Shown here: in pieces, positions 1 to 64,000 of the stretch
How the letters are laid out: each line of letters opens with the position of its first letter
Position numbering within the stretch: the stretch's first letter is position 1
Assembly (NCBI RefSeq): GCF_018474005.1
Contig: NZ_JAHCSH010000001.1
Location: 310,001 to 374,000, forward strand
Direction: 5' to 3'
Source of the DNA: Curvibacter sp. CHRR-16
GTDB taxonomy: Bacteria > Pseudomonadota > Gammaproteobacteria > Burkholderiales > Burkholderiaceae_C
DNA: 64,000 nucleotides
Program-made: the position numbers and the translations under genes
Notes under the pieces: generated by a model
What the model was told of the DNA's origin: nothing
The model's database searches: none
The model's input: the letters and a program-made list of their open reading frames with translations, nothing else

Positions 1-2058
1 CGCATGGGCGCGCAGCTCAACGGCAAGACCCTGCCTTGGTACAAGGCCGTGGCCGTGCCCGCAGGCAGCGTGCTGCAGTTGGGCCGTGCCGAAGGCGCGG
101 GCTTGCGCAGCTACCTGGCCGTGCAGGGTGGCTGGCAAGTGCCGCAGTATTTGGGCTCGGCCTCTACCTTTGCGCTGGGCCAGTTTGGTGGCCACGGTGG
201 CCGCACCCTGCGCACGGGCGATGTGCTGCACCTGCAGGGCGTGCACCCAGCCAACTGGGCCAGCGCCCGCCAACGCCAAGCACTGCCTACCAACTTGCAG
301 CCGCGCTTGGTGCGCGAGTGGCAGATTGGCGTGCTCTACGGCCCCCACGGTGCACCAGACTTTTTCACCGCGCAAGACATCGACAGCTTTTTTGCCACCC
401 GCTGGGAGGTGCACTACAACTCCTCGCGCACCGGGGTGCGCTTGATTGGCCCCAAACCCCAGTGGGCCCGCACCGACGGTGGCGAAGCGGGGCTGCACCC
501 CTCCAACATCCACGACAACGCCTACGCCATTGGCGCGGTGGACTTCACGGGGGACATGCCCGTTATCCTAGGCCCCGACGGCCCGAGCTTGGGCGGCTTT
601 GTCTGCCCCGCCACCATCGTGCAGGCCGAGTTGTGGAAGATGGGACAGCTCAAACCCGGCGACACCGTGCGCTTTGTACGCCTGACGCGCGAGCAGGCCA
701 ATGCCATGCAGCGCGCCCAAGACGCTGCGCTAGACAGCCTGACAGAGCCCGCCCAGCAAGCCCTGCCACGCCAGCATGCGCCGCTCTTGTCGCCCGTGTT
801 GCGCCATGTGCCTGTGGACGGGGACAAGCCGCAGGTGGTGGTGCGCCAGTCGGGCGATGCCAATTTGCTCATCGAAATGGGGCCGCTGGTGCTGGACTTG
901 GAGCTGCGCTTGCGCATCCAAGCCCTCATGACCGAGGTGAAGGCGCAGATGGCGCGCGGCAAGCTACGCGGCATCCTCGACCTGACGCCCGGCATCCGCT
1001 CGCTGCAAGTGCATTTCGACCCGCGCGTGGTCGACCAAGACCGCTTGATTGCGCAACTCTTGCAACTGGAAGACAAGCTGCCCGCCGTGGATGACATGGA
1101 AGTGGACTCGCGCACCGTGTGGCTGCCCTTGTCGTGGGACGACCCCGCCACCAAGCTGGCCATTGAGAAGTACATGCAGTCCGTGCGGCCTGATGCGCCA
1201 TGGTGCCCCAGCAATATCGAATTCATTCGCCGCATCAATGGTTTGAAGTCCATCGAGGATGTCTACAAGGTGGTGTTTGAGGCCAGCTACCTCGTCATGG
1301 GGCTGGGCGATGTGTACCTCGGCGCACCCGTGGCCACACCGCTCGACCCGCGCCACCGCTTGGTCACGACCAAATACAACCCGGCCCGCACTTGGACGCC
1401 CGAAAACGCCGTGGGCATTGGTGGTGCCTATATGTGCGTGTATGGCATGGAAGGCCCTGGCGGCTACCAGTTTGTCGGTCGCACTGTGCAGATGTGGAAC
1501 CGCTACAAGAAGACGCAGGACTTTACCCAGCCCTGGCTGCTGCGCTTTTTTGACCAAGTGCGTTTCTACCCCGTGGGGCAGGACGAACTGCTCAAGCTGC
1601 GCGAAGACTTCATCAGCGGCAAGTTCCAGCTCAAGATGGAGCCGGGCACGCTGCGCCTGAAGGACTACCGCCAGTTCTTGGCCGACAACCAGCGCAGCAT
1701 CAGCCAGTTCAAAGCGCGCCAACAAAGCGCTTTTGATGCCGAGCGCGAGCGCTGGAAAGCCGCAGGCCAAGACGTGGTGGTGGACGATGCCAGTGCCAGT
1801 GCACCAGCCGCGCCAGCGCTGGAGTTGCCAGCGGACAGCCATGCGGTGGCCAGCGCTGTGGCGGGCAGCTTGTGGAAGGTGGTGGCCCCCGTGGGCACGG
1901 CGGTGCAACCGGGCGATGTGCTGGCCATTGTGGAGTCCATGAAGATGGAATTCCCCATCCATGCCACCCGGGCTGGTACGGTCAGTCAGTGGCTGGTGAA
2001 GGAGGCCGCCGGTTTGGCGGCAGGACAGGATTTGTTGGTGATCAAGGAGCTGGTATGA
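1..2058 (+). CDS. uca: Urea carboxylase (or guanidine carboxylase), C-terminal part, 5' truncated by window edge
   Basis: The frame is open at the left edge, so about 685 residues of a usual ~1200-residue enzyme are present. It carboxylates urea (or, in close relatives, guanidine) to allophanate using biotin and ATP in the cytoplasm. The visible part has an AHS2/KipA-type carboxyltransferase domain (about residues 1-235), an AHS1/KipI-type domain (about 265-490, with [18 protein letters not shown]) and a C-terminal biotinyl carrier domain with the biotinylation motif ESMKMEFP near residue 647. The N-terminal biotin carboxylase lies outside the window. The stop overlaps the start of allophanate hydrolase (ATGA), so the two steps are translationally coupled. 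Urea and guanidine specificity cannot be separated from what is seen. Confidence 0.93.
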
Positions 2059-3866
2059 GCACAGAAATGAACATGAACATGGATATAGCCAGCCTGCGCG
2101 CGGCCTATCTGGATGGCAGCCTGACGGTCGATGCCCTGATAGACACGATCTTGGCGCGCACCGCCAGCGACCCGCACACGGTGTGGATTCGCCGCCTGAG
2201 TGAGGCCGAGTTGCGCGCTTATGCCCGTGCACTGGATGGCAAATCGCCCCAAGACTTGCCGCTGTACGGCATCCCTTTTGCCATCAAGGACAACATCGAC
2301 CTGCAAGGCATTCCCACCACCGCCGCTTGCCCGGACTATGCCTTTGTTCCCGCGCAGCATGCTTTTGTGGTGCAGCAGCTCATTGCCGCCGGGGCCATTC
2401 CGATTGGCAAGACCAACCTCGACCAGTTCGCGACTGGACTGAACGGCACGCGCAGCCCCTATGGCGTGTGCAAAAACGCCTTTGACCCAGCCTATGTGTC
2501 CGGCGGCTCCAGCGCGGGCTCGGCCGTGTCGGTGGCGCTGGGTTATTGCAGCTTTTCGCTGGGAACGGACACGGCAGGCTCGGGTCGCGTGCCCGCTGCG
2601 CTCAACAACTTGGTGGGCCACAAACCCAGCTGCGGTTGGTTGTCAGCCAGCGGCGTGGTGCCCGCCTGCCGTTCGCTGGACACCATTTCCATCTTCGCCC
2701 TCACCGCTGAAGACGCTGAGGCCGTGCTGCGCGTGGCCGCGGTGTACGACGATGCCGACAGCTATGCGCGCCCCGTGCAAGGCCATGGCTTTGACTTTGG
2801 CCGCGCCAGCCACTTCCGCTTGGGCGTGCCGCGTGCACAAGACCTGCAGTTCTTTGGCAATGCCGATGCGCAGCAACTGTTTGCCGACAGCGTGGCCACC
2901 TTGCAAAGCCTAGGGGCCGAGGTGGTGGAGCTGGACTTCCAGCCCTTTTTGGACACCGCCAAACTGCTCTACGAAGGCCCCTGGGTGGCCGAGCGCTATG
3001 CCGCCATCCGCGCGTTTTTTGATGCCCAGCCCGAGTCCGCATTGCCCGTGATCCAAACCATTGTGGGCGGTGCCAAAAAATGGAGCGCCGCCGATGCCTA
3101 CCAGTACGGCTACCGCCTCAAAGACGCCAAGCGCCGCTGCGACAAGGTCTGGCAGCAGGTGGACTGCATCGTCACGCCCACGGCGGGCACGGCTTTCACT
3201 ATTGAGGAAATGCTGCGCGAGCCCATCGCCCGCAACTCGGACTTGGGCTACTACACCAACTTCATGAACCTGCTGGACTACGCCGCGACCTCGGTGCCCG
3301 TGGGTTTCCAAAGCGCAGCCCACAGTGGATTGCCCTGGGGGGTGACGCTGTTTGCCCCCGCCCACCAAGACGGCCCCTTGCTGCACCTGAGCAGCCGCTT
3401 ACAGCGCGCGCGCGTTAGCAGCGCAGGCAAGCAAGCTTTGCCACCCGCATGGGCAGCGCCTGCTATGCCCAACGGCATGGTGCAGGTGGCGGTGTGCGGC
3501 GCGCATTTGCAAGGTTTGCCGCTGAACTGGCAGCTTACCCAGCGCGGTGCCCGTTTGCTGCAGTGCACCCAGTCCGCGCCTGAGTACAAGCTGTACGCCT
3601 TGCCCGGTAGCGAACCGCGCCGCCCCGGCATGCTGCACGTGGCCAGCGGTGGCGTGGCGATCGAAGTGGAAGTGTGGGAGCTACCCGCGAGCGAGTTCGG
3701 CAGCTTTGTGGCCGGCATCCCCGCGCCGCTGGGCATTGGCCCGGTCAAGCTGGCCAGCGGTCAGGTGGTGCAGGGTTTTGCTTGCGACCCGCTGGCAGTA
3801 GAAGGCGCTGAAGACATCAGCGCTTATGGGGGGTGGCGTCACTTCTTAGCCGCACTGCGGCGGTAA
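2055..3866 (+). CDS. atzF: Allophanate hydrolase
   Basis: This 603-residue amidase-signature enzyme hydrolyses allophanate to ammonia and CO2, the second half of the ATP-dependent urea amidolyase route. The N-terminal amidase domain (about residues 1-440) shows the catalytic Lys region [11 protein letters not shown] and the Gly/Ser-rich signature [16 protein letters not shown] with the cis-Ser/Ser pair in [15 protein letters not shown]-terminal allophanate-hydrolase domain follows (about 460-603). The ATG at 2055 overlaps the upstream stop and gives a normal N-terminus, whereas the open frame upstream of it lies inside the carboxylase gene. The 3' end overlaps the convergent regulator gene by 28 bases, so no terminator fits between them. 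Confidence 0.93.
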
Positions 3867-5479
3867 ATGCGCATCGCCAAGCCGCCGGCTTGGCGGCGCT
3901 CAAAGCGGGGGGGCTCCAGCTCTTTGCGCAAGCGCTCTACCGCGTCCAGTTGCGCACTGTAGTTTTCCACTTTTTGTTTGTGCTTGTTGAGTAGCTGAAA
4001 TGCGTTGTCCAGCAAGCGGGTGTTGAGCGTGCGGCGTCCGTGGATGAGCAAGTTGTTCACTGCCGCGGTGGGGTTGCCATGCATGCTCAGGGATACGGCC
4101 ACTTCGGCGTATTCCAGCACCTGCGCTTGGCATTTTTCTATCTTCTCCACGTAGGGTGGGTAGGACTTGGCGCAAGCGGCCAGCAGGTCGGACAGGGCGC
4201 GTGTGGTGCAAAAGCGCATGCCCAGCTCTTCGACTTGGCTGTGCATGGACTCCAACTCGATGGTGCGGTGGGCCAAATGCGCCATCAGACCCACCAAGTT
4301 GCTGGCGGCTTCAAAGTCAAAGTCGGGGTCGCGCAGTTGCCGTCCCAGCGTTTCTACCAGTTCAATGGCGCGCGGAAACTCGTTGGTTTGTATTTTTTCC
4401 AGCGCTTGCAAGCTCAATTGCATGCGCTCCAGGCGTATGGATTCGGGGTCGCGCTCTAGCAGGCGATCCAAGTCTTCGCGGCAAATGCGCAGGCCCTTGG
4501 CATCGCCCAACTGCAGGCGACAAAAACCCAGCAGCACCAAGGTCTGTGGGTCAAACATCTTGGACTCCAAGCCCGATCGCACGGTTTTGTCGAGCAGTGG
4601 CTCTACCTCCGCTGGACTCATGCGGTAGTAGCTCAGTTGGGCCAGGTTTTGGATGCGCGAAACCGAGTTGGGGGTCAGATCGGCCGCGATTTTGTAGGTG
4701 GCCAGGGCATCCTCAAACTGCCCCAACTCAAACTGGGCACGGGCCATGACATCGTAGGCGTCGGTGTAGCTGGAGTCGTCACGGATGAGTTGTTGCAGCG
4801 CCGAAATGGCTTGCTTGTGGTTGCCCGATTCGACCTCGGCCCGCGCTATGCCCAAGCGGGCCCACGGTACGGTGCGCGCTTCCACCACGGCGCGGTAGAG
4901 CTCTTGGGCTTCATCGGGTTTGCCAATGCGCAGCAGCAGTTCAGCCCCAATGCGCGCGGCGTAGAGCCAAAATTTGCCACGTGTCTCAAAGCGCTCCATG
5001 CACAGTTGCGCGGCGAGTTCGAAGTTCTCTGCCTCAATGGCATCAAAGATATCGCGCAGCGCTACTTTGCGCTGGCGCGCCACGCTCAGGCGTTGTGCCA
5101 ATTGCGAGGCTTTGTGTGGCTTGAGTAAATACCCGTCCAAGGCGGATTCGGCAGCCTCGGCCACTTTGGAGTAGCTGGCCTCGGCCGTGATCATGAAAAA
5201 CACCGTGGAGAAGGGCAGCAACTGGTTGCGGCGCAAGTCGTCCAGCAGGTCTTGGCCGGACATGCTTTCTTGATTGAAATGGTGTTCACACAGCACGAAG
5301 TCAAAGCGTCGGTATTCCAACTGTTTGCGTGCATCGGTAGGACGGTTGGCCTGTGACACTTCGGCCAGACCAAAGTCCCGCAGTTGGGCTACCAAGATTG
5401 AGCGGGTCGTGGGGTTGGAGTCCACAACCAATGCTTTGCAGTCGGCTAAGTGGTGATGGTGGTGGGTATCAGCGTTCAT
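3839..5479 (-). CDS. Response-regulator-like protein: degenerate receiver domain plus TPR repeats
   Basis: This is a 546-residue protein. Residues about 15-140 form a CheY-like fold (KALVVDSNP near the start, LLKPHK at the end). The phospho-acceptor position reads VLCEHHF, with Glu where Asp is expected, and the acidic pair DD is DS, so it is probably a pseudo-receiver locked in one state. The remainder is helical, with TPR-like repeats around residues 190-330 (for example GNHKQAISALQQLI and GQFEDALATYKIAADLTPNS). A run of five His follows the N-terminal MNADT. I chose the ATG at 5479 because an AGGA lies just upstream; a TTG at 5500 is also open. No output DNA-binding domain is seen, so it likely acts by protein contacts. 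The partner is unknown. Confidence 0.8.
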   Translation of the reverse strand: MNADTHHHHHLADCKALVVDSNPTTRSILVAQLRDFGLAEVSQANRPTDARKQLEYRRFDFVLCEHHFNQESMSGQDLLDDLRRNQLLPFSTVFFMITAEASYSKVAEAAESALDGYLLKPHKASQLAQRLSVARQRKVALRDIFDAIEAENFELAAQLCMERFETRGKFWLYAARIGAELLLRIGKPDEAQELYRAVVEARTVPWARLGIARAEVESGNHKQAISALQQLIRDDSSYTDAYDVMARAQFELGQFEDALATYKIAADLTPNSVSRIQNLAQLSYYRMSPAEVEPLLDKTVRSGLESKMFDPQTLVLLGFCRLQLGDAKGLRICREDLDRLLERDPESIRLERMQLSLQALEKIQTNEFPRAIELVETLGRQLRDPDFDFEAASNLVGLMAHLAHRTIELESMHSQVEELGMRFCTTRALSDLLAACAKSYPPYVEKIEKCQAQVLEYAEVAVSLSMHGNPTAAVNNLLIHGRRTLNTRLLDNAFQLLNKHKQKVENYSAQLDAVERLRKELEPPRFERRQAGGLAMRIYRRSAAKK

Positions 5480-5521
5480 CGTTCCTGAATTGTTACGCAA
5501 AAGTTGGCTGTTCTGTTTGGC

Positions 5522-7318
5522 TTAGCTGCGGGCTGTAAAGGCCACCTGCAATTGCCATTGGCCTTGGTCATCGCTGTTCCCGCTGGCCAGCAGTTGGCGT
5601 GTGTTGGGGTTGGCTGCATCGAGTGGGTTGCCTGTGTTGGCGACATCACGCACGCTCAGGCGCACGGGGTTGCCACTAAAGCGCAGTTCCATGGTTTGCC
5701 CGTTCTGGTGCAGCAGGGCACTGTCGCCTTGTATTTCTATCTGGGCTTGCGTGGTCATGGCCCAGCGCACGGGCAAACCGGCGCTGGTGCCCTCTAACTG
5801 GTCATGCAGCAGCACACTGCGGGCCGCAAAGCGTGCTGTGCGGCTGGCCGTTTGCACTTGGCCGGGCAAAAAGACGGGCTTCAAATCCAGTACCGCTTCT
5901 TCTGGGCTGGGAGTGTGGAGCGTGGCCATACCGGTAGCGTTGTGCAGTTGCCCATCCAGCATCAGGGTGTTGTGGGCGTCGTTGCCCAAGCGAAAAATCC
6001 GCCAGCGTGGCGAGCCTTGCTTCATGTTCCACAGGTCGACCTTTTTGCTCTCTAGGCTTTCGTAGTTCTGCATGCCCAAGTCTGTGGCCCAGCGCACCCC
6101 CATGGCTTCCAGCACAAAGCCACCTGCATCCATATGGGCGTGGTTGTGCGCGCAACCACCACCTTTGATGGCGAACCACCAAGCCTGTGGGTCGCTCCAC
6201 GAGGAGCGCCAAATGGCCACAGGCTGCGGCCCTTGGCCAACAAACTGCAAGGGCGTGGTGTTGGCACTGCTGGTCACTTGGCTGGTGGGCCACCACAGTG
6301 CTGCCAAGGGGGCAAAGCGGTCGCTGGCACCTTGTTTGCTGCGCACCATGGTGCGCTTGGTCTGTAGCCAATCGGGTTGCTGCAACTCGCGCACCAAATA
6401 GACAAAAGGCGCAGCCAGCTCTTGGCTGTCGCTGCTATCGGCAAAGTTGAAGTGCTTGCCCGTGGGGCCGATTGATTGGGCATAAAACTCGGTGCTGCGC
6501 AGCAGCCCGGGGTCTTGCAACAGGCCCCAGTTGTCGATACCGCCAAAACCACAACTGCGCAAGGCTGCTACGAGCAGAACGGTGTAAGACGTGCCATAGA
6601 CCCAGTAGCTGGGGCCTTCGGGGTAGACCCCATCTGGGGCATAGGCTTGCAGGGCCAAGTGCACTTTCTTCTGTGCGGCAGCCAGCAGGTCGGAGCACAG
6701 TTGCGGCTCGTCTTCTTGCACGGCCAATGCACCCAGCACCATGCCGCTTATGCACACCTGTCCCCAGTTGTTGAGCATGGAAAAGGTTTTGTGGCCATTG
6801 CGGGCTTGGGCAATGCCTTTGTCCACGATGGCGCGCCGCAGGGTTTGGCGTTCTTCGGGATTGAGCACGCTGTGCAGCCAGTCGTAGCCAATGGCCAAGG
6901 CGGTGGTCATTTCGGCCACATCCAAGTAGTGACTGGGGTTCCAGTCGCTGAAACTGGCGGCTTGCAGCATTTCGGTTTTGGCGCGCTCGGCAAAGAGCGC
7001 ATCGCCAGTGATGCGCCACGCAAACGCCCACAGCAGGGTGCGGCGCAGTACATCGCGAGACACGGTGAGCAAACGCTTTCCCTCTAGCACCCGCTCGCGC
7101 GGTGGCAGCTTGGTGTCTTTGCGTGCACGTTCCAGCAGTATTTGCACCAAGGCCTCTAGGTCGGGATCGGCTTGGCGGCGGCTTTGCAGGCCAGTCCAGT
7201 CGGCATCCGTAGCCAGCAGGCGCGGGTGGGGAGGCAGGTTGGTCGTGGCTGTTTGGGCTCCCAGAGGGGGGAGGGCAGCCAGCGCTGCCAAAGCGGTCAA
7301 GAGTGCACGTCGTTGCAT
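5522..7318 (-). CDS. Heparinase II/III-like polysaccharide lyase, exported
   Basis: This 598-residue protein has an N-terminal signal MQRRALLTALAALAALPPLGAQ with a twin Arg, suggesting Tat or Sec export. An alpha/alpha barrel region (about 40-330, with SDWNPSHYLDVAEM and NNWGQVCISGM) is followed by a heparinase II/III-type beta domain (GGGCAHNHAHMDAGGFVLEA, around residues 405-425, with the His cluster typical of the family). Such enzymes cleave uronic-acid polysaccharides by beta-elimination; the substrate here is unknown. The start at 7318 has GGAGA upstream. It follows ureD by 44 bases on the same strand and precedes the pseudo-receiver gene, so co-transcription is possible, although the functions look unrelated. 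Confidence 0.78.
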   Translation of the reverse strand: MQRRALLTALAALAALPPLGAQTATTNLPPHPRLLATDADWTGLQSRRQADPDLEALVQILLERARKDTKLPPRERVLEGKRLLTVSRDVLRRTLLWAFAWRITGDALFAERAKTEMLQAASFSDWNPSHYLDVAEMTTALAIGYDWLHSVLNPEERQTLRRAIVDKGIAQARNGHKTFSMLNNWGQVCISGMVLGALAVQEDEPQLCSDLLAAAQKKVHLALQAYAPDGVYPEGPSYWVYGTSYTVLLVAALRSCGFGGIDNWGLLQDPGLLRSTEFYAQSIGPTGKHFNFADSSDSQELAAPFVYLVRELQQPDWLQTKRTMVRSKQGASDRFAPLAALWWPTSQVTSSANTTPLQFVGQGPQPVAIWRSSWSDPQAWWFAIKGGGCAHNHAHMDAGGFVLEAMGVRWATDLGMQNYESLESKKVDLWNMKQGSPRWRIFRLGNDAHNTLMLDGQLHNATGMATLHTPSPEEAVLDLKPVFLPGQVQTASRTARFAARSVLLHDQLEGTSAGLPVRWAMTTQAQIEIQGDSALLHQNGQTMELRFSGNPVRLSVRDVANTGNPLDAANPNTRQLLASGNSDDQGQWQLQVAFTARS

Positions 7319-7362
7319 GCCTGTCTCCTTCCTAGGCGATAGGGGCACTAGCTTAGCCGCTT

Positions 7363-8232
7363 CTACATAGCCCAAATGCGCGGGTCTTGGGCAGCACAGC
7401 CCCAGTGCTGGGCACGCCACTGGCGGCGGATCTGGCGCAGCAACTGCATGGCTGGCTCTACCGTGGGGGTCAGCACCCGCACCACCACCACCTGCGGGTG
7501 TACTGCCGTGGCCCCGGCGTGCAGCGGGGTCTGGGGTGCAGTGGTGGGGGCTGCTGTTGCACCACGGGCAACGTCTATGGCGGTGCGGGCGCTGTCCAGC
7601 AGTTGCTCACGCTGGTCACGCCCTATATCGCTGCCTTGGGCCCAAAACAGTGTGGCCAAGCAGCGCTGCCCGGCCAAGCCTGCGGGGGCGTTCATCAGCA
7701 AGGCATCGTCGGCTTGGATGCGGCCACGTTCCAGCCATACCCCCGGTAGCTCTAGGTGCTGCTGCAGGCTGCCACGCACAAAGGGCTGTTGCGCATGGGG
7801 CAGGCCCAACGCGGTCACGTCCCAGCCCAGCACGCAGCCGCCGGGGGCTATCTGCAGTTCCAGGTGGTTGAGGGCGTTGCAGCCGTCAAAGCAAATGGCC
7901 TCCAGCGGCAGCCACTCCAGCCGGGCATCGGCTGCCACCTGCAGCACGGTGCGCTGGGTGGCCAGTGGGCCGTCGCTGCGGTAAAAGCGGCTGGCCCCCG
8001 GGGTGGTGATGAGGCCGTGCGTGCCGCTATCAAGTTGCACAGCAATGTCCAGCGTATCGCCCCCTACCAAGCCACCGGGGGGGTGTACCAAGACGTTGTG
8101 GCAAATGGCATCGCCTTCGGGGTACAGGCTTTGCAAAATGCGCAGCGGGCCGTCGTGGCTAAAGCGGGCGAGGGTGCGCAAAGCGCTGCGATCCTGCTGG
8201 TAGTGCAGGCTGAGTCGGGCGTGCCAAGTCAT
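7363..8232 (-). CDS. ureD: Urease accessory protein UreD
   Basis: This 289-residue protein matches UreD/UreH, the scaffold that binds apo-urease with UreF and UreG for nickel loading. Family features seen are the N-terminal LSLHYQQDRSALRTLARFSHDGPLRILQSLYPEG, split here by position (residues 5-40), HPPGGLVGGDTLDI around residue 50, and TPGASRFYRS around 75. The ATG overlaps the stop of the ABC permease (ATGA), so it is the fourth gene of that operon. No urease structural gene (ureABC) or other accessory gene lies in the window. It is followed instead by a heparinase-like gene, which is unusual for a urease cluster. Confidence 0.9.
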   Translation of the reverse strand: MTWHARLSLHYQQDRSALRTLARFSHDGPLRILQSLYPEGDAICHNVLVHPPGGLVGGDTLDIAVQLDSGTHGLITTPGASRFYRSDGPLATQRTVLQVAADARLEWLPLEAICFDGCNALNHLELQIAPGGCVLGWDVTALGLPHAQQPFVRGSLQQHLELPGVWLERGRIQADDALLMNAPAGLAGQRCLATLFWAQGSDIGRDQREQLLDSARTAIDVARGATAAPTTAPQTPLHAGATAVHPQVVVVRVLTPTVEPAMQLLRQIRRQWRAQHWGCAAQDPRIWAM

Positions 8233-8993
8233 GCGTTATGTTGTCCACGGTGCGCCCACGCAGTGGTGTGGCGCTCCAGCAAGCTAAAGAGTTCGTACAT
8301 CACCATGGCCATAGCGCCCACCACCACCAGGCCTGCAAAGGCCAAGCCCATTTGCATGGACGATCCAGCGGAGATGAGCAAGTAGCCTATGCCTTCGTTG
8401 GAGGCGGTCATTTCGGACACCGTGGTGCCTACAAAGGCCAGCGTAATGCCCACTTTGAGCGAGCCGTACACATAGGGCAGGCTGCGTGGCAGGCCGATTT
8501 TGAGCAGTACATCCATGCGCCGTGCACCCAGCACGCGCAGCACGTCTTCCAACTCGGGCTCCAGCGTGGCCAAGCCAGTGGCCATGTTCACCATGATGGG
8601 AAAGAAGCTGATGAGAAACGCCGTCAGGATGGCCGGCCCCACACCTATGCCAAACCAGACCACCAAGATGGGCACGAAGGCCGCTTTGGGCAGGGCGTTA
8701 AACCCGGTCATGAGCGGGTACAGCGCGGCATAGGCTAAGCGCGAACTGCCGATGACAAAACCCAGCAGCACCCCCACCACGATGGCGATGCCAAAGCCCA
8801 CCAAGGTGACCCAAAAGGTGCGCCAAGCATGCAGGGCAATGGTGGCTTTGAATTCCCACAGTTGGGTGGCAATGCGCCACGGGCTGGGGAAGATGAATTC
8901 GGACACCGCCAAGGCGCTGCACAGGCCTTGCCACAGCAGCAGCAACAGGGCGAGCAGCAACCACGGGGCCCAACGGTACAGGGAGGGGCTCAT
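8229..8993 (-). CDS. ABC transporter permease, NitT/TauT (SsuC/TauC-like) type
   Basis: This 254-residue inner-membrane permease has about six hydrophobic segments, starting with WLLLALLLLLWQGLCSALAV. The BPD_transp EAA loop is at about residues 150-185 (ELEDVLRVLGARRMDVLLKI). It forms the channel of the importer encoded with the two preceding genes. The start at 8993 overlaps the ATPase stop (ATGA), and the stop overlaps the ureD start (ATGA), so translation is tightly coupled. The substrate is not evident. Transporters of this class accompany urea-carboxylase loci, and the carboxylase/allophanate hydrolase genes lie nearby on the opposite strand. Confidence 0.9.
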   Translation of the reverse strand: MSPSLYRWAPWLLLALLLLLWQGLCSALAVSEFIFPSPWRIATQLWEFKATIALHAWRTFWVTLVGFGIAIVVGVLLGFVIGSSRLAYAALYPLMTGFNALPKAAFVPILVVWFGIGVGPAILTAFLISFFPIMVNMATGLATLEPELEDVLRVLGARRMDVLLKIGLPRSLPYVYGSLKVGITLAFVGTTVSEMTASNEGIGYLLISAGSSMQMGLAFAGLVVVGAMAMVMYELFSLLERHTTAWAHRGQHNA

Positions 8994-9808
8994 GCGGCGG
9001 ACTCCGCAGGGGAGGTGGGGGCTTGGCGCACAGCGCCAATGTGGCTGCGCAGCTCGTGCACGATGTCGCTGAACGCTGGGGTGTAGGTCACGTCCAAATC
9101 GCGTGGGCGTGGCAGGTTCACGTTGCGCCGCGTGATAAAGCGGCCCGGGCCTTTGCTCATCACGTACACCGTGTCGGCCAGAAACACGCTCTCGCGCAGG
9201 TCGTGGGTGACCAAAATGACATTGAACTGCTGCTCGGCCTGCAGGTCGCGCAGGGTGCACCACAGTTCTTCGCGGGTGAAGGCGTCGAGCGCCCCAAAGG
9301 GTTCGTCCAGCAGCAGCATTTGTGGTTCGTGAATCAGGGCGCGGCAAATGCTGGCGCGCTGCTGCATGCCGCCCGAGAGCTGCCACGGGAACTTGTCCTC
9401 GTAGCCTGCCAAACCGACCTTGGCTAGCAGTTGGCGGGCACGTTCAGCGTACTCGGCCTTGCGCTGTTTGAACTGGCTGCGGTAGGGCTGCACGATTTCC
9501 AGCGGCAGCAGCACGTTGTCCAGCGTGGTGCGCCACGGCAACAGGCTGGGGGCTTGGAAGGCCATGCCTGAAATTTTCAGTGGCCCGTTGACCAGCTGCC
9601 CATCGATGCGGATGCTGCCGCGTGTGGGTTTTTTCAGCCCGGTGGCCAGTTTCATGAAGGTGCTTTTGCCACAACCCGAAGGCCCCACGATGGCGATGAA
9701 CTCGCCGCGCTGCACCTGCAGGTTGATGTCTTCCACTGCAAACTGGCCTTGCGCAGCCAAGGCTTGCGTGTAGGCCAGCCACACATTGTCAAACTCGATA
9801 AACGCCAT
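8990..9808 (-). CDS. ABC transporter ATP-binding protein, NitT/TauT type
   Basis: This 272-residue ATPase energises the importer. It shows Walker A GPSGCGKST (near residue 43), the Q-loop in MAFQAPSLLPW, the signature LSGGMQQRASICRAL, Walker B MLLLDEPFGALD and the switch His in LVTHDLRES. The start at 9808 (MAFIEFDNVW) gives the usual family N-terminus; the open frame continues upstream but overlaps the binding-protein gene. It lies 11 bases after the binding-protein stop and overlaps the permease start. Confidence 0.93.
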   Translation of the reverse strand: MAFIEFDNVWLAYTQALAAQGQFAVEDINLQVQRGEFIAIVGPSGCGKSTFMKLATGLKKPTRGSIRIDGQLVNGPLKISGMAFQAPSLLPWRTTLDNVLLPLEIVQPYRSQFKQRKAEYAERARQLLAKVGLAGYEDKFPWQLSGGMQQRASICRALIHEPQMLLLDEPFGALDAFTREELWCTLRDLQAEQQFNVILVTHDLRESVFLADTVYVMSKGPGRFITRRNVNLPRPRDLDVTYTPAFSDIVHELRSHIGAVRQAPTSPAESAA

Positions 9809-9819
9809 GCTGTGTGGTC

Positions 9820-10884
9820 TTATGGCTTGGGCAAGATGGCCAGTTCGGCCTTGCTGGGCAGGAAGCTGCCGTTCCACACCGCGTCGGGGTTGATGCGGGT
9901 TTTGGTGGCAAAGGCATCGCCCACTTGGCTGGCCATCAGCGCCAAGCGTGGCAGGCTCACGTTGCCAAAGCCCTCGCTGCGCGCGCCTTCGGTGTTGATG
10001 GCGGTGTCTATGGCGAGCTTGAGGCGGCGCGTTTCCAGCTCGGTGTTGATGATGCCATCACGCGCTTTCACGTCGCCAATGGCGGCAGCAGGGTTGGCCA
10101 TCACGTCCTTCATGCCTTTGGCAAAAGCGCTTAGAAAAGCTTTCACGGCTTCGGGGTGTTCTTTGATCAACTTGGGCGAGGCGATGATGGCGTTGCCGTA
10201 CAGCTTGACGCCGTTTTGCGGGTAGGGCAGCACCACCACGTCCTCGGTTTTCACGCCCCGCGCTTCCAAGTTGAGCAGCGAGGTGAAGGTAAAGCCGGTG
10301 ATGGCATCCACATCGCCTTTGGCCAGCATAGTTTCGCGCAGCGGAGGATCCATGCTGACCCATTGCACGCTGCCAATCTTGTTGGCTTTGGCCAAAATGG
10401 GGAAGGCGCGGCGTCCGGCGTCAAACACGGGGGCCCCCAGTTTCTTGCCTGCTAGGTCGGTCACGGTTTTGATGCCCGATTTCTTGAGTGCCATAACCGA
10501 GGCTGGCGTGGCGTTGTAGACCATCATCACCGCCACGGGTTTGGTGGGGGCGTCGGGGTTGTTGGCATGGAACTCCATGAGTGCAGCCAGGTCGGCAAAA
10601 CCCATGTCGTAGGTGCCCGATGCCACGCGGGTCACCGCACCACCCGATCCGTTGCCCGCGTCGATGGTCACGTCCAAACCCGCCGCCTTGAAGTAGCCCT
10701 TGGCCTGCGGCGTCAGGAAGAGTGCAGCCGGACCTTCAAAGCGCCAGTCGAGCTGGAACTTGATGGGTAGCAAGTCGGCAGCGTGCGCTGTGCCCAAGCC
10801 AGCCCCTGTGGTAATGGCCAGTGCTGCACTGGCCACGGTGTGCATACAACGCTCCATGAAGCGGCGTTTGTGCGGTGCGTGCAT
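9820..10884 (-). CDS. ABC transporter substrate-binding protein, NMT1/THI5-like (SsuA/TauA family)
   Basis: This 354-residue protein has a signal peptide ending in GTAHA-ADLLP and a mature NMT1-like domain starting IKFQLDWRFEGPAALF. It captures the ligand in the periplasm for the permease and ATPase downstream. Family landmarks are GSGGAVTRVASGTYDMGFAD (residues about 75-95) and the FAKGMKD region. The ATG at 10884 is preceded by a strong AGGAGG. It is the first gene of a four-gene operon ending in ureD. Thiamine precursors, nitrate, taurine and urea or guanidine derivatives are all possible ligands for this family; context leans towards a nitrogen compound. Confidence 0.88.
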   Translation of the reverse strand: MHAPHKRRFMERCMHTVASAALAITTGAGLGTAHAADLLPIKFQLDWRFEGPAALFLTPQAKGYFKAAGLDVTIDAGNGSGGAVTRVASGTYDMGFADLAALMEFHANNPDAPTKPVAVMMVYNATPASVMALKKSGIKTVTDLAGKKLGAPVFDAGRRAFPILAKANKIGSVQWVSMDPPLRETMLAKGDVDAITGFTFTSLLNLEARGVKTEDVVVLPYPQNGVKLYGNAIIASPKLIKEHPEAVKAFLSAFAKGMKDVMANPAAAIGDVKARDGIINTELETRRLKLAIDTAINTEGARSEGFGNVSLPRLALMASQVGDAFATKTRINPDAVWNGSFLPSKAELAILPKP

Positions 10885-11236
10885 CGAATCCTCCTGTTTG
10901 TTTTCCATACAGCCTACACCAAGCAAGATGGGTGCCTGTTTCAGGCCCCCGCCATGGACGAATCTTCAAAACATGACACCCGGTTGCGTCCTGCTTTTTT
11001 TGCGTGGTACATGGGTCGCTGCGTCTTTGCAAGCGGCTTGGACGGTGTGCGAGTACAATAGCGCCCATCGCTCCCCCCAAAGGCATTAATAGCCTGCCTC
11101 CGGCTGATCTCACCAGCCACTGGGCTCGTCAAACTTCTTCCTCTTAGGCGAGCTGTACACCAACCCACTTTTTTTCAACGCTGGGTTGCTTTCCAACTCC
11201 ATCGCGGCTCGGGCAGTGGCCTGTGTCCGCTTCAAC
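10885..11236. other. Intergenic region between the divergent ABC operon and the infA cluster
   Basis: These 350 bases separate minus-strand and plus-strand operons and should hold promoters for both. The only signal I can point to is a TACAAT (about 11054-11059) that could be a -10 box for the plus strand, without a well-spaced -35. On the minus strand a short hairpin GCCTG-AAA-CAGGC lies at 10942-10954, within the leader of the binding-protein gene. I looked for the ykkC guanidine riboswitch motifs, given the nearby carboxylase, and saw none. A long untranslated leader before the small gene at 11237 is possible. Confidence 0.35.
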
Positions 11237-11503
11237 ATGTTCACCATTACAACTACAACGACTTGCTTGCAGGTAGGCAAATACCTGCTCTCGCCCTTTG
11301 TGCGGCAAAACCCTGCGGGGCATTTCACAGCATCACTCTCCATTCGCCGCGGCCAAGGCCGCAGTACGCACGACCGCGTGATGCGCTTCGTGCCCGAATT
11401 CAGCACCCAAGACGCTGCCTTGCGCTACGCGCAGCAAGAAGCCAACTGCTTCGCGCTGGAGCAGCAAATCGCCTTTCACCCGGCCTCCATGGCCACGAAC
11501 TAG
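11237..11503 (+). CDS. Small conserved protein encoded just before infA
   Basis: This 88-residue protein starts [18 protein letters not shown] and contains a compact basic core ([17 protein letters not shown], residues about 37-53) followed by [15 protein letters not shown]. The pattern (a beta-rich segment, then a helix of the type seen when a residue-by-residue domain tags along a row) looks like a real short domain rather than chance. Its stop lies seven bases before the infA ATG, and the infA ribosome site GGAGC overlaps it, so the two are in one operon. Starts further upstream (11186) are open but lack a clear ribosome site. Function unknown; an RNA-related role is only suggested by the neighbours. 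Confidence 0.6.
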
Positions 11504-11510
11504 GAGCACC

Positions 11511-11780
11511 ATGTCCAAAGAAAGCTTGATTGAAATGCAAGGCACCGTTGACGAGGTGCTCCCTGATTCGCGCTACCGCGTGAAACTAGAAAACGGCCAC
11601 GGCCTCATCGCCTACACCGGCGGAAAAATGCGCAAGCACCACATCCGCATCTTGGCGGGGGACAAAGTGACGGTGGAGATGTCGCCTTATGACTTTGACA
11701 AAGGCCGCATCACCTTCCGCCATTTGCCCCCGCGTCCCAACGGCGCCCCTTCGGCTGCCCCACGTCGCCGCTTTCGCTAA
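11511..11780 (+). CDS. infA: Translation initiation factor IF-1
   Basis: This 89-residue S1/OB-fold protein blocks the ribosomal A site during initiation. It shows the standard IF-1 core: [20 protein letters not shown], then [28 protein letters not shown] and [17 protein letters not shown] basic tail of about 17 residues ([17 protein letters not shown]) is longer than in the 72-residue E. coli protein; this is common for the second infA copy of betaproteobacteria. It sits between a small unknown gene and an RRM protein, outside the ribosomal-protein operon, which supports a paralogue role such as cold adaptation (inference). Confidence 0.95.
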
Positions 11781-11834
11781 ATAAGTAAGCGCGCGGCCCC
11801 CTCTCTTATTCACACTGACAGAAAGAACATTCAT

Positions 11835-12164
11835 ATGACCAGCAAACTCTACGTAGGCAATTTGTCTTACAACGTGCGTGACGACAACCTGCACCAACAC
11901 TTCTCCGCTTTTGGCACTGTTTTGTCCGCCAAAGTCATGATGGAACGCGATACAGGCCGCTCCAAAGGTTTTGGCTTTGTCGAAATGTCCAACGCTGACG
12001 AAGCCCAAGCCGCTATCCGTGGCTCCAACGAGCAGGCTTTTGAAGGCCGCAACCTCATCGTCAACGAAGCCCGCCCCCAAGAAAGCCGCCCTCCCCGCAG
12101 CGGTGGCTTTGGTGGTGGCTACGGCGGTGGTGGTTTCAACGGCGGTGGCCGTCGCTCCTACTAA
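11835..12164 (+). CDS. Glycine-rich RNA-binding protein (RRM)
   Basis: This 109-residue protein has one RRM (residues 3-80) with RNP2 KLYVGNLSY and RNP1 KGFGFVEM, followed by a Gly-rich tail (SGGFGGGYGGGGFNGGG). This layout is that of the cold-inducible RNA-binding proteins of cyanobacteria and proteobacteria, which bind single-stranded RNA in the cytoplasm. The gene starts 54 bases after infA and is followed by a hairpin at 12178. It is probably co-expressed with infA under conditions that need RNA unfolding, such as cold (inference). Confidence 0.92.
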   Translation: MTSKLYVGNLSYNVRDDNLHQHFSAFGTVLSAKVMMERDTGRSKGFGFVEMSNADEAQAAIRGSNEQAFEGRNLIVNEARPQESRPPRSGGFGGGYGGGGFNGGGRRSY

Positions 12165-12177
12165 GCCCTTGTCTGCG

Positions 12178-12200
12178 CAGGCCTCATTCTCTGAGGCCTG
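12178..12200 (+). terminator. Hairpin after the RRM gene, likely terminator
   Basis: A 9-bp perfect stem CAGGCCTCA/TGAGGCCTG with a 5-base loop lies 14 bases after the RRM stop. Only a weak T-rich stretch follows, so termination may be partial. Confidence 0.55.
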
Positions 12201-12245
12201 GTGGATTTCTGGCTGCCCAGCGCGGTGCAGCCAGTTTGCATAAAA

Positions 12246-12298
12246 ACGGGCTGTACAGCCCGTCCAGTAAGCTGAAGCAGCTATCAAATTGATAGCAT
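12246..12298. repeat. Palindromic repeat, copy 1 (intergenic)
   Basis: The copy consists of a perfect palindrome ACGGGCTGTACAGCCCGT (12246-12263), a short spacer, and GCTATCAAATTGATAGC (12280-12296), itself an 8-bp inverted repeat around one base. On the minus strand the first palindrome is followed by TTTTTATG and could act as a terminator. Its reverse complement aligns along about 55 bases with the copy at 62014. It is the only copy found outside a gene. Confidence 0.7.
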
Positions 12299-12376
12299 CT
12301 GTGCTGTCTCAATGCCTTTGTACAAATCTGTTAAGGTCATCCCCCCGCAATCAGGCTAAAGGAGGGCAGAGACCTT

Positions 12377-14371
12377 ATGGCTTTGCACAACGTACTTCAA
12401 CACATTGCGGCGCAGCCCCAGTCCAGTGACACAGCTGCACTGGTGGATTTGGTGAACTGCCTGCGCCCCGCGCGCGTGGGCGATGTGGCCGATGCCACAG
12501 AGCGCATGCAAACCCTCATTGCCGTGTTGCGCGGCCAACCCAAATTGGCCCAAGCCTTGGCCAGCTACCTTGGCGGCTTGCTGGTGGCGCGCGACCACAG
12601 TTTTTTGCTGGCAGAAAGCGGCATCCTGTCCAACACCGGTTTTTTCAGCGAGCTTTGGCACCGCGTGGGCAACCGTTTGCTGCCACCGGCTTTGGATGAG
12701 CGCTTTTTGCGCGATTTGCTCGACGAGTTATTCCCCCACAAACACGATGCACCGTGGTTGCAGTCCTTGCCTGCGACGCTGTGGCAGGACTTGCTGCTGG
12801 TGCTGCAAGACCAACCCGGTACGCCTGCGGCGCAGCGCCATGTGCAGTTTGAAATGGGTGAGGCCTTGCGCATACTGGCCTGTCGCTTAGCGGCTGTGGG
12901 TTTGGAGCCAGAAATGGTGCGCTACTACCCCCAACTGGTGGAGTACGACTCGCCCTTTTTGGCCCAACAGCGCGAGCTAGAAACCGTGCTGCACCGCTGG
13001 CAAACCAGCCTGAGCGAACCCAGCCAGCCCATGCTCGATGCCGCCCACGCCGAGGTGCTGCTGGCCCAGTGCACCGAGGTGCTGGCGCGCATTCGCAAGC
13101 TCTCGCACGAAGCTGGTGCTGCCGTGCGCCTGAGTTGGTTGTTGACCCGTGCCGAACAAATGATCGAGCGCATGCAGACCATGCTGCAGTTACTGCGTGG
13201 TCAATCGGGGGGGATTGGGTTTTTTGTCAGTCTGGTGCGCTACGAGTCGCAACGCGGCAGCGTGCGCGAACTGTTTAGCAGCGTGACCGATTTGCTCTCG
13301 CTGCAAATCACCGAGCACGCCAGCAAAACCGGTGAGCACTATGTAGCCAGCAGCCGCGCCGAGTTCTTGACCATGTTTCGCGCCGCTGCAGGTGCTGGCG
13401 TGTTCGTGGCCTTTATGGCCATCATCAAGATGTACATCGGCTCGCTGCACTTGGCACCAGCGTGGGAGGCGCTGGGCTACAGCCTCAACTACGGGCTGGG
13501 TTTTGTGTTCATCCACCTGTGTGGCTTCACCATCGCCACCAAGCAGCCGGCCATGACGGCGGCCACGCTGGCCGCTGCCTTGGACCCGCGCAAACTGGCG
13601 CAAGGCCGCTACGAGGCGTTGGCCGAGACCATTGCACAAGTGTCGCGCACGCAGTTCATCGCCATCGTGGGCAATGTGCTGGTAGCACTGTTGGTATCCA
13701 CGTCGGTCGCTATGGTCTGGACGGCGTACAAAGGGGCTTCTTTTGTCAGTGCCGACAAAGCGGCCCACCTGCTGCACGACCTGCATCCGTGGCACAGCTT
13801 GGCCATCGTGCACGCCGCCATAGCAGGGTGTTTTTTGTTCATGGCGGGCCTGATATCGGGCTATTACGACAACAAAGCCATCTACAACCGCGTGCCCGAC
13901 CGTTTGCGCCGTGTGCGCTGGCTGCGCCGACTGCTGGGAGCGCGCAGGCTGGACGCTGTGGCCCGCTATGTGGAGCACAACCTGGGCGCGCTGGCGGGCA
14001 ACTTTGCCTTTGGCTTCATGCTCGGGTGCATGGGCACCATTGGCTTTATTGTGGGCATGCCGCTGGATATTCGGCACATCACTTTTGGCGCGGCCAACTT
14101 GGCCTATGCGTCCCAAGCGCTGGGCTTTGCGGTCTACTGGGGCGATGCGCTGGTGTATTGCTTGGGCGTGTTCTTGATAGGGCTGACCAATTTGGGGGTG
14201 AGCTTTTCCTTGGCGCTGCGCGTGGCGCTCAAGTCGCGCCGCATCCGCGTGCACGACAGAGGGGCTTTGCTGAGGGCGGTGTGGCAACGCTTCAAACAGC
14301 GTCCACGGGATTTTGTCTGGCCACCGCAAGAGGCCCAGAACACCCCGCCTAGCAGTTCCCACAGCCACTAG
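12377..14371 (+). CDS. Gcr-type 'site-specific recombinase' family membrane protein
   Basis: This 664-residue protein matches by memory the family annotated as site-specific recombinase Gcr (PF10136) in Neisseria and Burkholderiales. The N-terminal half is soluble and helical. The C-terminal half has about six membrane segments (starting near residue 335 with AGVFVAFMAIIKMYIG, then LGFVFIHLCGFTIA, FIAIVGNVLVALLVSTSVAM, LAIVHAAIAGCFLFMAGL, FAFGFMLGCMGTIGFIVG and LVYCLGVFLIGL). I see no Tyr- or Ser-recombinase catalytic motif, so the recombinase name is doubtful and an envelope role is more likely. AAGGAGG lies 11 bases before the ATG. A terminator follows at 14387. Confidence 0.82.
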   Translation: MALHNVLQHIAAQPQSSDTAALVDLVNCLRPARVGDVADATERMQTLIAVLRGQPKLAQALASYLGGLLVARDHSFLLAESGILSNTGFFSELWHRVGNRLLPPALDERFLRDLLDELFPHKHDAPWLQSLPATLWQDLLLVLQDQPGTPAAQRHVQFEMGEALRILACRLAAVGLEPEMVRYYPQLVEYDSPFLAQQRELETVLHRWQTSLSEPSQPMLDAAHAEVLLAQCTEVLARIRKLSHEAGAAVRLSWLLTRAEQMIERMQTMLQLLRGQSGGIGFFVSLVRYESQRGSVRELFSSVTDLLSLQITEHASKTGEHYVASSRAEFLTMFRAAAGAGVFVAFMAIIKMYIGSLHLAPAWEALGYSLNYGLGFVFIHLCGFTIATKQPAMTAATLAAALDPRKLAQGRYEALAETIAQVSRTQFIAIVGNVLVALLVSTSVAMVWTAYKGASFVSADKAAHLLHDLHPWHSLAIVHAAIAGCFLFMAGLISGYYDNKAIYNRVPDRLRRVRWLRRLLGARRLDAVARYVEHNLGALAGNFAFGFMLGCMGTIGFIVGMPLDIRHITFGAANLAYASQALGFAVYWGDALVYCLGVFLIGLTNLGVSFSLALRVALKSRRIRVHDRGALLRAVWQRFKQRPRDFVWPPQEAQNTPPSSSHSH

Positions 14372-14386
14372 GCATAATCGCACCCC

Positions 14387-14412
14387 AAGGCCCGCACGCT
14401 CCGGCGGGCCTT
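14387..14412 (+). terminator. Rho-independent-like terminator after the Gcr-like gene
   Basis: A 9-bp perfect stem AAGGCCCGC/GCGGGCCTT with an 8-base loop lies 15 bases after the stop. It is followed by a moderately T-rich tail (GTTCATTGTGTTT). Confidence 0.7.
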
Positions 14413-14447
14413 GTTCATTGTGTTTCGGAGCCATGTAGAGGACTACC

Positions 14448-15545
14448 ATGTACAAAAACCTCGCAGCCACGCTCGTGGCCGCTTTGTCTTGCCTAGTGCA
14501 CCCCCCCGTTGCCCTTGCTGCTCCCGCAGCCATTGCTGAACCCGTCAAGGTGGGCTTTGTGTATGTGGCACCCATTACCCCTGCAGGCTGGGTGCACCAG
14601 CACGAAGTGGCGCGCCAAGCCGTACAGGCCGCTTTGGGGGACAAGGTGCAGACCATTTACGCCGAGAACGTGGCCGAAGGGGTGGATGCCGAGCGCGTCA
14701 TCCGCGACATGGCGCGCCAAGGCGCCAAACTCATCTTCACGCCCAGCTTTGGCTATATGGAGCCTACGCTCAAGGTGGCGCAAGAGTTCCCCGATGTGAA
14801 GTTCGAGTCCGTCACGGGCTACAAAACCGCGCCCAACGTCGCGGCCAGCAACGCCCGCTACTACGAGGGGCGTTATTTGGCAGGCATCGCCGCGGGCCGC
14901 ATGAGCAAGAGCCATGTGGCGGGCTATGTGGCGGGTTTCCCTATCCCCGAGGTGCTGCAGGGAATCAACGCCTTCACGCTGGGCATGCGCTCGGTTGATC
15001 CCAAGGCGCAGGTCAAGGTTATTTGGCTCAACGAATGGTTCAACCCCAGCCGCGAGCGCGATGCCGCCATGACGCTGATGGACCAAGGCGCTGACGTGTT
15101 GGCCTTTCATACGGGCTCCAACGCCGTGATGGTGGCTGCCCAAGAGCGCGGCAAGTGGGCCGTGGCCTACCACTCGGACATGCGTGCTGTGGCCCCACAG
15201 GCGCAAATATTGGCCATTACCCACGAATGGGGGCTCTACTACACCGAGCGCACCCGCGCCATGCTCGATGGCAGTTGGAAACCCATCCGCCTGTGGGGTG
15301 GGGTGGCGCAGGGCCTGATCCGTGTGGGCGACTTTGGCCCGCAGGTGCCAGTCGCCGTGCAGCAAGAGGTGCTGCGCCAGCAACAAGCCATTGCCCAAGG
15401 GCGCTTGCTGCCCTTCGCAGCGCGGGCTGATGTACGCGACAATGCAGGTCGCATCGTCATCGCCAAAGGGCAATCGCTCACCGACGAGCAAATCGCCACC
15501 ATGAACTGGTTGGCCCAAGGTGTGCTAGCCCCACCTATCCACTGA
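14448..15545 (+). CDS. BMP-family substrate-binding protein (purine/nucleoside type)
   Basis: This 365-residue periplasmic protein has a signal peptide (MYKNLAATLVAALSCLVHPPVALA, cut near residue 25) and a PnrA/Med-like Bmp domain: VKVGFVYVAPITPAGWVHQH, GAKLIFTPSFGYMEP, YLAGIAAGRMSKS and VLAFHTGSNAV. BMP proteins deliver nucleosides or purines to an ABC importer. The permease and ATPase genes are absent here. Guanine deaminase begins 18 bases downstream in the same direction, which supports a purine-scavenging role. Confidence 0.87.
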   Translation: MYKNLAATLVAALSCLVHPPVALAAPAAIAEPVKVGFVYVAPITPAGWVHQHEVARQAVQAALGDKVQTIYAENVAEGVDAERVIRDMARQGAKLIFTPSFGYMEPTLKVAQEFPDVKFESVTGYKTAPNVAASNARYYEGRYLAGIAAGRMSKSHVAGYVAGFPIPEVLQGINAFTLGMRSVDPKAQVKVIWLNEWFNPSRERDAAMTLMDQGADVLAFHTGSNAVMVAAQERGKWAVAYHSDMRAVAPQAQILAITHEWGLYYTERTRAMLDGSWKPIRLWGGVAQGLIRVGDFGPQVPVAVQQEVLRQQQAIAQGRLLPFAARADVRDNAGRIVIAKGQSLTDEQIATMNWLAQGVLAPPIH

Positions 15546-15563
15546 AGAGAAAAGCCTGACCCT

Positions 15564-16937
15564 ATGCACGCCTACCGCGCCAGTTTGTTGTGGTTTGTCT
15601 CCGGCAGCACTGCCTTGCAGCCGCACGTTCACTTCGAGACCGATGGCCTGCTGGTCACCACTACCGGTGCCGGTGGCGTGGAGGTGGTGCACGCTATTGG
15701 CGCATGGAGCGACCTGAAAGAGCACTACGCGCACGTAGCCGTGCAGCACTGGCCCGGCAAGGTCATTGCGCCGGGCTTTGTGGATATGCACATCCACTAC
15801 CCGCAGGTGGACGTGATCGGCTCGCCCGCCAGTGGCCTGCTGCCTTGGCTGGAGAACTACACCTTTCCCGAAGAAAAACGCTTCGCAGAGCCTGCCCATG
15901 CTGCTGAGGTTGCTACATTTTTTGTAGCAGAACTGCTGCGCAATGGTGTTACCACGGCACTCACGTTTGCCACCAGCAGCCCCAGCAGCGTGCAGGCCTT
16001 GTTTGCACAGGCCAAGGCGCAGCACTTGCGCCTCATCACCGGCCTGTGCCTGATGGATCGCCACGCGCCTGACTTTTTGCTCCACGGCACACAGGACAGC
16101 TTGCAGCAGACCGAGGCGCTGATACGCCAGTGGCACGGCGTGGACCGCTTGGGCTATGCCATCACGCCGCGTTTTGCGCCCACCAGCACCGAGGCGCAGC
16201 TGCGCGGTGCGGGCGAGCTGGCAGCCCAGTTCCCCGATGTATGGATACAAAGCCATGTGGCCGAGAACGTGGACGAAATCGCGTGGGTGCGCGAACTCTT
16301 TCCCGCGCACCGCAGCTACCTGCAAACCTATGCCGAGCTGGGGTTGATGCGCCAGCGCGCCGTCTACGCCCACTGCATCCACTTTGACGACGACGACCGC
16401 GCCCTGATGCGCGAGCGCCAGACGGCTGCTGCCATCAGTCCTACGAGCAACTTGTTTTTGGGCAGCGGTTTTTTTGACTACGAAGGAGCCCACCGCATGG
16501 GCTATTTGCATGGGCTGGCCAGCGATGTGGGCGGGGGCACCAGCTTCAGCCCCTTCCACACCATGCTGGCAGCCTATTACGTGGGGCGCACTGCCGTGCA
16601 GGCCAGTGCCCAGCACCCGGCCAAGCCGGGTTTGTCGCTCACACCGCCGCAGTTGTGGTGGCAGCACACGGCGGGTGCCGCCCAAGCCTTGGGTTTGGAG
16701 GGCCAAGTGGGCAACTTGTTGCCCGGCTGCGAGGCCGACTTCATCGTGCTCAACCCCCAAGCCACGCCGCTGCTGGCGCGCCGTACGGCGCAGGCCCGCA
16801 GCGTGGAGGAGTGGCTGTTCGCCCTCATCGTGCTGGGGGACGACCGCTTGGTGGAGCACACCCACATTGCCTACAAGGATGGCAAGCCTGTAGGGTCCGT
16901 ACAATCCGCCCCAGTTTTAGGAGCTGCGCTGTTATGA
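15564..16937 (+). CDS. guaD: Guanine deaminase
   Basis: This 457-residue amidohydrolase converts guanine to xanthine and ammonia. It has the metal-binding [12 protein letters not shown] (near residue 75), the substrate loop [22 protein letters not shown] (His near 229), [11 protein letters not shown] and a late Asp in [11 protein letters not shown]. Those positions fit the zinc-binding set of the family. A palindromic repeat is embedded in frame at about residues 107-122 (protein segment [10 protein letters not shown]). The gene follows the BMP protein and overlaps the dcd start by ATGA, so purine catabolism and dCTP deamination are co-translated. Confidence 0.92.
15885..15930 (+). repeat. 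Palindromic repeat, copy 2 (inside guaD, in frame)
   Basis: The core is GCTACATTTTTTGTAGC (15912-15928), an inverted repeat. It is preceded by about 27 bases that align with copies at 54671 and 62014 (shared CAGAGC or TAGAGC, then GCTGA). It is read as [10 protein letters not shown]. The rsuA-like copy is read in the same phase as ADAATEFVAD. Confidence 0.65.
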
Positions 16938-17506
16938 GTATCAAGAGTGATCGCTGGATTCGCCGTATGGCCGAGGAACACGGCATGATCGAGCCGTTTG
17001 AGCCTGGCCAAGTGCGCCATGTAGAAGGCCGCAAGGTCATCTCCTACGGCACCAGCAGCTATGGCTATGACATCCGCTGCGCGCCCGAGTTCAAGGTCTT
17101 CACCAACATCCACAGCACCGTGGTGGATCCGAAAAACTTCGACGAAAAAAGCTTTGTCGATTTTCATGGTGATAGCTGCATCATCCCTCCCAACAGCTTT
17201 GCGCTGGCCCGCACGGTGGAGTACTTCCGCATTCCACGCAACGTGCTGACCGTGTGCCTAGGCAAAAGCACCTATGCGCGCTGCGGCATCATCGTCAACG
17301 TCACGCCGTTCGAGCCCGAGTGGGAAGGCTACGTGACGCTGGAGTTCTCTAACACCACGCCGCTGCCCGCCAAGATTTACGCGGGCGAAGGCTGCGCGCA
17401 GGTGCTGTTCTTTGAGAGCGACAAAGACGATGTCTGCGAAACCAGCTACCGCGACCGCAACGGCAAATACCAAGGCCAGCACGGTGTGACGCTGCCCAAG
17501 GCGTAA
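16934..17506 (+). CDS. dcd: dCTP deaminase
   Basis: This 190-residue homotrimeric enzyme deaminates dCTP to dUTP, feeding dTTP synthesis. Motifs are [13 protein letters not shown] (residues about 36-48), [13 protein letters not shown] with the Ser/Arg of the active site (about 108-120), and [17 protein letters not shown] with the catalytic Glu. The ATG overlaps the guaD stop. A strong terminator follows at 17541, just inside the next open frame. Confidence 0.95.
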
Positions 17507-17511
17507 AACGA

Positions 17512-18546
17512 ATGCTTGAAATACTGGCTTTGCTTTTTACAGCGCTCCTCGGAGCGCTTTTTGTTTTTCTAATGTGCCTTTTTGTCTGGTCTTTAGAAAA
17601 AATATTTTGGTTTCTGGTTGATTGTAGAAGATGGATTCGGAAAACTAGTTTTTCTTATGATTTTTTAATAACTGTTAATCGATTTGACTTATTTTTCGAT
17701 AAATTTATTCCATCTTTATTTCTTTTGTTTCTGTCTGGTTTATTTCAATTTTCTTATATTGTTCTATTTTGTTATTGTGGAGCAATAGTTGCTGATTTTG
17801 AATATTTTGTTTTTATATTGTACTGTTGCTTTTTGTTGTGTTTGTCTTCTGTTTTCTTTATCTCATTTAATTTTTTAAAAAATGTTAATGGTTTGTTTTT
17901 GACGTCACTCTCGCTTTTGAGTTCGTTTTTAATTGCTCCTATACTTTGGCATGCAAGAGGAGAGGCGGCGAGTGAGTTAAATGTTTTTCTTGGTGTTTCA
18001 AGTTCTGCTCTAATTGCCTCTGTAAATTTCTATTCTGTAGTAATAGGTGTTTTGTTTTTGTTTTTGGGTTTTTGGTTTGTTTTTTCCATTTTTGTTATTC
18101 TTTTTGAGATATTGTTTTTGATTAGGGTTTTTTTGTTGCCGAGTGAGAAGGTGGGTTGGAGAAAAATTATTAAGTCCCTGGTAATGGATCGATTGATGTG
18201 GTGTTTTTTTTCATCTGTGGTTTGGGTTTATACAATTCCATTCTTGTTTCAGTATGATTTCTTAAAAATGTCTTCGCTGGACTTTGCTTTGCGTTTTGAT
18301 GCGCAAAAATCTATAGTGTGCGGTGATAAAATTATTTCGAACGATGTTAAGCGATACTTCCCTGTTGATGGTGATTCAAATAGATATATTTCTGTTGACT
18401 ATGTTGATCTTGTTTTTTCTTTTAATTATTTTAAGCGTGGGTATAAGCGCTGGAGAAATGAAGTTGATTCTGAAATGAAAAAGGAATATCAAAGCATGGT
18501 TATCCCTTTTGGGGGGCAAGAATTATTAAACTGCCAAAAACCTTAG
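17512..18546 (+). CDS. AT-rich gene for an unknown multi-pass membrane protein
   Basis: Up to 344 residues, extremely rich in Phe, Leu and Val, with around six to eight membrane segments in residues 1-260 (FIPSLFLLFLSGLFQF, YCCFLLCLSSVFFISF, VVIGVLFLFLGFWFVFSIFVILFEILFLI, broken here by position, and MWCFFSSVVWVYTIPFLF). A soluble tail of about 80 residues follows. Base composition is far more AT-rich than any neighbour except the gene at 27676, a sign of recent transfer. The dcd terminator lies inside the first 20 codons, so the true start may be the in-frame ATG at 17572. Its TAG stop is the 4-base target (TTAG) of the adjacent insertion sequence, so the natural C-terminus may be lost. No family recognised. 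Confidence 0.6.
   Translation: MLEILALLFTALLGALFVFLMCLFVWSLEKIFWFLVDCRRWIRKTSFSYDFLITVNRFDLFFDKFIPSLFLLFLSGLFQFSYIVLFCYCGAIVADFEYFVFILYCCFLLCLSSVFFISFNFLKNVNGLFLTSLSLLSSFLIAPILWHARGEAASELNVFLGVSSSALIASVNFYSVVIGVLFLFLGFWFVFSIFVILFEILFLIRVFLLPSEKVGWRKIIKSLVMDRLMWCFFSSVVWVYTIPFLFQYDFLKMSSLDFALRFDAQKSIVCGDKIISNDVKRYFPVDGDSNRYISVDYVDLVFSFNYFKRGYKRWRNEVDSEMKKEYQSMVIPFGGQELLNCQKP
17541..17567 (+). terminator. Rho-independent terminator of dcd
   Basis: Stem AGCGCTC-CTCG-GAGCGCT followed by TTTTTGTTTTT, about 35 bases after the dcd stop. It is the strongest terminator in the window, and it overlaps the 5' end of the AT-rich open frame. Confidence 0.9.
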
Positions 18547-19727
18547 GGAACGTCTGCAAAACTCCCCCCTGTGCCTGCCCGCTATGAGACAGTAGAGCCA
18601 TGAAACAAATGAGCCTTGCCCACACCGGATTCGAGCTTGTGACCAAGCGCACGCGCAAGCGTGAGTTTCTAGAGGAAATAAATCTGGTGATTCCTTGGAC
18701 TGAGCTACTGGCACTGATTGCACCGCATGTACCCGAGGGCAAGACAGGCAGACCGCCGTTTCCCACCCAAGTGATGTTGCGCATTCACTTGCTGCAACAG
18801 TTCTTTGGTCACTCCGACCCGACCATGGAAGAGGCCTTGCACGACATACCGCTGTACCGAGAGTTTGCCCATCTGGATGCTGGCATCAGCCGCTTACCCG
18901 ACGAGAGCACGATTCTTCGCTTCAGACACCTGCTCCAAGAGCACGGGCTGGGACAACAGATTTTGGCCAGCGTCAACGCCAAACTCATTGACCGTGGCTT
19001 GATGCTCAAGACAGGCACCGTAGTCGATGCCACCTTAATTGCCGCCCCCAGCTCGACCAAGAACGACAGCGGTGAGCGAGACCCGGAGATGCACCAAACC
19101 AAGAAGGGCAACCAGTGGCACTTTGGCATGAAGGCGCACATTGGTGTGGACGCTGATTCTGGTTTGGTACACACCGTCCGACCACAGCGGCCAACGCGCA
19201 CAACATCACACAGGCACATGCCTTGCTGCATGGCGAGGAAGAAGTTGTCTTTGCCGACTCCGGTTACCGGGGAGTTCATAAGCGTGAAGAAATCCAGGAT
19301 CAGCATCCCGAAGTGGACTGGCTCATAGCCATGACGCCCAGTGAGCGCAAGGTCATGGACAAGAGCAAGCTTGTGAACGCATTGCGCGAGCAACTGGAAA
19401 AACTCAAGGCCAGCATCCGTGCCAAGGTGGAGCATCCGTTTCGAGTGATTAAGTGCCAGTTTGGGTATCGCAAGGTACGCTACCGTGGCCTAGCCAAGAA
19501 CACCAATCAGTTGCTGGTGATGTTTGCGATGTCCAACCTGTGGATGGCGCGCAAGCGAATGGTGCAGGGGCTGCAAGCATGAGTGCGCCTGCAGCATGGG
19601 TAAGGAGCCGAAAACGGGGCTCAAAGAGCCCAATGAGCGGGAAATCAGCGGCAAATTCAACGCTGGTTTCGCCATGTGAAGATTCAGGCATCAACTCGCA
19701 TTGTGGCGGGGCTTATGCAGACCATCC
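18547..19727 (+). mobile_element. IS5-group insertion sequence, about 1181 bp
   Basis: The terminal inverted repeats match at 11 of 13 bases when read from 18546 inward (GGGAACGTCTGCA) and from 19728 inward (GGGATGGTCTGCA). The flanks are TTAG at 18543-18546 and CTAG at 19728-19731, both fitting the YTAR target of the IS5 group but not identical, so one side has mutated or the flanks have recombined. It carries one transposase gene, which is frameshifted. The left flank is AT-rich and the right flank GC-rich, which suggests a deletion or a boundary of transferred DNA at the element. Confidence 0.85.
18600..19582 (+). pseudogene. IS5-type DDE transposase, frameshifted
   Basis: The first frame runs from MKQMSLAHTGFELVTKRT to GLVHTV (about residues 1-193) and carries the N-terminal DUF772-like domain (PPFPTQVMLRIHLLQQFF) and the first catalytic Asp in VVDATLIAAPSS. 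The frame then breaks near 19177-19180, where one base appears to be missing before the expected TTAANAHN. The -1 frame continues with QAHALLHGEEEVVFADSGYRG (second Asp) to KVEHPFRVIKCQFGY (Glu), ending at 19582. Joined, the parts give a full-length transposase. No slippery run of A or T is seen at the break, so a mutation is more likely than programmed frameshifting. Confidence 0.85.
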
Positions 19728-20122
19728 CTAGATGCTTTGTTGACCGCTGCTTTCATGTGTTCTCGAAGGTTTGAGGCTGTTCAAGGCGTGAAAACTTGCA
19801 TCCCACCTGCACCACTGAATGCTTGAACTTTCGTAGTAGTTGGCATCCAAGGCTGCCTCCGCGGTCTTTTGCGCCATCTTCAGCGTTCGGCTGACGTGGA
19901 TGACACCCCGGTAGGGCTATTCGTGGTGTGCACCAGCCATCACAGTCAGTTCCGCAAACATTTCAATTCGCGACAGGATGGCCTTAGAGAGTGCAGAAAT
20001 GATGCCACTCACTAGGGTTAACGCTGCTGCAATTGCACGGGGTGCGATAATACGAGGCCGAGCCTTGTGCGCGCTGTGGGCGTTGCATCCGGGCTCCCCC
20101 GGTATCAACCTTACGCAGACGC
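19728..20122. other. Gene-poor stretch between IS and rhlE; possible decayed minus-strand gene
   Basis: About 395 bases with no confident gene. On the minus strand one frame is open from about 20060 to a TAG at 19917, and after that single stop continues open (with AQKTAEAALDANYYES) to a TAG formed at the IS edge at 19729-19731. The residue mix looks protein-like, so it may be a decayed gene cut by the IS, but I recognise no family. A promoter for rhlE should lie in 19980-20110; I could not fix one. Confidence 0.25.
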
Positions 20123-21562
20123 ATGACAGACTCTTATTCCAATCTGGCCTTGGCCGAACCCATTCAACGCGCAATTGCCGAGATGGGCTACCAAACCATG
20201 ACGCCCATCCAGGCGCAGGCCATTCCCGTGGTGCTCACGGGACGTGACGTGATGGGCGCAGCCCAGACCGGCACCGGCAAAACGGCGGCCTTTGCGCTGC
20301 CACTGCTGCAACGCATGATGCAGCACGAGAGCAGCTCCACCTCGCCAGCGCGCCACCCCGTGCGTGCCTTGGTGCTGCTGCCCACCCGCGAGTTGGCCGA
20401 CCAAGTGGCCCAGCAGATCAAGCTGTTCTCCAAGTACACCAACCTGCGCTGTGCGGTGGTCTTTGGCGGCATGGACATGAAACCGCAAACGGCTGAGCTC
20501 AAAACTGGCATTGAAGTGCTGGTGGCCACGCCGGGCCGTTTGCTCGACCACATCGAAGCCAAAACCGTGGTGCTCAACCAAGTGGAATATGTGGTGCTGG
20601 ACGAAGCCGACCGCATGCTGGACATCGGCTTTTTGCCCGACCTGCAACGCATCCTGAGCTACCTGCCCAAGCAGCGCACCACGCTGCTGTTTAGCGCCAC
20701 GTTCTCGCCCGAGATCAAGCGCTTGGCCTCCAGCTACTTGCAAGACCCCATTACCATCGAAGTGGCGCGCTCCAACGCCACGGCATCCACGGTGACGCAA
20801 AAGTTTTACAAGGTCGATGAGGACGACAAGCGCTTTGCCTTGCTCGATATCGTGCAGCGCGAGCAGATCAAACAAGCTTTTGTGTTTGTGAACAGCAAGC
20901 TCGGTTGTTCGCGCCTGACGCGCAATCTGGAGCGCGACGGCTACAAAGTGGCGGCCCTGCACGGCGACAAATCGCAGGACGAGCGACTCAAAGCGCTGGA
21001 CGCGTTCAAAAAGGGTGAGGTCGATTTGCTCATTTGTACCGACGTGGCGGCACGTGGCTTGGATATCAAAGACGTGCCTGCCGTGTTCAACATCGACATT
21101 CCCTTCAACGCCGAAGACTACGTGCACCGCATTGGCCGCACAGGCCGTGCAGGTGCGTCGGGCTTGGCCGTGAGCTTTGTGGACGGTGGTGATACCAAGC
21201 TGCTGGCCGAGGTGGAAAAACTCATCAAGATCAAAGCCACCGTGCTGGAGATGGACTGGCTGGAAACCCCGCGTGACCGCATTCGCCGCCTCTCGGGCAA
21301 GCCTGCCCGCACCGAGCGCAGCGAGGATGACACCAGCAGCAGCCGTGCCAACAGCGGCTACCGCATGCCAGCCAAGTCGCTCGACCCTTTCTTTACCAAA
21401 CCCTACGAACCCAGCAGCAGCGACGCCCAACCCGCTTGGGAGGCTGCCCCGGCCAATACCCGCAGCGCTGCAGCGGGCCGTTTGTCGCCCAACATCAAAC
21501 CCAAGCGCAAAGTGGCTGCGCTGTTCAAACCAGCTGACAGTTTCACTCCGCCCCAGGCGTAG
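20123..21562 (+). CDS. rhlE: DEAD-box ATP-dependent RNA helicase, RhlE type
   Basis: This 479-residue helicase has the Q motif (PIQAQAIP), motif I AQTGTGKT (near residue 50), Ia PTREL, II VLDEADRMLD, III FSATF, and in the second domain motif VI HRIGRTGR (near 337). The C-terminal tail (about 400-479) is basic and low-complexity, as is usual for RhlE. It remodels rRNA or mRNA structures in the cytoplasm. The 3' end overlaps the convergent apaH gene by 20 bases. Confidence 0.93.
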   Translation: MTDSYSNLALAEPIQRAIAEMGYQTMTPIQAQAIPVVLTGRDVMGAAQTGTGKTAAFALPLLQRMMQHESSSTSPARHPVRALVLLPTRELADQVAQQIKLFSKYTNLRCAVVFGGMDMKPQTAELKTGIEVLVATPGRLLDHIEAKTVVLNQVEYVVLDEADRMLDIGFLPDLQRILSYLPKQRTTLLFSATFSPEIKRLASSYLQDPITIEVARSNATASTVTQKFYKVDEDDKRFALLDIVQREQIKQAFVFVNSKLGCSRLTRNLERDGYKVAALHGDKSQDERLKALDAFKKGEVDLLICTDVAARGLDIKDVPAVFNIDIPFNAEDYVHRIGRTGRAGASGLAVSFVDGGDTKLLAEVEKLIKIKATVLEMDWLETPRDRIRRLSGKPARTERSEDDTSSSRANSGYRMPAKSLDPFFTKPYEPSSSDAQPAWEAAPANTRSAAAGRLSPNIKPKRKVAALFKPADSFTPPQA

Positions 21563-22397
21563 CAGCGCCTTCGCACTGCACATCAATCTTTTCGGTGTGC
21601 AGTGCTCCCCCTGCGTTCCAGCAGCGCAGGGCGGTGAGGCAACCACCCCACACGCAGCCGCTGTCCAGTGCAAACACATTGGGCTTGTTTAACCATCCCA
21701 GCGTAGACCAGTGGCCAAAGGCTACCGCCACGTCGCGGGTGGCACGTTCTGGTACGTCAAACCACGGCAGGTAGCCAGTGGGGGCCTCATCTGCGCCCAT
21801 CTTGGCGTGGAACTCCATCACCCCCTCGGCACTGCAAAAACGCATGCGCGTGAGCGCGTTGACGATCACGCGCCAACGGTCTGGGCCTGCTAGTGCGTCG
21901 CTCCAGCGGTCGGGCTGGTTGCCATACATGTGCTGCAGCAGCGCCATGCCATCATTTCCGGCCAGAAGGCTTGCTACTTCTGCTGCAAGCGCTATCGTTT
22001 TTGTAGCAGTCCAGCTGGGTAATACGCCAGCATGCACCATCAGCAGCGGGGTGTTGCCTACGTGTTCCAGCCGAGCCAGGGGCTGCTGGCGTAGCCAGTC
22101 CAGCAGGGCGGGGCGGTCGCTGGCTTGCAGTATGTCGTCCAGCGTGTCGCTGCGGTGCGGGCGGCGTACGCCTTGGCTCACGGCCAGTAGGTGCAGGTCG
22201 TGGTTGCCCAGAATGCAGCGCGCCGCATCGCCCAGCGCCATCAGTCGGCGCAGCACAGCCAGAGACTCTGGGCCACGGTTCACCAAGTCACCCAGCAGGT
22301 AGAGGGTGTCGCGGCTGGGGGAGAAGTCCAGCTTGTCCAGCAACCGTTGCAGTGCGCTGTCGCAGCCCTGCAGGTCGCCAATCAGGTACATTGCCAT
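21543..22397 (-). CDS. apaH: Symmetrical bis(5'-nucleosyl)-tetraphosphatase
   Basis: This 284-residue metallophosphatase cleaves Ap4A to two ADP. Motifs are YLIGDLQGC (residues 4-12), LLGDLVNRGP (about 36-45) and ILGNHDLHLL (about 64-73). The ATG at 22397 gives the usual N-terminus (MAMYLIGD), although its ribosome site is weak. Residues about 135-150 (ALAAEVASLLAG) are encoded by a palindromic repeat inserted in frame in antisense orientation. It is divergent from the CBS-domain gene, with a 24-base gap. Confidence 0.92.
   Translation of the reverse strand: MAMYLIGDLQGCDSALQRLLDKLDFSPSRDTLYLLGDLVNRGPESLAVLRRLMALGDAARCILGNHDLHLLAVSQGVRRPHRSDTLDDILQASDRPALLDWLRQQPLARLEHVGNTPLLMVHAGVLPSWTATKTIALAAEVASLLAGNDGMALLQHMYGNQPDRWSDALAGPDRWRVIVNALTRMRFCSAEGVMEFHAKMGADEAPTGYLPWFDVPERATRDVAVAFGHWSTLGWLNKPNVFALDSGCVWGGCLTALRCWNAGGALHTEKIDVQCEGAATPGAE
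21963..22009 (+). repeat. Palindromic repeat, copy 3 (inside apaH, antisense)
   Basis: It ends with GCTATCGTTTTTGTAGC (21991-22007). Upstream, GGCTTGCTACTTCTGCTGCA aligns base by base with the pepN copy (GAGCTTGCTGCGTCTGCTGT). On the apaH strand the phase is the same as in pepN. Confidence 0.65.
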
Positions 22398-22421
22398 GTC
22401 TTTGTTTTGTAAAAAGGGTGT

Positions 22422-23723
22422 ATGGATTTTCTGCTGATTGTGGTGCTGACTTTGCTCAACGGTGTATTTGCCATGTCTGAACTGGCGCTCACCGCCAGCC
22501 GCAAAGTGCGTTTGCAAGCCATGGCTGACGATGGCGACAAAGGTGCTGCCACTGCACTGGCTTTGCTGGATCAGCCCACCCAATTCTTGTCCACCGTGCA
22601 GGTGGGTATCACGTCCATTGGCATGCTCAACGGTATTGTGGGGGAAGCCGCCTTCAGCGAAAGCTTGGGCAACTGGCTGCAGCACGTGGCCCCGCTGTCA
22701 GAGCGCACTGCCGATATCACTGCCACGGCCATTGTGGTCACCATCATCACCTTCACCACCATTGTGTTTGGTGAACTGGTGCCCAAGCGCATTGGCCAGA
22801 TGTACCCCGAACCCGTAGCCCGCCTGGTCTCTCGCCCTATGGCGTGGGTGGCCAAGGTAGCGCGTCCTTTTGTGCGCCTGTTGGCTATGTGCACACAGGC
22901 CATCCTCAAACTGCTGCGCATCAACGCCAATGCTGGTCAAACCGTCACCGAAGCCGAAATCTCCGCCAGCCTAGAGGAAGGCGTGGATGCGGGCATCATC
23001 GAAGCGCACGAACACCAAATGGTGCGCAACGTATTCCATTTGGATGACCGCTCGCTCACCAGCATCATGCGCCCGCGTGAAGACATTGCGTGGATGGACG
23101 CCAGCCTGACCGTGCACCAAGCCTTGGATCACATACGCCACCATGCCCAAAAAGACGTGCATTCGTGGTATCCCGTGTGCCGCCAGTCGCTTGAGCAGGT
23201 GGTGGGCCAAGTGAGCATGGCGCGCCTGCTGGATGTGCAAACCAACCCTGGCTTGTCGCTGGAGGCCGTGGCCGAGCCTGCAGTGTTTGTGCCCGAAACC
23301 CTCAGCGCCATGGAGTTGATACAGCAGTTCCGCGAGCAGGCGGCCCGCATGGTGTACGTGGTGGACGAATACGGCGTGCTGCAAGGTTTGCTGACCCCAC
23401 ACGACGTGCTGGAGGCCATTACCGGGGAGCTGCGCCCTGACCAACAAGAAGACGCTTGGGCCACCTTGCAAGACGACGGTTCGTGGCTGCTCAATGGCAC
23501 CATGCCCATTGGCGAACTCAAAGCCCGACTGGAGATAGAACGCGAGCTGCCCGACGAAGAGCGCGGCCGCTACAACACGCTGGCAGGTCTGCTGCTGGCT
23601 GAGAGTGGCCGCATGCTGCAGCAGGGCGAGCAAATCGTCTGTGCCGGCTGGCGCTTTGAGGTGGTGCAGCTACAAGGCCGCCGCGTGGATCAAGTGCGCG
23701 CTTGGCACGACGTGCAGGCGTAA
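22422..23723 (+). CDS. CNNM/CorC-HlyC family membrane protein with CBS domains
   Basis: This 433-residue protein has an N-terminal DUF21/CNNM membrane domain (about 1-190, starting MDFLLIVVLTLLNGVFAMSE and including ITSIGMLNGIVGE and FGELVPKRIGQ). Two CBS domains follow (about 205-345, with SIMRPREDIAWMD and VDEYGVLQGLLTPHDVLE), then a CorC_HlyC transporter-associated domain (about 360-430). Relatives are linked to Mg2+/Co2+ export or labelled hemolysin. No direct partner is seen. Transcribed divergently from apaH. Confidence 0.9.
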   Translation: MDFLLIVVLTLLNGVFAMSELALTASRKVRLQAMADDGDKGAATALALLDQPTQFLSTVQVGITSIGMLNGIVGEAAFSESLGNWLQHVAPLSERTADITATAIVVTIITFTTIVFGELVPKRIGQMYPEPVARLVSRPMAWVAKVARPFVRLLAMCTQAILKLLRINANAGQTVTEAEISASLEEGVDAGIIEAHEHQMVRNVFHLDDRSLTSIMRPREDIAWMDASLTVHQALDHIRHHAQKDVHSWYPVCRQSLEQVVGQVSMARLLDVQTNPGLSLEAVAEPAVFVPETLSAMELIQQFREQAARMVYVVDEYGVLQGLLTPHDVLEAITGELRPDQQEDAWATLQDDGSWLLNGTMPIGELKARLEIERELPDEERGRYNTLAGLLLAESGRMLQQGEQIVCAGWRFEVVQLQGRRVDQVRAWHDVQA

Positions 23724-23730
23724 GGGCCAG

Positions 23731-26679
23731 CTAGTTCAACAGGGCCTCTATGGCGGTTATATCTACCGCATCGTTTTGGGCTGGCTTGAGGAACTCGCTG
23801 GCATAGACGCGCCACAGTTGGCTGCGCAAAAAATACCGAAACAACTCGGTATCGAGATGCTGATCTCGGCACATGCGGGCCATGATGCGCAGTGCCTCTG
23901 AAAGTGTCTTCATCGGTTTGTAGGGCCGATCTGCGGCTGTCAAAGCTTCAAAGACATCGGCCAGTGCCATGATGCGGTCTTGCAGAGGCAAAGAACCGGC
24001 GTGCAGCCTTCTTGGATAGCCGGTTCCATCCATTTTTTCATGGTGATTGGCAGCAGTGTCGGGGACACTCTGGAGTGACTCTGGCCACGGCAGGCTCTTG
24101 AGCATAACCAGCGTCTGCACGATGTGGTTGTTGACAGCGAAACGATCCTCCGCAGTGAGTGTGCCGCGTTGAATTGTCAAGTTGTACAGTTCCCCCATGT
24201 TCTGTCGGTAAAGCGGCAGATCCATATCAAAGCCAAGGGTGTTGCGGGGATTGTTGCGCTCTACTGCGGGGCGATGTTCATCGTCCCAGGCGATCAGATG
24301 CTCAGGGCGATCTGCCAACAAGCGTTCGGTGATGGGTAAAGTTGGGGGGACTGTATTGCCTCGGGTGGTAGCAAGGCGTCGTTCTTCTTCAGCGGACAAG
24401 CCCAAACTGTCATCGAAATGCCGTTGCCAAGACTGTTGCGCGATCTTTTGTAGCCTTTCAATAGCGTGCGCAGACATGGCTTCACCGCCCACATTGCATT
24501 GCGCTACGAAGGCAAATTCCTCTTGCAACTGTGCATGCCGGGTATCGAGTTGTTGGCGCATAGCCATCCATTGTTGCGGCGGCAGATTGCGCGAAATTGG
24601 GCGAAGCAGTTCGAGTTCGGCGTCACGCCACAACACCTCAAAGCGCATCCTGATTTCGTGGATGCGGTTGTAAATCACTTCGAGTTTGGTGGCCTTGTCG
24701 ACAATGTGTTCCGGGCTGGTCACTTTGCCGCAATCGTGCAGCAAAGCAGCCAGTCGGAATGCGTACCGCTCGTCATCGTTCATGTGAAAACTTGCGTAGC
24801 GGCCTTGCTGTTCGGTCTCCAAGCGTTCTGCCAACATAACAGCCAGATGAGGCACCCGCTCACAGTGACCGCCTGTGTAGGGGCTTTTGGCATCGATAGC
24901 ATCGGCCATCAGGCGAATGATGGATTCCAGCAGTTCCTTTTGCGACACGATCAGTTGGCGAGTTTCGATCGCTACGGCCAGCATGCCCGAGAGACGCTGT
25001 GCAAAGCCCAAAAAGCGAGGGTCTTCGTGCGCAGCATCGGTGTCATGCAATAACACCAACAAGCCTTCCAATGAACCGCTGCGTCCGCGTAAAACCAACT
25101 CCATACGCAGGTGATTGCCATCTACACCTTGGTATATAGGTTGCGATGCCAGCTCTTGCGAATATTCCACGGTATCGCTCAGCCCGTTGGAGTCACCATA
25201 CATCGCGCAACGTTGCATTTGCTGTGTTTTGCCATTCCATAAGTAGACGGCACCCCCATTGCAGCGCGTAGCGAGGATGAACTTCTCCAAGACCTGCTCA
25301 AGCATTTCTTCCACATCGGGTTTGGTGCTCAGAATGGCGCTGATGTCCAGAAACGCCTCCACGGTCTGGCTCACGTTGTCAACCATCTCAGAGAGCACAT
25401 TGACTTCCCGCAGTGCACTGCGATTGCTGCTTGATTTGCTGAAGTCAAATCGGGACATGCCCCGTGCTTGGCTAGCTATTCGCTCAATGCTGCGACCAAT
25501 CCGTAGCCCAGCCCACCAGCCCAACGGCAAGAAGGCAATGACCAACAAAGCGGCCAGCGTGACCAGTGTCTTGCGATTGTGTGCCAGTTGCCCTAGCAAC
25601 TCGTCTGCTGGGGTTGCGATCAGCAGATGCATGGGGTGATCGTTGATAACGTCAAACGGGATCGACAAGCCCAACCATTCTTTGTTGTCTATCTCATAGA
25701 GAGCGTCTTGGTCATTGCGTCGGTTCTTTGACACTAACTTGCTCAGGCTGGCCACCCCTAATTCATCCAGACTGCGAAAAGAAAATGTGTCCCCTTTTTG
25801 CTCTAGCACTTTGCCCATGTCGCTATAGGCAATCACTTTGTTGGCCTCATCCACCAGAGCCAGTTCGCTGTGTGGGGTCAGGCGCAGATTGCTCAGGTTC
25901 GTGGCAATGTCATCAAGGGCCATGTCTATGGCCACTACAGCGTCACTGGTTTGGGCGAGTTGTGACAGGCTTATGCCCACCTGTCGGGTGGTGAAAAAAA
26001 TGTAAGGAGGCGAGACAGAAGGGGCCAACGCCCTATTGGCCACCGCATACCAAGGCCTTGTGCGTGGATCAAATCGGTACTGGGGTTCTTCACGCTGTTG
26101 CAGTAACTGAAGATTCTTGTCGTAAAAGCGGTATTGCCCTTGGCGTTTACCAGCAGGTTGCAGCGTCACCGTCTGCACAAGAAAATGCGCCCCAGAAGGG
26201 GCCGCTACAACGGTGCGCTGTTCTTGCCTAAGCAATGATCGGATCAAAAAAAAGTCCCCATTGGGGTAGCCCACGTACACGGCCGATACCAGAGGATTGG
26301 CCACCAGCGTGGCAGAAAACGCCCCTATGCGGGCCAATCGCTCTTGGAGGTTTTTTGCCTGCGTGATTGGATCGAACGCGAGTTGTCGCAATGCAGCGAT
26401 AGGCGGTTCAATGATGCTGCGCGAGCGCTCGGTCATGATGCGGCCCGAATCAAGAGCAGAGCGTTCGGCCATATCCAACAATATTTGTCGTCCACCCCAC
26501 CAACCGACCGATACCAGAACAGCAGCCAAAAAAATCATGCCTGCAACAACAAGTCCTGAAACACCAAACTTTATCGGTAACCCATGAATGCGGTGGCTAC
26601 GAAGAGTATGTGTTGAGGGGGAGTGTGGTGCTAGAGGCATTGGGCATGTAAAGGTAGACCGCCATGCAGAGTGATCCAT
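23731..26679 (-). CDS. HD-GYP cyclic-di-GMP phosphodiesterase with periplasmic sensor and GAF domain
   Basis: About 982 residues. After an N-terminal membrane segment (FGVSGLVVAGMIFLAAVLVSVG) comes a periplasmic dCACHE-like sensor (about 75-360), a second membrane segment (TLAALLVIAFLPLGWWAGL), a HAMP-like linker, a GAF-like region (about 440-590) and a C-terminal HD-GYP domain. The last shows LLHDCGKVTSPEHI and HHEKMDGTGYP, the residues for metal binding and the GYP signature. It should hydrolyse c-di-GMP in response to an external ligand. The ATG at 26679 is my choice; 26721 and 26640 are also open and no start has a strong ribosome site. Confidence 0.88.
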   Translation of the reverse strand: MDHSAWRSTFTCPMPLAPHSPSTHTLRSHRIHGLPIKFGVSGLVVAGMIFLAAVLVSVGWWGGRQILLDMAERSALDSGRIMTERSRSIIEPPIAALRQLAFDPITQAKNLQERLARIGAFSATLVANPLVSAVYVGYPNGDFFLIRSLLRQEQRTVVAAPSGAHFLVQTVTLQPAGKRQGQYRFYDKNLQLLQQREEPQYRFDPRTRPWYAVANRALAPSVSPPYIFFTTRQVGISLSQLAQTSDAVVAIDMALDDIATNLSNLRLTPHSELALVDEANKVIAYSDMGKVLEQKGDTFSFRSLDELGVASLSKLVSKNRRNDQDALYEIDNKEWLGLSIPFDVINDHPMHLLIATPADELLGQLAHNRKTLVTLAALLVIAFLPLGWWAGLRIGRSIERIASQARGMSRFDFSKSSSNRSALREVNVLSEMVDNVSQTVEAFLDISAILSTKPDVEEMLEQVLEKFILATRCNGGAVYLWNGKTQQMQRCAMYGDSNGLSDTVEYSQELASQPIYQGVDGNHLRMELVLRGRSGSLEGLLVLLHDTDAAHEDPRFLGFAQRLSGMLAVAIETRQLIVSQKELLESIIRLMADAIDAKSPYTGGHCERVPHLAVMLAERLETEQQGRYASFHMNDDERYAFRLAALLHDCGKVTSPEHIVDKATKLEVIYNRIHEIRMRFEVLWRDAELELLRPISRNLPPQQWMAMRQQLDTRHAQLQEEFAFVAQCNVGGEAMSAHAIERLQKIAQQSWQRHFDDSLGLSAEEERRLATTRGNTVPPTLPITERLLADRPEHLIAWDDEHRPAVERNNPRNTLGFDMDLPLYRQNMGELYNLTIQRGTLTAEDRFAVNNHIVQTLVMLKSLPWPESLQSVPDTAANHHEKMDGTGYPRRLHAGSLPLQDRIMALADVFEALTAADRPYKPMKTLSEALRIMARMCRDQHLDTELFRYFLRSQLWRVYASEFLKPAQNDAVDITAIEALLN

Positions 26680-26807
26680 GATCGCATCGGTGTCCCACGG
26701 TGTAGAGCACAAATGCAACACGAAACAGGTGTTGGAGCCAATATACCGGATTCAATCGCTGGTGCAAATGACCAGAAAGTCTAATCTGCTGGCAAAGCTG
26801 CCAATAC

Positions 26808-27620
26808 CTAGGCCTTGCCCTGCAACTTGTAGGCCAATATGCCCAGTAGTTCGTGCGCCAGTGTGCTCCAACTGTTAGCGCCACCAATGAGGCTGTATTC
26901 GTACCATACAAACTGTGCATCGCCTTGGTAGTCCACCGGGTAGGCGGTCACGTTCCAGCCGGCTTTCTGGAAAGTGGCCATAGACCGGGGCATGTGCCAT
27001 GCGGATGTCATCAACAGCCACGGCTGCTGGCGGTCTATGCCCGGCAATTCCGCGCTGCGCAAGGCGTTTTCATAGGTGGTGCGCGATTGACCTTCGTACA
27101 CCACCTGCTGTGCTGGCACCCCCATGGCTTGGTAAAACTGGCGTGCACGCTCCGCTTCGCTGGGCCCTATACCCAGCGGATCGCCTTCACCCCCTGTGTA
27201 CAGCAGCGTGAGCTGGGGGTGGGCTTTGGCTACCAGGGCCGAGACCACCAGCCGTTCGCCCGCTTCATTGAACAGCACCTGCTGCGGGTGCTGCGCTTGC
27301 AGCCGCCCACTGGCTGTGCCACCGCCCAGCACCACCACGCCCCGGTACTGGCGCAGGCTGGCCGCATCGGGCGTGGTAGCGGGCAGCGCATAGCGCGACT
27401 CCAGCCAGTACAGCCCGTACTGCGGCACCGCCTGCCAGCCCAACAGCAGCAAAGCCACCACCCCCACCACCTGCATGCGCCAAGCCCACAGCGCCAAGCG
27501 TTTGCGCTGCGGCCTGCGCCCCAGCCACTGCAGCACACAGCCCAGCACCAGCAGGGCTGTGACAGCGGCTATGGGTTCAAGCAAAGCGCCGAGGTAGTGG
27601 GTGAGGGTGTGGAGAAGCAT
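26808..27620 (-). CDS. YdcF/ElyC (DUF218) family membrane protein
   Basis: This 270-residue protein has two N-terminal membrane segments (IAAVTALLVLGCVLQWL and VVGVVALLLLGW) and a DUF218 domain (about 90-265): YRGVVVLGGGTA, LLYTGGEGDP, SRTTYENALRS and LLMTSAWHMPRSMATF. The His in SAWHMPR is the conserved residue of the family. ElyC/SanA relatives act in envelope or peptidoglycan precursor metabolism; the exact reaction is unknown. It is divergent from the AT-rich gene at 27676. Confidence 0.87.
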   Translation of the reverse strand: MLLHTLTHYLGALLEPIAAVTALLVLGCVLQWLGRRPQRKRLALWAWRMQVVGVVALLLLGWQAVPQYGLYWLESRYALPATTPDAASLRQYRGVVVLGGGTASGRLQAQHPQQVLFNEAGERLVVSALVAKAHPQLTLLYTGGEGDPLGIGPSEAERARQFYQAMGVPAQQVVYEGQSRTTYENALRSAELPGIDRQQPWLLMTSAWHMPRSMATFQKAGWNVTAYPVDYQGDAQFVWYEYSLIGGANSWSTLAHELLGILAYKLQGKA

Positions 27621-27675
27621 GACGTTAGCTATAAAGTATGGTATTGTAGTTTTACTTTATTAATAAGGGGGACTA

Positions 27676-29109
27676 ATGCCAACTGATGAGTATATTCATG
27701 GGAATGATTTATCAACTCCAGAGAAGATTGCTGGCTCTGCAGCTGATGCTCTTGATGAAAAAATTGTTTTGCTGGAGAAAAGGGTTAATAATATTTTTCT
27801 GTCTGTAAACTCTATAGAGCAATTTTCTTCCGAAATAGATGCTAGAAAAAATGAAGTAAACGATTTTTTATCATCCTTGAAAAAAGAAAAATCAGCGTTT
27901 GCATCTTTGCTTAAGGCAATTGCTAGTATAAGTTCGAGTGCTAAAGAGAAAGAAGGGCAAATTCAAGATAATCTCATAAAATCAAATAATTTGGTTCATG
28001 TAATTGATGGGCAGCATGATCAAGTTGCTGGTAAGTTAAAAGAAATTGATGCTCTTCAATCTGAATTGTCTGCACTGGATGAAATAAAGAAAAGCCTAGA
28101 AGAGTGCAAAGTAACTGCGAATGAAGATGCTAAAAAAATAAATGATATTTATAATAATGTTCAGTCGCAGTTGGCATTTGCACAAAAGAAAAATTCATTT
28201 ATTGATGTTGTTTATAAAGAAATAATAGGGCATGATACAAAAAATGAAGATGGTGAGGATGTGCATGTTGATGGGTTAAAGGATGAGTTGAAGAAATCTT
28301 TTGATGATTTAATGGAAGGTTTTCAAAATCTTTCGAAGGATTTTAAGGATTTAAAAATTTCTTCAAATAAAGATTTCTCCTCTTTTATTTCTGCATCGCG
28401 TGAAGAATATAAAAACACTCTGCGACAATTGGAGGATTTGCTGCCTGGGGCATTGGCTACAGGTCTTAGTCATGCCTACGATAAGAAGAAAAGAGAGGAG
28501 GTTGTTGAGCAAAAAAGAAATGCGGCAGTTTTTATAAAGTGTGTTATTGGTTTGATATGTATTTCTTTTATTCCTATTGCTGTAGATTTTTTTCTTGTTG
28601 TTGGTAAAGGCATTGATATACTAAAGGTTGTTGAAGATACTCCAAAAATGATTGTTCTGATGATGCCAATCTATGTTCCTATTCTTTGGTTGGCTCATTC
28701 AGCAAATAAAAAGATAAACTTATCTAAAAGATTGATTGAGGAATATACTCATAAATCTGTTCTTGGGAAAACTTTTTCAGGCCTTTCTAAGCAAATTAGT
28801 GATCTTTCACAAAGTGATAGTGTTAAGAATGAGCTTCGTGAAAAATTGCTTTTTAATTTGTTGCATGTAAGCTCTGAAAATCCAGGAAAGCTTATTACAG
28901 ATTATCAGAAGTCTGATCATCCATTAATGGAGGCTTTGGAAAATAGTGCGAAGCTTGCAGCATCAGTTGAGCGATTAGCCAAAATACCCGGGTTTTCATC
29001 CATGGCTAAAAAGCTTTCAGAAAAGAGCGAAAAGCTTTTGGAGGAAAAAAGAAAGCAAGTCGATACAGGCTTAGATGCCCAAGACGAATTGCAAAAAGAA
29101 AAGAACTGA
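27676..29109 (+). CDS. AT-rich gene for a coiled-coil protein with two membrane segments
   Basis: This 477-residue protein has a long Lys/Glu/Asp/Ser-rich coiled-coil half (about residues 20-265), then two membrane segments (FIKCVIGLICISFIPIAVDFFLVVG, about 287-311, broken by position here, and MIVLMMPIYVPILWLA, about 327-342), then a second charged helical region to the end. It is much more AT-rich than its neighbours, which are ordinary chromosomal genes, so it is probably a single-gene acquisition. The start has AAGGGGGAC five bases upstream, and the AT-rich leader (27620-27665) suggests its own promoter. The layout, a coiled-coil sensor or ring with a membrane hairpin, recalls some phage-defence effectors, but no family is recognised. 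Confidence 0.75.
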   Translation: MPTDEYIHGNDLSTPEKIAGSAADALDEKIVLLEKRVNNIFLSVNSIEQFSSEIDARKNEVNDFLSSLKKEKSAFASLLKAIASISSSAKEKEGQIQDNLIKSNNLVHVIDGQHDQVAGKLKEIDALQSELSALDEIKKSLEECKVTANEDAKKINDIYNNVQSQLAFAQKKNSFIDVVYKEIIGHDTKNEDGEDVHVDGLKDELKKSFDDLMEGFQNLSKDFKDLKISSNKDFSSFISASREEYKNTLRQLEDLLPGALATGLSHAYDKKKREEVVEQKRNAAVFIKCVIGLICISFIPIAVDFFLVVGKGIDILKVVEDTPKMIVLMMPIYVPILWLAHSANKKINLSKRLIEEYTHKSVLGKTFSGLSKQISDLSQSDSVKNELREKLLFNLLHVSSENPGKLITDYQKSDHPLMEALENSAKLAASVERLAKIPGFSSMAKKLSEKSEKLLEEKRKQVDTGLDAQDELQKEKN

Positions 29110-29116
29110 TAGGTGT

Positions 29117-30274
29117 CTAAAACAAACTCCCTTGCCCCCGCAGCTCCCCCGGCCTGAACTGGCCCACGTCCAGCGGGGTGCGGGTTTGGTTCAGGCCATA
29201 GCGTTCGCAGGCTTTGTGAAAACGTTGGCGCAGCAGATCGGCCCACAGGCCTTGGCCGCGCATGCGCTGGCCCCACTGGTGGCTGTAGTCTTGGCCGCCG
29301 TGCAGTTCGCGCAGGCGTGCCATGACGCGCTGGGCGCGTTCGGGGTAGTGCTGGGTTAGCCACTGCGGGAACACTTCTTTCAGCTCCCACGGCAGGCGCA
29401 GCACGGTGTAGAAGGCGCTGCGCGCACCGGCTTGGGCGGCGGCTTGCAGCACCTGCTCCATGTCTTCTGTGATGAAAGGTATTTGCGGCCCCACGCTCAC
29501 GCCTACTGGCACCCCGGCCTGGGCCAGCGTTTGCACGGTGCGCAGGCGGCGCTGTGGGCTGGCAGCGCGGGGCTCTAGGCGGCGGGCCAGGTCTGCGTCC
29601 AGCGTGGTAATGGTCAGGTACACGCCAGCCAGCCCTGCATGGGCCATGGGGGCTAGCACGTCCAAGTCGCGCTCTACCGCGCTGGATTTGGTGATGAGCG
29701 CCAGCGGGTGGTGGGCTTGCTGCAGCACGTCCAGCACGCTGCGGGTGATGCGCAGCTCGCGCTCTATGGGTTGGTAGCAGTCGGTGGCAGAGCCGATGAC
29801 GATGGGCCGAGGCTGGTAGCTGGGGCTGCACAGTTCGTCGCGCAGGCGGTCGGCCAAGCCGCGCTTGGCGATGATGATGCGCTCAAAGTCCAAACCCGGT
29901 GACAGCCCTAAATAGCTGTGCGTGGGGCGCGCGTAGCAGTAGCTGCACCCGTGTTCGCAGCCCCGGTAGGGGTTGATGGATTGGTCAAACGCGAGGTCGG
30001 GGGAGTCGTTGCGCACGATGGCGCTGCGCGCGTCTTCCCAGCGCACTTCAGTGCTGGTGGGGCCAGTTTGCTCGGGCCACAGGGCGTCCCAGCTTTGCCA
30101 ACCGTCGTCGCAGGGGGCGCGCTGTTCGCTGGCAAAGCGATGGGCGTGCTGCACCGCGCTGCCCCTGCCTTTCAGGCTGGGGGTGGGCAGTACCACCTCG
30201 GCCACAGGGGCGGTTGTGGGGGCGACTGCGGCGGATGCTGGCTTGGCTGTGGGGTGACGGGGTGCGGCGCACAT
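29117..30274 (-). CDS. Radical SAM protein, PA0069 / spore-photoproduct-lyase-like family
   Basis: This 385-residue protein has the 4Fe-4S motif CEHGCSYCYARPTH (near residue 108) and the PA0069-type sequence around it (NPYRGCEHGC, SPGLDFE, IGSATDCYQPIERELRITR). It cleaves S-adenosylmethionine to make a radical; the substrate is unknown, though DNA repair is often proposed for the wider family. The N-terminal 50 residues are Pro/Ala-rich, so a later start is possible. The gene is convergent with the AT-rich gene, seven bases away. Confidence 0.87.
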   Translation of the reverse strand: MCAAPRHPTAKPASAAVAPTTAPVAEVVLPTPSLKGRGSAVQHAHRFASEQRAPCDDGWQSWDALWPEQTGPTSTEVRWEDARSAIVRNDSPDLAFDQSINPYRGCEHGCSYCYARPTHSYLGLSPGLDFERIIIAKRGLADRLRDELCSPSYQPRPIVIGSATDCYQPIERELRITRSVLDVLQQAHHPLALITKSSAVERDLDVLAPMAHAGLAGVYLTITTLDADLARRLEPRAASPQRRLRTVQTLAQAGVPVGVSVGPQIPFITEDMEQVLQAAAQAGARSAFYTVLRLPWELKEVFPQWLTQHYPERAQRVMARLRELHGGQDYSHQWGQRMRGQGLWADLLRQRFHKACERYGLNQTRTPLDVGQFRPGELRGQGSLF

Positions 30275-30320
30275 GTACTGATTTTATATACAGTATTTGT
30301 GCCGCCTTGTGGGTACTCCC

Positions 30321-32189
30321 TTATTTCACGGGCAGGTGTACCCGGGCCGTGGTGCCTTGGCCATAGGTGCTGTCCAATTCCACAAAGCCTTGGTGCAGTT
30401 CCACGATCTCTTTGACCAAGCTCAGCCCCAAACCCGTGCCGGGTATGTTGCCGCTGGCGTCGGCGCGGTAAAAGCGCTCGAAGGCGCGGGCCAGTTGTTC
30501 GGGGGTCATGCCTATGCCATGGTCTTTGATCTCCACCATGGCGTAGAGCTTGCCGTCGTTGTCTTGCAGGCCTACACGCAAGTGCACTTCACCGCCGTTG
30601 GGGGAGTATTTCAGCGCGTTGCTCAGCAGGTTGCTCAGGGCCAAGGTCATTTTTTCGGGGTCTGCCAGCACCATCAGGTCGGGCAGTTCTTCCACGCTGA
30701 TTTGGCGGTCGCCTTCCTTGAGCAGCAGTGCTTGGATGCTGGCCTGCACCACCTCGGCGATGGGGTGGGGGGTGATGTGCATGTCCATGCCCCGGCGCGA
30801 TTCGATGCGCGCCAAGTCCAGCAACTCGTTGATCATCTTGACCAAGAGGCCCGATTGTTTGTGGATGGTCTCCAGCATGTCGGCTTGGCGCTCGGGCGAG
30901 TATTTGCGGCGTATCAGCAGCTCGGTAAAGCCAAAAATGCTCACCATGGGGGTGCGCAGTTCGTGGGCGGCTGCGGTGAGGAACTCGCTCTTCATGCGAT
31001 CCACGGCGTCTTCGTGCGTCACATCGCGGAAATAAAAAATGGTCTCGCCCCGGCCATCGACCTTGCGCTGGGACTGGGCTTGCAGCACCCGCGCTTGCGG
31101 GCGCAGCAGGTGCAAGCGGGCTTGCCAGTTGGGGGTGTCCATGGCTTGCACGGTGGTGTGTTTGGCGTCGCACAGGTCGTACAGCCATGCGGAAAAGTCG
31201 CGCAAGGTGTAGCTGCTGCCCACCATGTCCGGTGAGCTACCCACCCAGCCCGTCATGCGCTCAAAGGCCGGATTCACAAAGGCCAAGTTGTCGTCGGCGT
31301 CGAACATCACAAAGCCATCGGGGCTGAGGTTGAAGATGGCGTCCAGTTGGGCGCGGCGCTGGGCAATGGCCTCTTGGGCTTGCACGCGCTCGGTGATGTC
31401 CGATGCAATGCCCACAAAGTGCGTCAGTTCACCCCGGTCATTGCTCACGGGCGAGAGGGTCACCTCGGCCACTTGCAATTGGCCGTTGGGCAGGTTGCGG
31501 CGTATGGTGGAGGTGGCGCTGCGCTCTTCTTGCACGGCCAGCATGAGCTCGCTCAGGCCCATGTCGGTGTGCATGCCTTGGCGCAGTATGTTCAGGCTTG
31601 TGCCCACTATCTGGTGGCGTGGCAGCTCCATGAGGCGTTGGAACGCATCGTTGATGTAGACGATGGGCATGCCAGTCTGGCGCGCATCGGTGATGAACAC
31701 CGCGTTGTGGCTGCTGCTCAGTGCGCGCTGGTACAGCTCGGACGTTTCTTGCGCGGCACGCTCATCGGTCAGGTCGCGTACCACGCAGGCGTAGCGTAGC
31801 GATCCACTGAGCTGGATTTCACCGAGCGACACCTCTACGGGGAATAGCGTGCCGTCGGCGCGAATCCCCTGCAGGTCATGCCGCATGACGCGGCGGGGTT
31901 TGTAGCCAATGCTGGGGTCGCCCACAAACTGGGGCGCTATTTCCACACCACGCATGCCGTAGATGACCTGTTCCAGCGCTTTTTTGTGCAGCATCTCTTC
32001 GCCACGGCCAAACATACTGGCGGCGGCGGGGTTGATGCTTTGGATGCGGCCTTTGGCATCGAGCTCCATGATGGCCTCGCCCGTGGTGTTCAGTATGGCC
32101 TGCATTTGCTGCAGATGGGCCGAGGCGCTGGGGTCGTGCGCAACCACAGATTTGAGCAACTTGTGCAGCCCAGGGATGGTGGTGTTCAT
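30321..32189 (-). CDS. Sensor histidine kinase with three PAS domains
   Basis: This 622-residue cytoplasmic-type kinase has no clear membrane segment. PAS domains lie at about 25-140, 150-270 and 275-385 (LNTTGEAIMELDAKGRI, SSHNAVFITDARQTG and FNLSPDGFVMFDADD). They are followed by HisKA with the phospho-acceptor AAAHELRTPMVSIFGF (about 412) and HATPase with N box LSNLLSNALKYS, G1 EIKDHGIGM and G2 GTGLGLSLVKEI. A GGGGGAG ribosome site precedes the start. It lies 26 bases after the single-domain regulator and is the likely kinase for it. Confidence 0.92.
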   Translation of the reverse strand: MNTTIPGLHKLLKSVVAHDPSASAHLQQMQAILNTTGEAIMELDAKGRIQSINPAAASMFGRGEEMLHKKALEQVIYGMRGVEIAPQFVGDPSIGYKPRRVMRHDLQGIRADGTLFPVEVSLGEIQLSGSLRYACVVRDLTDERAAQETSELYQRALSSSHNAVFITDARQTGMPIVYINDAFQRLMELPRHQIVGTSLNILRQGMHTDMGLSELMLAVQEERSATSTIRRNLPNGQLQVAEVTLSPVSNDRGELTHFVGIASDITERVQAQEAIAQRRAQLDAIFNLSPDGFVMFDADDNLAFVNPAFERMTGWVGSSPDMVGSSYTLRDFSAWLYDLCDAKHTTVQAMDTPNWQARLHLLRPQARVLQAQSQRKVDGRGETIFYFRDVTHEDAVDRMKSEFLTAAAHELRTPMVSIFGFTELLIRRKYSPERQADMLETIHKQSGLLVKMINELLDLARIESRRGMDMHITPHPIAEVVQASIQALLLKEGDRQISVEELPDLMVLADPEKMTLALSNLLSNALKYSPNGGEVHLRVGLQDNDGKLYAMVEIKDHGIGMTPEQLARAFERFYRADASGNIPGTGLGLSLVKEIVELHQGFVELDSTYGQGTTARVHLPVK

Positions 32190-32215
32190 GGCTCCCCCTT
32201 GGGTTTGGTGGGCGT

Positions 32216-32593
32216 CTAGGCTTGGGCTACCAAGCGATCCACGGTGTCCAGCAGTTCTATGGGGCTAAAGGGTTTGACCAAATACGCGTCGCACCCCACG
32301 GCTTGCCCTTGTTCTATGTCGGTTTTTTGGCCACGCGCAGTGAGCAAAATCACCTTGGTGGAGCGTTGCAGCGTAGGGTCTTGCTTGATTTTTTCGCACA
32401 CTTGGTAGCCATCGAGTCCACCGGGCATCATCACATCGAGCAGCACTACCGCTGGGCGCAGGGTTTGCGCTTTTTGCCATGCATCCACACCGTTGTCGGC
32501 CTCGTGCAGTTCAAAGTCTTCACCTTCCATGGTGAGCACAATCAGTTTGCGAATATCCGCTTGGTCGTCCACGATGAGGGCTTTGCGGGTCAT
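32216..32593 (-). CDS. Single-domain response regulator (CheY-like)
   Basis: This 125-residue receiver has a full phosphorylation site: KALIVDDQADIR (acidic pair), VLLDVMMPGG (phospho-Asp near residue 53), LLTARG and YLVKPFSP. No output domain is present. The start overlaps the stop of the kinase-like gene upstream (ATGA) and the PAS kinase follows, so the three probably form one phosphorelay. Confidence 0.92.
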   Translation of the reverse strand: MTRKALIVDDQADIRKLIVLTMEGEDFELHEADNGVDAWQKAQTLRPAVVLLDVMMPGGLDGYQVCEKIKQDPTLQRSTKVILLTARGQKTDIEQGQAVGCDAYLVKPFSPIELLDTVDRLVAQA

Positions 32594-33714
32594 ACAACCT
32601 CCTTCTTGCGGCGCGACATCAGTTGGGCCAGGTCTTCGGCGTAGCGCTGGGCTTGCGCCATGTCCAGCTGGGCTTGGCCACGGTGCGGCGCACCGGTGGG
32701 GAATTCGAGCAGCACATGCACATCGGTATCGCTGGTTTTCATGCGCATATTGCCGCCGTGCAGCGCCACGATGCGTTGCACCAGCGGTAGGCCTAGGCGT
32801 GGGGTGGCGGTTGGGGCGGCACTGGCTCCACCCACCGCAGGGGCCGCGGTGGCTTTGGCGGCGGTAAAGGGTTGCACCGCTTCCTTGCCCACCTTGAGGG
32901 TGGTGGCGCCCTTGTTGCGCACGCTGATGAGCACATGCTCACCCGAGAGTGTGAAGCGGATGTCCACGGCCAGCTTTTGTTGGGCGTTCACCTCGCGGCG
33001 GCTGTGGGTGATGGCGTTGTCCAAGCATTCGTGCAAGGCGCGCTCCACCAGTTTGGCGTTGCCGTACACAGGGGGCAGGGTGGTTTCGGGTAGCTGCAGG
33101 TCAAAGTACACGCCCAGCGGCTCGGCCTTGGTCTGCAGCTTGCTGCATACGCTTTGCATGAGCGGCAAAATCTCAATGCGGTCGCGTGCGATGGCCACCT
33201 CGTCGCCAAACACTTCCACCAAATCCGCCAAACGCTTGAGGCGCAGGTTGAGCGCTGCGGCAGCCTGCTCCAGGTTCTCGCCCAACTCAGAGCCCGTCAC
33301 TTGCTTGAGCAAACCTTCCAATTTGCCCATGGGCGGGCTGATTTCATCGCGCAGCAGGGCGATGATTTCGCCCAAGTTCAGGCGTTCTCGGCCGGATACT
33401 CCGCTGGCATCGGCTTGACCGACAAATGCAATGTCCAGCCCAGCAGGCCCTGCCATGAACTGGCCGTGCAGGCGCAGGCCGTCAAAGAGTTCGATATCGG
33501 CTTCGTAGGGAATTTTGATCTTGCCCAAGGTGATGTCAGCCACCAAAGCCTTGATGATGGGCACACCGCTCATGGCTTCCACCGGGCGGCCGGGGTGGTT
33601 GCGGGCGGCTTTGTTGGCACTGGTGACCAAGCCCGTAACGCCAAAAGTGAGAAGGGGAGCGGGCATGGCGTCAAAAAGCGCCGTGACCGAAGGTTGGTGG
33701 TAGTTGACTGGCAT
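32590..33714 (-). CDS. Degenerate histidine-kinase-like protein (PAS-like plus HATPase)
   Basis: This 374-residue protein has a PAS-like N-terminus (LFDAMPAPLLTFGVTGLVTSA), a two-helix region where the usual His-Glu motif reads RDEISPPMGKLEGLL and lacks the phospho-acceptor His, and an HATPase-like domain with a recognisable N box (HECLDNAITHS) and a final GLPLVQRIVALHGG. A low-complexity Ala/Pro/Thr insert (about 280-312) sits where the ATP lid should be. It may bind ATP and act as a regulator rather than an autokinase. It is the first gene of the three-gene operon. Confidence 0.75.
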   Translation of the reverse strand: MPVNYHQPSVTALFDAMPAPLLTFGVTGLVTSANKAARNHPGRPVEAMSGVPIIKALVADITLGKIKIPYEADIELFDGLRLHGQFMAGPAGLDIAFVGQADASGVSGRERLNLGEIIALLRDEISPPMGKLEGLLKQVTGSELGENLEQAAAALNLRLKRLADLVEVFGDEVAIARDRIEILPLMQSVCSKLQTKAEPLGVYFDLQLPETTLPPVYGNAKLVERALHECLDNAITHSRREVNAQQKLAVDIRFTLSGEHVLISVRNKGATTLKVGKEAVQPFTAAKATAAPAVGGASAAPTATPRLGLPLVQRIVALHGGNMRMKTSDTDVHVLLEFPTGAPHRGQAQLDMAQAQRYAEDLAQLMSRRKKEVV

Positions 33715-33853
33715 GAATCTCAGCGCAACGCGCTCCGTAGTCCAGACAACTTCAATCTAACACCAGATTGGTAGAAGGCAATGGGTATTGCCAACTACCA
33801 TTGGTTTTAAATTGCTACGGCTGTTACTTTCCTTGGTGGACGACCACATGCTA

Positions 33854-33912
33854 GGTGCTTGTGGCTGAAGTGGCCTCTGAATTCTTGGGTGCTGGGCAGG
33901 GTGTCAAACCCA
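33854..33912 (-). repeat. Remnant of the effector-like gene at the distal end of the array
   Basis: These 59 bases differ by about one base from 35511-35569 in the deleted effector copy, and closely match 38097-38150 in the intact gene (region encoding DTLPSTQEFRGHFNHKH). It lies just downstream of the last immunity-like gene and shows that a further copy once existed there. Confidence 0.75.
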
Positions 33913-33934
33913 CAGCCAACTTGTTCAACAGTGA

Positions 33935-34594
33935 TCATTTGCGCTGCATGGCAGAGTCTGGCGACGGCTCTTCGTTCTTTTCCTTCCCACCGTAAGGCCT
34001 AGATAGCTCCAAGGTAATTAGGTAACGCTTTTCGCCAGGATGCTTGCCATCGTCAAAGCACGCAATATCCAACTGGGTTTGATACAGCCTAGGTACTCGC
34101 CAAAAAGTAGGGTTCGCCATGCAGCTCATTATTTTTTCTCGCGACTCAGGCGTATCTTCAATCTTGGACTGCCCATCGTTACGCCCAAGAGTCCACCCCC
34201 CCCGCTCCCACTGCTGCTGCAAATCCAGCACCACCTTGAGGGCCTCATCCAGTGGCAAGGTCTCCACTTGGGGGGACATGCGTACGCTAGCCACCTTTTG
34301 GCTGTCATATGAAACCGTCAGAAACTTAGCCCGTGGTGTCACAAAACCGTACTGATCGTCCACAAAGCGCATGCGTGCATCGCCTTCAATAATTCCAAAT
34401 GCTGATGTGTCTGTAATGGTGGGGTCTATCTTTGCGGAGGAGCGTTTGCGCATGTCCTCCCATGGCTCACCTAGCTTTAACGCTACTTCTGGCACTCCAC
34501 TCTGTGCATGGACATACAAACCCACGCCTATAGCTCCTGCGAGCACAAACCCCAGTACCAGCGAGAGAACCCATTTATTCAGGACGTGCTTCAC
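33935..34594 (-). CDS. Immunity-like membrane-anchored protein, copy A
   Basis: This 219-residue protein has a GTG start. An N-terminal membrane anchor (VLSLVLGFVLAGAIGVGLYV) is followed by a core of about 100 residues (PEVALKLGEPWEDMRKR to QQQWERGGW) that is almost identical in the three copies of the array. After residue 141 the sequence diverges from the other copies, then shares only CFDDGKHPGEKRYLITLEL. The tail is charged (KEKNEEPSPDS). The start overlaps the stop of the deleted effector-like gene (GTGA), the usual arrangement of a toxin and its immunity gene. No family recognised. Confidence 0.7.
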   Translation of the reverse strand: MKHVLNKWVLSLVLGFVLAGAIGVGLYVHAQSGVPEVALKLGEPWEDMRKRSSAKIDPTITDTSAFGIIEGDARMRFVDDQYGFVTPRAKFLTVSYDSQKVASVRMSPQVETLPLDEALKVVLDLQQQWERGGWTLGRNDGQSKIEDTPESREKIMSCMANPTFWRVPRLYQTQLDIACFDDGKHPGEKRYLITLELSRPYGGKEKNEEPSPDSAMQRK

Positions 34595-35470
34595 TTGACA
34601 CCCCCACCAGCGGCTATGACTTGCAAAGACTGCTCAATCTGGCTGCGTGTGTGGGGTGCTGCCAGCAGCTTGTCAAACTGCTCTGCTGCTTTGAGCACAA
34701 ATGCCATGCGTTGTTTGGGGTCTGCTAAATCGGCACTGGCTTCATTGCTAAAACTCACGGTGCGCCCATCGCTGAGCGGTTTGCACTGGCTGGCCAAGGT
34801 TAGTTGAACCGCCTCGGCCATACCGTTTGGAAAGCCTGTCACAAACGAGACTTGGTTGGCCCGCATCAGTGCATGGAAAACAGGGTTGTTGTACATCGCT
34901 GGTTGCAGAATATTGAGCTGCTCATGATCAGCGAGCTCTCGCACACTCTTTGCAACATCCCCCGCTTCTATGGCGTTGAAGGCGTTGATGATTTGTTGAT
35001 GCTTTCGACCAAATGCCAATTGCTTGCCAATAGGCCACAGGATGGGTCGCGCGGAGTCGGCTATTAAGTTTTCACGATGTGCCAAGAACCTCTCCAAATT
35101 CTGTGCCCCCCACTCCTGAAAGAAGCGGTGCAGCGGGTACACATCCAAAAACAGCGTTGTATTGCCCAGCGCTAACTGGTTGTACACATACTGGCTTGAC
35201 CCAGCAGCCCCTTGCGTTACGGCATCTATGTCGTTGCTGCCATAGGGCGATAGTGCAGCAGCCTGCTGGTTGGCTTGCCCTGCCGCTATCAGATGGCTGG
35301 CATGCAGCAAGCCACAGCCCACTTGCTTGGAGGCAAAAGCTGCCAAACCCGCCCACTGCAAGCGCTTGTCTTGCAGCCACAGCTTGGCGTAAGCGGCATT
35401 GATGGCGCGGTTGCGTGCTTGTGGGTCTGCAATGAGCACGCCAGCAGGGGCCACTATGGCTTGGGCTTCT
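34195..35470 (-). repeat. Duplicated segment, array copy near the distal end
   Basis: About 1276 bases almost identical to 36579-37853 with a constant offset of 2383. The segment covers the conserved part of immunity-like copy A and the 3' 290 codons of the effector-like gene. Identity stops sharply where the immunity-like C-termini diverge and where the second deletion of the effector copy lies. Confidence 0.9.
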
Positions 35471-35601
35471 TCCAATATGTCAGAGAAAACCAAGAAATCC
35501 CCGCCTTGCTGGTGCTTGTGGTTGAAGTGGCCTCTGAATTCTTGGGTGCTGGGCAGGGTGTCAAACCCAAAGGGGGCGCGGATGTAGAAGGTTTGTCTCA
35601 T
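34591..35601 (-). pseudogene. Truncated, internally deleted copy of the effector-like gene
   Basis: The 336-residue frame starts MRQTFYIRAPFGFD, where the fourth residue onward matches the intact protein from about residue 297. Two in-frame deletions remove about 36 residues (after GHFNHKH) and about 26 residues (after FSDIL). The rest is essentially identical to the intact copy to the C-terminus GGGVK. The first 295 residues are absent. It could still be translated, because an ATG is present 13 bases after the stop of immunity-like copy B. I treat it as a decayed duplicate that keeps the coupled immunity-like gene. Confidence 0.75.
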
Positions 35602-35614
35602 TGAGATGCCCTAC

Positions 35615-36214
35615 TTAGTAAGGTCGAGACAATTCCAAGGTAATCAGATAGCGTTTTTCATTAGGGTACTTGCTGTCATCAAAGCATCCCATGTTGAGTT
35701 GCGTCTGAAATCGATCTATTGCCCGCCAATAAGTCGTATGAAATTTGCAGTCACTAAGTTCTTTGAGCCACTGTTCACTATCCGAAAACAAGGGGTGTTG
35801 ATCAGTTGCAATAGCTTGCCACCCCCCCCGCTCCCACTGCTGCTGCAAATCCAGCACCACCTTGAGAGCCTCATCCAGTGGCAAGGTCTCCACTTGGGGG
35901 GACATGCGTACGCTAGCCACCTTTTGGCTGTCATATGAAACCGTCAGAAACTTAGCCCGTGGTGTCACAAAACCGTACTGTTCATCCACAAAGCGCATGC
36001 GTGCATCGCCTTCAATAATTCCAAATGCGGATGTATCTGTAATGGTGGGGTCTATCTTTGCGGAGGAGCGTTTGCGCATGTCCTCCCATGGCTCACCCAG
36101 TTTGAGAGCGACCTCGGGTACAGCGCTTTGTGTATGTGCAAATAGCCCCCATGCAATGACCGCCGCAAGAGCTAATGCTGGCGCGATAGCCCATTTATTC
36201 TGAAGGTACTTCAC
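35615..36214 (-). CDS. Immunity-like membrane-anchored protein, copy B
   Basis: This 199-residue protein has a GTG start and a different anchor (WAIAPALALAAVIAWGLF). It keeps the shared core from PEVALKLGEP to QQQWERGGW. The C-terminal 65 residues differ (QAIATDQHPLFSDSEQWLK) and end at LELSRPY. The start overlaps the TGA of an effector 3' remnant (GTGA). It is the most diverged of the three copies, which suggests an older duplication. No family recognised. Confidence 0.7.
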   Translation of the reverse strand: MKYLQNKWAIAPALALAAVIAWGLFAHTQSAVPEVALKLGEPWEDMRKRSSAKIDPTITDTSAFGIIEGDARMRFVDEQYGFVTPRAKFLTVSYDSQKVASVRMSPQVETLPLDEALKVVLDLQQQWERGGWQAIATDQHPLFSDSEQWLKELSDCKFHTTYWRAIDRFQTQLNMGCFDDSKYPNEKRYLITLELSRPY

Positions 36215-36345
36215 TTAACACCCCCACCAGCGGCTATGACTTGCAAAGACTGCTCAATCTGGCTGCGTGTGTGGGGTGCTGCCAGATCAACGCTGGTATA
36301 GAGGCTAAAGCTCACGGTGCGACCATTTTTAAGTGGCTTTCGGCT
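36211..36345 (-). pseudogene. 3' remnant of a third effector-like gene
   Basis: The minus-strand frame reads PSRKPLKNGRTVSFSLYTS, then AAPHTRSQIEQSLQVIAAGG and ends VK before the GTG of immunity-like copy B. The second half is the exact C-terminus of the intact effector-like protein. The first half matches its CKPLSDGRTVSFSNEAS with substitutions, and about 30 codons between are missing. It shows that copy B once had its own, diverged effector partner. Confidence 0.75.
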
Positions 36346-36977
36346 CGGGATGTTTGACTTTCCCTCAGTGCGAGACCCAGTTTCGCCAATTCCAGAGTTA
36401 TGAGATATCGATTCTGGTTCGGGTATTTCGAATCATCAAAGCAATCAAGGCTCAATTGCACTTGATACAGATTTGATGCGTACCAGTAATTCGTGTTGGG
36501 TTTGCAGTTTGTTAAGTTTTCGCGCCACTGCGGAGTGTTTTCGAACGGCGGTTTTCCGCGCATTTCTACGTGCTTCCAGCCCCCCCGCTCCCACTGCTGC
36601 TGCAAATCCAGCACCACCTTGAGAGCCTCATCCAGTGGCAAGGTCTCCACTTGGGGGGACATGCGTACGCTAGCCACTTTTTGGCTGTCATATGAAACCG
36701 TCAGAAACTTAGCCCGTGGCGTCACAAAACCGTACTGATCGTCCACAAAGCGCATGCGTGCATCGCCTTCAATAATTCCAAATGCTGATGTGTCTGTAAT
36801 GGTGGGGTCTATCTTTGCGGAGGAGCGTTTGCGCATGTCCTCCCATGGCTCACCTAGCTTTAACGCTACTTCTGGCACTCCACTCTGTGCATGGACATAC
36901 AAACCCACGCCTATAGCTCCTGCGAGCACAAACCCCAGTACCAGCGAGAGAACCCATTTATTCAGGACGTGCTTCAC
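36312..36977 (-). CDS. Immunity-like membrane-anchored protein, copy C (partner of the intact effector-like gene)
   Basis: This 221-residue protein has a GTG start overlapping the TGA of the intact effector-like gene. The anchor and core are practically identical to copy A. The divergent part begins KHVEMRGKPPFENTPQWREN. The last 20 or so residues (LALRESQTSRAESHLKMVAP) are read through the effector remnant in another frame, so the original C-terminus has been replaced by recombination. No family recognised. Confidence 0.7.
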   Translation of the reverse strand: MKHVLNKWVLSLVLGFVLAGAIGVGLYVHAQSGVPEVALKLGEPWEDMRKRSSAKIDPTITDTSAFGIIEGDARMRFVDDQYGFVTPRAKFLTVSYDSQKVASVRMSPQVETLPLDEALKVVLDLQQQWERGGWKHVEMRGKPPFENTPQWRENLTNCKPNTNYWYASNLYQVQLSLDCFDDSKYPNQNRYLITLELAKLGLALRESQTSRAESHLKMVAP

Positions 36978-37853
36978 TTGACACCCCCACCAGCGGCTAT
37001 GACTTGCAAAGACTGCTCAATCTGGCTGCGTGTGTGGGGTGCTGCCAGCAGCTTGTCAAACTGCTCTGCTGCTTTGAGCACAAATGCCATGCGTTGTTTG
37101 GGGTCTGCTAAATCGGCACTGGCTTCATTGCTAAAACTCACGGTGCGCCCATCGCTGAGCGGTTTGCACTGGCTGGCCAAGGTTAGTTGAACCGCCTCGG
37201 CCATACCGTTTGGAAAGCCTGTCACAAACGAGACTTGGTTGGCCCGCATCAGTGCATGGAAAACAGGGTTGTTGTACATCGCTGGTTGCAGAATATTGAG
37301 CTGCTCATGATCAGCGAGCTCTCGCACACTCTTTGCAACATCCCCCGCTTCTATGGCGTTGAAGGCGTTGATGATTTGTTGATGCTTTCGACCAAATGCC
37401 AATTGCTTGCCAATAGGCCACAGGATGGGTCGCGCGGAGTCGGCTATTAAGTTTTCACGATGTGCCAAGAACCTCTCCAAATTCTGTGCCCCCCACTCCT
37501 GAAAGAAGCGGTGCAGCGGGTACACATCCAAAAACAGCGTTGTATTGCCCAGCGCTAACTGGTTGTACACATACTGGCTTGACCCAGCAGCCCCTTGCGT
37601 TACGGCATCTATGTCGTTGCTGCCATAGGGCGATAGTGCAGCAGCCTGCTGGTTGGCTTGCCCTGCCGCTATCAGATGGCTGGCATGCAGCAAGCCACAG
37701 CCCACTTGCTTGGAGGCAAAAGCTGCCAAACCCGCCCACTGCAAGCGCTTGTCTTGCAGCCACAGCTTGGCGTAAGCGGCATTGATGGCGCGGTTGCGTG
37801 CTTGTGGGTCTGCAATGAGCACGCCAGCAGGGGCCACTATGGCTTGGGCTTCT
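36579..37853 (-). repeat. Duplicated segment, array copy inside the intact module
   Basis: Partner of the repeat at 34195-35470 (offset 2383), covering the 3' part of the intact effector-like gene and the conserved part of immunity-like copy C. Confidence 0.9.
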
Positions 37854-39061
37854 TGTTGGTACTCGTACCAGTAGTCTTCGGGGGTTTTGTCGCGCAGCAC
37901 TATTTCGATAGGGGCTATGGGCGGCACCAATATGTCGGAGAAGACCAAGAAATCCCCGCCTTGCTGGTGCTTGTCGGCCCATGCCAGAAAGTCTGTATTG
38001 AACAGTGGGCGGTACACCGCATGCCTAGCATGTGGATCGTCGCCCACGTACACGGGTTTGTTGGCCCACTGGCCGTTGGTAGCCAAGGCCAGGTGTTTGT
38101 GGTTGAAGTGGCCTCTGAATTCTTGGGTGCTGGGCAAGGTGTCAAACCCAAAGGGGGCGCGGATGTAGAAGGCTACGTGTGTGACTTTGAGCAGTCGCTC
38201 TTGCCGATTGAGGTAATAGACGTGGGCGTCGTAAATGCAGGCGTACAGGTAGACCCTGCCAAAGGCTGCTTCTAGTTCGCTGGTTGTGTGGGTGGATTTT
38301 TCTTGGTCGTTTTTGCGTATGTCTTCCAGATTGCGCAAGAAGTCGCTACCCACCTGAATGGAGGCAAAGCAGTAGTGGTTGTGGATGCGTTGGCGCTCTA
38401 GCGTGGCTGATTCGAAGGGGCGTATGTCTTGTCCGTAGCCTTGCACGTTGGCAAACATTTTTTGAATGGCTTGCTTGACGGCGGTGCTTTGCAAGAAGGC
38501 TTCTGAGCGGATGGTGTCGTAGGCTTTTTTGAATTGCTCGTCTTGCTGCAGGTCTGATTTTTTGAGGGTGGTGGTGTCCACCATGTCCGTGGGGTAGCGC
38601 GCTGCAGTGGGGGTGCCGCCTTGCTTTTGTTCTTCGCTGACTACGGTGTGGCGGGGGCTTGCAAACCAGCGTCGCATCCACAGTGCATAGCGCTTGTAGC
38701 CCATGCCCTCTAGGGTGGCTGGTGCGTCTTGTATGTCAAACGGCTCTATGGGTTTGGGGGGCTTGGCTCCCGCCGCTGTTGCGGGCTTAGACACTGGGGC
38801 AGGTTTGGGTGGAGGTTCCATGTTCCACCACTTTTGCACGGTCTCTACGTGGTTGAAAAAGGTAATCCAGCCGCTTTGCTTGGGTTTGGATACCGCAGCA
38901 CTTGTTACTGGCTTGGTGGCAGGTGTGTTGCTTTGTTTGAGCTTGGGCGGAGCTTTATCCAAGCCCACTGGGGCTGACTGCTCTAGCCACTTCCACTGTT
39001 TACTGGATTTAAACCATCTAAAGACTGGTTTTTCTGGTACGTAAATGCGGTTGCTTGGCAT
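36974..39061 (-). CDS. Large effector-like protein of the tandem array (possible DUF2515 relative)
   Basis: This 695-residue protein has no signal peptide. The N-terminal part (about 1-120) is Pro/Lys/Ala-rich and disordered (KPAPVSKPATAAGAKPPKP). The middle (about 150-420) contains FYIRAPFGFDTLPSTQEF. The C-terminal part (about 425-640) is helical, with RNRAINAAYAKLWLQDKRLQ, FASKQVGCGLLHASH and LALGNTTLFLDVYPLHRFF, a pattern that reminds me of DUF2515, at low confidence. No PAAR, VgrG, RHS or nuclease motif is seen. It overlaps the immunity-like gene C by GTGA, and partial copies of it precede two further immunity-like genes. A toxin role, for instance a type VI secretion cargo, is inference from this context. 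Confidence 0.65.
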   Translation of the reverse strand: MPSNRIYVPEKPVFRWFKSSKQWKWLEQSAPVGLDKAPPKLKQSNTPATKPVTSAAVSKPKQSGWITFFNHVETVQKWWNMEPPPKPAPVSKPATAAGAKPPKPIEPFDIQDAPATLEGMGYKRYALWMRRWFASPRHTVVSEEQKQGGTPTAARYPTDMVDTTTLKKSDLQQDEQFKKAYDTIRSEAFLQSTAVKQAIQKMFANVQGYGQDIRPFESATLERQRIHNHYCFASIQVGSDFLRNLEDIRKNDQEKSTHTTSELEAAFGRVYLYACIYDAHVYYLNRQERLLKVTHVAFYIRAPFGFDTLPSTQEFRGHFNHKHLALATNGQWANKPVYVGDDPHARHAVYRPLFNTDFLAWADKHQQGGDFLVFSDILVPPIAPIEIVLRDKTPEDYWYEYQQEAQAIVAPAGVLIADPQARNRAINAAYAKLWLQDKRLQWAGLAAFASKQVGCGLLHASHLIAAGQANQQAAALSPYGSNDIDAVTQGAAGSSQYVYNQLALGNTTLFLDVYPLHRFFQEWGAQNLERFLAHRENLIADSARPILWPIGKQLAFGRKHQQIINAFNAIEAGDVAKSVRELADHEQLNILQPAMYNNPVFHALMRANQVSFVTGFPNGMAEAVQLTLASQCKPLSDGRTVSFSNEASADLADPKQRMAFVLKAAEQFDKLLAAPHTRSQIEQSLQVIAAGGGVK

Positions 39062-39220
39062 GTGAATCAGCGCGAGTAGTGGATGACGCGTGATTCTGAA
39101 TCTTTTTGTAACATTTGGGCATGGTGAGATGGTTGGCTGTCACTTTTTGCTAACGCTGAGCATCTATTGCTTGACGCACTAGGCGAATTTGGTCGAATCA
39201 GCCTAGTGCGGTAAAAGTGA
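39062..39220. other. Intergenic region between fbp and the effector-like array
   Basis: 159 bases hold the upstream region of the effector-like gene and the end of fbp. The only structure is the inverted repeat at 39175-39210. No good promoter could be fixed. Confidence 0.4.
39175..39210 (-). terminator. Inverted repeat downstream of fbp, possible terminator
   Basis: A perfect 10-bp stem CGCACTAGGC/GCCTAGTGCG with a 16-base loop lies 11 bases after the fbp stop. No T-run follows on the minus strand, so a terminator role is only likely, not clear. Confidence 0.5.
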
Positions 39221-40228
39221 TTAAGCTTGGTGGTAGCTGGTCACCCGTTCCACCTCGTTCTTGCTGCCCAAAATCACGCTCACGCGCTGGTGCAGCTTCT
39301 CTGGCGCAATGTCCAAAATGCGTTGGTGGCCGTTGGTAGCCGCGCCGCCTGCTTGCTCCACGATCCAGCCCATGGGGTTGGCTTCGTACATCAGGCGCAG
39401 CTTGCCTGGTTTGTCTGGCTCACGCTTGTCCCAGGGGTACATGAAGATGCCGCCACGGGTCAGGATGCGGTGCACATCGGCCACCATGGAGGCAATCCAG
39501 CGCATGTTGAAGTCCTTGCCGCGTGGGCCTTCTGTGCCTTGCAAGCACTCGTCCACATAGCGCTTGACGGGGGGGGCCCAGTGGCGCATGTTGCTCATGT
39601 TGACGGCGAACTCTTTGGTGTCCACCGGGATTTGCACGTTCTCGGACGTGAGTACCCACGAGCCTTGCTCGCGGTCCAGCGTGAACATGGCCACGCCATT
39701 GCCCACGGTCAGCACCAGCGTGGTTTGCGGGCCGTAGATGCAGTAGCCCGCTGCCACTTGGCGCGAACCGGTTTGCAAAAAGTCTTGTACCGACACGTCG
39801 GCCCCGCCTTCGGGCTTTTTGAGCACGCTGAAGATGGTGCCGATGCTGACGTTCACGTCGATGTTGGAGGAACCGTCCAAAGGATCGAACAGCAGCAGGT
39901 ATTCGCCTTGCGGGTAGCGGTTGGGCACGGCGTAGATGTTGTCCATCTCCTCGCTGGCCATGGCAGCCAAGTGGCCGCCCCACTCATTGGCTTCGATCAG
40001 CACTTCGTTGGCAATGATGTCGAGCTTTTTCTGCACTTCACCTTGCACGTTTTCGCTCTCGGCGCTGCCCAGCACCTCGCCCAGTGCACCGTGGTTCACG
40101 GCGATGGAGATGCGCTTGCAGGCGCGGGCCACCACTTCAAGAAGCAGGCGCAGGTTGGCGGGGATGAGCCCGTTGGTGCGCTGCTGCTCGACCAAGTAGC
40201 GGGTCAGGGATATGCGTTTTTGTGTCAT
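39221..40228 (-). CDS. fbp: Fructose-1,6-bisphosphatase class I
   Basis: This 335-residue gluconeogenic enzyme removes the 1-phosphate from fructose-1,6-bisphosphate. Metal-binding motifs are seen: the MASEEMDN Glu cluster (about 90-97), [22 protein letters not shown] (about 111-132, shown here by position) and [15 protein letters not shown] near 280. [14 protein letters not shown] is the substrate region. GGAAG precedes the ATG. It starts 22 bases after pepN and is probably the last gene of the long prfB-to-fbp run. Confidence 0.95.
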
Positions 40229-40250
40229 GGGGACTTCCGTTTTTTGCTAA

Positions 40251-42989
40251 TCAGTCCGCCAGCGCACGCTGCACGACTTCGCGTACGTCGTTGCTCAGGT
40301 CGCCCTTGGCGGCCACGCGCACCAGCGCCTCACGGGCGGCGTGTTGGTAGGGCTCGGCCAGCTTTTTCCAGCGGTCGAGCGCACGGGCCAAGCGGGCGGC
40401 TACTTGGGGGTTGATGGCGTCCAGTTCCATCACGCGCTCGGCCCAGAACACATAACCAGCCGCATCGGCGCGGTGAAAGCCTGCCGGGTTGGCATTGCAG
40501 TAGCTGAAGATCAAGCTGCGGGCGCGGTTGGGGTTTTTCAGCGTGAAGTCGGGGTGGTTGAGCAACTGGCGCACAGCGCCCAGCACTTGGCCGCCACGGT
40601 CACAGGCACCAGCTTGGAGGGCAAACCATTTGTCCAGTACCAGCGCTTCGTCTTTGAACTGGGTGTGGAAGCGGGCCAATGCCGCTTCAGCCAAGGGGCT
40701 GCCGCTGCCCACCAAAGCGTGCAGGGCGTTGAAGCGGTCGGTCATGTTGCCCGCATCCTTGAAGCGCTGCAGTGTTTTGCCGGGCCACACGGTGTCGCCG
40801 CTGTCGCGGGCGGCCAGGCACAGGTAGCCCAGCGCCAAGCCTGCCAGTGCGCGCAGGCCGCTGGAGTGGGCGTCGGGGCTGTAGGCACCGCTGTCTTTGT
40901 GTGCCTCAAAAGCCCACACCCAGTCGGCGTGCAGGGCATTGGCCAGTTGGGCGCGCATGCCTTCGCGCACGGCGTGGATGCGCTGTGGGTCCACCACGCC
41001 CAGTTGTTCAGCGATGTAGGTTTCCGATGGCAGCGTCAGCACCAGTTCCTTGAATGCTGCATCGAGTTGTGGGTTGCGCAGCACGGCGCGCAGGGCCTCT
41101 ACAAATTCTTCAGACAAGAATTGGCCGCTAGAGCTTGCTGCGTCTGCTGTGGCTGCTATTGAATTGATAGCAAACCGCAGCGCCAGACGCTGGGCAGCTT
41201 CCCAACGGTTGAAGGCGTCGCTGTCGTGCGCCAGCAAAGTGAGCAGCTGTGCGTCGCTGAAGTCCATGTCCAAAATGACCGGGGCAGAGAAGCCGCGCAG
41301 CAGCGAGGCCACGGGTTCTTCGCTCACTTGGGTGAAGGTGAAGACTTGCTCGGGCTGATCCAGCACCAGCAGGTGTTCATGGCCATGGCTGTTGCCATCC
41401 AGATGCAAGCCCAGCGCTTGGCCGGATTGCGCGCCCACCAAGCCCATGCGCACGGGGATGACAAAGGGCAGCTTGCTGGGCTGGTCGTTGCTGGGCGCGC
41501 AGTGCTGGCTCAGCGTCAGGGTGTAGGTCTGCTCTTGGGCGTTGTAAAAGCCACGGGCTTGCACACGGGGGGTACCGCTTTGGGCGTACCAGCGCTTGAA
41601 CTGCTCCAGCCGCTGCGCCAACGCCGAGCCGGGGTTGGCATCGGCAATGGCTTGGGCGAAGTCGTCGCAGGTCACGGCCTGGCCGTCGTGGCGGGCAAAG
41701 TACTGCGTCATGCCCTTGGCAAAACCGGCACGACCCAGTGGGTCAGCGGGGCTGCCCACCAGCGTTTGCATCATGCGCACCACTTCGGCACCTTTTTCGT
41801 ACACGGTGACGGTGTAGAAGTTGTTGATCTCGATGTAGCTGTCTGGGCGCACCGGGTGGGCCATGGGGCCCGCATCCTCGGGGAACTGGGCGGTGCGCAG
41901 CACGCGCACGTCTTCAATGCGCTTGACCGCTTTGGCCGAGTCGTCGGCGCACAGGTCTTGGCTGAACTCCTGGTCGCGGAACACGGTCAGCCCTTCTTTG
42001 AGGCTGAGCTGGAACCAGTCGCGACAGGTGATGCGGTTGCCCGTCCAGTTGTGGAAGTACTCGTGGCCGACCACGCTCTCGATGCCGCTGTAGTCGGTGT
42101 CGGTGGCGGTGGCTTGGTTGGCCAGCACGTACTTGGTGTTGAAGATGTTCAGGCCCTTGTTCTCCATGGCACCCATGTTGAAGTCGCTGGTGGCGACGAT
42201 CATGAAGCGCTCCAAGTCCAGCGGCAGGCCAAAGCGGGCTTCGTCCCAGGCGATGGAGGCCATGAGCGAGTTCATGGCGTGCTCGGTCTTGTCCAAGTCG
42301 CCGGCGCGCACAAACACCTGCAGCAAATGCTCGGTGCCCGCACGGCTGACGATGCGCTGCTCGCGCGCCACCAGTTTGCCCGCTACCAAGGCGAACAGGT
42401 AGCAGGGTTTTTTGTGCGGATCGACCCACTTGGCAAAGTGGCGGCCTGCGTTGTCTGCGCCGTCCAAGTCGCCTTGTTCGACCAAGTTGCCGTTGGACAG
42501 CAGCACGGGGTATTTTTTCTTGTCAGCGCGCAGCGTCACGGTGTAGCTGGCCATCACGTCGGGACGATCCAAGAAGTAGGTGATGCGGCGGAAACCCTCG
42601 GCCTCGCACTGGGTGAAGAACGAGTCGTTGCTCACGTACAGGCCCATGAGCTTGCTGTTCTTGGCCGGGGCGCAGGTGGTGAAAATTTCCAGCGTGAAGG
42701 GCTCGGTGCCTTCGGGCAGGTTTTCCAGCACCAGTTGGTTGTCTTCCATCTTGAAGCTGGTGCCTTGGCCGTTGACCAGCACGCGGGCCAAGTTCAACTC
42801 TTCGCCATCCAAACGCAGCGGGCCTGCAGCCACGTCGGCATTGCGGCGCAGCGTCATTTTGTTCAGGACACGGGTTTTGGCCGGGTCGAGGTCAAACGTC
42901 AGGTCAACGGTGTCAATCCAAAACGCCGGGGCTGTGTAGTCCTGGCGGCGGATTACGGTAGCGGGGGCGCCATCACGAAGCATGGACAT
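40251..42989 (-). CDS. pepN: Aminopeptidase N (M1 family)
   Basis: This 912-residue zinc aminopeptidase has the exopeptidase motif GAMEN (in NMGAMENKGLN, near residue 274) and the zinc site VVGHEYFHNWTGNR (HExxH with the distal Glu in LSLKEGLTVFRDQEF). It digests cytoplasmic peptides. The ATG at 42989 has GGAG seven bases upstream; M3 at 42983 is the alternative. The gene starts inside the 3' end of the HAD gene (17-base overlap). Residues about 607-622 (INSIAATADAASSSG) are encoded by an in-frame palindromic repeat, which may explain part of the slightly greater length than the usual 870-890. Confidence 0.94.
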   Translation of the reverse strand: MSMLRDGAPATVIRRQDYTAPAFWIDTVDLTFDLDPAKTRVLNKMTLRRNADVAAGPLRLDGEELNLARVLVNGQGTSFKMEDNQLVLENLPEGTEPFTLEIFTTCAPAKNSKLMGLYVSNDSFFTQCEAEGFRRITYFLDRPDVMASYTVTLRADKKKYPVLLSNGNLVEQGDLDGADNAGRHFAKWVDPHKKPCYLFALVAGKLVAREQRIVSRAGTEHLLQVFVRAGDLDKTEHAMNSLMASIAWDEARFGLPLDLERFMIVATSDFNMGAMENKGLNIFNTKYVLANQATATDTDYSGIESVVGHEYFHNWTGNRITCRDWFQLSLKEGLTVFRDQEFSQDLCADDSAKAVKRIEDVRVLRTAQFPEDAGPMAHPVRPDSYIEINNFYTVTVYEKGAEVVRMMQTLVGSPADPLGRAGFAKGMTQYFARHDGQAVTCDDFAQAIADANPGSALAQRLEQFKRWYAQSGTPRVQARGFYNAQEQTYTLTLSQHCAPSNDQPSKLPFVIPVRMGLVGAQSGQALGLHLDGNSHGHEHLLVLDQPEQVFTFTQVSEEPVASLLRGFSAPVILDMDFSDAQLLTLLAHDSDAFNRWEAAQRLALRFAINSIAATADAASSSGQFLSEEFVEALRAVLRNPQLDAAFKELVLTLPSETYIAEQLGVVDPQRIHAVREGMRAQLANALHADWVWAFEAHKDSGAYSPDAHSSGLRALAGLALGYLCLAARDSGDTVWPGKTLQRFKDAGNMTDRFNALHALVGSGSPLAEAALARFHTQFKDEALVLDKWFALQAGACDRGGQVLGAVRQLLNHPDFTLKNPNRARSLIFSYCNANPAGFHRADAAGYVFWAERVMELDAINPQVAARLARALDRWKKLAEPYQHAAREALVRVAAKGDLSNDVREVVQRALAD
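41123..41172 (+). repeat. Palindromic repeat, copy 4 (inside pepN, antisense)
   Basis: It ends in GCTATTGAATTGATAGC (41155-41171). The upstream GGCCGCTAGAGCTTGCTG half matches the arm I associate with the Comamonadaceae repeat. It aligns with the apaH copy over about 42 bases and is read in the same phase. Confidence 0.65.
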
Positions 42990-43650
42990 GGTGGGTCTCC
43001 AAAAAACGGGAATTCAACAAATGGTGGTAGTCGGGCACCACGGTCAGCACGTGGTCGCCTTGCAGTTCGTGGGCTGGGTGGCTGCTGGCAATGCCCACAG
43101 CGCGCATGCCGGCGCGGCGTGCCGCTTCTATGCCCAGTGGCGCGTCTTCAAACACGATGCAGTGTTCAGGCGCTACGCCAATGCGGCGCGCTACCTCTAG
43201 AAAAATAGCCGGGTCGGGCTTGCCGGGCAGGCCTTCGTCGCCCCCTACTGTAGCCAGTGGCGCAGTGGGCAGGCGCAGGTGGTGGTAGGCAAAAGCTTGG
43301 TTGTGGCGGTCGCCCGCCGTGCCCACGCCCAAGCGCAGGCCACGTTGCAGCGCCTGCTGGTAGAAGGCGCTAAAGCCCGCCACCTCGGCAAAGATGGGGG
43401 TAAAGAGGTCGCGGTACACGGCTTCTTTTTGGTGAACCAAGGCGAGTGCCTCGTCCTCGGGCATGTCGGGCTGCTCGAACAAGATGCGCATGCACTCGAT
43501 GCCGGTACGGCCCGTGGTGCGGCGCATCAGGCTGGGCACATCCACCACCAAGCCCTGCTGCTCTGCAAAGGCAATCCAGCTTTGCTTGTGCGAGGGCATG
43601 GAGTCGATCATGGTGCCATCCATGTCGAAGATGAGGGCTTGCAGGGTCAT
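42973..43650 (-). CDS. HAD-superfamily phosphatase, beta-phosphoglucomutase-like
   Basis: This 225-residue HAD hydrolase has motif I LIFDMDGTMIDS (nucleophile and acid Asp), motif II VGTAGD, the motif III Lys in GLPGKPDP and motif IV VFEDAPLGIEAA. The cap helices after motif I (HKQSWIAFAEQQGL) fit the beta-phosphoglucomutase/sugar-phosphatase subgroup; the substrate is unknown. The ATG overlaps the stop of the TOPRIM-like gene (ATGA), and the 3' end overlaps pepN by 17 bases, so it is locked between both. Confidence 0.88.
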   Translation of the reverse strand: MTLQALIFDMDGTMIDSMPSHKQSWIAFAEQQGLVVDVPSLMRRTTGRTGIECMRILFEQPDMPEDEALALVHQKEAVYRDLFTPIFAEVAGFSAFYQQALQRGLRLGVGTAGDRHNQAFAYHHLRLPTAPLATVGGDEGLPGKPDPAIFLEVARRIGVAPEHCIVFEDAPLGIEAARRAGMRAVGIASSHPAHELQGDHVLTVVPDYHHLLNSRFLETHHVHAS

Positions 43651-44252
43651 GGTGTTGTGCACAGTCGTAAAACAGCGCTTTCTAAGTGGCGAAAGTCGCG
43701 AGACACCTCGCGGCACTTGTCTAGGCTTAACAAGGACGTGATCTTTGCCTGATCGGTTGTTTCCTTGTACGCACGTTCTTTCCCAAGTAAGGCGCTGATC
43801 TCACCTTTGGCATCTCGGCGCAAGGCCACTTTGGGGTCGATTGTCACAGTAGGGGCTAGTTTGAAATGGGTGCGCAGTGCTTGCTCTTCGAGCAAAAACA
43901 GGGCTTCGAATTCTTTGATGAAAAAAGCAAACTCAATGGGCTGCGGATTGTGCAACGCTAATTGGGCTATTTGCGCTTTGAGCTTGGCAACTTGTTCTAC
44001 TGGACAGAGCGTTTTACCCGGAATTTTTTCATCGCAATCGAGCACCCAGAGAATGGGGCACTGGTGCTTTAGGGCGTAGCCAAGGAAGTCTGCCAGTCGC
44101 TTTTCTACTTTGGCAATACCACCGCTCACTTGCGGCTCACCAGTCAAGCGAACATGCGACAGCTGCTTATCAGCCAGTATTTTGTGAACCAGCTTGGGCA
44201 CTGCTGTTTTGTCCCCGTCGCCTTCCACAATCAAGTGCAGCTTGCCAGTCAT
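43647..44252 (-). CDS. TOPRIM-like protein of DUF4276 type
   Basis: This 201-residue protein starts MTGKLHLIVEGDGDKTAVPKL. The VEGxxD (Glu near residue 9) and the later ILWVLDCDEK (DxD near 74-76) have the spacing of a TOPRIM fold, as in OLD-family nucleases and DUF4276/DUF4435 proteins. The start at 44252 overlaps the stop of the AAA ATPase gene (ATGA). Together they resemble two-gene ATPase-plus-TOPRIM defence modules. A DNA- or RNA-cleaving effector role is inference; it could also be a regulatory subunit. Confidence 0.75.
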   Translation of the reverse strand: MTGKLHLIVEGDGDKTAVPKLVHKILADKQLSHVRLTGEPQVSGGIAKVEKRLADFLGYALKHQCPILWVLDCDEKIPGKTLCPVEQVAKLKAQIAQLALHNPQPIEFAFFIKEFEALFLLEEQALRTHFKLAPTVTIDPKVALRRDAKGEISALLGKERAYKETTDQAKITSLLSLDKCREVSRDFRHLESAVLRLCTTP

Positions 44253-45466
44253 GCCAGAGACTCCTCTGGCGCATCGTCTGGGCGCAAGCCTTCGCCAGTC
44301 ATGAACTCTTCCAAGCTGAGCAGGCCTTCTTTCACCGCCTCCATTTGCATGGGGTGGATCGGGCGAATCTGGGTGATGCCATCTTTCATGGTGGCGACCC
44401 GTACTTGTTCTGGCGCAAAGCACTGCACCAAGTGCGGGCTGTGTGTGGTGATCAGTACCTGTGTGGTTTTGCTGATTTCCTTGAATACATCCGCGAGCAC
44501 GCCCAACGCACCGGGGTAAATGGTTTGCTCAGGCTCTTCTATGACCAGCAAGCTGGGGCGCGGCAGTTGGTAGGCCGCCAGCAGCATGCCGAACAAGCGC
44601 AGCGTACCGTCGGATAGTTGCACGGGGTCAAACGTGGACGTTGTGCCATCTTCGTTGCTGAAGTGAAACCATGGAACGAGGTAAGAACCCACCGTTTTGA
44701 TGGTGACCTCTTGAAAAGAAGGAATCACCGTCTGCATGGCTTCGAATATGCGCTCTAAAGCCTCGCGTCCTTTGGGCGAACGCTTCATGGCTTTAATGAC
44801 CGATGCCCAGTTATCGCCCGACTCCTTGAGTGAGGTGTCTCGGTCTGGGATGGCGGGTTTTTTCAGGGTGTTGGGGTAGATGGTGCAGAAACTTAATGCG
44901 CGTATTGTGTGCGCGACGAAGCTACCAATCGTTTCACCTTCATGTTTTAAACCCACATAAATTTGGTCAGAAGCAATTCCTTTGAAATCGAAAACTACTT
45001 TGGGCGGCTTATTTGTGTTGCCCGTGACAATTCTCTGGCCGTTACCCTGCTTGTCTCTCTCAAATATGCTTGAGTACGTCACCACTCCAAGTCCGAATTC
45101 ATCGGTATGCACGGACACCTTCTCCAATTCCACCGCATAGTCGCTTGATCCCACAGAGCGGATTTGTAATTGGTAGTTGCCAAAGTTATTAAGCTCTATA
45201 TCGGTTGCAGAACCTATTTCTAGCTGAAAACCAATCTTGTACGGCTTGGTCTTGTATGTCTGCAATATCCGCTGAATACCTTCCCGCTTGGTAACAGCAT
45301 GCTCTAGGTCTTCGGTCACTGCATCGCGCAAGAAGCGGAGCACATCCACAAAGTTGCTTTTGCCCACGCCGTTGGGGCCGACGATCACGGTGACGTCGGG
45401 GGAGAAGGTAACGTCTACTGAGTCCAAGCTTTTGTAGTGTTGGACTTTCAGATTTTTGAGCAACAC
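44249..45466 (-). CDS. AAA family ATPase (AAA_21/AAA_15, OLD-like)
   Basis: This 405-residue P-loop protein has Walker A VGPNGVGKSNFVD (residues about 29-41), an ABC-like signature LSDGTLRLFGMLL (about 303), Walker B LLVIEEPEQTIYPGAL and a late THSPHLVQ. This is the arrangement of SMC/OLD-like ATPases in two-gene defence systems. The GTG start has AAGGGGGA upstream. It follows prfB by 35 bases on the same strand, and the TOPRIM-like gene follows with an ATGA overlap. No TOPRIM domain is fused to it. Confidence 0.85.
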   Translation of the reverse strand: MLLKNLKVQHYKSLDSVDVTFSPDVTVIVGPNGVGKSNFVDVLRFLRDAVTEDLEHAVTKREGIQRILQTYKTKPYKIGFQLEIGSATDIELNNFGNYQLQIRSVGSSDYAVELEKVSVHTDEFGLGVVTYSSIFERDKQGNGQRIVTGNTNKPPKVVFDFKGIASDQIYVGLKHEGETIGSFVAHTIRALSFCTIYPNTLKKPAIPDRDTSLKESGDNWASVIKAMKRSPKGREALERIFEAMQTVIPSFQEVTIKTVGSYLVPWFHFSNEDGTTSTFDPVQLSDGTLRLFGMLLAAYQLPRPSLLVIEEPEQTIYPGALGVLADVFKEISKTTQVLITTHSPHLVQCFAPEQVRVATMKDGITQIRPIHPMQMEAVKEGLLSLEEFMTGEGLRPDDAPEESLA

Positions 45467-45500
45467 ATCGTCCCCCTTGTTTCGTAGGCGTTGAAAGCGT

Positions 45501-46608
45501 TTACACGCCTTGCTTCAAGCTCGCTTCGATGAACACGTCTAGGTCGCCGTCCAGCACCTTTTGGGTGGCCGAGACTTCGACGTTGGTGCGCAGGTCCTTG
45601 ATGCGGCTGTTGTCCAGCACGTAAGAGCGGATCTGGTGGCCCCAGCCCACATCGGTCTTGCTGTCTTCCAGTTTTTGCTGTTCGGCTTGGCGCTTGCGCA
45701 GCTCGTGGTCGTACAGGCGCGAGCGCAGGCGCTTCCACGCCACGTCGCGGTTGCTGTGCTGGCTGCGGCCGTCTTGGCACTGCACCACGATGCCGGTGGG
45801 GATGTGGGTCAGGCGCACGGCCGAGTCGGTCTTGTTGATGTGCTGACCACCAGCGCCGCTGGCGCGGAAGGTGTCGGTGCGCACGTCGGCGGGGTTGATG
45901 TCGATCTCGATGCTGTCGTCGATCTCGGGGTACACAAACACCGAGGCGAACGAGGTGTGGCGGCCGCCCGAGCTGTCAAAGGGGCTCTTGCGCACCAAGC
46001 GGTGCACGCCGGTTTCGGTGCGCAGCAGGCCAAAGGCGTATTCGCCTTCGATCTTGATAGTGGCGCTCTTGATGCCTGCGGTGTCGCCGTCGGTGATGTC
46101 TTCCACCGTGGCAGTAAAGCCTTTGCGCTCGGAATACTTCAGGTACTGGCGCAGCAACATGCTGGCCCAGTCGCAGGCCTCGGTGCCACCCGCACCGGCT
46201 TGGATGTCCAAGAAGCAGGGCAGGGGGTCAGCCGGATTGTTGAACATGCGGCGAAATTCCAAACCCTCCACCACTTTGGACAGCTTGGCGGCTTCTTCTT
46301 CGATGGTGAGCAGACCGGCTTCGTCGCCGTCTTCTTTGCTCATCTCGAACAGTTCGGAGTTGTCGCCAATGTCGCGCAGCAGGTCGTCAATGACCATGAC
46401 CACGCCTTCGAGCGCTTTTTTCTCTTTGCTCAGTTCTTGGGCGCGCTTGGGGTCGTTCCAAACGGCAGGGTCTTCCAGCGCGGCATTGACGGTGCGCAGG
46501 CGGTCGGCCTTGGCATCGTAGTCAAAGATACCCCCGTAACTCTTGCGTCCGCTGGTTCAGGTCGGACAAGGAGTTGCCAATGCTGTTGATGCGCTCTGCT
46601 TCGATCAT
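45501..46608 (-). CDS. prfB: Peptide chain release factor 2, with programmed +1 frameshift
   Basis: 368 residues after frameshifting. The first 28 codons run from ATG at 46608 ([20 protein letters not shown]) to CTT; an in-frame TGA at 46522-46524 is bypassed by +1 slippage and translation continues [11 protein letters not shown] to the end at 45501. The domains are normal for RF2: the stop-recognition SPF motif ([10 protein letters not shown]) and the catalytic [16 protein letters not shown] with GGQ. It recognises UAA/UGA at the ribosome. It heads the minus-strand run that includes the ATPase/TOPRIM pair. Confidence 0.96.
46519..46537 (-). promoter_or_regulatory. prfB: prfB +1 frameshift site
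   Basis: On the minus strand the sequence CGGGGGTATCTTTGAC holds an internal Shine-Dalgarno-like GGGGG, the slippery CTT and the TGA-C stop context. This is the conserved autoregulatory site by which low RF2 raises RF2 synthesis. Confidence 0.95.
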
Positions 46609-46682
46609 GGTGTGTTCTCGTTGTAGTCAATAGGGGAAAGGCGCGATTTTCGCATGGCGTTGCCGCCCTGAGCGCCGAGCAG

Positions 46683-46715
46683 AAAAAAACGGCAAGGCTT
46701 TGCAGCGCTTGCCGT
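46683..46715 (-). terminator. Rho-independent terminator after the small secreted-protein gene
   Basis: On the minus strand a 7-bp stem CGGCAAG/CTTGCCG is followed by TTTTTTT, about 50 bases after the stop at 46764. It separates that gene from prfB. Confidence 0.85.
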
Positions 46716-46763
46716 CAAGTTGCTCTGACTACTGACACAAATCGGTACGCTAAGCCCTTGGCT

Positions 46764-47123
46764 TTAACGGAACAAACCTTGAAACCAGTTGCTAAACACC
46801 GGGGTGGTGCGCGCCAAAGGGCGGTTGCTGCGTGGTTTCGTGGCCTCTTCGGTGGATTCTTGTCCGGTGGCAGAGCGCAGGTTTTGGCTGGCTTTGCGCA
46901 GGCAAGGGGAATTGAGGGTGATGGGGGTGCTGCCCACGTTGCGCAGGCTGTCGTTGCAGTCGGTGTCGGCCATGGCCAGCAGCGCCCACTCGGCATGGCC
47001 GCCACTGGTGAGGCTGCCAATCGGCTGCGTCGCGCTTTGTGCTTGGGCCTGGGCCGCCAAGCTGCATGCGGCCAGCACAACAGCGCTGGTGCGGGCGACT
47101 GTACGGTGGGGGTGGTGTTGCAT
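46764..47123 (-). CDS. Small secreted protein, unknown function
   Basis: 119 residues. Signal peptide with VARTSAVVLAACSLAAQAQA, cut near residue 29. The mature part has the two Cys residues CNDSLRN and CLRKAS about 20 apart, which could form a disulfide in the periplasm, and a charged tail ending WFQGLFR. AGGAGA precedes the ATG at 47123. It stands alone, with its own terminator. No family recognised. Confidence 0.65.
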   Translation of the reverse strand: MQHHPHRTVARTSAVVLAACSLAAQAQAQSATQPIGSLTSGGHAEWALLAMADTDCNDSLRNVGSTPITLNSPCLRKASQNLRSATGQESTEEATKPRSNRPLARTTPVFSNWFQGLFR

Positions 47124-47243
47124 GCTGCTCTCCTGTGAAGCTGTTGGAGTCGATTCTGCGCAGATCCGCGCCAAACTAAAGCCCAATAAGTGGCTTAAAA
47201 CCAGCCTAATCAGGGGCTTTCGTGCGCCGCTACACTGCGCTGC

Positions 47244-48311
47244 ATGAAAACCACCCAACTTGGCAAGAGTGACCTGCAGGTCACGCCCATCTGCTTGGGC
47301 ACCATGACATTTGGCGAGCAAGTGGACGAAGCCACGGCCCACCGTATCCTGAGCCGCAGCCTGGAGCGCGGCGTGAACTTTTTGGACACGGCCGAGATGT
47401 ACGCGGCGCCGCCACGCGCCGAGACCTTCAATGTGACCGAGCAAATCATCGGGCGCTGGCTGGCAGCCAAACCCAGCGCCCGTGACAAACTGGTCATCGC
47501 CACCAAAGTGGCAGGCCCCTCGCGCGGTATGCCGTGGATTCGCGGTGGTAGCGCCAATCTGACCGAGCAAGACATTCTGGAGGCCTGCGACGGCAGCCTG
47601 CGCCGCTTGCAGACCGATGTGATTGACCTCTACCAAATCCACTGGCCCGTGCGCCATGTGCCCGCTTTTGGCATGCAGTACTTTGACCCGCAAAAAGACC
47701 CGCAGGGGCTGGCCAGCATCGAAGAGCAGTTGCGTGCCCTGGACAAGCTGGTGCGTGCGGGCAAGGTACGAGCTGTTGGCTTGTCCAACGAAACGCCCTA
47801 TGGCGTGCACGAGTTTGTGCGCTTGGCCGAGCAGCATGGTCTGGCCCGCGTGGCCACGGTGCAAAACCCGTACTGCCTGATCAACCGCTCGTACGAGAAC
47901 GCGCTGGACGAAACCTGCCACCGCTTGGGCGTGAGCCTGCTGGCCTACTCGCCGCTGGGTTTTGGTTTGCTCACGGGCAAGTACGACACCAGTGGCTTTA
48001 CCGGCCCAGGCGCTCCTGAAGGTGCGCGCATGCAAAAGTTTGCCTCCACCCGTGGCCAGCGCTGGGGACGTGCGGCGTCTTTGGCCGCCGCCAAGCGCTA
48101 CAACCAACTGGCGCGTGACAATGGTCTGACACCGACCCAGCTAGCGCTGGCGTTTTGCTACACCAAGTGGCAGGTGGCCAGCACCATCATTGGTGTGACC
48201 AGCGTAGCCCAGCTCGATGAAGACTTGGACGCATGGGGCAGCACCCTGAGCCCAGAGGTACTGGTCGCTATCGACCAGATTCGCCATGAGCACTGGGACC
48301 CAGCCATCTAA
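47244..48311 (+). CDS. tas: Aldo/keto reductase, Tas-like
   Basis: This 355-residue NADPH-dependent oxidoreductase has the family tetrad visible: Asp in FLDTAEMYA (Asp near 46, Tyr near 51), Lys in VIATKVAG and His in YQIHWPVR. Like E. coli Tas it has the GGSANLTEQDILEACDGSLRRL segment. It reduces small aldehydes or ketones in the cytoplasm; the natural substrate is unknown. The next gene starts inside its last 26 bases. Confidence 0.9.
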   Translation: MKTTQLGKSDLQVTPICLGTMTFGEQVDEATAHRILSRSLERGVNFLDTAEMYAAPPRAETFNVTEQIIGRWLAAKPSARDKLVIATKVAGPSRGMPWIRGGSANLTEQDILEACDGSLRRLQTDVIDLYQIHWPVRHVPAFGMQYFDPQKDPQGLASIEEQLRALDKLVRAGKVRAVGLSNETPYGVHEFVRLAEQHGLARVATVQNPYCLINRSYENALDETCHRLGVSLLAYSPLGFGLLTGKYDTSGFTGPGAPEGARMQKFASTRGQRWGRAASLAAAKRYNQLARDNGLTPTQLALAFCYTKWQVASTIIGVTSVAQLDEDLDAWGSTLSPEVLVAIDQIRHEHWDPAI

Positions 48312-48975
48312 ACCCGTGCACCCACGGCGCTGGGGGCTTGCTGGGCCTGCTGGCAAGGCCTTGGCTTGTGCTATAGGCATGGCTGTCAGTCTGTGGGCTA
48401 GCGGCGCAGAGGCTTATGAACCCGCTACACCTTACGCGCTACAGCCAGACAGCCCCCGCAGCCTAGAGAGCAGTGTGGGTTGGTATGCAGGCATTTACCA
48501 CGATGCCGAGCCTGCCGGTGCCATAGCTGGGCGGGCCAACTACCAAGACCAGTACATGCTGGCTCTCACGGGCACCACCACGCTGTGGAAGTCCGACACC
48601 TGGCCCGTCTCCATTGAGCTCGATGGCATGCTGGGCCAGCAGTGGGGCTTGGCCAATGTGACCGAGTTCTCCGTGGCACCTGCTTTGCGTTGGGGTGGTC
48701 TGCCCTGGCGCGATGTGCTGCGCACCGATGTGCGCTTGGCACCGTTGGGTTATTCCTACACCAGCGAAGTGGGGCCTTTGGAGCGAGGCCCCGAGGGGCA
48801 GGGCAGCCGCACGCTCAACTTTTTGTTCGTCGAAGTGGCGTTTTCACGACCCCAAACCCCTCAAAACGAGTGGTTTGTGCGCCTGCACCACCGTTGTGCG
48901 ATATACGATCTGCTCAATAACTACGGTGCCAACGGGGAAGACTTTCTGACCTTTGGTTTTCGCAAACGGTTTTAA
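48286..48975 (+). CDS. Outer-membrane beta-barrel-like protein
   Basis: 229 residues. After a Pro-rich start comes a signal-like stretch (ALACAIGMAVSLWASGAEA, cut near residue 43). The mature part alternates polar and hydrophobic residues in strand-length blocks (YMLALTGTTTLW, TWPVSIELDGML, RTLNFLFVEVAFS) and ends in FGFRKRF, the C-terminal Phe typical of barrel proteins. An acyloxyacyl-hydrolase or PagL-like barrel is possible, but no catalytic motif was secured. It overlaps the aldo/keto reductase gene and is followed at 10 bases by the NfeD gene. Confidence 0.6.
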   Translation: MSTGTQPSKPVHPRRWGLAGPAGKALACAIGMAVSLWASGAEAYEPATPYALQPDSPRSLESSVGWYAGIYHDAEPAGAIAGRANYQDQYMLALTGTTTLWKSDTWPVSIELDGMLGQQWGLANVTEFSVAPALRWGGLPWRDVLRTDVRLAPLGYSYTSEVGPLERGPEGQGSRTLNFLFVEVAFSRPQTPQNEWFVRLHHRCAIYDLLNNYGANGEDFLTFGFRKRF

Positions 48976-48985
48976 GGAGGCAAGC

Positions 48986-49426
48986 ATGGATGCATGGTGG
49001 AGCACCCCCGTGGTGTGGTGGGTGTTGGTGGGCATTGCTGTATTGGCAGAGCTCATTACCGGTACGTTTTATCTGCTCATGGTGGCAGTGGGTTTGGCCG
49101 CTGGCGCGCTGGCAGCCCATGCGGGCTTGGGGCTGGCACCGCAAATGGTGCTGGCTGCTGTGGTGGGCAGTGTGCTGGTGCTGGCTTTGTACCTGCGCCG
49201 CAGTCGTTTGGCGGCGCTTGCGCCATCGGCCCAAGCCAACCCGGATGTGCAGCAAGACGTGGGGGCCGTGGTGCACGTGGACCATTGGCATGCCGATGGT
49301 ACGGCCCATGTGCAGTACCGTGGCGCGCAGTGGACGGTGCAGCACCACGGATCAGCCCCTCTGCACAGTGGTCAGCACCGCGTGGTGCAAGTGGTGGGCA
49401 ATCGCCTGCTGGTAGAAGCTATTTAA
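48986..49426 (+). CDS. NfeD-family membrane protein
   Basis: This 146-residue protein has two to three N-terminal membrane segments (VWWVLVGIAVLAELI, FYLLMVAVGLAAGALAA, MVLAAVVGSVLVLALYL) and a C-terminal OB-like domain (about 90-146, VGAVVHVDHWHADGTAHVQYRG, shown by position, to NRLLVEAI). NfeD proteins are encoded beside SPFH proteins and help organise them in the membrane. The ATG at 48986 has AAGGAGG upstream, and the SPFH gene begins 10 bases after the stop. Confidence 0.9.
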   Translation: MDAWWSTPVVWWVLVGIAVLAELITGTFYLLMVAVGLAAGALAAHAGLGLAPQMVLAAVVGSVLVLALYLRRSRLAALAPSAQANPDVQQDVGAVVHVDHWHADGTAHVQYRGAQWTVQHHGSAPLHSGQHRVVQVVGNRLLVEAI

Positions 49427-49436
49427 GGAGACAGTC

Positions 49437-50345
49437 ATGGAAATCGCACTCGTACTGCTGGTTATTGCAGCAGCATTCATCATCAAATCGGTCAAAGTCG
49501 TGCCGCAGCAGCATGCTTGGGTGGTCGAGCGCTTGGGCCGCTACCACAGCACCTTGGCACCGGGCCTGAACTTCCTCATGCCGTTTGTCGACAAAGTGGC
49601 TTACAAGCATTCGCTCAAAGAAATTCCGCTCGATATTGCCAGCCAAGTCTGCATCACCAAGGACAACACCCAATTGCAGGTGGATGGCATCTTGTACTTT
49701 CAGGTGACCGATGCACAGCGCGCCAGCTATGGCTCCAGCAACTACCTGATGGCGATTTCGCAGTTGGCGCAAACCTCGCTGCGCTCGGTCATTGGCAAGT
49801 TGGAGCTGGACAAGACCTTTGAGGAGCGCGACCTCATTAACTCCAAGGTGGTAGCTGCCGTGGACGAAGCGGCCATCAACTGGGGCGTGAAGGTGTTGCG
49901 CTACGAGATCAAAGACCTGACGCCACCGCCAGCTATCCTGCACTCCATGCAAGCGCAGATCACGGCCGAGCGCGAAAAGCGGGCGCTGATTGCCGCCTCC
50001 GAAGGCCGCCGCCAAGAGCAGATCAACATTGCTACCGGCGAGCGCGAGGCGTTTATCGCCCGCTCTGAGGGCGAGAAGCAAGCGGCCATCAACCAAGCCC
50101 AGGGCGAGGCTGCCTCCATCACCGCCGTGGCCGAAGCCACTGCCATCGCTATTGAGCGCATTGCCAAAGCCATCAACCAACCCGGTGGCCACGAAGCGGT
50201 GCAGCTCAAAGTGGCCGAAAAAGCCGTGGACGCCTACAGCCAAGTGACCAACAAGGCCAACAGCACCCTCATCGTGCCCAGCAATATGAGCGATGTGTCG
50301 GCCCTCATCACCTCGGCCATGAAGATGGTGCAAGTCGGTAAGTAA
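49437..50345 (+). CDS. SPFH/band-7 protein, paraslipin (QmcA-like)
   Basis: This 302-residue protein has an N-terminal membrane anchor (MEIALVLLVIAAAFIIKSVKV), an SPFH domain (about 22-200, with PQQHAWVVERLGRYHSTLAPG and ITKDNTQLQVDGILYFQV) and a helical Ala/Glu-rich stalk (EREKRALIAASEGRRQEQIN) that mediates oligomerisation. It likely organises membrane microdomains or modulates membrane proteases, together with NfeD. Confidence 0.93.
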   Translation: MEIALVLLVIAAAFIIKSVKVVPQQHAWVVERLGRYHSTLAPGLNFLMPFVDKVAYKHSLKEIPLDIASQVCITKDNTQLQVDGILYFQVTDAQRASYGSSNYLMAISQLAQTSLRSVIGKLELDKTFEERDLINSKVVAAVDEAAINWGVKVLRYEIKDLTPPPAILHSMQAQITAEREKRALIAASEGRRQEQINIATGEREAFIARSEGEKQAAINQAQGEAASITAVAEATAIAIERIAKAINQPGGHEAVQLKVAEKAVDAYSQVTNKANSTLIVPSNMSDVSALITSAMKMVQVGK

Positions 50346-50379
50346 AGCGCGCTGCGCATAACAACCACAGGAGACCACC

Positions 50380-51225
50380 ATGCGGGTGCTGATAACCGGA
50401 GGAGCGGGTTTTATGGGGTCGCATATGGCCCAAGCCCTGCAGGCGGCCGGGCACAGCGTGCTGGCCGTGTCGCGCCGCAGTGGGGTGGATCAGTCGCTGC
50501 TGACCACACCGGCCCAGTGGCAGCACTTGCTGCAGGGGGTGGATGCGGTGGTCAATTGTGTGGGCATCATTGGCGAGCGGGGGACGCAGCGGTTTGACAC
50601 CGTGCACCACCAAGCGCCAGCAGCCTTGTTTGCTGCCGCGCACGCCCAGGGTATACGCCGCATGGTGCAAATATCGGCTTTAGGAGCCGATGAACACGCT
50701 TTCACCCCCTACCAGCGCAGCAAACGGGCGGCCGACGATGCCCTGCGCGCGCTGGATGCCGATTGGCTGGTGCTGCGACCCTCCATGGTCTATGGCAAGG
50801 GGGGCAGCAGCACGGCCATGTTTGTGCGCATGAGCAGCTTGCCCGTGATCTCGGTGTTGGGTAATGGCCAGCAGTTGCTGCAGCCCGTGCATGTGAGCGA
50901 TGTGGCAGCAGCAGTAGTGCGCGCCATCGATGCGCCAGCGGGCAGTCCACTGCTGCGCCGCACCGTCGATGCGGTGGGCCCGCAGGTCTATACCCTGCCG
51001 CAGTGGCTGCAGACGCTGCGCCAAGCCCGCGGCAAGGGGCGTGCCCTGCAAATGCCCGTGCCGTGGTCGCTGGTCATGGCCAGCGCCAGCGTGCTGCGCT
51101 ATGTGCACCCCGTCTTTCACCCCGACAACTTGCGCATGCTGCAAGCCGGTGCGTGTGCCGATGCCACCGGGTTTACCGAGCTGCTGGGCAGAGCGCCCAA
51201 GGGGTTTGAGGCGGGTTTGGTTTAA
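50380..51225 (+). CDS. NAD(P)-binding protein, complex I NDUFA9-like
   Basis: This 281-residue atypical SDR has the dinucleotide motif ITGGAGFMGSHMAQAL (residues 5-20) and the later YQRSKRAADDALR with the Lys of the Tyr-x3-Lys region (YQRSK), then WLVLRPSMVYGKGG. Proteins of this type are called complex I NDUFA9 subunit family; in bacteria they may bind a ubiquinone-like or nucleotide cofactor. No enzyme activity can be fixed. Confidence 0.85.
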   Translation: MRVLITGGAGFMGSHMAQALQAAGHSVLAVSRRSGVDQSLLTTPAQWQHLLQGVDAVVNCVGIIGERGTQRFDTVHHQAPAALFAAAHAQGIRRMVQISALGADEHAFTPYQRSKRAADDALRALDADWLVLRPSMVYGKGGSSTAMFVRMSSLPVISVLGNGQQLLQPVHVSDVAAAVVRAIDAPAGSPLLRRTVDAVGPQVYTLPQWLQTLRQARGKGRALQMPVPWSLVMASASVLRYVHPVFHPDNLRMLQAGACADATGFTELLGRAPKGFEAGLV

Positions 51226-51236
51226 AGGAATGTGGG

Positions 51237-51797
51237 GTGGCCAGTTTGATAGTCGATGCCAATTACCGTTTTATCGCCGCCTATAACGAGGTCAATACCC
51301 GTATTGCCCAACGCCAGCAAGCGCTGGCCTTGTATGTCAGTTTGGTCGTGAGCTTGTTGGCCGCTGTGGTGGCACTGCGCTCTGCAGGGGCTGCGGCGCA
51401 AGCGCCCATTGAGTGGTTGGTGTTGGGCTTTCCCGTGGTGTCCTTGTGCTTTGCTTTTCTCAATTACAAAGCGGAGCGCGCTTTGACCAACCTGCGCCTG
51501 TTTCTGGCGCAATTGGAGCAGTTGGGCGGCGCCAATGAGCAATTGCCGAGCTACAACACAGACCCCGCGTGGTCTTTGGGCGCCAACAGAGCCCGTCGCT
51601 TTCACGACTACTCCGTGGCTTTGTTGGTTGTTTCGTGCAATGCCATTGGTTTGGGGGCTGCCAAAACCATTTTCCCGCAGCGCTTTAGCGATGCGCCGGC
51701 ATTCTTGTGGGCAGCGGGTGCTTTGGCACTGCTAGCTCTGTGGGTAGTCTTGAGGACTCCGCAGTGGCACTATTCCCCCGGGAAAACGCTGCCATAG
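51237..51797 (+). CDS. Small membrane protein, unknown
   Basis: This 186-residue protein has about four hydrophobic segments in two pairs (ALYVSLVVSLLAAVVAL with WLVLGFPVVSLCFAFL, and VALLVVSCNAIGLGA with WAAGALALLALWVVL), separated by a charged loop (RLFLAQLEQLGGANEQ). GTG start with AAAGGA six bases upstream. It follows the NDUFA9-like gene by 11 bases. No family recognised. Confidence 0.65.
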   Translation: MASLIVDANYRFIAAYNEVNTRIAQRQQALALYVSLVVSLLAAVVALRSAGAAAQAPIEWLVLGFPVVSLCFAFLNYKAERALTNLRLFLAQLEQLGGANEQLPSYNTDPAWSLGANRARRFHDYSVALLVVSCNAIGLGAAKTIFPQRFSDAPAFLWAAGALALLALWVVLRTPQWHYSPGKTLP

Positions 51798-52037
51798 AGG
51801 CTAGTGGGGCCCCAAACAACAAACCCCGGAAAAGATGCCGCATAGTATGGAACGGCCAGCATAGAACATGGTAGATGCCAATATGGCGTTAATTTGTTTT
51901 TGATGTGCACCGCTTGTTCAACGGGGTATGGTATTTGCAATTGCCTGTGCCAGACTTCCATTGGGTTGAGAAAGGAGCGAACTTCAGTTGCGCTTGGTTG
52001 GGGGCTGGGTAAGGGGCATTGCTTTCGTTTTTCTCTT
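51798..52037. other. Intergenic region, nothing definite
   Basis: 240 bases between a plus-strand gene and the 3' end of the Sel1 gene. I see no terminator with a T-run, no open frame with a ribosome site and no repeat copy. Confidence 0.5.
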
Positions 52038-53186
52038 TTACCGAAGGCTCTGGTTGTACTTGTCTAAAGCCGAGAGCAAGTTTTTGGATTTACCCAGTTC
52101 TTGAGTGAGGTTTTGGGCAGCGCTCATCTCTTGACTGGTCAGCTTTGGGGCCAATGCATCGCGCTGTTTCAAAGCATAGGCAGAGTCAGCAGCGCTCAGG
52201 TTGTACAGGGCATAAGCCACCACTTTGTTGGCAGGAAGACCTTTGCCGTTTTCGTACATTTCCCCAAGCTTGTATTGCGCACGGACATGGTTTTGGTCAG
52301 CGGCGAGGCGGTACCACTTGACGGCTTCCTTGTAGTCCTGCGGTACGCCTTGGCCTTTGGTGTACATCACTCCAAGGTTGTTTTGCGCAAAAGCATCGCC
52401 TTGGTCAGCGGCGAGGCGGTACCACTTGAGTGCTTCTTTGTAGTCCTGCTGGACGCCTTGGCCATTGTGGTACATCACTCCAAGGTTGTTTTGCGCAGAA
52501 GCATCACCTTGGTCAGCGGCGAGGCGGTACCACTTGACGGCTTCTTGGTAGTCCTGCGGTACGCCTTGACCATATTTGTAACTCACTCCAAGGTTGTTTT
52601 GCGCAGAAGCATCACCTTGGTCAGCGGCGAGGCGGTACCACTTGACGGCTTCTTGGTAGTCCTGCGGTACGCCTTGGCCATTGTGGTACATCGTTCCAAG
52701 GCTGTGTTGCGCAGCAGCGTCGCCTTGGTCGGTGGCCAATCGGAACCACTTGACAGCCTCCTTGTAGTCCAGCGGTACGCCTTCGCCTTTGGCGCACATC
52801 AACCCAAGGTTCAATTGCGCAGCAGCGTAGCCTTGGTCGGTGGCCAATCGGAACCACTTGAGTGCTTCTTTGTAGTCCTGCTGGACGCCTTGACCATTGT
52901 GGTACATCACTCCAAGGTTGTTTTGCGCAGAAGCATAACCTTGGTCAGCGGCGAGGCGATACCACTTGACTGCTTCCTTGTAGTCCTGCGGCACGCCTTG
53001 GCCTTTGGTGTACATCACTCCAAGGTTGTTTTGCGCAGCAGGGTTGGCTTGCTCTGCCATGAACTCTGCAAGCGCTGTTTTGTAGTCTTTCGCCTTTAGG
53101 GCAGCTTTACCCTCCTTAACCCCGGCGTGGGCCCAGCAAGACACAACGACAAGTGCCAAGGCGGCAAGCAATTTGCGGTTCAACAT
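52038..53186 (-). CDS. Sel1-repeat (SLR) secreted protein
   Basis: This 382-residue protein has a signal peptide (LLAALALVVVSCWAHA) and then eight Sel1-like repeats of 36 residues (about 51-338) of the form AQNNLGVMYHNGQGVPQDY, then EAVKWYRLAADQG. It ends with a helical tail. Sel1 proteins are periplasmic scaffolds, often for peptidoglycan-related or stress signalling partners. The repeats are nearly identical at DNA level (108 bases each), so unit number may vary between strains. It lies upstream of no obvious partner. Confidence 0.9.
   Translation of the reverse strand: MLNRKLLAALALVVVSCWAHAGVKEGKAALKAKDYKTALAEFMAEQANPAAQNNLGVMYTKGQGVPQDYKEAVKWYRLAADQGYASAQNNLGVMYHNGQGVQQDYKEALKWFRLATDQGYAAAQLNLGLMCAKGEGVPLDYKEAVKWFRLATDQGDAAAQHSLGTMYHNGQGVPQDYQEAVKWYRLAADQGDASAQNNLGVSYKYGQGVPQDYQEAVKWYRLAADQGDASAQNNLGVMYHNGQGVQQDYKEALKWYRLAADQGDAFAQNNLGVMYTKGQGVPQDYKEAVKWYRLAADQNHVRAQYKLGEMYENGKGLPANKVVAYALYNLSAADSAYALKQRDALAPKLTSQEMSAAQNLTQELGKSKNLLSALDKYNQSLR
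52173..53036 (-). repeat. Eight 108-bp tandem repeats inside the Sel1 gene
   Basis: Units differ by a few bases. Adjacent units 4 and 5, and units 2 and 6, are almost identical, as expected from recent unequal exchange. Confidence 0.85.
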
Positions 53187-53242
53187 GACTTCTTTAATTG
53201 TTTTAAAACGTGTATTTTCTGGTTGTTGCGTTGGGATAAGCC

Positions 53243-55882
53243 TCAGTTTTGCGCCAATCTCTTTAGCTGGTACAGCGCATCGAGCGCCTCGCGGGGGCTC
53301 AGTGCATCGGGGTTGATGGCGGCCAAGGCTGCATCCAAGGCGCTGCCGCTGGCGGCTGGCTCGACCGGGGCGGCGGCAAACAGGTCGATCTGCGCTTGGT
53401 TCTGGTTGGCCTGGGTTTCCAGGGCTTCCAGCGTGTGGCGGGCTTGGTGCAGCACGCTGCTGGGCATGCCGGCCAGGCGGGCTACCTGAATACCGTAGCT
53501 GCGGCTGGCCGGGCCGGGTTCTATGGCGTGCAAAAACACGATGTCGTGTCCGGCTTCGGTGGCGCTCACATGCACGTTTTGCGCGGCGTGGTGCTTGGCG
53601 GGGAATTCGGTCAGCTCAAAGTAGTGCGTGGCAAACAGGGTGAAGGCCTGCGTTTTGTCGTGCAGCTGCCCGGCGATGGCCGAGGCCAGCGCCAGTCCGT
53701 CAAAGGTGCTGGTGCCGCGGCCGATTTCGTCCATCAGCACCAGGCTGTGCGCGGTGGCACTGTGCAGTATCTGCGCGGCCTCGGTCATCTCCAGCATGAA
53801 GGTGGACTGGGCGTTGGCCAAGTCGTCTGCCGCGCCGATACGGGTGTGGATGGCGTCGATAGGCCCCAAGCGGCAGGCTTGCGCGGGCACGTAGCTGCCC
53901 ATGCTGGCCAGCAGCACGATGAGGGCGACTTGCCGCATGTAGGTCGATTTACCGCCCATGTTGGGGCCGGTGATGATTTGCATGCGTTGGCGCGGCCCCA
54001 GGTGCGTGTCGTTGGCGATGAAGGAGCCACTGGACAGCTCGGCCAAGCGCGCTTGCACCACGGGGTGGCGGCCTTGGGTGATGTCTATGCACGGCTCGGC
54101 CACAAACTGGGGCTGGCACCAGTCCAGCGTGAGCGAGCGTTCGGTCAGCGCGCACAGCGCGTCCAACGCGGCCAGGGCTTGCGCCACGCGGCTGAGTTGG
54201 GCAATGTGGCTTTGCAGTGCGTCCAGCACTTGTTCGAACAGCCATTTCTCGCGTGCCAGCGCACGCTCTTGGGCGCTCAGGGCTTTGTCCTCAAACGCTT
54301 TGAGTTCGGGCGTGATAAAGCGCTCGGCGTTTTTCAGCGTCTGGCGGCGGCGGTAGTCCTCGGGCACTTTGTCCAACTGGCCGCTGCTCACCTCTATATA
54401 AAAGCCGTGCACTTTGTTGAACTGCACGCGCAGGTTGGCAATGCCGGTGCGCTCGCGCTCTTGCACTTCCAGTTTGAGCAAGAAGGCGTCGCTGTTGGTT
54501 TGGATGGCGCGCAGTTCGTCCAGTTCGGCATCAAATCCGTTGGCGATAACGCCACCATCGCGCACCAGCGCGGCGGGTTCGGGGTGGATGGCGCGCAGCA
54601 GCAGGCTGAGCGCCTCGGCAGGCGGTTGCAGTTCGTTGGCCAGGTGCTGCAAATAACTGCCATCGAGCTGCAGAGCGCACAGGTATTGCTGAAGCTGCTC
54701 TGTTTTTTGTAGCGTGCAAGCCAGAGCCACCAGCTCGCGTGGGCGTACTTGGCGCAATGCGGTGCGGGCGGTAATGCGCTCCACATCGGCGCAGCCTTTG
54801 ATATGGCCGCGCAGTTGCTGCCACAACTGGCCGTGCTGGCCTTCGCGCAGGGTGTGGATGGTGTGCAGGCGGTGGCGTGCCTCGGTGCGCTCGCGCAGGG
54901 GCTGCAAGAGCCAGCGCTTGAGCGTGCGGCTGCCCATGCCGGTCATGCAGGTGTCCAGCAGGCTAAACAGGGTGGGGCTGTCTTCGCCGCGCAGGGTCTG
55001 CACCAGTTCTAGGTTGCGGCGGGTGGTGGCGGGCAGGTCTATCAACGCCTCCTCGCGCTGCACGCGCACGGCGTGCAGGTGGCGCAGGGTACGGCCTTGG
55101 GTGTGTTCGGCATAGGCCAGCAGGGCAGCGCTGGCAGCGTGGGCCAGTGGCAGGTCTTGCGCATGCCAAGCGGCCAAGCTGGCCGCTTGCAGGGATTCGA
55201 GCAGCTTGCGCTGGCCCAGTGCGGCGTCAAACTGCCACGCGGCGCGGGCCGTGAGGTACAGGCCGCTGAGTTGGTGGCGCAGTTTCTTGAGGCGCTCTTC
55301 AAACGCGGTGGTGCAGTCGCTGCTGTAGGCCAGTTCGTTGGGCTGGATGCGGGTGATCCAGCTGCCCACTTCGTCGCTGGCGCATTCGGCCAGGTGCACT
55401 TCGCCTTGCGTCACGGATAGCCAAGCCAGGCCGCAGCGGTTGCGCGGGCCTTGGTGTACCGCCATCAGCACGGGGTCGGTTTTGTCGTGCAGCAGTTCGG
55501 CATCGGTCAGGGTGCCGGGGGTGACCACGCGCACCACTTTGCGCTCCACCGGGCCTTTGCCGCCCACTTCGCCCACTTGCTCGCAGATAGCGACCGATTC
55601 GCCCAAGCGAATCAGCTTGGCCAGATAGCCCTCCATGGCGTGAAAGGGCACGCCCGCCATCTGAATAGGCTGCCCGGCCGACTGGCCGCGGGTGGTCAGG
55701 GTGATGTCCAACAGGCGCGCTGCTTTTTCGGCGTCGCCATAAAACATCTCGTAAAAGTCGCCCATGCGGTAGAAAAGCAGCGTGTCCGGATGCTGGGCCT
55801 TGAGGCTTAAGTACTGCTGCATCATGGGGGTGTGGGCAGCCAATGCAGGATCAAGCGGGGCGGCGTTTTCGGGCGTGGACAT
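53243..55882 (-). CDS. mutS: DNA mismatch repair protein MutS
   Basis: This 879-residue protein has the mismatch-recognition Phe motif in [11 protein letters not shown] (near residue 38), a connector, a lever/clamp and the ATPase with Walker [16 protein letters not shown] (near 648) and Walker [17 protein letters not shown]. It detects mismatches and recruits MutL. The family length is about 850-880. Residues about 389-403 ([15 protein letters not shown]) are encoded by a palindromic repeat in the lever region. Confidence 0.96.
54671..54717 (+). repeat. Palindromic repeat, copy 5 (inside mutS, antisense)
   Basis: It aligns with the guaD copy from CAGAGC to TTTTTTGTAGC with 12 or so mismatches. 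The stem is degraded (GCTCTGTTTTTTGTAGC). Its reading phase differs from that of the other antisense copies, so the shared protein phase is not universal. Confidence 0.5.
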
Positions 55883-56061
55883 GGAAGGTAGAAACGCTAA
55901 ATAGCAAACGAGAAAGACAGCATTGTGCCGTTGACAATCGGCCCGTGCGGGCAGGCTGGCGGCCAGAAGGGGGTATTTATGTGTTTACATAAATTTGCAT
56001 AAAAGGGGGCGTTTGTGGCAAGCTCTTTCTTCTAGCGTACGCACAAGAGCCAGGGGATTGC
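55883..56061. promoter_or_regulatory. Divergent regulatory region between mutS and the diguanylate cyclase
   Basis: 179 bases. An inverted repeat TTTATGT-GTTT-ACATAAA lies at 55976-55993, close to a second TGCATAAA, and could be an operator. A TTGACA at 55931 lacks a -10 box at the right distance. Confidence 0.4.
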
Positions 56062-57297
56062 TTGCAAAACCATAACACTATTGCCCTCCAGCAGGTGGAG
56101 GAGGAGCTGAAACACTTCGCCGGCTTGGCGCGCTTTGATCAATCGGTTGAAGATGCTTACGAAGCCTACATAGCCCCAGACCGCGCACGACAAGTTTTTG
56201 GGATTGGTCTGGCCATGTTGTGCTTGATGAATTTGTTTCTCATCAACGATTACTTCGTCCGTCCAGAATTGTTTGGTTTTGCCGTTGCCATGCGCTTGGG
56301 ATTGGTCACGGTGCCAGGGCTGGTCATGTTGTGGTTGGTGCGCTATGGCATCAGTGCCCGTTGGCGCGAAATCAATGCGTGGACCTGCTTCACGCTGGTG
56401 CATATCGCCGTGGCGCTGATTTTTTGGCAAACACGCAGTGCCTTTGCCAATTACGATGGTTACGTGATGGCGCTGACGATGCTGGCCAGCAATATCGTGG
56501 TGCCTTTGTACTTTCGCACCTGTGTGTGGATTTCCATTACAGGTGTTGCTGTGATGAGCATGGCCATCGCATTCCATCCAACGGTTACTTTGGAGGCCAA
56601 AGCGGCTGCGCTGGTTTCGTATGTTTTAACAACAATATTCACTTTACTGACAAATTACCGATTAGAAGTGGCCAATAGGCGCAATTTTTTGGTAACGCTT
56701 CGTGATCAGTTGCGAGTGAATTTAACGCAGGAACTCAACCGTCTTTTGGCCCATGCATCCAATACCGATGTGCTGACCCAGTTGCCCAATCGACGCCATT
56801 TCGAGGAGGTTTTCGCCCAATGCTCGCGCATGGGGGATACAGCTGCCAAAACCATGGCAGTGCTCATGATCGATGTCGATCATTTCAAGCAGTACAACGA
56901 CACATGGGGTCATCCGCAAGGGGATGTATGTTTGCGCCAAGTGGCGCAGGTGATTCAGTCGCAAATTCGCGCAGGTGGCGATGTGGCTGCCCGCATGGGG
57001 GGCGAAGAGTTTGCTGTACTGCTCTTGGATGCTGATTTACAAGAAGCTTGGAAGACTGCCGAGCGCATTCGTTGGGCGGTGGCACAAGCGTCCATAGTGG
57101 CACAAGCCAGTGAGCAAACCCACAGGGTGACGGTCAGCATCGGTTTAGCCTTGGGGCACGGCGCGCAACCGGATTTGATAAGCAATATGCTGGTGCGCGC
57201 AGATACCGCGCTGTACCAAGCCAAACGTGCTGGCCGCAACAACGTGCAGGTAGACCATGTCAGCCTGCAGTTGGTGCGCGAGCATGCCGCGGCTTAA
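56062..57297 (+). CDS. Diguanylate cyclase, membrane-bound
   Basis: This 411-residue protein starts with TTG, preceded by CAGGGGA. About six membrane segments occupy residues 50-200 (for example FGFAVAMRLGLVTVPGLVMLWLV). The GGDEF domain (about 240-405) has an intact active site ARMGGEEFAVLL and LMIDVDHFKQYND. The residue that would be the Arg of the inhibitory RxxD site is Ala (RAGGDVAAR), so product inhibition may be absent. It makes c-di-GMP. The sequence before residue 1 contains no ATG that would extend it. It is convergent with the pectinesterase pair, overlapping by four bases. Confidence 0.9.
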   Translation: MQNHNTIALQQVEEELKHFAGLARFDQSVEDAYEAYIAPDRARQVFGIGLAMLCLMNLFLINDYFVRPELFGFAVAMRLGLVTVPGLVMLWLVRYGISARWREINAWTCFTLVHIAVALIFWQTRSAFANYDGYVMALTMLASNIVVPLYFRTCVWISITGVAVMSMAIAFHPTVTLEAKAAALVSYVLTTIFTLLTNYRLEVANRRNFLVTLRDQLRVNLTQELNRLLAHASNTDVLTQLPNRRHFEEVFAQCSRMGDTAAKTMAVLMIDVDHFKQYNDTWGHPQGDVCLRQVAQVIQSQIRAGGDVAARMGGEEFAVLLLDADLQEAWKTAERIRWAVAQASIVAQASEQTHRVTVSIGLALGHGAQPDLISNMLVRADTALYQAKRAGRNNVQVDHVSLQLVREHAAA

Positions 57298-58454
57298 GGT
57301 CGCAGCGCAGCTATCCAGCCAGCCAGTACTTTGTCTTGGCTGTAGTCAGTGGCTTGGTTGTCGCTTAGCTGACGGCGTTTGTCGTTGACGACGGCACCGG
57401 GGCCCGTGTTTTTGTATTCCCAAAAGCGCGCATCTTCGGGTTTGAAGATGGCGCTATTGCTGCCATCCTTGGCCGTGCCTGCCATGGCGTCCCAGCCCAT
57501 AGGCATGATGTGGTCGTCCATAAAACACGCAATGAACACGCTGCTGCCCACGGCATTGGGGTCGGCATAGCGGCCATCGGCAAAAGTGCGGGTGGGGTGC
57601 CATGGGCGTCCCAGTGCATAAGAGTTGGCAGGCACTTGGGCGTTTTCTTTGACCAGTTTGCAGCGGAAAAATACCAAGCCGTATGCTTGATTTAGCGATG
57701 TACTGGGAGCTGTGACATAGCCCAAGGGCTCGGATCCCTTGCGTTTGCGGGGGCGGCAAATGATCTGGCAGTTTTCAAAAAAACTCTGGCCAGCGCCAAA
57801 AATAAAGTCGATGTGGCCGCTGATGGCACAGTCAGTGAAGTAACTGCGCCCAGCATCGGTGAAAACGGTATCTTGGTAGCCCAGCAAAGTGACACCACGC
57901 AACATGCAGCGATCGGACTGTCCTTCCGTTTTCAGTGCCACCGCTTGGGGGCCGCGGTTGTAGCTCGGGTCGGTCGGGGCTTTGGCTTCGTTGGCAGGGT
58001 AGTTAAAGCCATTTTCTATGGTGAGGTTTTGGGCGCTGAAGTCGCTGGCAGTTACGGTAACAGTGGCTGAACCCGAAGTGCCCCATTTGCCCCCACCGGG
58101 TTTGTCGGCCCCATTGCTGGCGTCGAAGGTGATGATGGTTTTGTCACGGCTTTCACCGTACAAAGCCATGAAGGGTTTGTGGATGCTGGGTTTCTCGTAA
58201 TAGCGACCGTTGCGAATGTAAATAACCCATGGTTCGGTGCGGTCTGCGGGTGCCGCCTCCAGCGCGGCTTGCAGCGTTGTCCAGGTGGCAACATCGTTGA
58301 CTACGGTGCCTGGTGTGCCTTTGAAATGGCGGTCCACGATGGCATGGGCCGTGGGCATCGCCGATGGCAAAGAGGCGCAGCCTTGCAGCCATGCAGCGGT
58401 TGTGCCCAGTCCCATCCAGGCCAAAGTGGTGCGGCGGCTCATCTCCATGTTCAT
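57294..58454 (-). CDS. Pectinesterase, exported (copy 1)
   Basis: About 386 residues. The leader MNMEMSRRTTLAWMGLGTTA (Tat-like SRR) is followed by a lipobox LQGC near residue 26, so it may be a lipoprotein. CE8 landmarks are GYQDTVF (catalytic Gln/Asp), SGHIDFIFGAGQSFF with the nucleophile Asp, and LGRPWHPTR. It de-esterifies methylated pectin. The ATG at 58454 has AAGGAA upstream. It follows its paralogue by 16 bases; the two proteins are about half identical. Confidence 0.92.
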   Translation of the reverse strand: MNMEMSRRTTLAWMGLGTTAAWLQGCASLPSAMPTAHAIVDRHFKGTPGTVVNDVATWTTLQAALEAAPADRTEPWVIYIRNGRYYEKPSIHKPFMALYGESRDKTIITFDASNGADKPGGGKWGTSGSATVTVTASDFSAQNLTIENGFNYPANEAKAPTDPSYNRGPQAVALKTEGQSDRCMLRGVTLLGYQDTVFTDAGRSYFTDCAISGHIDFIFGAGQSFFENCQIICRPRKRKGSEPLGYVTAPSTSLNQAYGLVFFRCKLVKENAQVPANSYALGRPWHPTRTFADGRYADPNAVGSSVFIACFMDDHIMPMGWDAMAGTAKDGSNSAIFKPEDARFWEYKNTGPGAVVNDKRRQLSDNQATDYSQDKVLAGWIAALRP

Positions 58455-58470
58455 GCGGTATTCCTTGCTT

Positions 58471-59616
58471 TTAGAAACTCCAGCCTGCCAGCACCTTCTC
58501 GGCACTGTACTGGCTGGCCTGACTGGCATCCAATTGCCGGCGGCGTGGGCTTGACTGTGCCCCAGGCCCCGTATTGTGGTACTCGTAAAAACGCGAGTCT
58601 TCGGGGCGGAACACGGTGCGCTCGGTTCCTGTCTTGGGGGTGCCTGTCATGGAGTCCCAGCCGTTGGCAGTGATGTGATCGTCCATGAAGCATTCTATAA
58701 AGACGCTGCTGCCAATGGCGTTGGGATCGGCATAACGCCCATCGGCAAAGGTGCGTGTGGGATGCCATGGACGGCCCAGAGGGCTGGATGCATGCCCTAC
58801 ATCGTTGCTTTCTTTCAACAACTTGCAGCGGTAAAAGACCAAGCCGTAAGCTTGCTCGATGGAGGTGCTGGGCGCTGTCACGTAGCCCACGATGCTGGGC
58901 TTGGGGTAGCGGGGTCGGGTGATGATGTCGCAGGCGTTGAAAAAGCTCTGGCCTGCGCCAAAAATGAAGTCGATATGCCCGCTGATGCTGCACTGGTCAA
59001 AGTAGCTGCGCCCGGCTTCGGTGAACAAGGTGTCTTGGTAGCCCGTGATGGTGAGGTTGGCAAAGAGGCTGCAGTCCGCACCTTTGTCCGTCATCAGCGC
59101 CACGGCTTGCGGGTCGCGCTGGTAACTGGGGTCTTTGCGGTCTTTTTTGTCGTTGCTGGGAAAGTCGTAGTCATTGGCCACCGTCATGTTGGTGGCGGTG
59201 AAGTGAGGTGCTTGCACCAACAGGGTGGCGCAGCCAAATGTAGTCCATGTACCGCCGCTGGGTTTGGCCAAGCCTGAATAAGCGTTGTAAACCAAGACTG
59301 TGCTCTGGCGGTTCTCGCCAGCCAAGTGCACATGCGCACGGGTGATATGCAGTTTTTCGCGGTACACGCCCGGGCGAATCCACACTATCCAAGGAACAGA
59401 GGCCTGGCTGGGCGCAGCATCCAAGGCGGCTTGGATGGTGTTCCACGTGGGTTTCCCTGCCAGCAGCGCGCCCGGTGTGCCGGTGTAGTGGGCGTCCACT
59501 ACCGCGTTGGCAGTCGTTGCGGTCACGGCAGTGGCGGTGCTAGCCCAGCTGGGCAGCGTAGTACCCAAAGACCATGCGCTGGCGGTGGTAAGTAGCATGC
59601 GGCGGGAAAAAAGCAT
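58471..59616 (-). CDS. Pectinesterase, exported (copy 2)
   Basis: This 381-residue CE8 enzyme has a twin-Arg leader (MLFSRRMLLTTASAWSLGTT, probable cut after SWA) and no lipobox, unlike its neighbour. The catalytic pattern is the same: GYQDTLFTEAGRSYF, SGHIDFIFGAGQSFF and GRPWHPTRTFADGRY. It is the first gene of a tandem pair that probably acts on plant or algal pectin outside the cytoplasm. Confidence 0.92.
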   Translation of the reverse strand: MLFSRRMLLTTASAWSLGTTLPSWASTATAVTATTANAVVDAHYTGTPGALLAGKPTWNTIQAALDAAPSQASVPWIVWIRPGVYREKLHITRAHVHLAGENRQSTVLVYNAYSGLAKPSGGTWTTFGCATLLVQAPHFTATNMTVANDYDFPSNDKKDRKDPSYQRDPQAVALMTDKGADCSLFANLTITGYQDTLFTEAGRSYFDQCSISGHIDFIFGAGQSFFNACDIITRPRYPKPSIVGYVTAPSTSIEQAYGLVFYRCKLLKESNDVGHASSPLGRPWHPTRTFADGRYADPNAIGSSVFIECFMDDHITANGWDSMTGTPKTGTERTVFRPEDSRFYEYHNTGPGAQSSPRRRQLDASQASQYSAEKVLAGWSF

Positions 59617-59637
59617 TGGTGCTTTCGGGCTTGTGTC

Positions 59638-60402
59638 TCAGGTGTTGCGCGCCACGCTCAGGCCCGCAAAGCTTTGGGCGACCGGCATGAGCTCAATGAC
59701 GTTGATGTTGACGTGCGGTGGCAGGCGGTGCGCCCAGTGCACGGCTTCGGCCACGTCCTCTGCGGTCAGCGCTTGCACGCCTTCGTATACCGCGGCGGCT
59801 TTGGCATCGTCGCCTTTGAAGCGCACGTTGGAAAACTCGGTGCCGCTGCATAGGCCGGGTTGGATATCGGTCACGCGCACACCGGTGCCCGACAAGTCGG
59901 CACGCAGGTTGAGGCTGAACTGGGTCACATAGGCTTTGGTAGCGCCGTACACGTTGCCACCGGGGTAGGGGTATTTGCCAGCAATAGAACTGAGGTTGAT
60001 CACATGCCCTTGGCCGCGCTCCACCATGTGGGGCAGTACGGCGCGGGTCAGGCGGGTCAGGCCCACGATGTTGGTTTGGATCATGGTTTCCCAGTCGTCC
60101 AAATTGGCTTGCGGGGCTTTTTCCAGGCCCAGTGCCAAGCCAGCGTTGTTGACCAGCAATTGCACACTGGGCAGTAGCGGTTGGATGGCTTCCAAACTCT
60201 CAGTGCTGGTCACATCCAGTTGCACAGGCACGATGTTGTCACCGTACTCTTGGCGCAACTGCTCCAACGCCTCTAGGCGGCGCGCAGCCGCCAGCACGCG
60301 GTAGCCACTTTGCACCAGACGGATAGCAATGGCGCGGCCAAAACCAACGGATGCGCCAGTGACCAAAGCGGTGGGGAGAGTGGAAACGGTGGTGCTAGAC
60401 AT
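59638..60402 (-). CDS. Short-chain dehydrogenase/reductase, YdfG-like
   Basis: This 254-residue SDR has the cofactor motif TGASVGFGRAIA, LVNNAGLALG (about 90-99), the catalytic Ser in NLSSIAGKYP and YGATK (Tyr/Lys). A YdfG-like 3-hydroxy acid dehydrogenase or serine dehydrogenase fits the spacing. It lies between the pectinesterases and the PfkB kinase, all on the minus strand, but the gap to both sides (21 and 70 bases) leaves co-transcription open. Confidence 0.9.
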   Translation of the reverse strand: MSSTTVSTLPTALVTGASVGFGRAIAIRLVQSGYRVLAAARRLEALEQLRQEYGDNIVPVQLDVTSTESLEAIQPLLPSVQLLVNNAGLALGLEKAPQANLDDWETMIQTNIVGLTRLTRAVLPHMVERGQGHVINLSSIAGKYPYPGGNVYGATKAYVTQFSLNLRADLSGTGVRVTDIQPGLCSGTEFSNVRFKGDDAKAAAVYEGVQALTAEDVAEAVHWAHRLPPHVNINVIELMPVAQSFAGLSVARNT

Positions 60403-60472
60403 GGGTGAATCTCCAGAAATGCCAAAACGCAATCCTATAGCGCGTTTCTGGAGGTTTTCACCTGCTGGGGAT

Positions 60473-61405
60473 TTATCGGCCCCAGTTTTCCACTTCGGCA
60501 AAGCGCGGTGGTTGGCATCCCACGCGTGTGCAGTTGATAGCGGCGGCCACCATGGCATTGCGCAGGGTGGTGGGGGCCCGTTCGGCGGGAGCGGCATCGT
60601 CTAAGGCCCAGTCGCCCAAACAATTGCCCCAGAAGGTGTCTCCAGCGCCTACGCTGTCGGCTACAGCAATACGGGGGCAGTCGTCTTCACACGACTGGCC
60701 ATTGACTGACAACCATGCGCCCGCGGCACCGTATGTGAGTGCCAAGCGGCTGCATTGGGGGGCCAGATCAAGCAGGTTTTGCGCGGTCGTGGCGGCGGTG
60801 CTGCGCTCGGCTTTGCCAAACTGCAGCAACTCGATGTCTTCGTCACTGGCCTTGATCCAATGCGCCAGCGGCACAATGCGGCGCACCGCTTGCACATAGG
60901 CTTGCAAATCGGGAGCCAGTTTGGGGCGCATGTTCACGTCAAGGCTAATAGTCCAGCCCGCTTGCAAGGCCGCCTCAATGACTTGCAAGGTGCGCTCAGC
61001 CTCGGTGGGCAGCAGCATCAGCGAACCGGTGTGCAAAATACCTGCAGGCTGCTGTTGCAGCAGGGTGCACACCGCTGCCAAGTCGTAGTCGCGGTCGGCA
61101 ATGCCTTCGCGGTAAAAGCCGTAGCTGGGTTGCCCCATGCGATCAATTTGCACCACCGCCAAGGAGGTGGGCTTGTTGCTTTTGCCTCCTAAGGGTGTGA
61201 CATGATCGGCGTGCAGGGTGTCTAGCAACTGTTGGCCAAACAAATCGGTGGAGAAGGGGTTTAAAAATCCCACCTCTGCCCCGCGGCGAGCGGCCGCACG
61301 GGCCATGTTAAAGGGGCTGCCGCCTTGCAGCGGACGCAAGTTACCATCTGGCTGGGCTACGCAATCCATCAGCGCCTCACCCAGCACCCAAATCGTTTTC
61401 TTCAT
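60473..61405 (-). CDS. PfkB-family sugar kinase (fructokinase-like)
   Basis: This 310-residue kinase has the N-terminal sugar-binding GGSPFNMARAAARRG (near residue 35) and the C-terminal anion hole and catalytic Asp in SVGAGDTFWGN. It phosphorylates a hexose or related sugar. The ATG at 61405 gives MKKTIWVLGEALMD. It is transcribed divergently from a RbsD/FucU-like gene 67 bases away, suggesting a shared sugar theme. Confidence 0.9.
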   Translation of the reverse strand: MKKTIWVLGEALMDCVAQPDGNLRPLQGGSPFNMARAAARRGAEVGFLNPFSTDLFGQQLLDTLHADHVTPLGGKSNKPTSLAVVQIDRMGQPSYGFYREGIADRDYDLAAVCTLLQQQPAGILHTGSLMLLPTEAERTLQVIEAALQAGWTISLDVNMRPKLAPDLQAYVQAVRRIVPLAHWIKASDEDIELLQFGKAERSTAATTAQNLLDLAPQCSRLALTYGAAGAWLSVNGQSCEDDCPRIAVADSVGAGDTFWGNCLGDWALDDAAPAERAPTTLRNAMVAAAINCTRVGCQPPRFAEVENWGR

Positions 61406-61472
61406 AAGTCGTCCTCGTGAAGCGGCCATAATAAATTAATCCCCCGTAACCCTTTTGTATCTGGAGACTGCC

Positions 61473-61910
61473 ATGCTCAAAGGCATAGACCCCTTGCTGA
61501 CCCCCGAACTTTTGCACCACCTGTGCGCCATGGGGCATGGCGAGTGGGTGGTGGTGGCTGACGCCAATTTCACGGCCGACATGCTGGCCCAAGGCAAGGC
61601 GCTGGTGCGCATTCCGGGGCATTCGCTGGAGCGCGTGTCGCGCGCTATCTTGTCGGTATTTCCCTTGGCTGAAGATGTGGAAAAACCCGTGGCTTTTATG
61701 CACGTGAGCGGCGCAGAGCCCAACTTTCGCACCGAAGCCCAGCAGTCTGTGGTGCAGTTGGCCACCGTCCATGGCGTAGCAGGTAGCCGCGTCGAGCCTG
61801 TGGAGCGCTTTGCGTTTTATGACAAGGTGAAGGGGGCCAGCCTGATTGTCCAGTCGGGTGAAACCACGGCTTACGGCAATGCCATGTTTTGCAAAGGCGT
61901 GATTCTGTGA
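61473..61910 (+). CDS. RbsD/FucU-family sugar mutarotase
   Basis: This 145-residue protein has the family's early catalytic His in MGHGEWVVVADANF (near residue 21) and YGNAMFCKG at the end (Tyr near 136). FucU converts anomers of L-fucose, and RbsD those of ribose; length and sequence favour FucU. The ATG at 61473 is preceded by TGGAGA. The stop overlaps the GTG start of the pseudouridine synthase (GTGA). Confidence 0.88.
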   Translation: MLKGIDPLLTPELLHHLCAMGHGEWVVVADANFTADMLAQGKALVRIPGHSLERVSRAILSVFPLAEDVEKPVAFMHVSGAEPNFRTEAQQSVVQLATVHGVAGSRVEPVERFAFYDKVKGASLIVQSGETTAYGNAMFCKGVIL

Positions 61911-62668
61911 TTTTGGAGCTGCAAGAAATCCTCTATAGCCAAGGCTTTGGCACACGGCGTGTGTGTGCTGGACTGATCCAGCAAGGCAAGGTGCAGGTGT
62001 ATGCGGATAATTCGGCTGTAGAGCCCGTCCCTGTTGCTGATGCAGCTACAGAATTTGTAGCAGATGGACTGCGTTTTCGGGTCATGGGCGTGGACTGGGC
62101 CTACCATGAAAAGGCCTATGTGTTGCTGCACAAACCCGCTGGCACCGAGTGCTCGCAAAAACCTTCGGCTTGGCCCAGCATCTATACCTTGCTGCCCGCA
62201 CCCCTGCGCAGCCGCCCCCAAAAAGGCGCGGTGCAGGGTGTGCAAGCAGTGGGGCGCTTGGACCAAGACACCACGGGCATGCTTTTGCTCACCGACGATG
62301 GCACTTTCATTCACCGCATGAACTCCCCCAAGCGCCACGTGCCCAAGGTGTACGAAGTAACCCTCAAACACGCGGTCGAGCCCGCGCTGGTGCAGCGTCT
62401 GCTCAGCGGGGTAGTGCTGGACGATGATCCGCAGCCCGTGCGCGCCGCAGCCTGCGAGGCCTTGGATGCGCAGCGCATTGCCCTGACTTTGACCGAGGGC
62501 AAATACCACCAAGTCAAACGCATGGTGGCAGCCGCTGGCAACCGGGTAGAGGCTCTGCACCGCAGCCAAATTGGTAGCATGCAGCTCCCGCCCGATTTGG
62601 CCCCTGGCCAGTGGCGCTGGTTGTCGCCCACCGAGTTGCAGGCTGTGCAAACCGCTGTGCCAGCCTGA
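61907..62668 (+). CDS. rsuA: 16S rRNA pseudouridine synthase, RsuA type
   Basis: 253 residues with a GTG start overlapping the mutarotase stop. The N-terminal S4-like segment (LQEILYSQGFGTRRVCAGLI, residues 4-23) is followed by the synthase domain with the catalytic Asp in VGRLDQDTTGMLLLTDDG and the KYHQVKRM motif. It isomerises a uridine in 16S rRNA (position 516 in E. coli, inferred). An in-frame palindromic repeat encodes VADAATEFVAD between the S4 and catalytic domains (about residues 43-53). Confidence 0.88.
   Translation: MILELQEILYSQGFGTRRVCAGLIQQGKVQVYADNSAVEPVPVADAATEFVADGLRFRVMGVDWAYHEKAYVLLHKPAGTECSQKPSAWPSIYTLLPAPLRSRPQKGAVQGVQAVGRLDQDTTGMLLLTDDGTFIHRMNSPKRHVPKVYEVTLKHAVEPALVQRLLSGVVLDDDPQPVRAAACEALDAQRIALTLTEGKYHQVKRMVAAAGNRVEALHRSQIGSMQLPPDLAPGQWRWLSPTELQAVQTAVPA
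62014..62063 (+). repeat. Palindromic repeat, copy 6 (inside the rsuA-like gene, in frame)
   Basis: The core is GCTACAGAATTTGTAGC (62045-62061), preceded by GGCTGTAGAGCCCGTCC. Reverse complemented, it matches copy 1 (12246-12298) over most of its length, with the same order of palindrome, spacer and second palindrome. Confidence 0.7.
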
Positions 62669-62700
62669 GCGGGACACCGCTTTTACGTGAAGGAGAAGCC

Positions 62701-63549
62701 ATGCTGGGTGTGTTAGATGCCTTCTGGCGCTCTGCGCTGTACTGCCTGCGCTTGCGGGTTATCGTTTTGTCTTTGGTGCCCTTCGTGGGCATGGCCCTGA
62801 TGACGGGGCTGGCTGCGTATTTCTTTTGGGAGCCCGCGGTGGATGCGGTTCGCATCTGGCTGGGTGGCTCCGCGGCGCTGGAAACCATTTGGGGCTGGCT
62901 TAGCTCGCTGGGCTTGGCCCAAGCCAAGGTGGTAATGGCCCCGCTGTTGGTGGTTTTGTTGGCCACTCCCGTCATCGTGACGCTAAGCCTGATTTTGGTC
63001 GCCGTGTTCATGGTTCCGCGCATCGTCAACATGGTGGCGCACAGCCGTTTCCCCAGCATGGAACGCCAGCAGGGGGGGAACTGGTGGCTTAGTTTGGCAT
63101 GGGGTATAGGATCTTTGCTCATGGCGATTGGTGCCATGGTGGTGACCATGCCGCTGTGGCTTATTCCGCCGCTGCTGCTGCTGCTGCCACCGCTCATTTG
63201 GGGCTGGTTGACCGCGCGCATCATGTCTTACGATGCGCTCACCGATCACGCCAGCAGCGTGGAGCGTCGCATCATTTTGCGTCGCCACCGCATACCGCTG
63301 CTTGTCATGGGGGTGGTGGTGGGCTACCTCAGTGCTTTGCCCAGCATGATGTGGACGCTGGGTGTCACCACCGTCTACATGGCACCACTGCTCATTCCCA
63401 TAGCCATTTGGCTCTACACCGCCGTATTTGTGTTTTCCACGCTCTGGTTCGTGCACTTTTGCTTGGCCGCTTTGCACCAGTTGCGTTTGCAAATTCCACC
63501 CAGCACCCAACTGCCGGTGATGGACGATGTGGTAGGAGGTTCTGTATGA
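62701..63549 (+). CDS. EI24/CysZ-like multi-pass membrane protein
   Basis: This 282-residue protein has about four to six hydrophobic segments (VIVLSLVPFVGMALMTGLAAYF, LLVVLLATPVIVTLSLILVAVFM, shown by position, IGSLLMAIGAMVVTMPLWLI and the last pair around 205-245). It contains the GWLTARIMSYDALTDHAS region typical of the EI24 domain. CysZ relatives import sulfate, but the family is broad. AAGGAGA precedes the ATG. The stop overlaps the cinA-like start (ATGA). Confidence 0.87.
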   Translation: MLGVLDAFWRSALYCLRLRVIVLSLVPFVGMALMTGLAAYFFWEPAVDAVRIWLGGSAALETIWGWLSSLGLAQAKVVMAPLLVVLLATPVIVTLSLILVAVFMVPRIVNMVAHSRFPSMERQQGGNWWLSLAWGIGSLLMAIGAMVVTMPLWLIPPLLLLLPPLIWGWLTARIMSYDALTDHASSVERRIILRRHRIPLLVMGVVVGYLSALPSMMWTLGVTTVYMAPLLIPIAIWLYTAVFVFSTLWFVHFCLAALHQLRLQIPPSTQLPVMDDVVGGSV

Positions 63550-64000
63550 AGTTTGGTGCCATCATCATTGGCGATGAAATCCTCTCGGGCAAGCGCAAAG
63601 ACCAGCATTTGTCCAAAGTCATTGAACTGCTGGGGGCCAAAGGCCTGCAGTTGGCTTATGCCGAATACTTGGGCGATGACCCAGACCGCATCACCGCTGC
63701 TTTGCAGCGCGCTTTCGCCTCGGGCGATGTGCTGTTCTCGTTTGGTGGCATAGGCTCTACGCCCGATGACCACACTCGCCAGTGCGCCGCCCGTGCTTTG
63801 GATGTGCCTTTGGTGCTGCACCCGGAGGCTGAGGCTTTGATTACCGAGCGCATGCGCGAGATGGCGGCCCAGAAAGGCGAGGCGCTAGACCCCACCAGCG
63901 AGGTGCACCAGCACCGCCTGAATATGGGGCGTTTCCCCTTGGGGGCCGACATCATCCCCAATAGCTACAACAAAATTCCGGGATTTCGCTGTGCAGGCCC
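63546..64000 (+). CDS. CinA-type molybdopterin-binding protein, 3' truncated by window edge
   Basis: The visible 151 residues begin MKFGAIIIGDEILSGKRKD and contain the MoCF-like core FSFGGIGSTPDDHTRQCAA (residues 66-84), as in competence/damage-inducible protein A. Such proteins bind molybdopterin-like ligands and hydrolyse ADP-ribose or NAD by-products in some species. The frame is open to the edge. It is coupled to the EI24 gene by an ATGA overlap. Confidence 0.88.
   Translation, partial: MKFGAIIIGDEILSGKRKDQHLSKVIELLGAKGLQLAYAEYLGDDPDRITAALQRAFASGDVLFSFGGIGSTPDDHTRQCAARALDVPLVLHPEAEALITERMREMAAQKGEALDPTSEVHQHRLNMGRFPLGADIIPNSYNKIPGFRCAG

Follow-up and report, generated by a model that had tools for sequence, protein, structure and literature searches.

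An AT-rich orphan gene for a predicted membrane protein between dcd and an IS5-family element in Curvibacter sp. CHRR-16

Lone AT-rich ORFans acquired by bacteria are usually targeted by xenogeneic silencers, among them H-NS and MvaT. Two further described systems bear on the locus presented here: the IS5 elements, for which the target YTAR is reported in PMC10359306, and membrane proteins that arise de novo from thymine-rich DNA in yeast, as described in PMC7005711. The locus lies in a window of 64,000 bp (the whole stretch of DNA analysed), which is part of contig C1 in the 3.45-Mb genome of Curvibacter sp. CHRR-16. As the first-pass annotation of the sequence had proposed, an AT-rich gene is found there between dcd and an insertion sequence: the open frame at 17512–18546 on the forward strand has 344 codons and a GC content of 32%, compared with roughly 60% for the chromosome, and its right-hand neighbour is an IS5-family element. 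The frame encodes a predicted integral membrane protein with a hydrophilic C-terminal part, and the reading that we favour, and regard as fairly probable, is that it is an orphan gene, complete and acquired by horizontal transfer, whose product is an inner-membrane protein and which was abutted later by an IS that is now frameshifted.

A variable interval between dcd and rhlE

The left neighbour of the AT-rich frame is dcd, encoding dCTP deaminase (16934–17506, forward strand; Pfam DCD, E 2.2e-37), and the next intact gene to the right of the IS is an rhlE-type DEAD-box helicase gene (20123–21562, forward strand; Pfam DEAD, E 2.7e-51). Comparison of this interval across the 58 genus genomes with a complete dcd, as had been suggested, shows that rhlE lies downstream of dcd in 55 of them over the stretch read; in the other three either the stretch or contig ends before rhlE or other genes are present. 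The interval is mostly short, spanning 66–239 bp in 41 of the 58. In four relatives (L098–L101) it is filled by an intact convergent gene that we take to be of HD-GYP type; the Pfam assignment is HD_5, with an E of 1.1e-43 in L099. Next to the HD gene in L100, and by itself in eight relatives that lack the HD gene (L028, L034, L038, L049, L052, L080, L083 and L092), there is another kind of gene, the likeness of these nine being judged from their first residues, where the L038 reading frame seems to be shifted; the L028 product carries an HEVGH zinc-peptidase-like motif. L044 and L091 have longer intervals with no frame of 120 codons. The AT-rich gene is present in none of the 58. These differing contents identify the dcd–rhlE interval as a variable site.

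About 390 bp separate the IS from rhlE in the window, and they contain the 3' remnant of an HD-GYP-type gene on the reverse strand (19732–19996, approximate limits), which has an internal deletion and a stop. A profile of the four HD-domain proteins matches one minus-strand frame of 19731–20122 with 34.3 bits (hmmsearch, E 3.7e-12 in a six-frame set), and the best tblastn match has an E of 5.9e-11; judged from its sequence, the HD-GYP-type gene of the window has decayed. At the DNA level the remnant region has no blastn match to the relatives, and local alignment gives a score of 51 with L030 against a shuffled maximum of 42 (20 shuffles) and scores that exceed the shuffled maximum by no more than 5 with L027, L035 and L042 (20 shuffles each). 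The position of the remnant to the right of the IS indicates that the lineage once had the dcd/HD-GYP/rhlE arrangement, and the AT-rich gene has dcd on one side and the 3' end of the remnant on the other. The GC content does return beyond the IS, as had been claimed, but gradually: successive 40-nt bins give 0.45, 0.53 and 0.45, then 0.60 and 0.62, then 0.47–0.57.

We also note several short elements in and around the interval. A GCTATCGGATGGATAGC-type hairpin recurs upstream of rhlE in relatives such as L026, L036 and L046 and may be an RNA leader element or a repeat; allowing one mismatch, the window's own interval lacks it, and similar stems occur at 12280–12296 and 41155–41171. An 11-bp direct repeat (GAATGCTTGAA) lies on both sides of the insert (17510–17520 and 19817–19827; 9 of 500 shuffles are as good), and a 28-nt stretch resembling the end of dcd is shared by 17483–17509 and 19768–19795 (2 of 500 shuffles). 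The repeats flanking the insert may be left over from the insertion event, although the 28-nt stretch may also be the 3' end of the HD-GYP-type gene.

The hairpin, the start codon and the coding evidence

A terminator-like hairpin with a T tract lies at 17541–17568 on the forward strand, inside codons 10–19 of the AT-rich frame. The hairpin proper (17541–17558, AGCGCTC-CTCG-GAGCGCT, within codons 10–16) is followed by TTTTGTTTTT; nowhere else, on either strand of the window, are 7–12 perfect stem pairs combined with a loop of 3–6 and at least 7 T among the next 10 bases. A looser scan of 17400–20150 gives 3 sites where 3.6 are expected by chance. The first-pass annotation placed a native dcd terminator within the first 20 codons, with DNA of native composition up to that point and the junction with foreign DNA there or immediately beyond. 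The hairpin and its T tract are indeed present, but the remainder of this description is not supported. The AGCGCTC hairpin is found in none of the 58 relatives and so appears particular to the window lineage, and with both hairpin and orphan gene absent from all of them the native origin of the terminator is unproven. The exact pattern occurs in 7 of 100 genus genomes including this one, the other six being outside the 58. Terminator-like hairpins (−6 kcal/mol or lower, with a start within the first 100 nt) are present in 31 of the 58, none of the AGCGCTC type, and 24 of the 31 have a GCTATC...GATAGC-type stem near rhlE. Moreover, the AT-richness begins at the dcd stop: GC content is already 0.40 at 17507–17546 (40-nt bins), only the hairpin stem being GC-rich, and in 300-bp bins it is 0.27–0.34 from 17550 to 18449 against 0.56–0.59 over dcd. 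The hairpin, which is the only unusual feature of the AT-rich gene, may thus have arrived with the foreign DNA. A AGCGCTCC...GGAGCGCTTTTT hairpin is present in the five genus members G001, G020, G034, G066 and G154, in which there is no dcd match at E 1e-20.

Translation from the ATG at 17512 would pass through this hairpin. A possible variant of the favoured reading, which we consider rather unlikely but which is compatible with the other explanations, is that the true start, as the first-pass annotation had considered, is the ATG at 17572, just past the hairpin, such that codons 1–20 would be an untranslated leader. However, 17572 has no Shine-Dalgarno-like sequence upstream, whereas 17512 has a Shine-Dalgarno-like AAGG at 10 nt, in the tail of dcd; no promoter-like site has its first hexamer before 17917 (3 sites found in 17400–20150, 3.0 expected); and the strongest first hydrophobic stretch, residues 7–25, requires the upstream start. 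Since the frame from 17512 spans the hairpin, transcripts entering from dcd would probably be reduced before the gene body.

We take the AT-rich frame as a gene for a membrane protein. The longest stop-free run in 17561–18546 is 327 codons. None of 3,000 first-order simulations with this composition came up to it, their longest runs averaging 86 codons and never exceeding 246. The remaining two forward frames of this segment contain 22 and 32 stops. The period-3 composition of the frame is modest, with 26 of 2,000 simulations as high. The segregation of hydrophobic from hydrophilic parts in its hydropathy profile was reached in 0 of 2,000 simulations, which assume even composition along the frame, and its mean hydropathy is below that of 1,923 of 2,000. 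The number of hydrophobic segments was reached by 1,048 of the 2,000 and is expected from T-rich DNA anyway. This last observation is what a degenerate or non-coding T-rich sequence with no working gene would give, its composition favouring long hydrophobic frames: the segment is 46% T, T-rich sequence yields an equal number of hydrophobic segments (for yeast, PMC7005711), the hairpin lies within the frame, and no convincing homologue has been found. We regard this explanation as improbable, given the open length, the stops in the other forward frames and, within the limits of the even-composition assumption, the segregated hydropathy.

A convincing homologue of the protein was not found in Pfam, NCBIfam, PADLOC, PHROGs, PDB, plasmids, phages, contigs or the genus, family and class genomes. 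There are no matches in Pfam at E 1, in NCBIfam at E 10 or in the PADLOC anti-phage defence models at E up to 10; the best PDB sequence has an E of 3.2, and the best PHROG match (E 0.23) covers 17 residues and does not place the protein in a phage family. No tblastn match at E 0.01 is seen in plasmids or in 50,697 phage records, and no relative was confirmed in genome_contigs (two scans) or viral_contigs (one scan), which reach close relatives only. Within the genus, the sole match among 103 genomes at E 0.001 is the source genome itself, the other 102 having none. In the family sample 8 of 399 genomes match at E 0.01, namely the source genome and seven others with E 0.002–0.009; in the class sample 3 of 369, again counting the source genome, match at E 0.001. 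These matches are weak: G325 (family, E 0.002) has 5 stops within the match, G888 (class, E 3.2e-4) has 4, and G884 (class, E 9.5e-4) has none over 54 residues.

Recurrent matches around residues 131–195, with a motif like WHARSDAASS, occur in 39 of 149 genomes, the source genome among them, at E up to 1; in a small set selected for matching, the best E is 5.2e-5. Of 13 matched proteins inspected, 12 have nothing but this short motif in common with the orphan and, from their sequences, are presumed to be cation diffusion facilitators; one is of another kind. The orphan is not considered a homologue of these transporters, and we judge the resemblance coincidental.

The predicted product would reside in the inner membrane, which it would span with some six or seven segments, and its C-terminal part is hydrophilic. 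Its basic residues are clustered at 30–64 and 205–227. By the positive-inside rule basic loops are cytoplasmic; these two would then face the cytoplasm, and the C-terminal part, which contains Cys270 and Cys341, would lie outside it. The two structure models computed from the single sequence have low confidence (pLDDT 52.7 and 40.8), and a membrane accessory function is the most that can be suggested from the sequence.

The IS5-family element and the stop codon

The element at 18547–19727 (forward strand) encodes a transposase with the domains of IS5-type transposases (Pfam DUF772, E 1.2e-19; DDE_Tnp_1, E 4.7e-08), but split over two frames, whereas that of the related copy L073 is a single open frame of 325 codons. 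It has inverted repeats with 26-nt arms (18544–18569 and 19705–19730, 77% complementary), of which three bases per arm belong to the target. The genome contains one full copy of the IS, and two partial matches (71–79%) are on another contig. To the left of the element is TTAG (18543–18546) and to the right CTAG (19728–19731), which agree in three of four letters. As had been noticed from the sequence, the TAG stop of the AT-rich frame (18544–18546) is part of the left copy and directly adjoins the IS, whose termini are GGAACG...CATCC. The reverse-strand frame of the HD-GYP remnant ends in the same four bases, at the right copy.

Among related copies, four have identical 4-bp duplications abutting their GGAA termini (L064 TTAA, L067 CTAG, L071 CTAG and L073 CTAC), and three of seven lack a clean target pair (L063, L068 and L070). 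As related copies duplicate the 4 bp beside GGAA, the TAG stop would be target DNA that predates the IS. When the flanks are joined without the IS, the stop stays at codon 345 with either TTAG or CTAG as the target, and with the remnant ending in the same four bases the insertion would have shortened neither frame. A single clean insertion is likely, short of proof because unrelated YTAR ends would mostly agree equally well, and the one-letter difference between the target copies leaves some doubt that both ends stem from one event.

It had been suggested that the protein is truncated, its 3' part having been deleted by the IS. In its full form this holds that the gene is a 5' fragment of foreign DNA that was once longer, and it can point to the most AT-rich stretch ending about at the IS and to the non-identical target copies. 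We think it quite unlikely: the bases left of the IS would be retained target in an insertion and in an adjacent deletion alike, so that TAG came first in either case; in four related copies the duplicated 4 bp adjoin GGAA; the right flank derives from the neighbour gene expected there, of which it is the 3' part; and the stop survives in the reconstructed empty site. Foreign DNA past the stop may have been lost, which would leave the length of the frame unchanged.

Origin of the gene and comparison with known systems

A plausible history of the locus, on the reading that the frame is a complete acquired gene, is that the gene entered the dcd/HD-GYP/rhlE interval, with the dcd stop on its left and the convergent HD-GYP-type gene on its right, and that an IS5-family element then inserted into the YTAG tetranucleotide holding the stop codon and duplicated it, such that the frame would have kept its full length. 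The stop tetranucleotide directly beside the IS can be read off the sequence; the order of events is what this history would add. The foreign origin proposed in the first-pass annotation is supported by the atypical composition, by the lack of a genus match outside the source genome and by the absence of the gene from the same site in relatives, in which the interval is mostly short. Neither plasmids, phages, genome_contigs nor viral_contigs yielded a donor or carrier, and the family and class samples gave weak short matches only. Counting against the favoured reading are the lack of a homologue and of a carrier or donor, a number of hydrophobic segments that T-rich sequence gives anyway, a mean hydropathy below that of most simulations, the modest period-3 signal, the low confidence of the structure models, the non-identical target copies and the three related IS copies that lack a clean pair. 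It is very unlikely that the gene is controlled by its own translation. Its reading frame would then include an attenuator: ribosomes that start at 17512, near the AAGG in the tail of dcd, would prevent the hairpin from closing, so that downstream transcription continues, and poor initiation would end the transcript.

The outcome is mostly a clarification, in that a suspected truncation by an IS becomes an insertion into a stop codon that would leave the frame at full length. In the genus the dcd–rhlE interval is short or holds an HD-GYP-type gene, a zinc-peptidase-like gene or the orphan, and this variability makes it a usable place to watch the gain and loss of single genes. A further isolated AT-rich gene is present in the window at 27676–29109 (forward strand, 477 aa); it has no Pfam match above the cut-off, and distant partial relatives occur in 2 of 199 other family genomes.

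The locus is most likely of an ordinary kind. Like acquired AT-rich ORFans, the gene has a low GC content, is present in one genome among relatives and stands singly between core genes; unlike them, it is accompanied by no mobile element found that could have carried it. The neighbouring element resembles the IS5 family in its DUF772 and DDE_Tnp_1 domains, inverted repeats and probable YTAR-like target, and departs from it in the broken transposase frame and in target copies that differ by one letter. With cation diffusion facilitator transporters the protein shares the local match at about residues 131–195, but it has no family-level match over the transporter domain. It resembles the de novo proteins of yeast (PMC7005711) in being T-rich, orphan and hydrophobic, and differs from them in that the gene is bacterial, that its open length is far beyond that of the composition simulations, and that the break in composition at its dcd end points to import.
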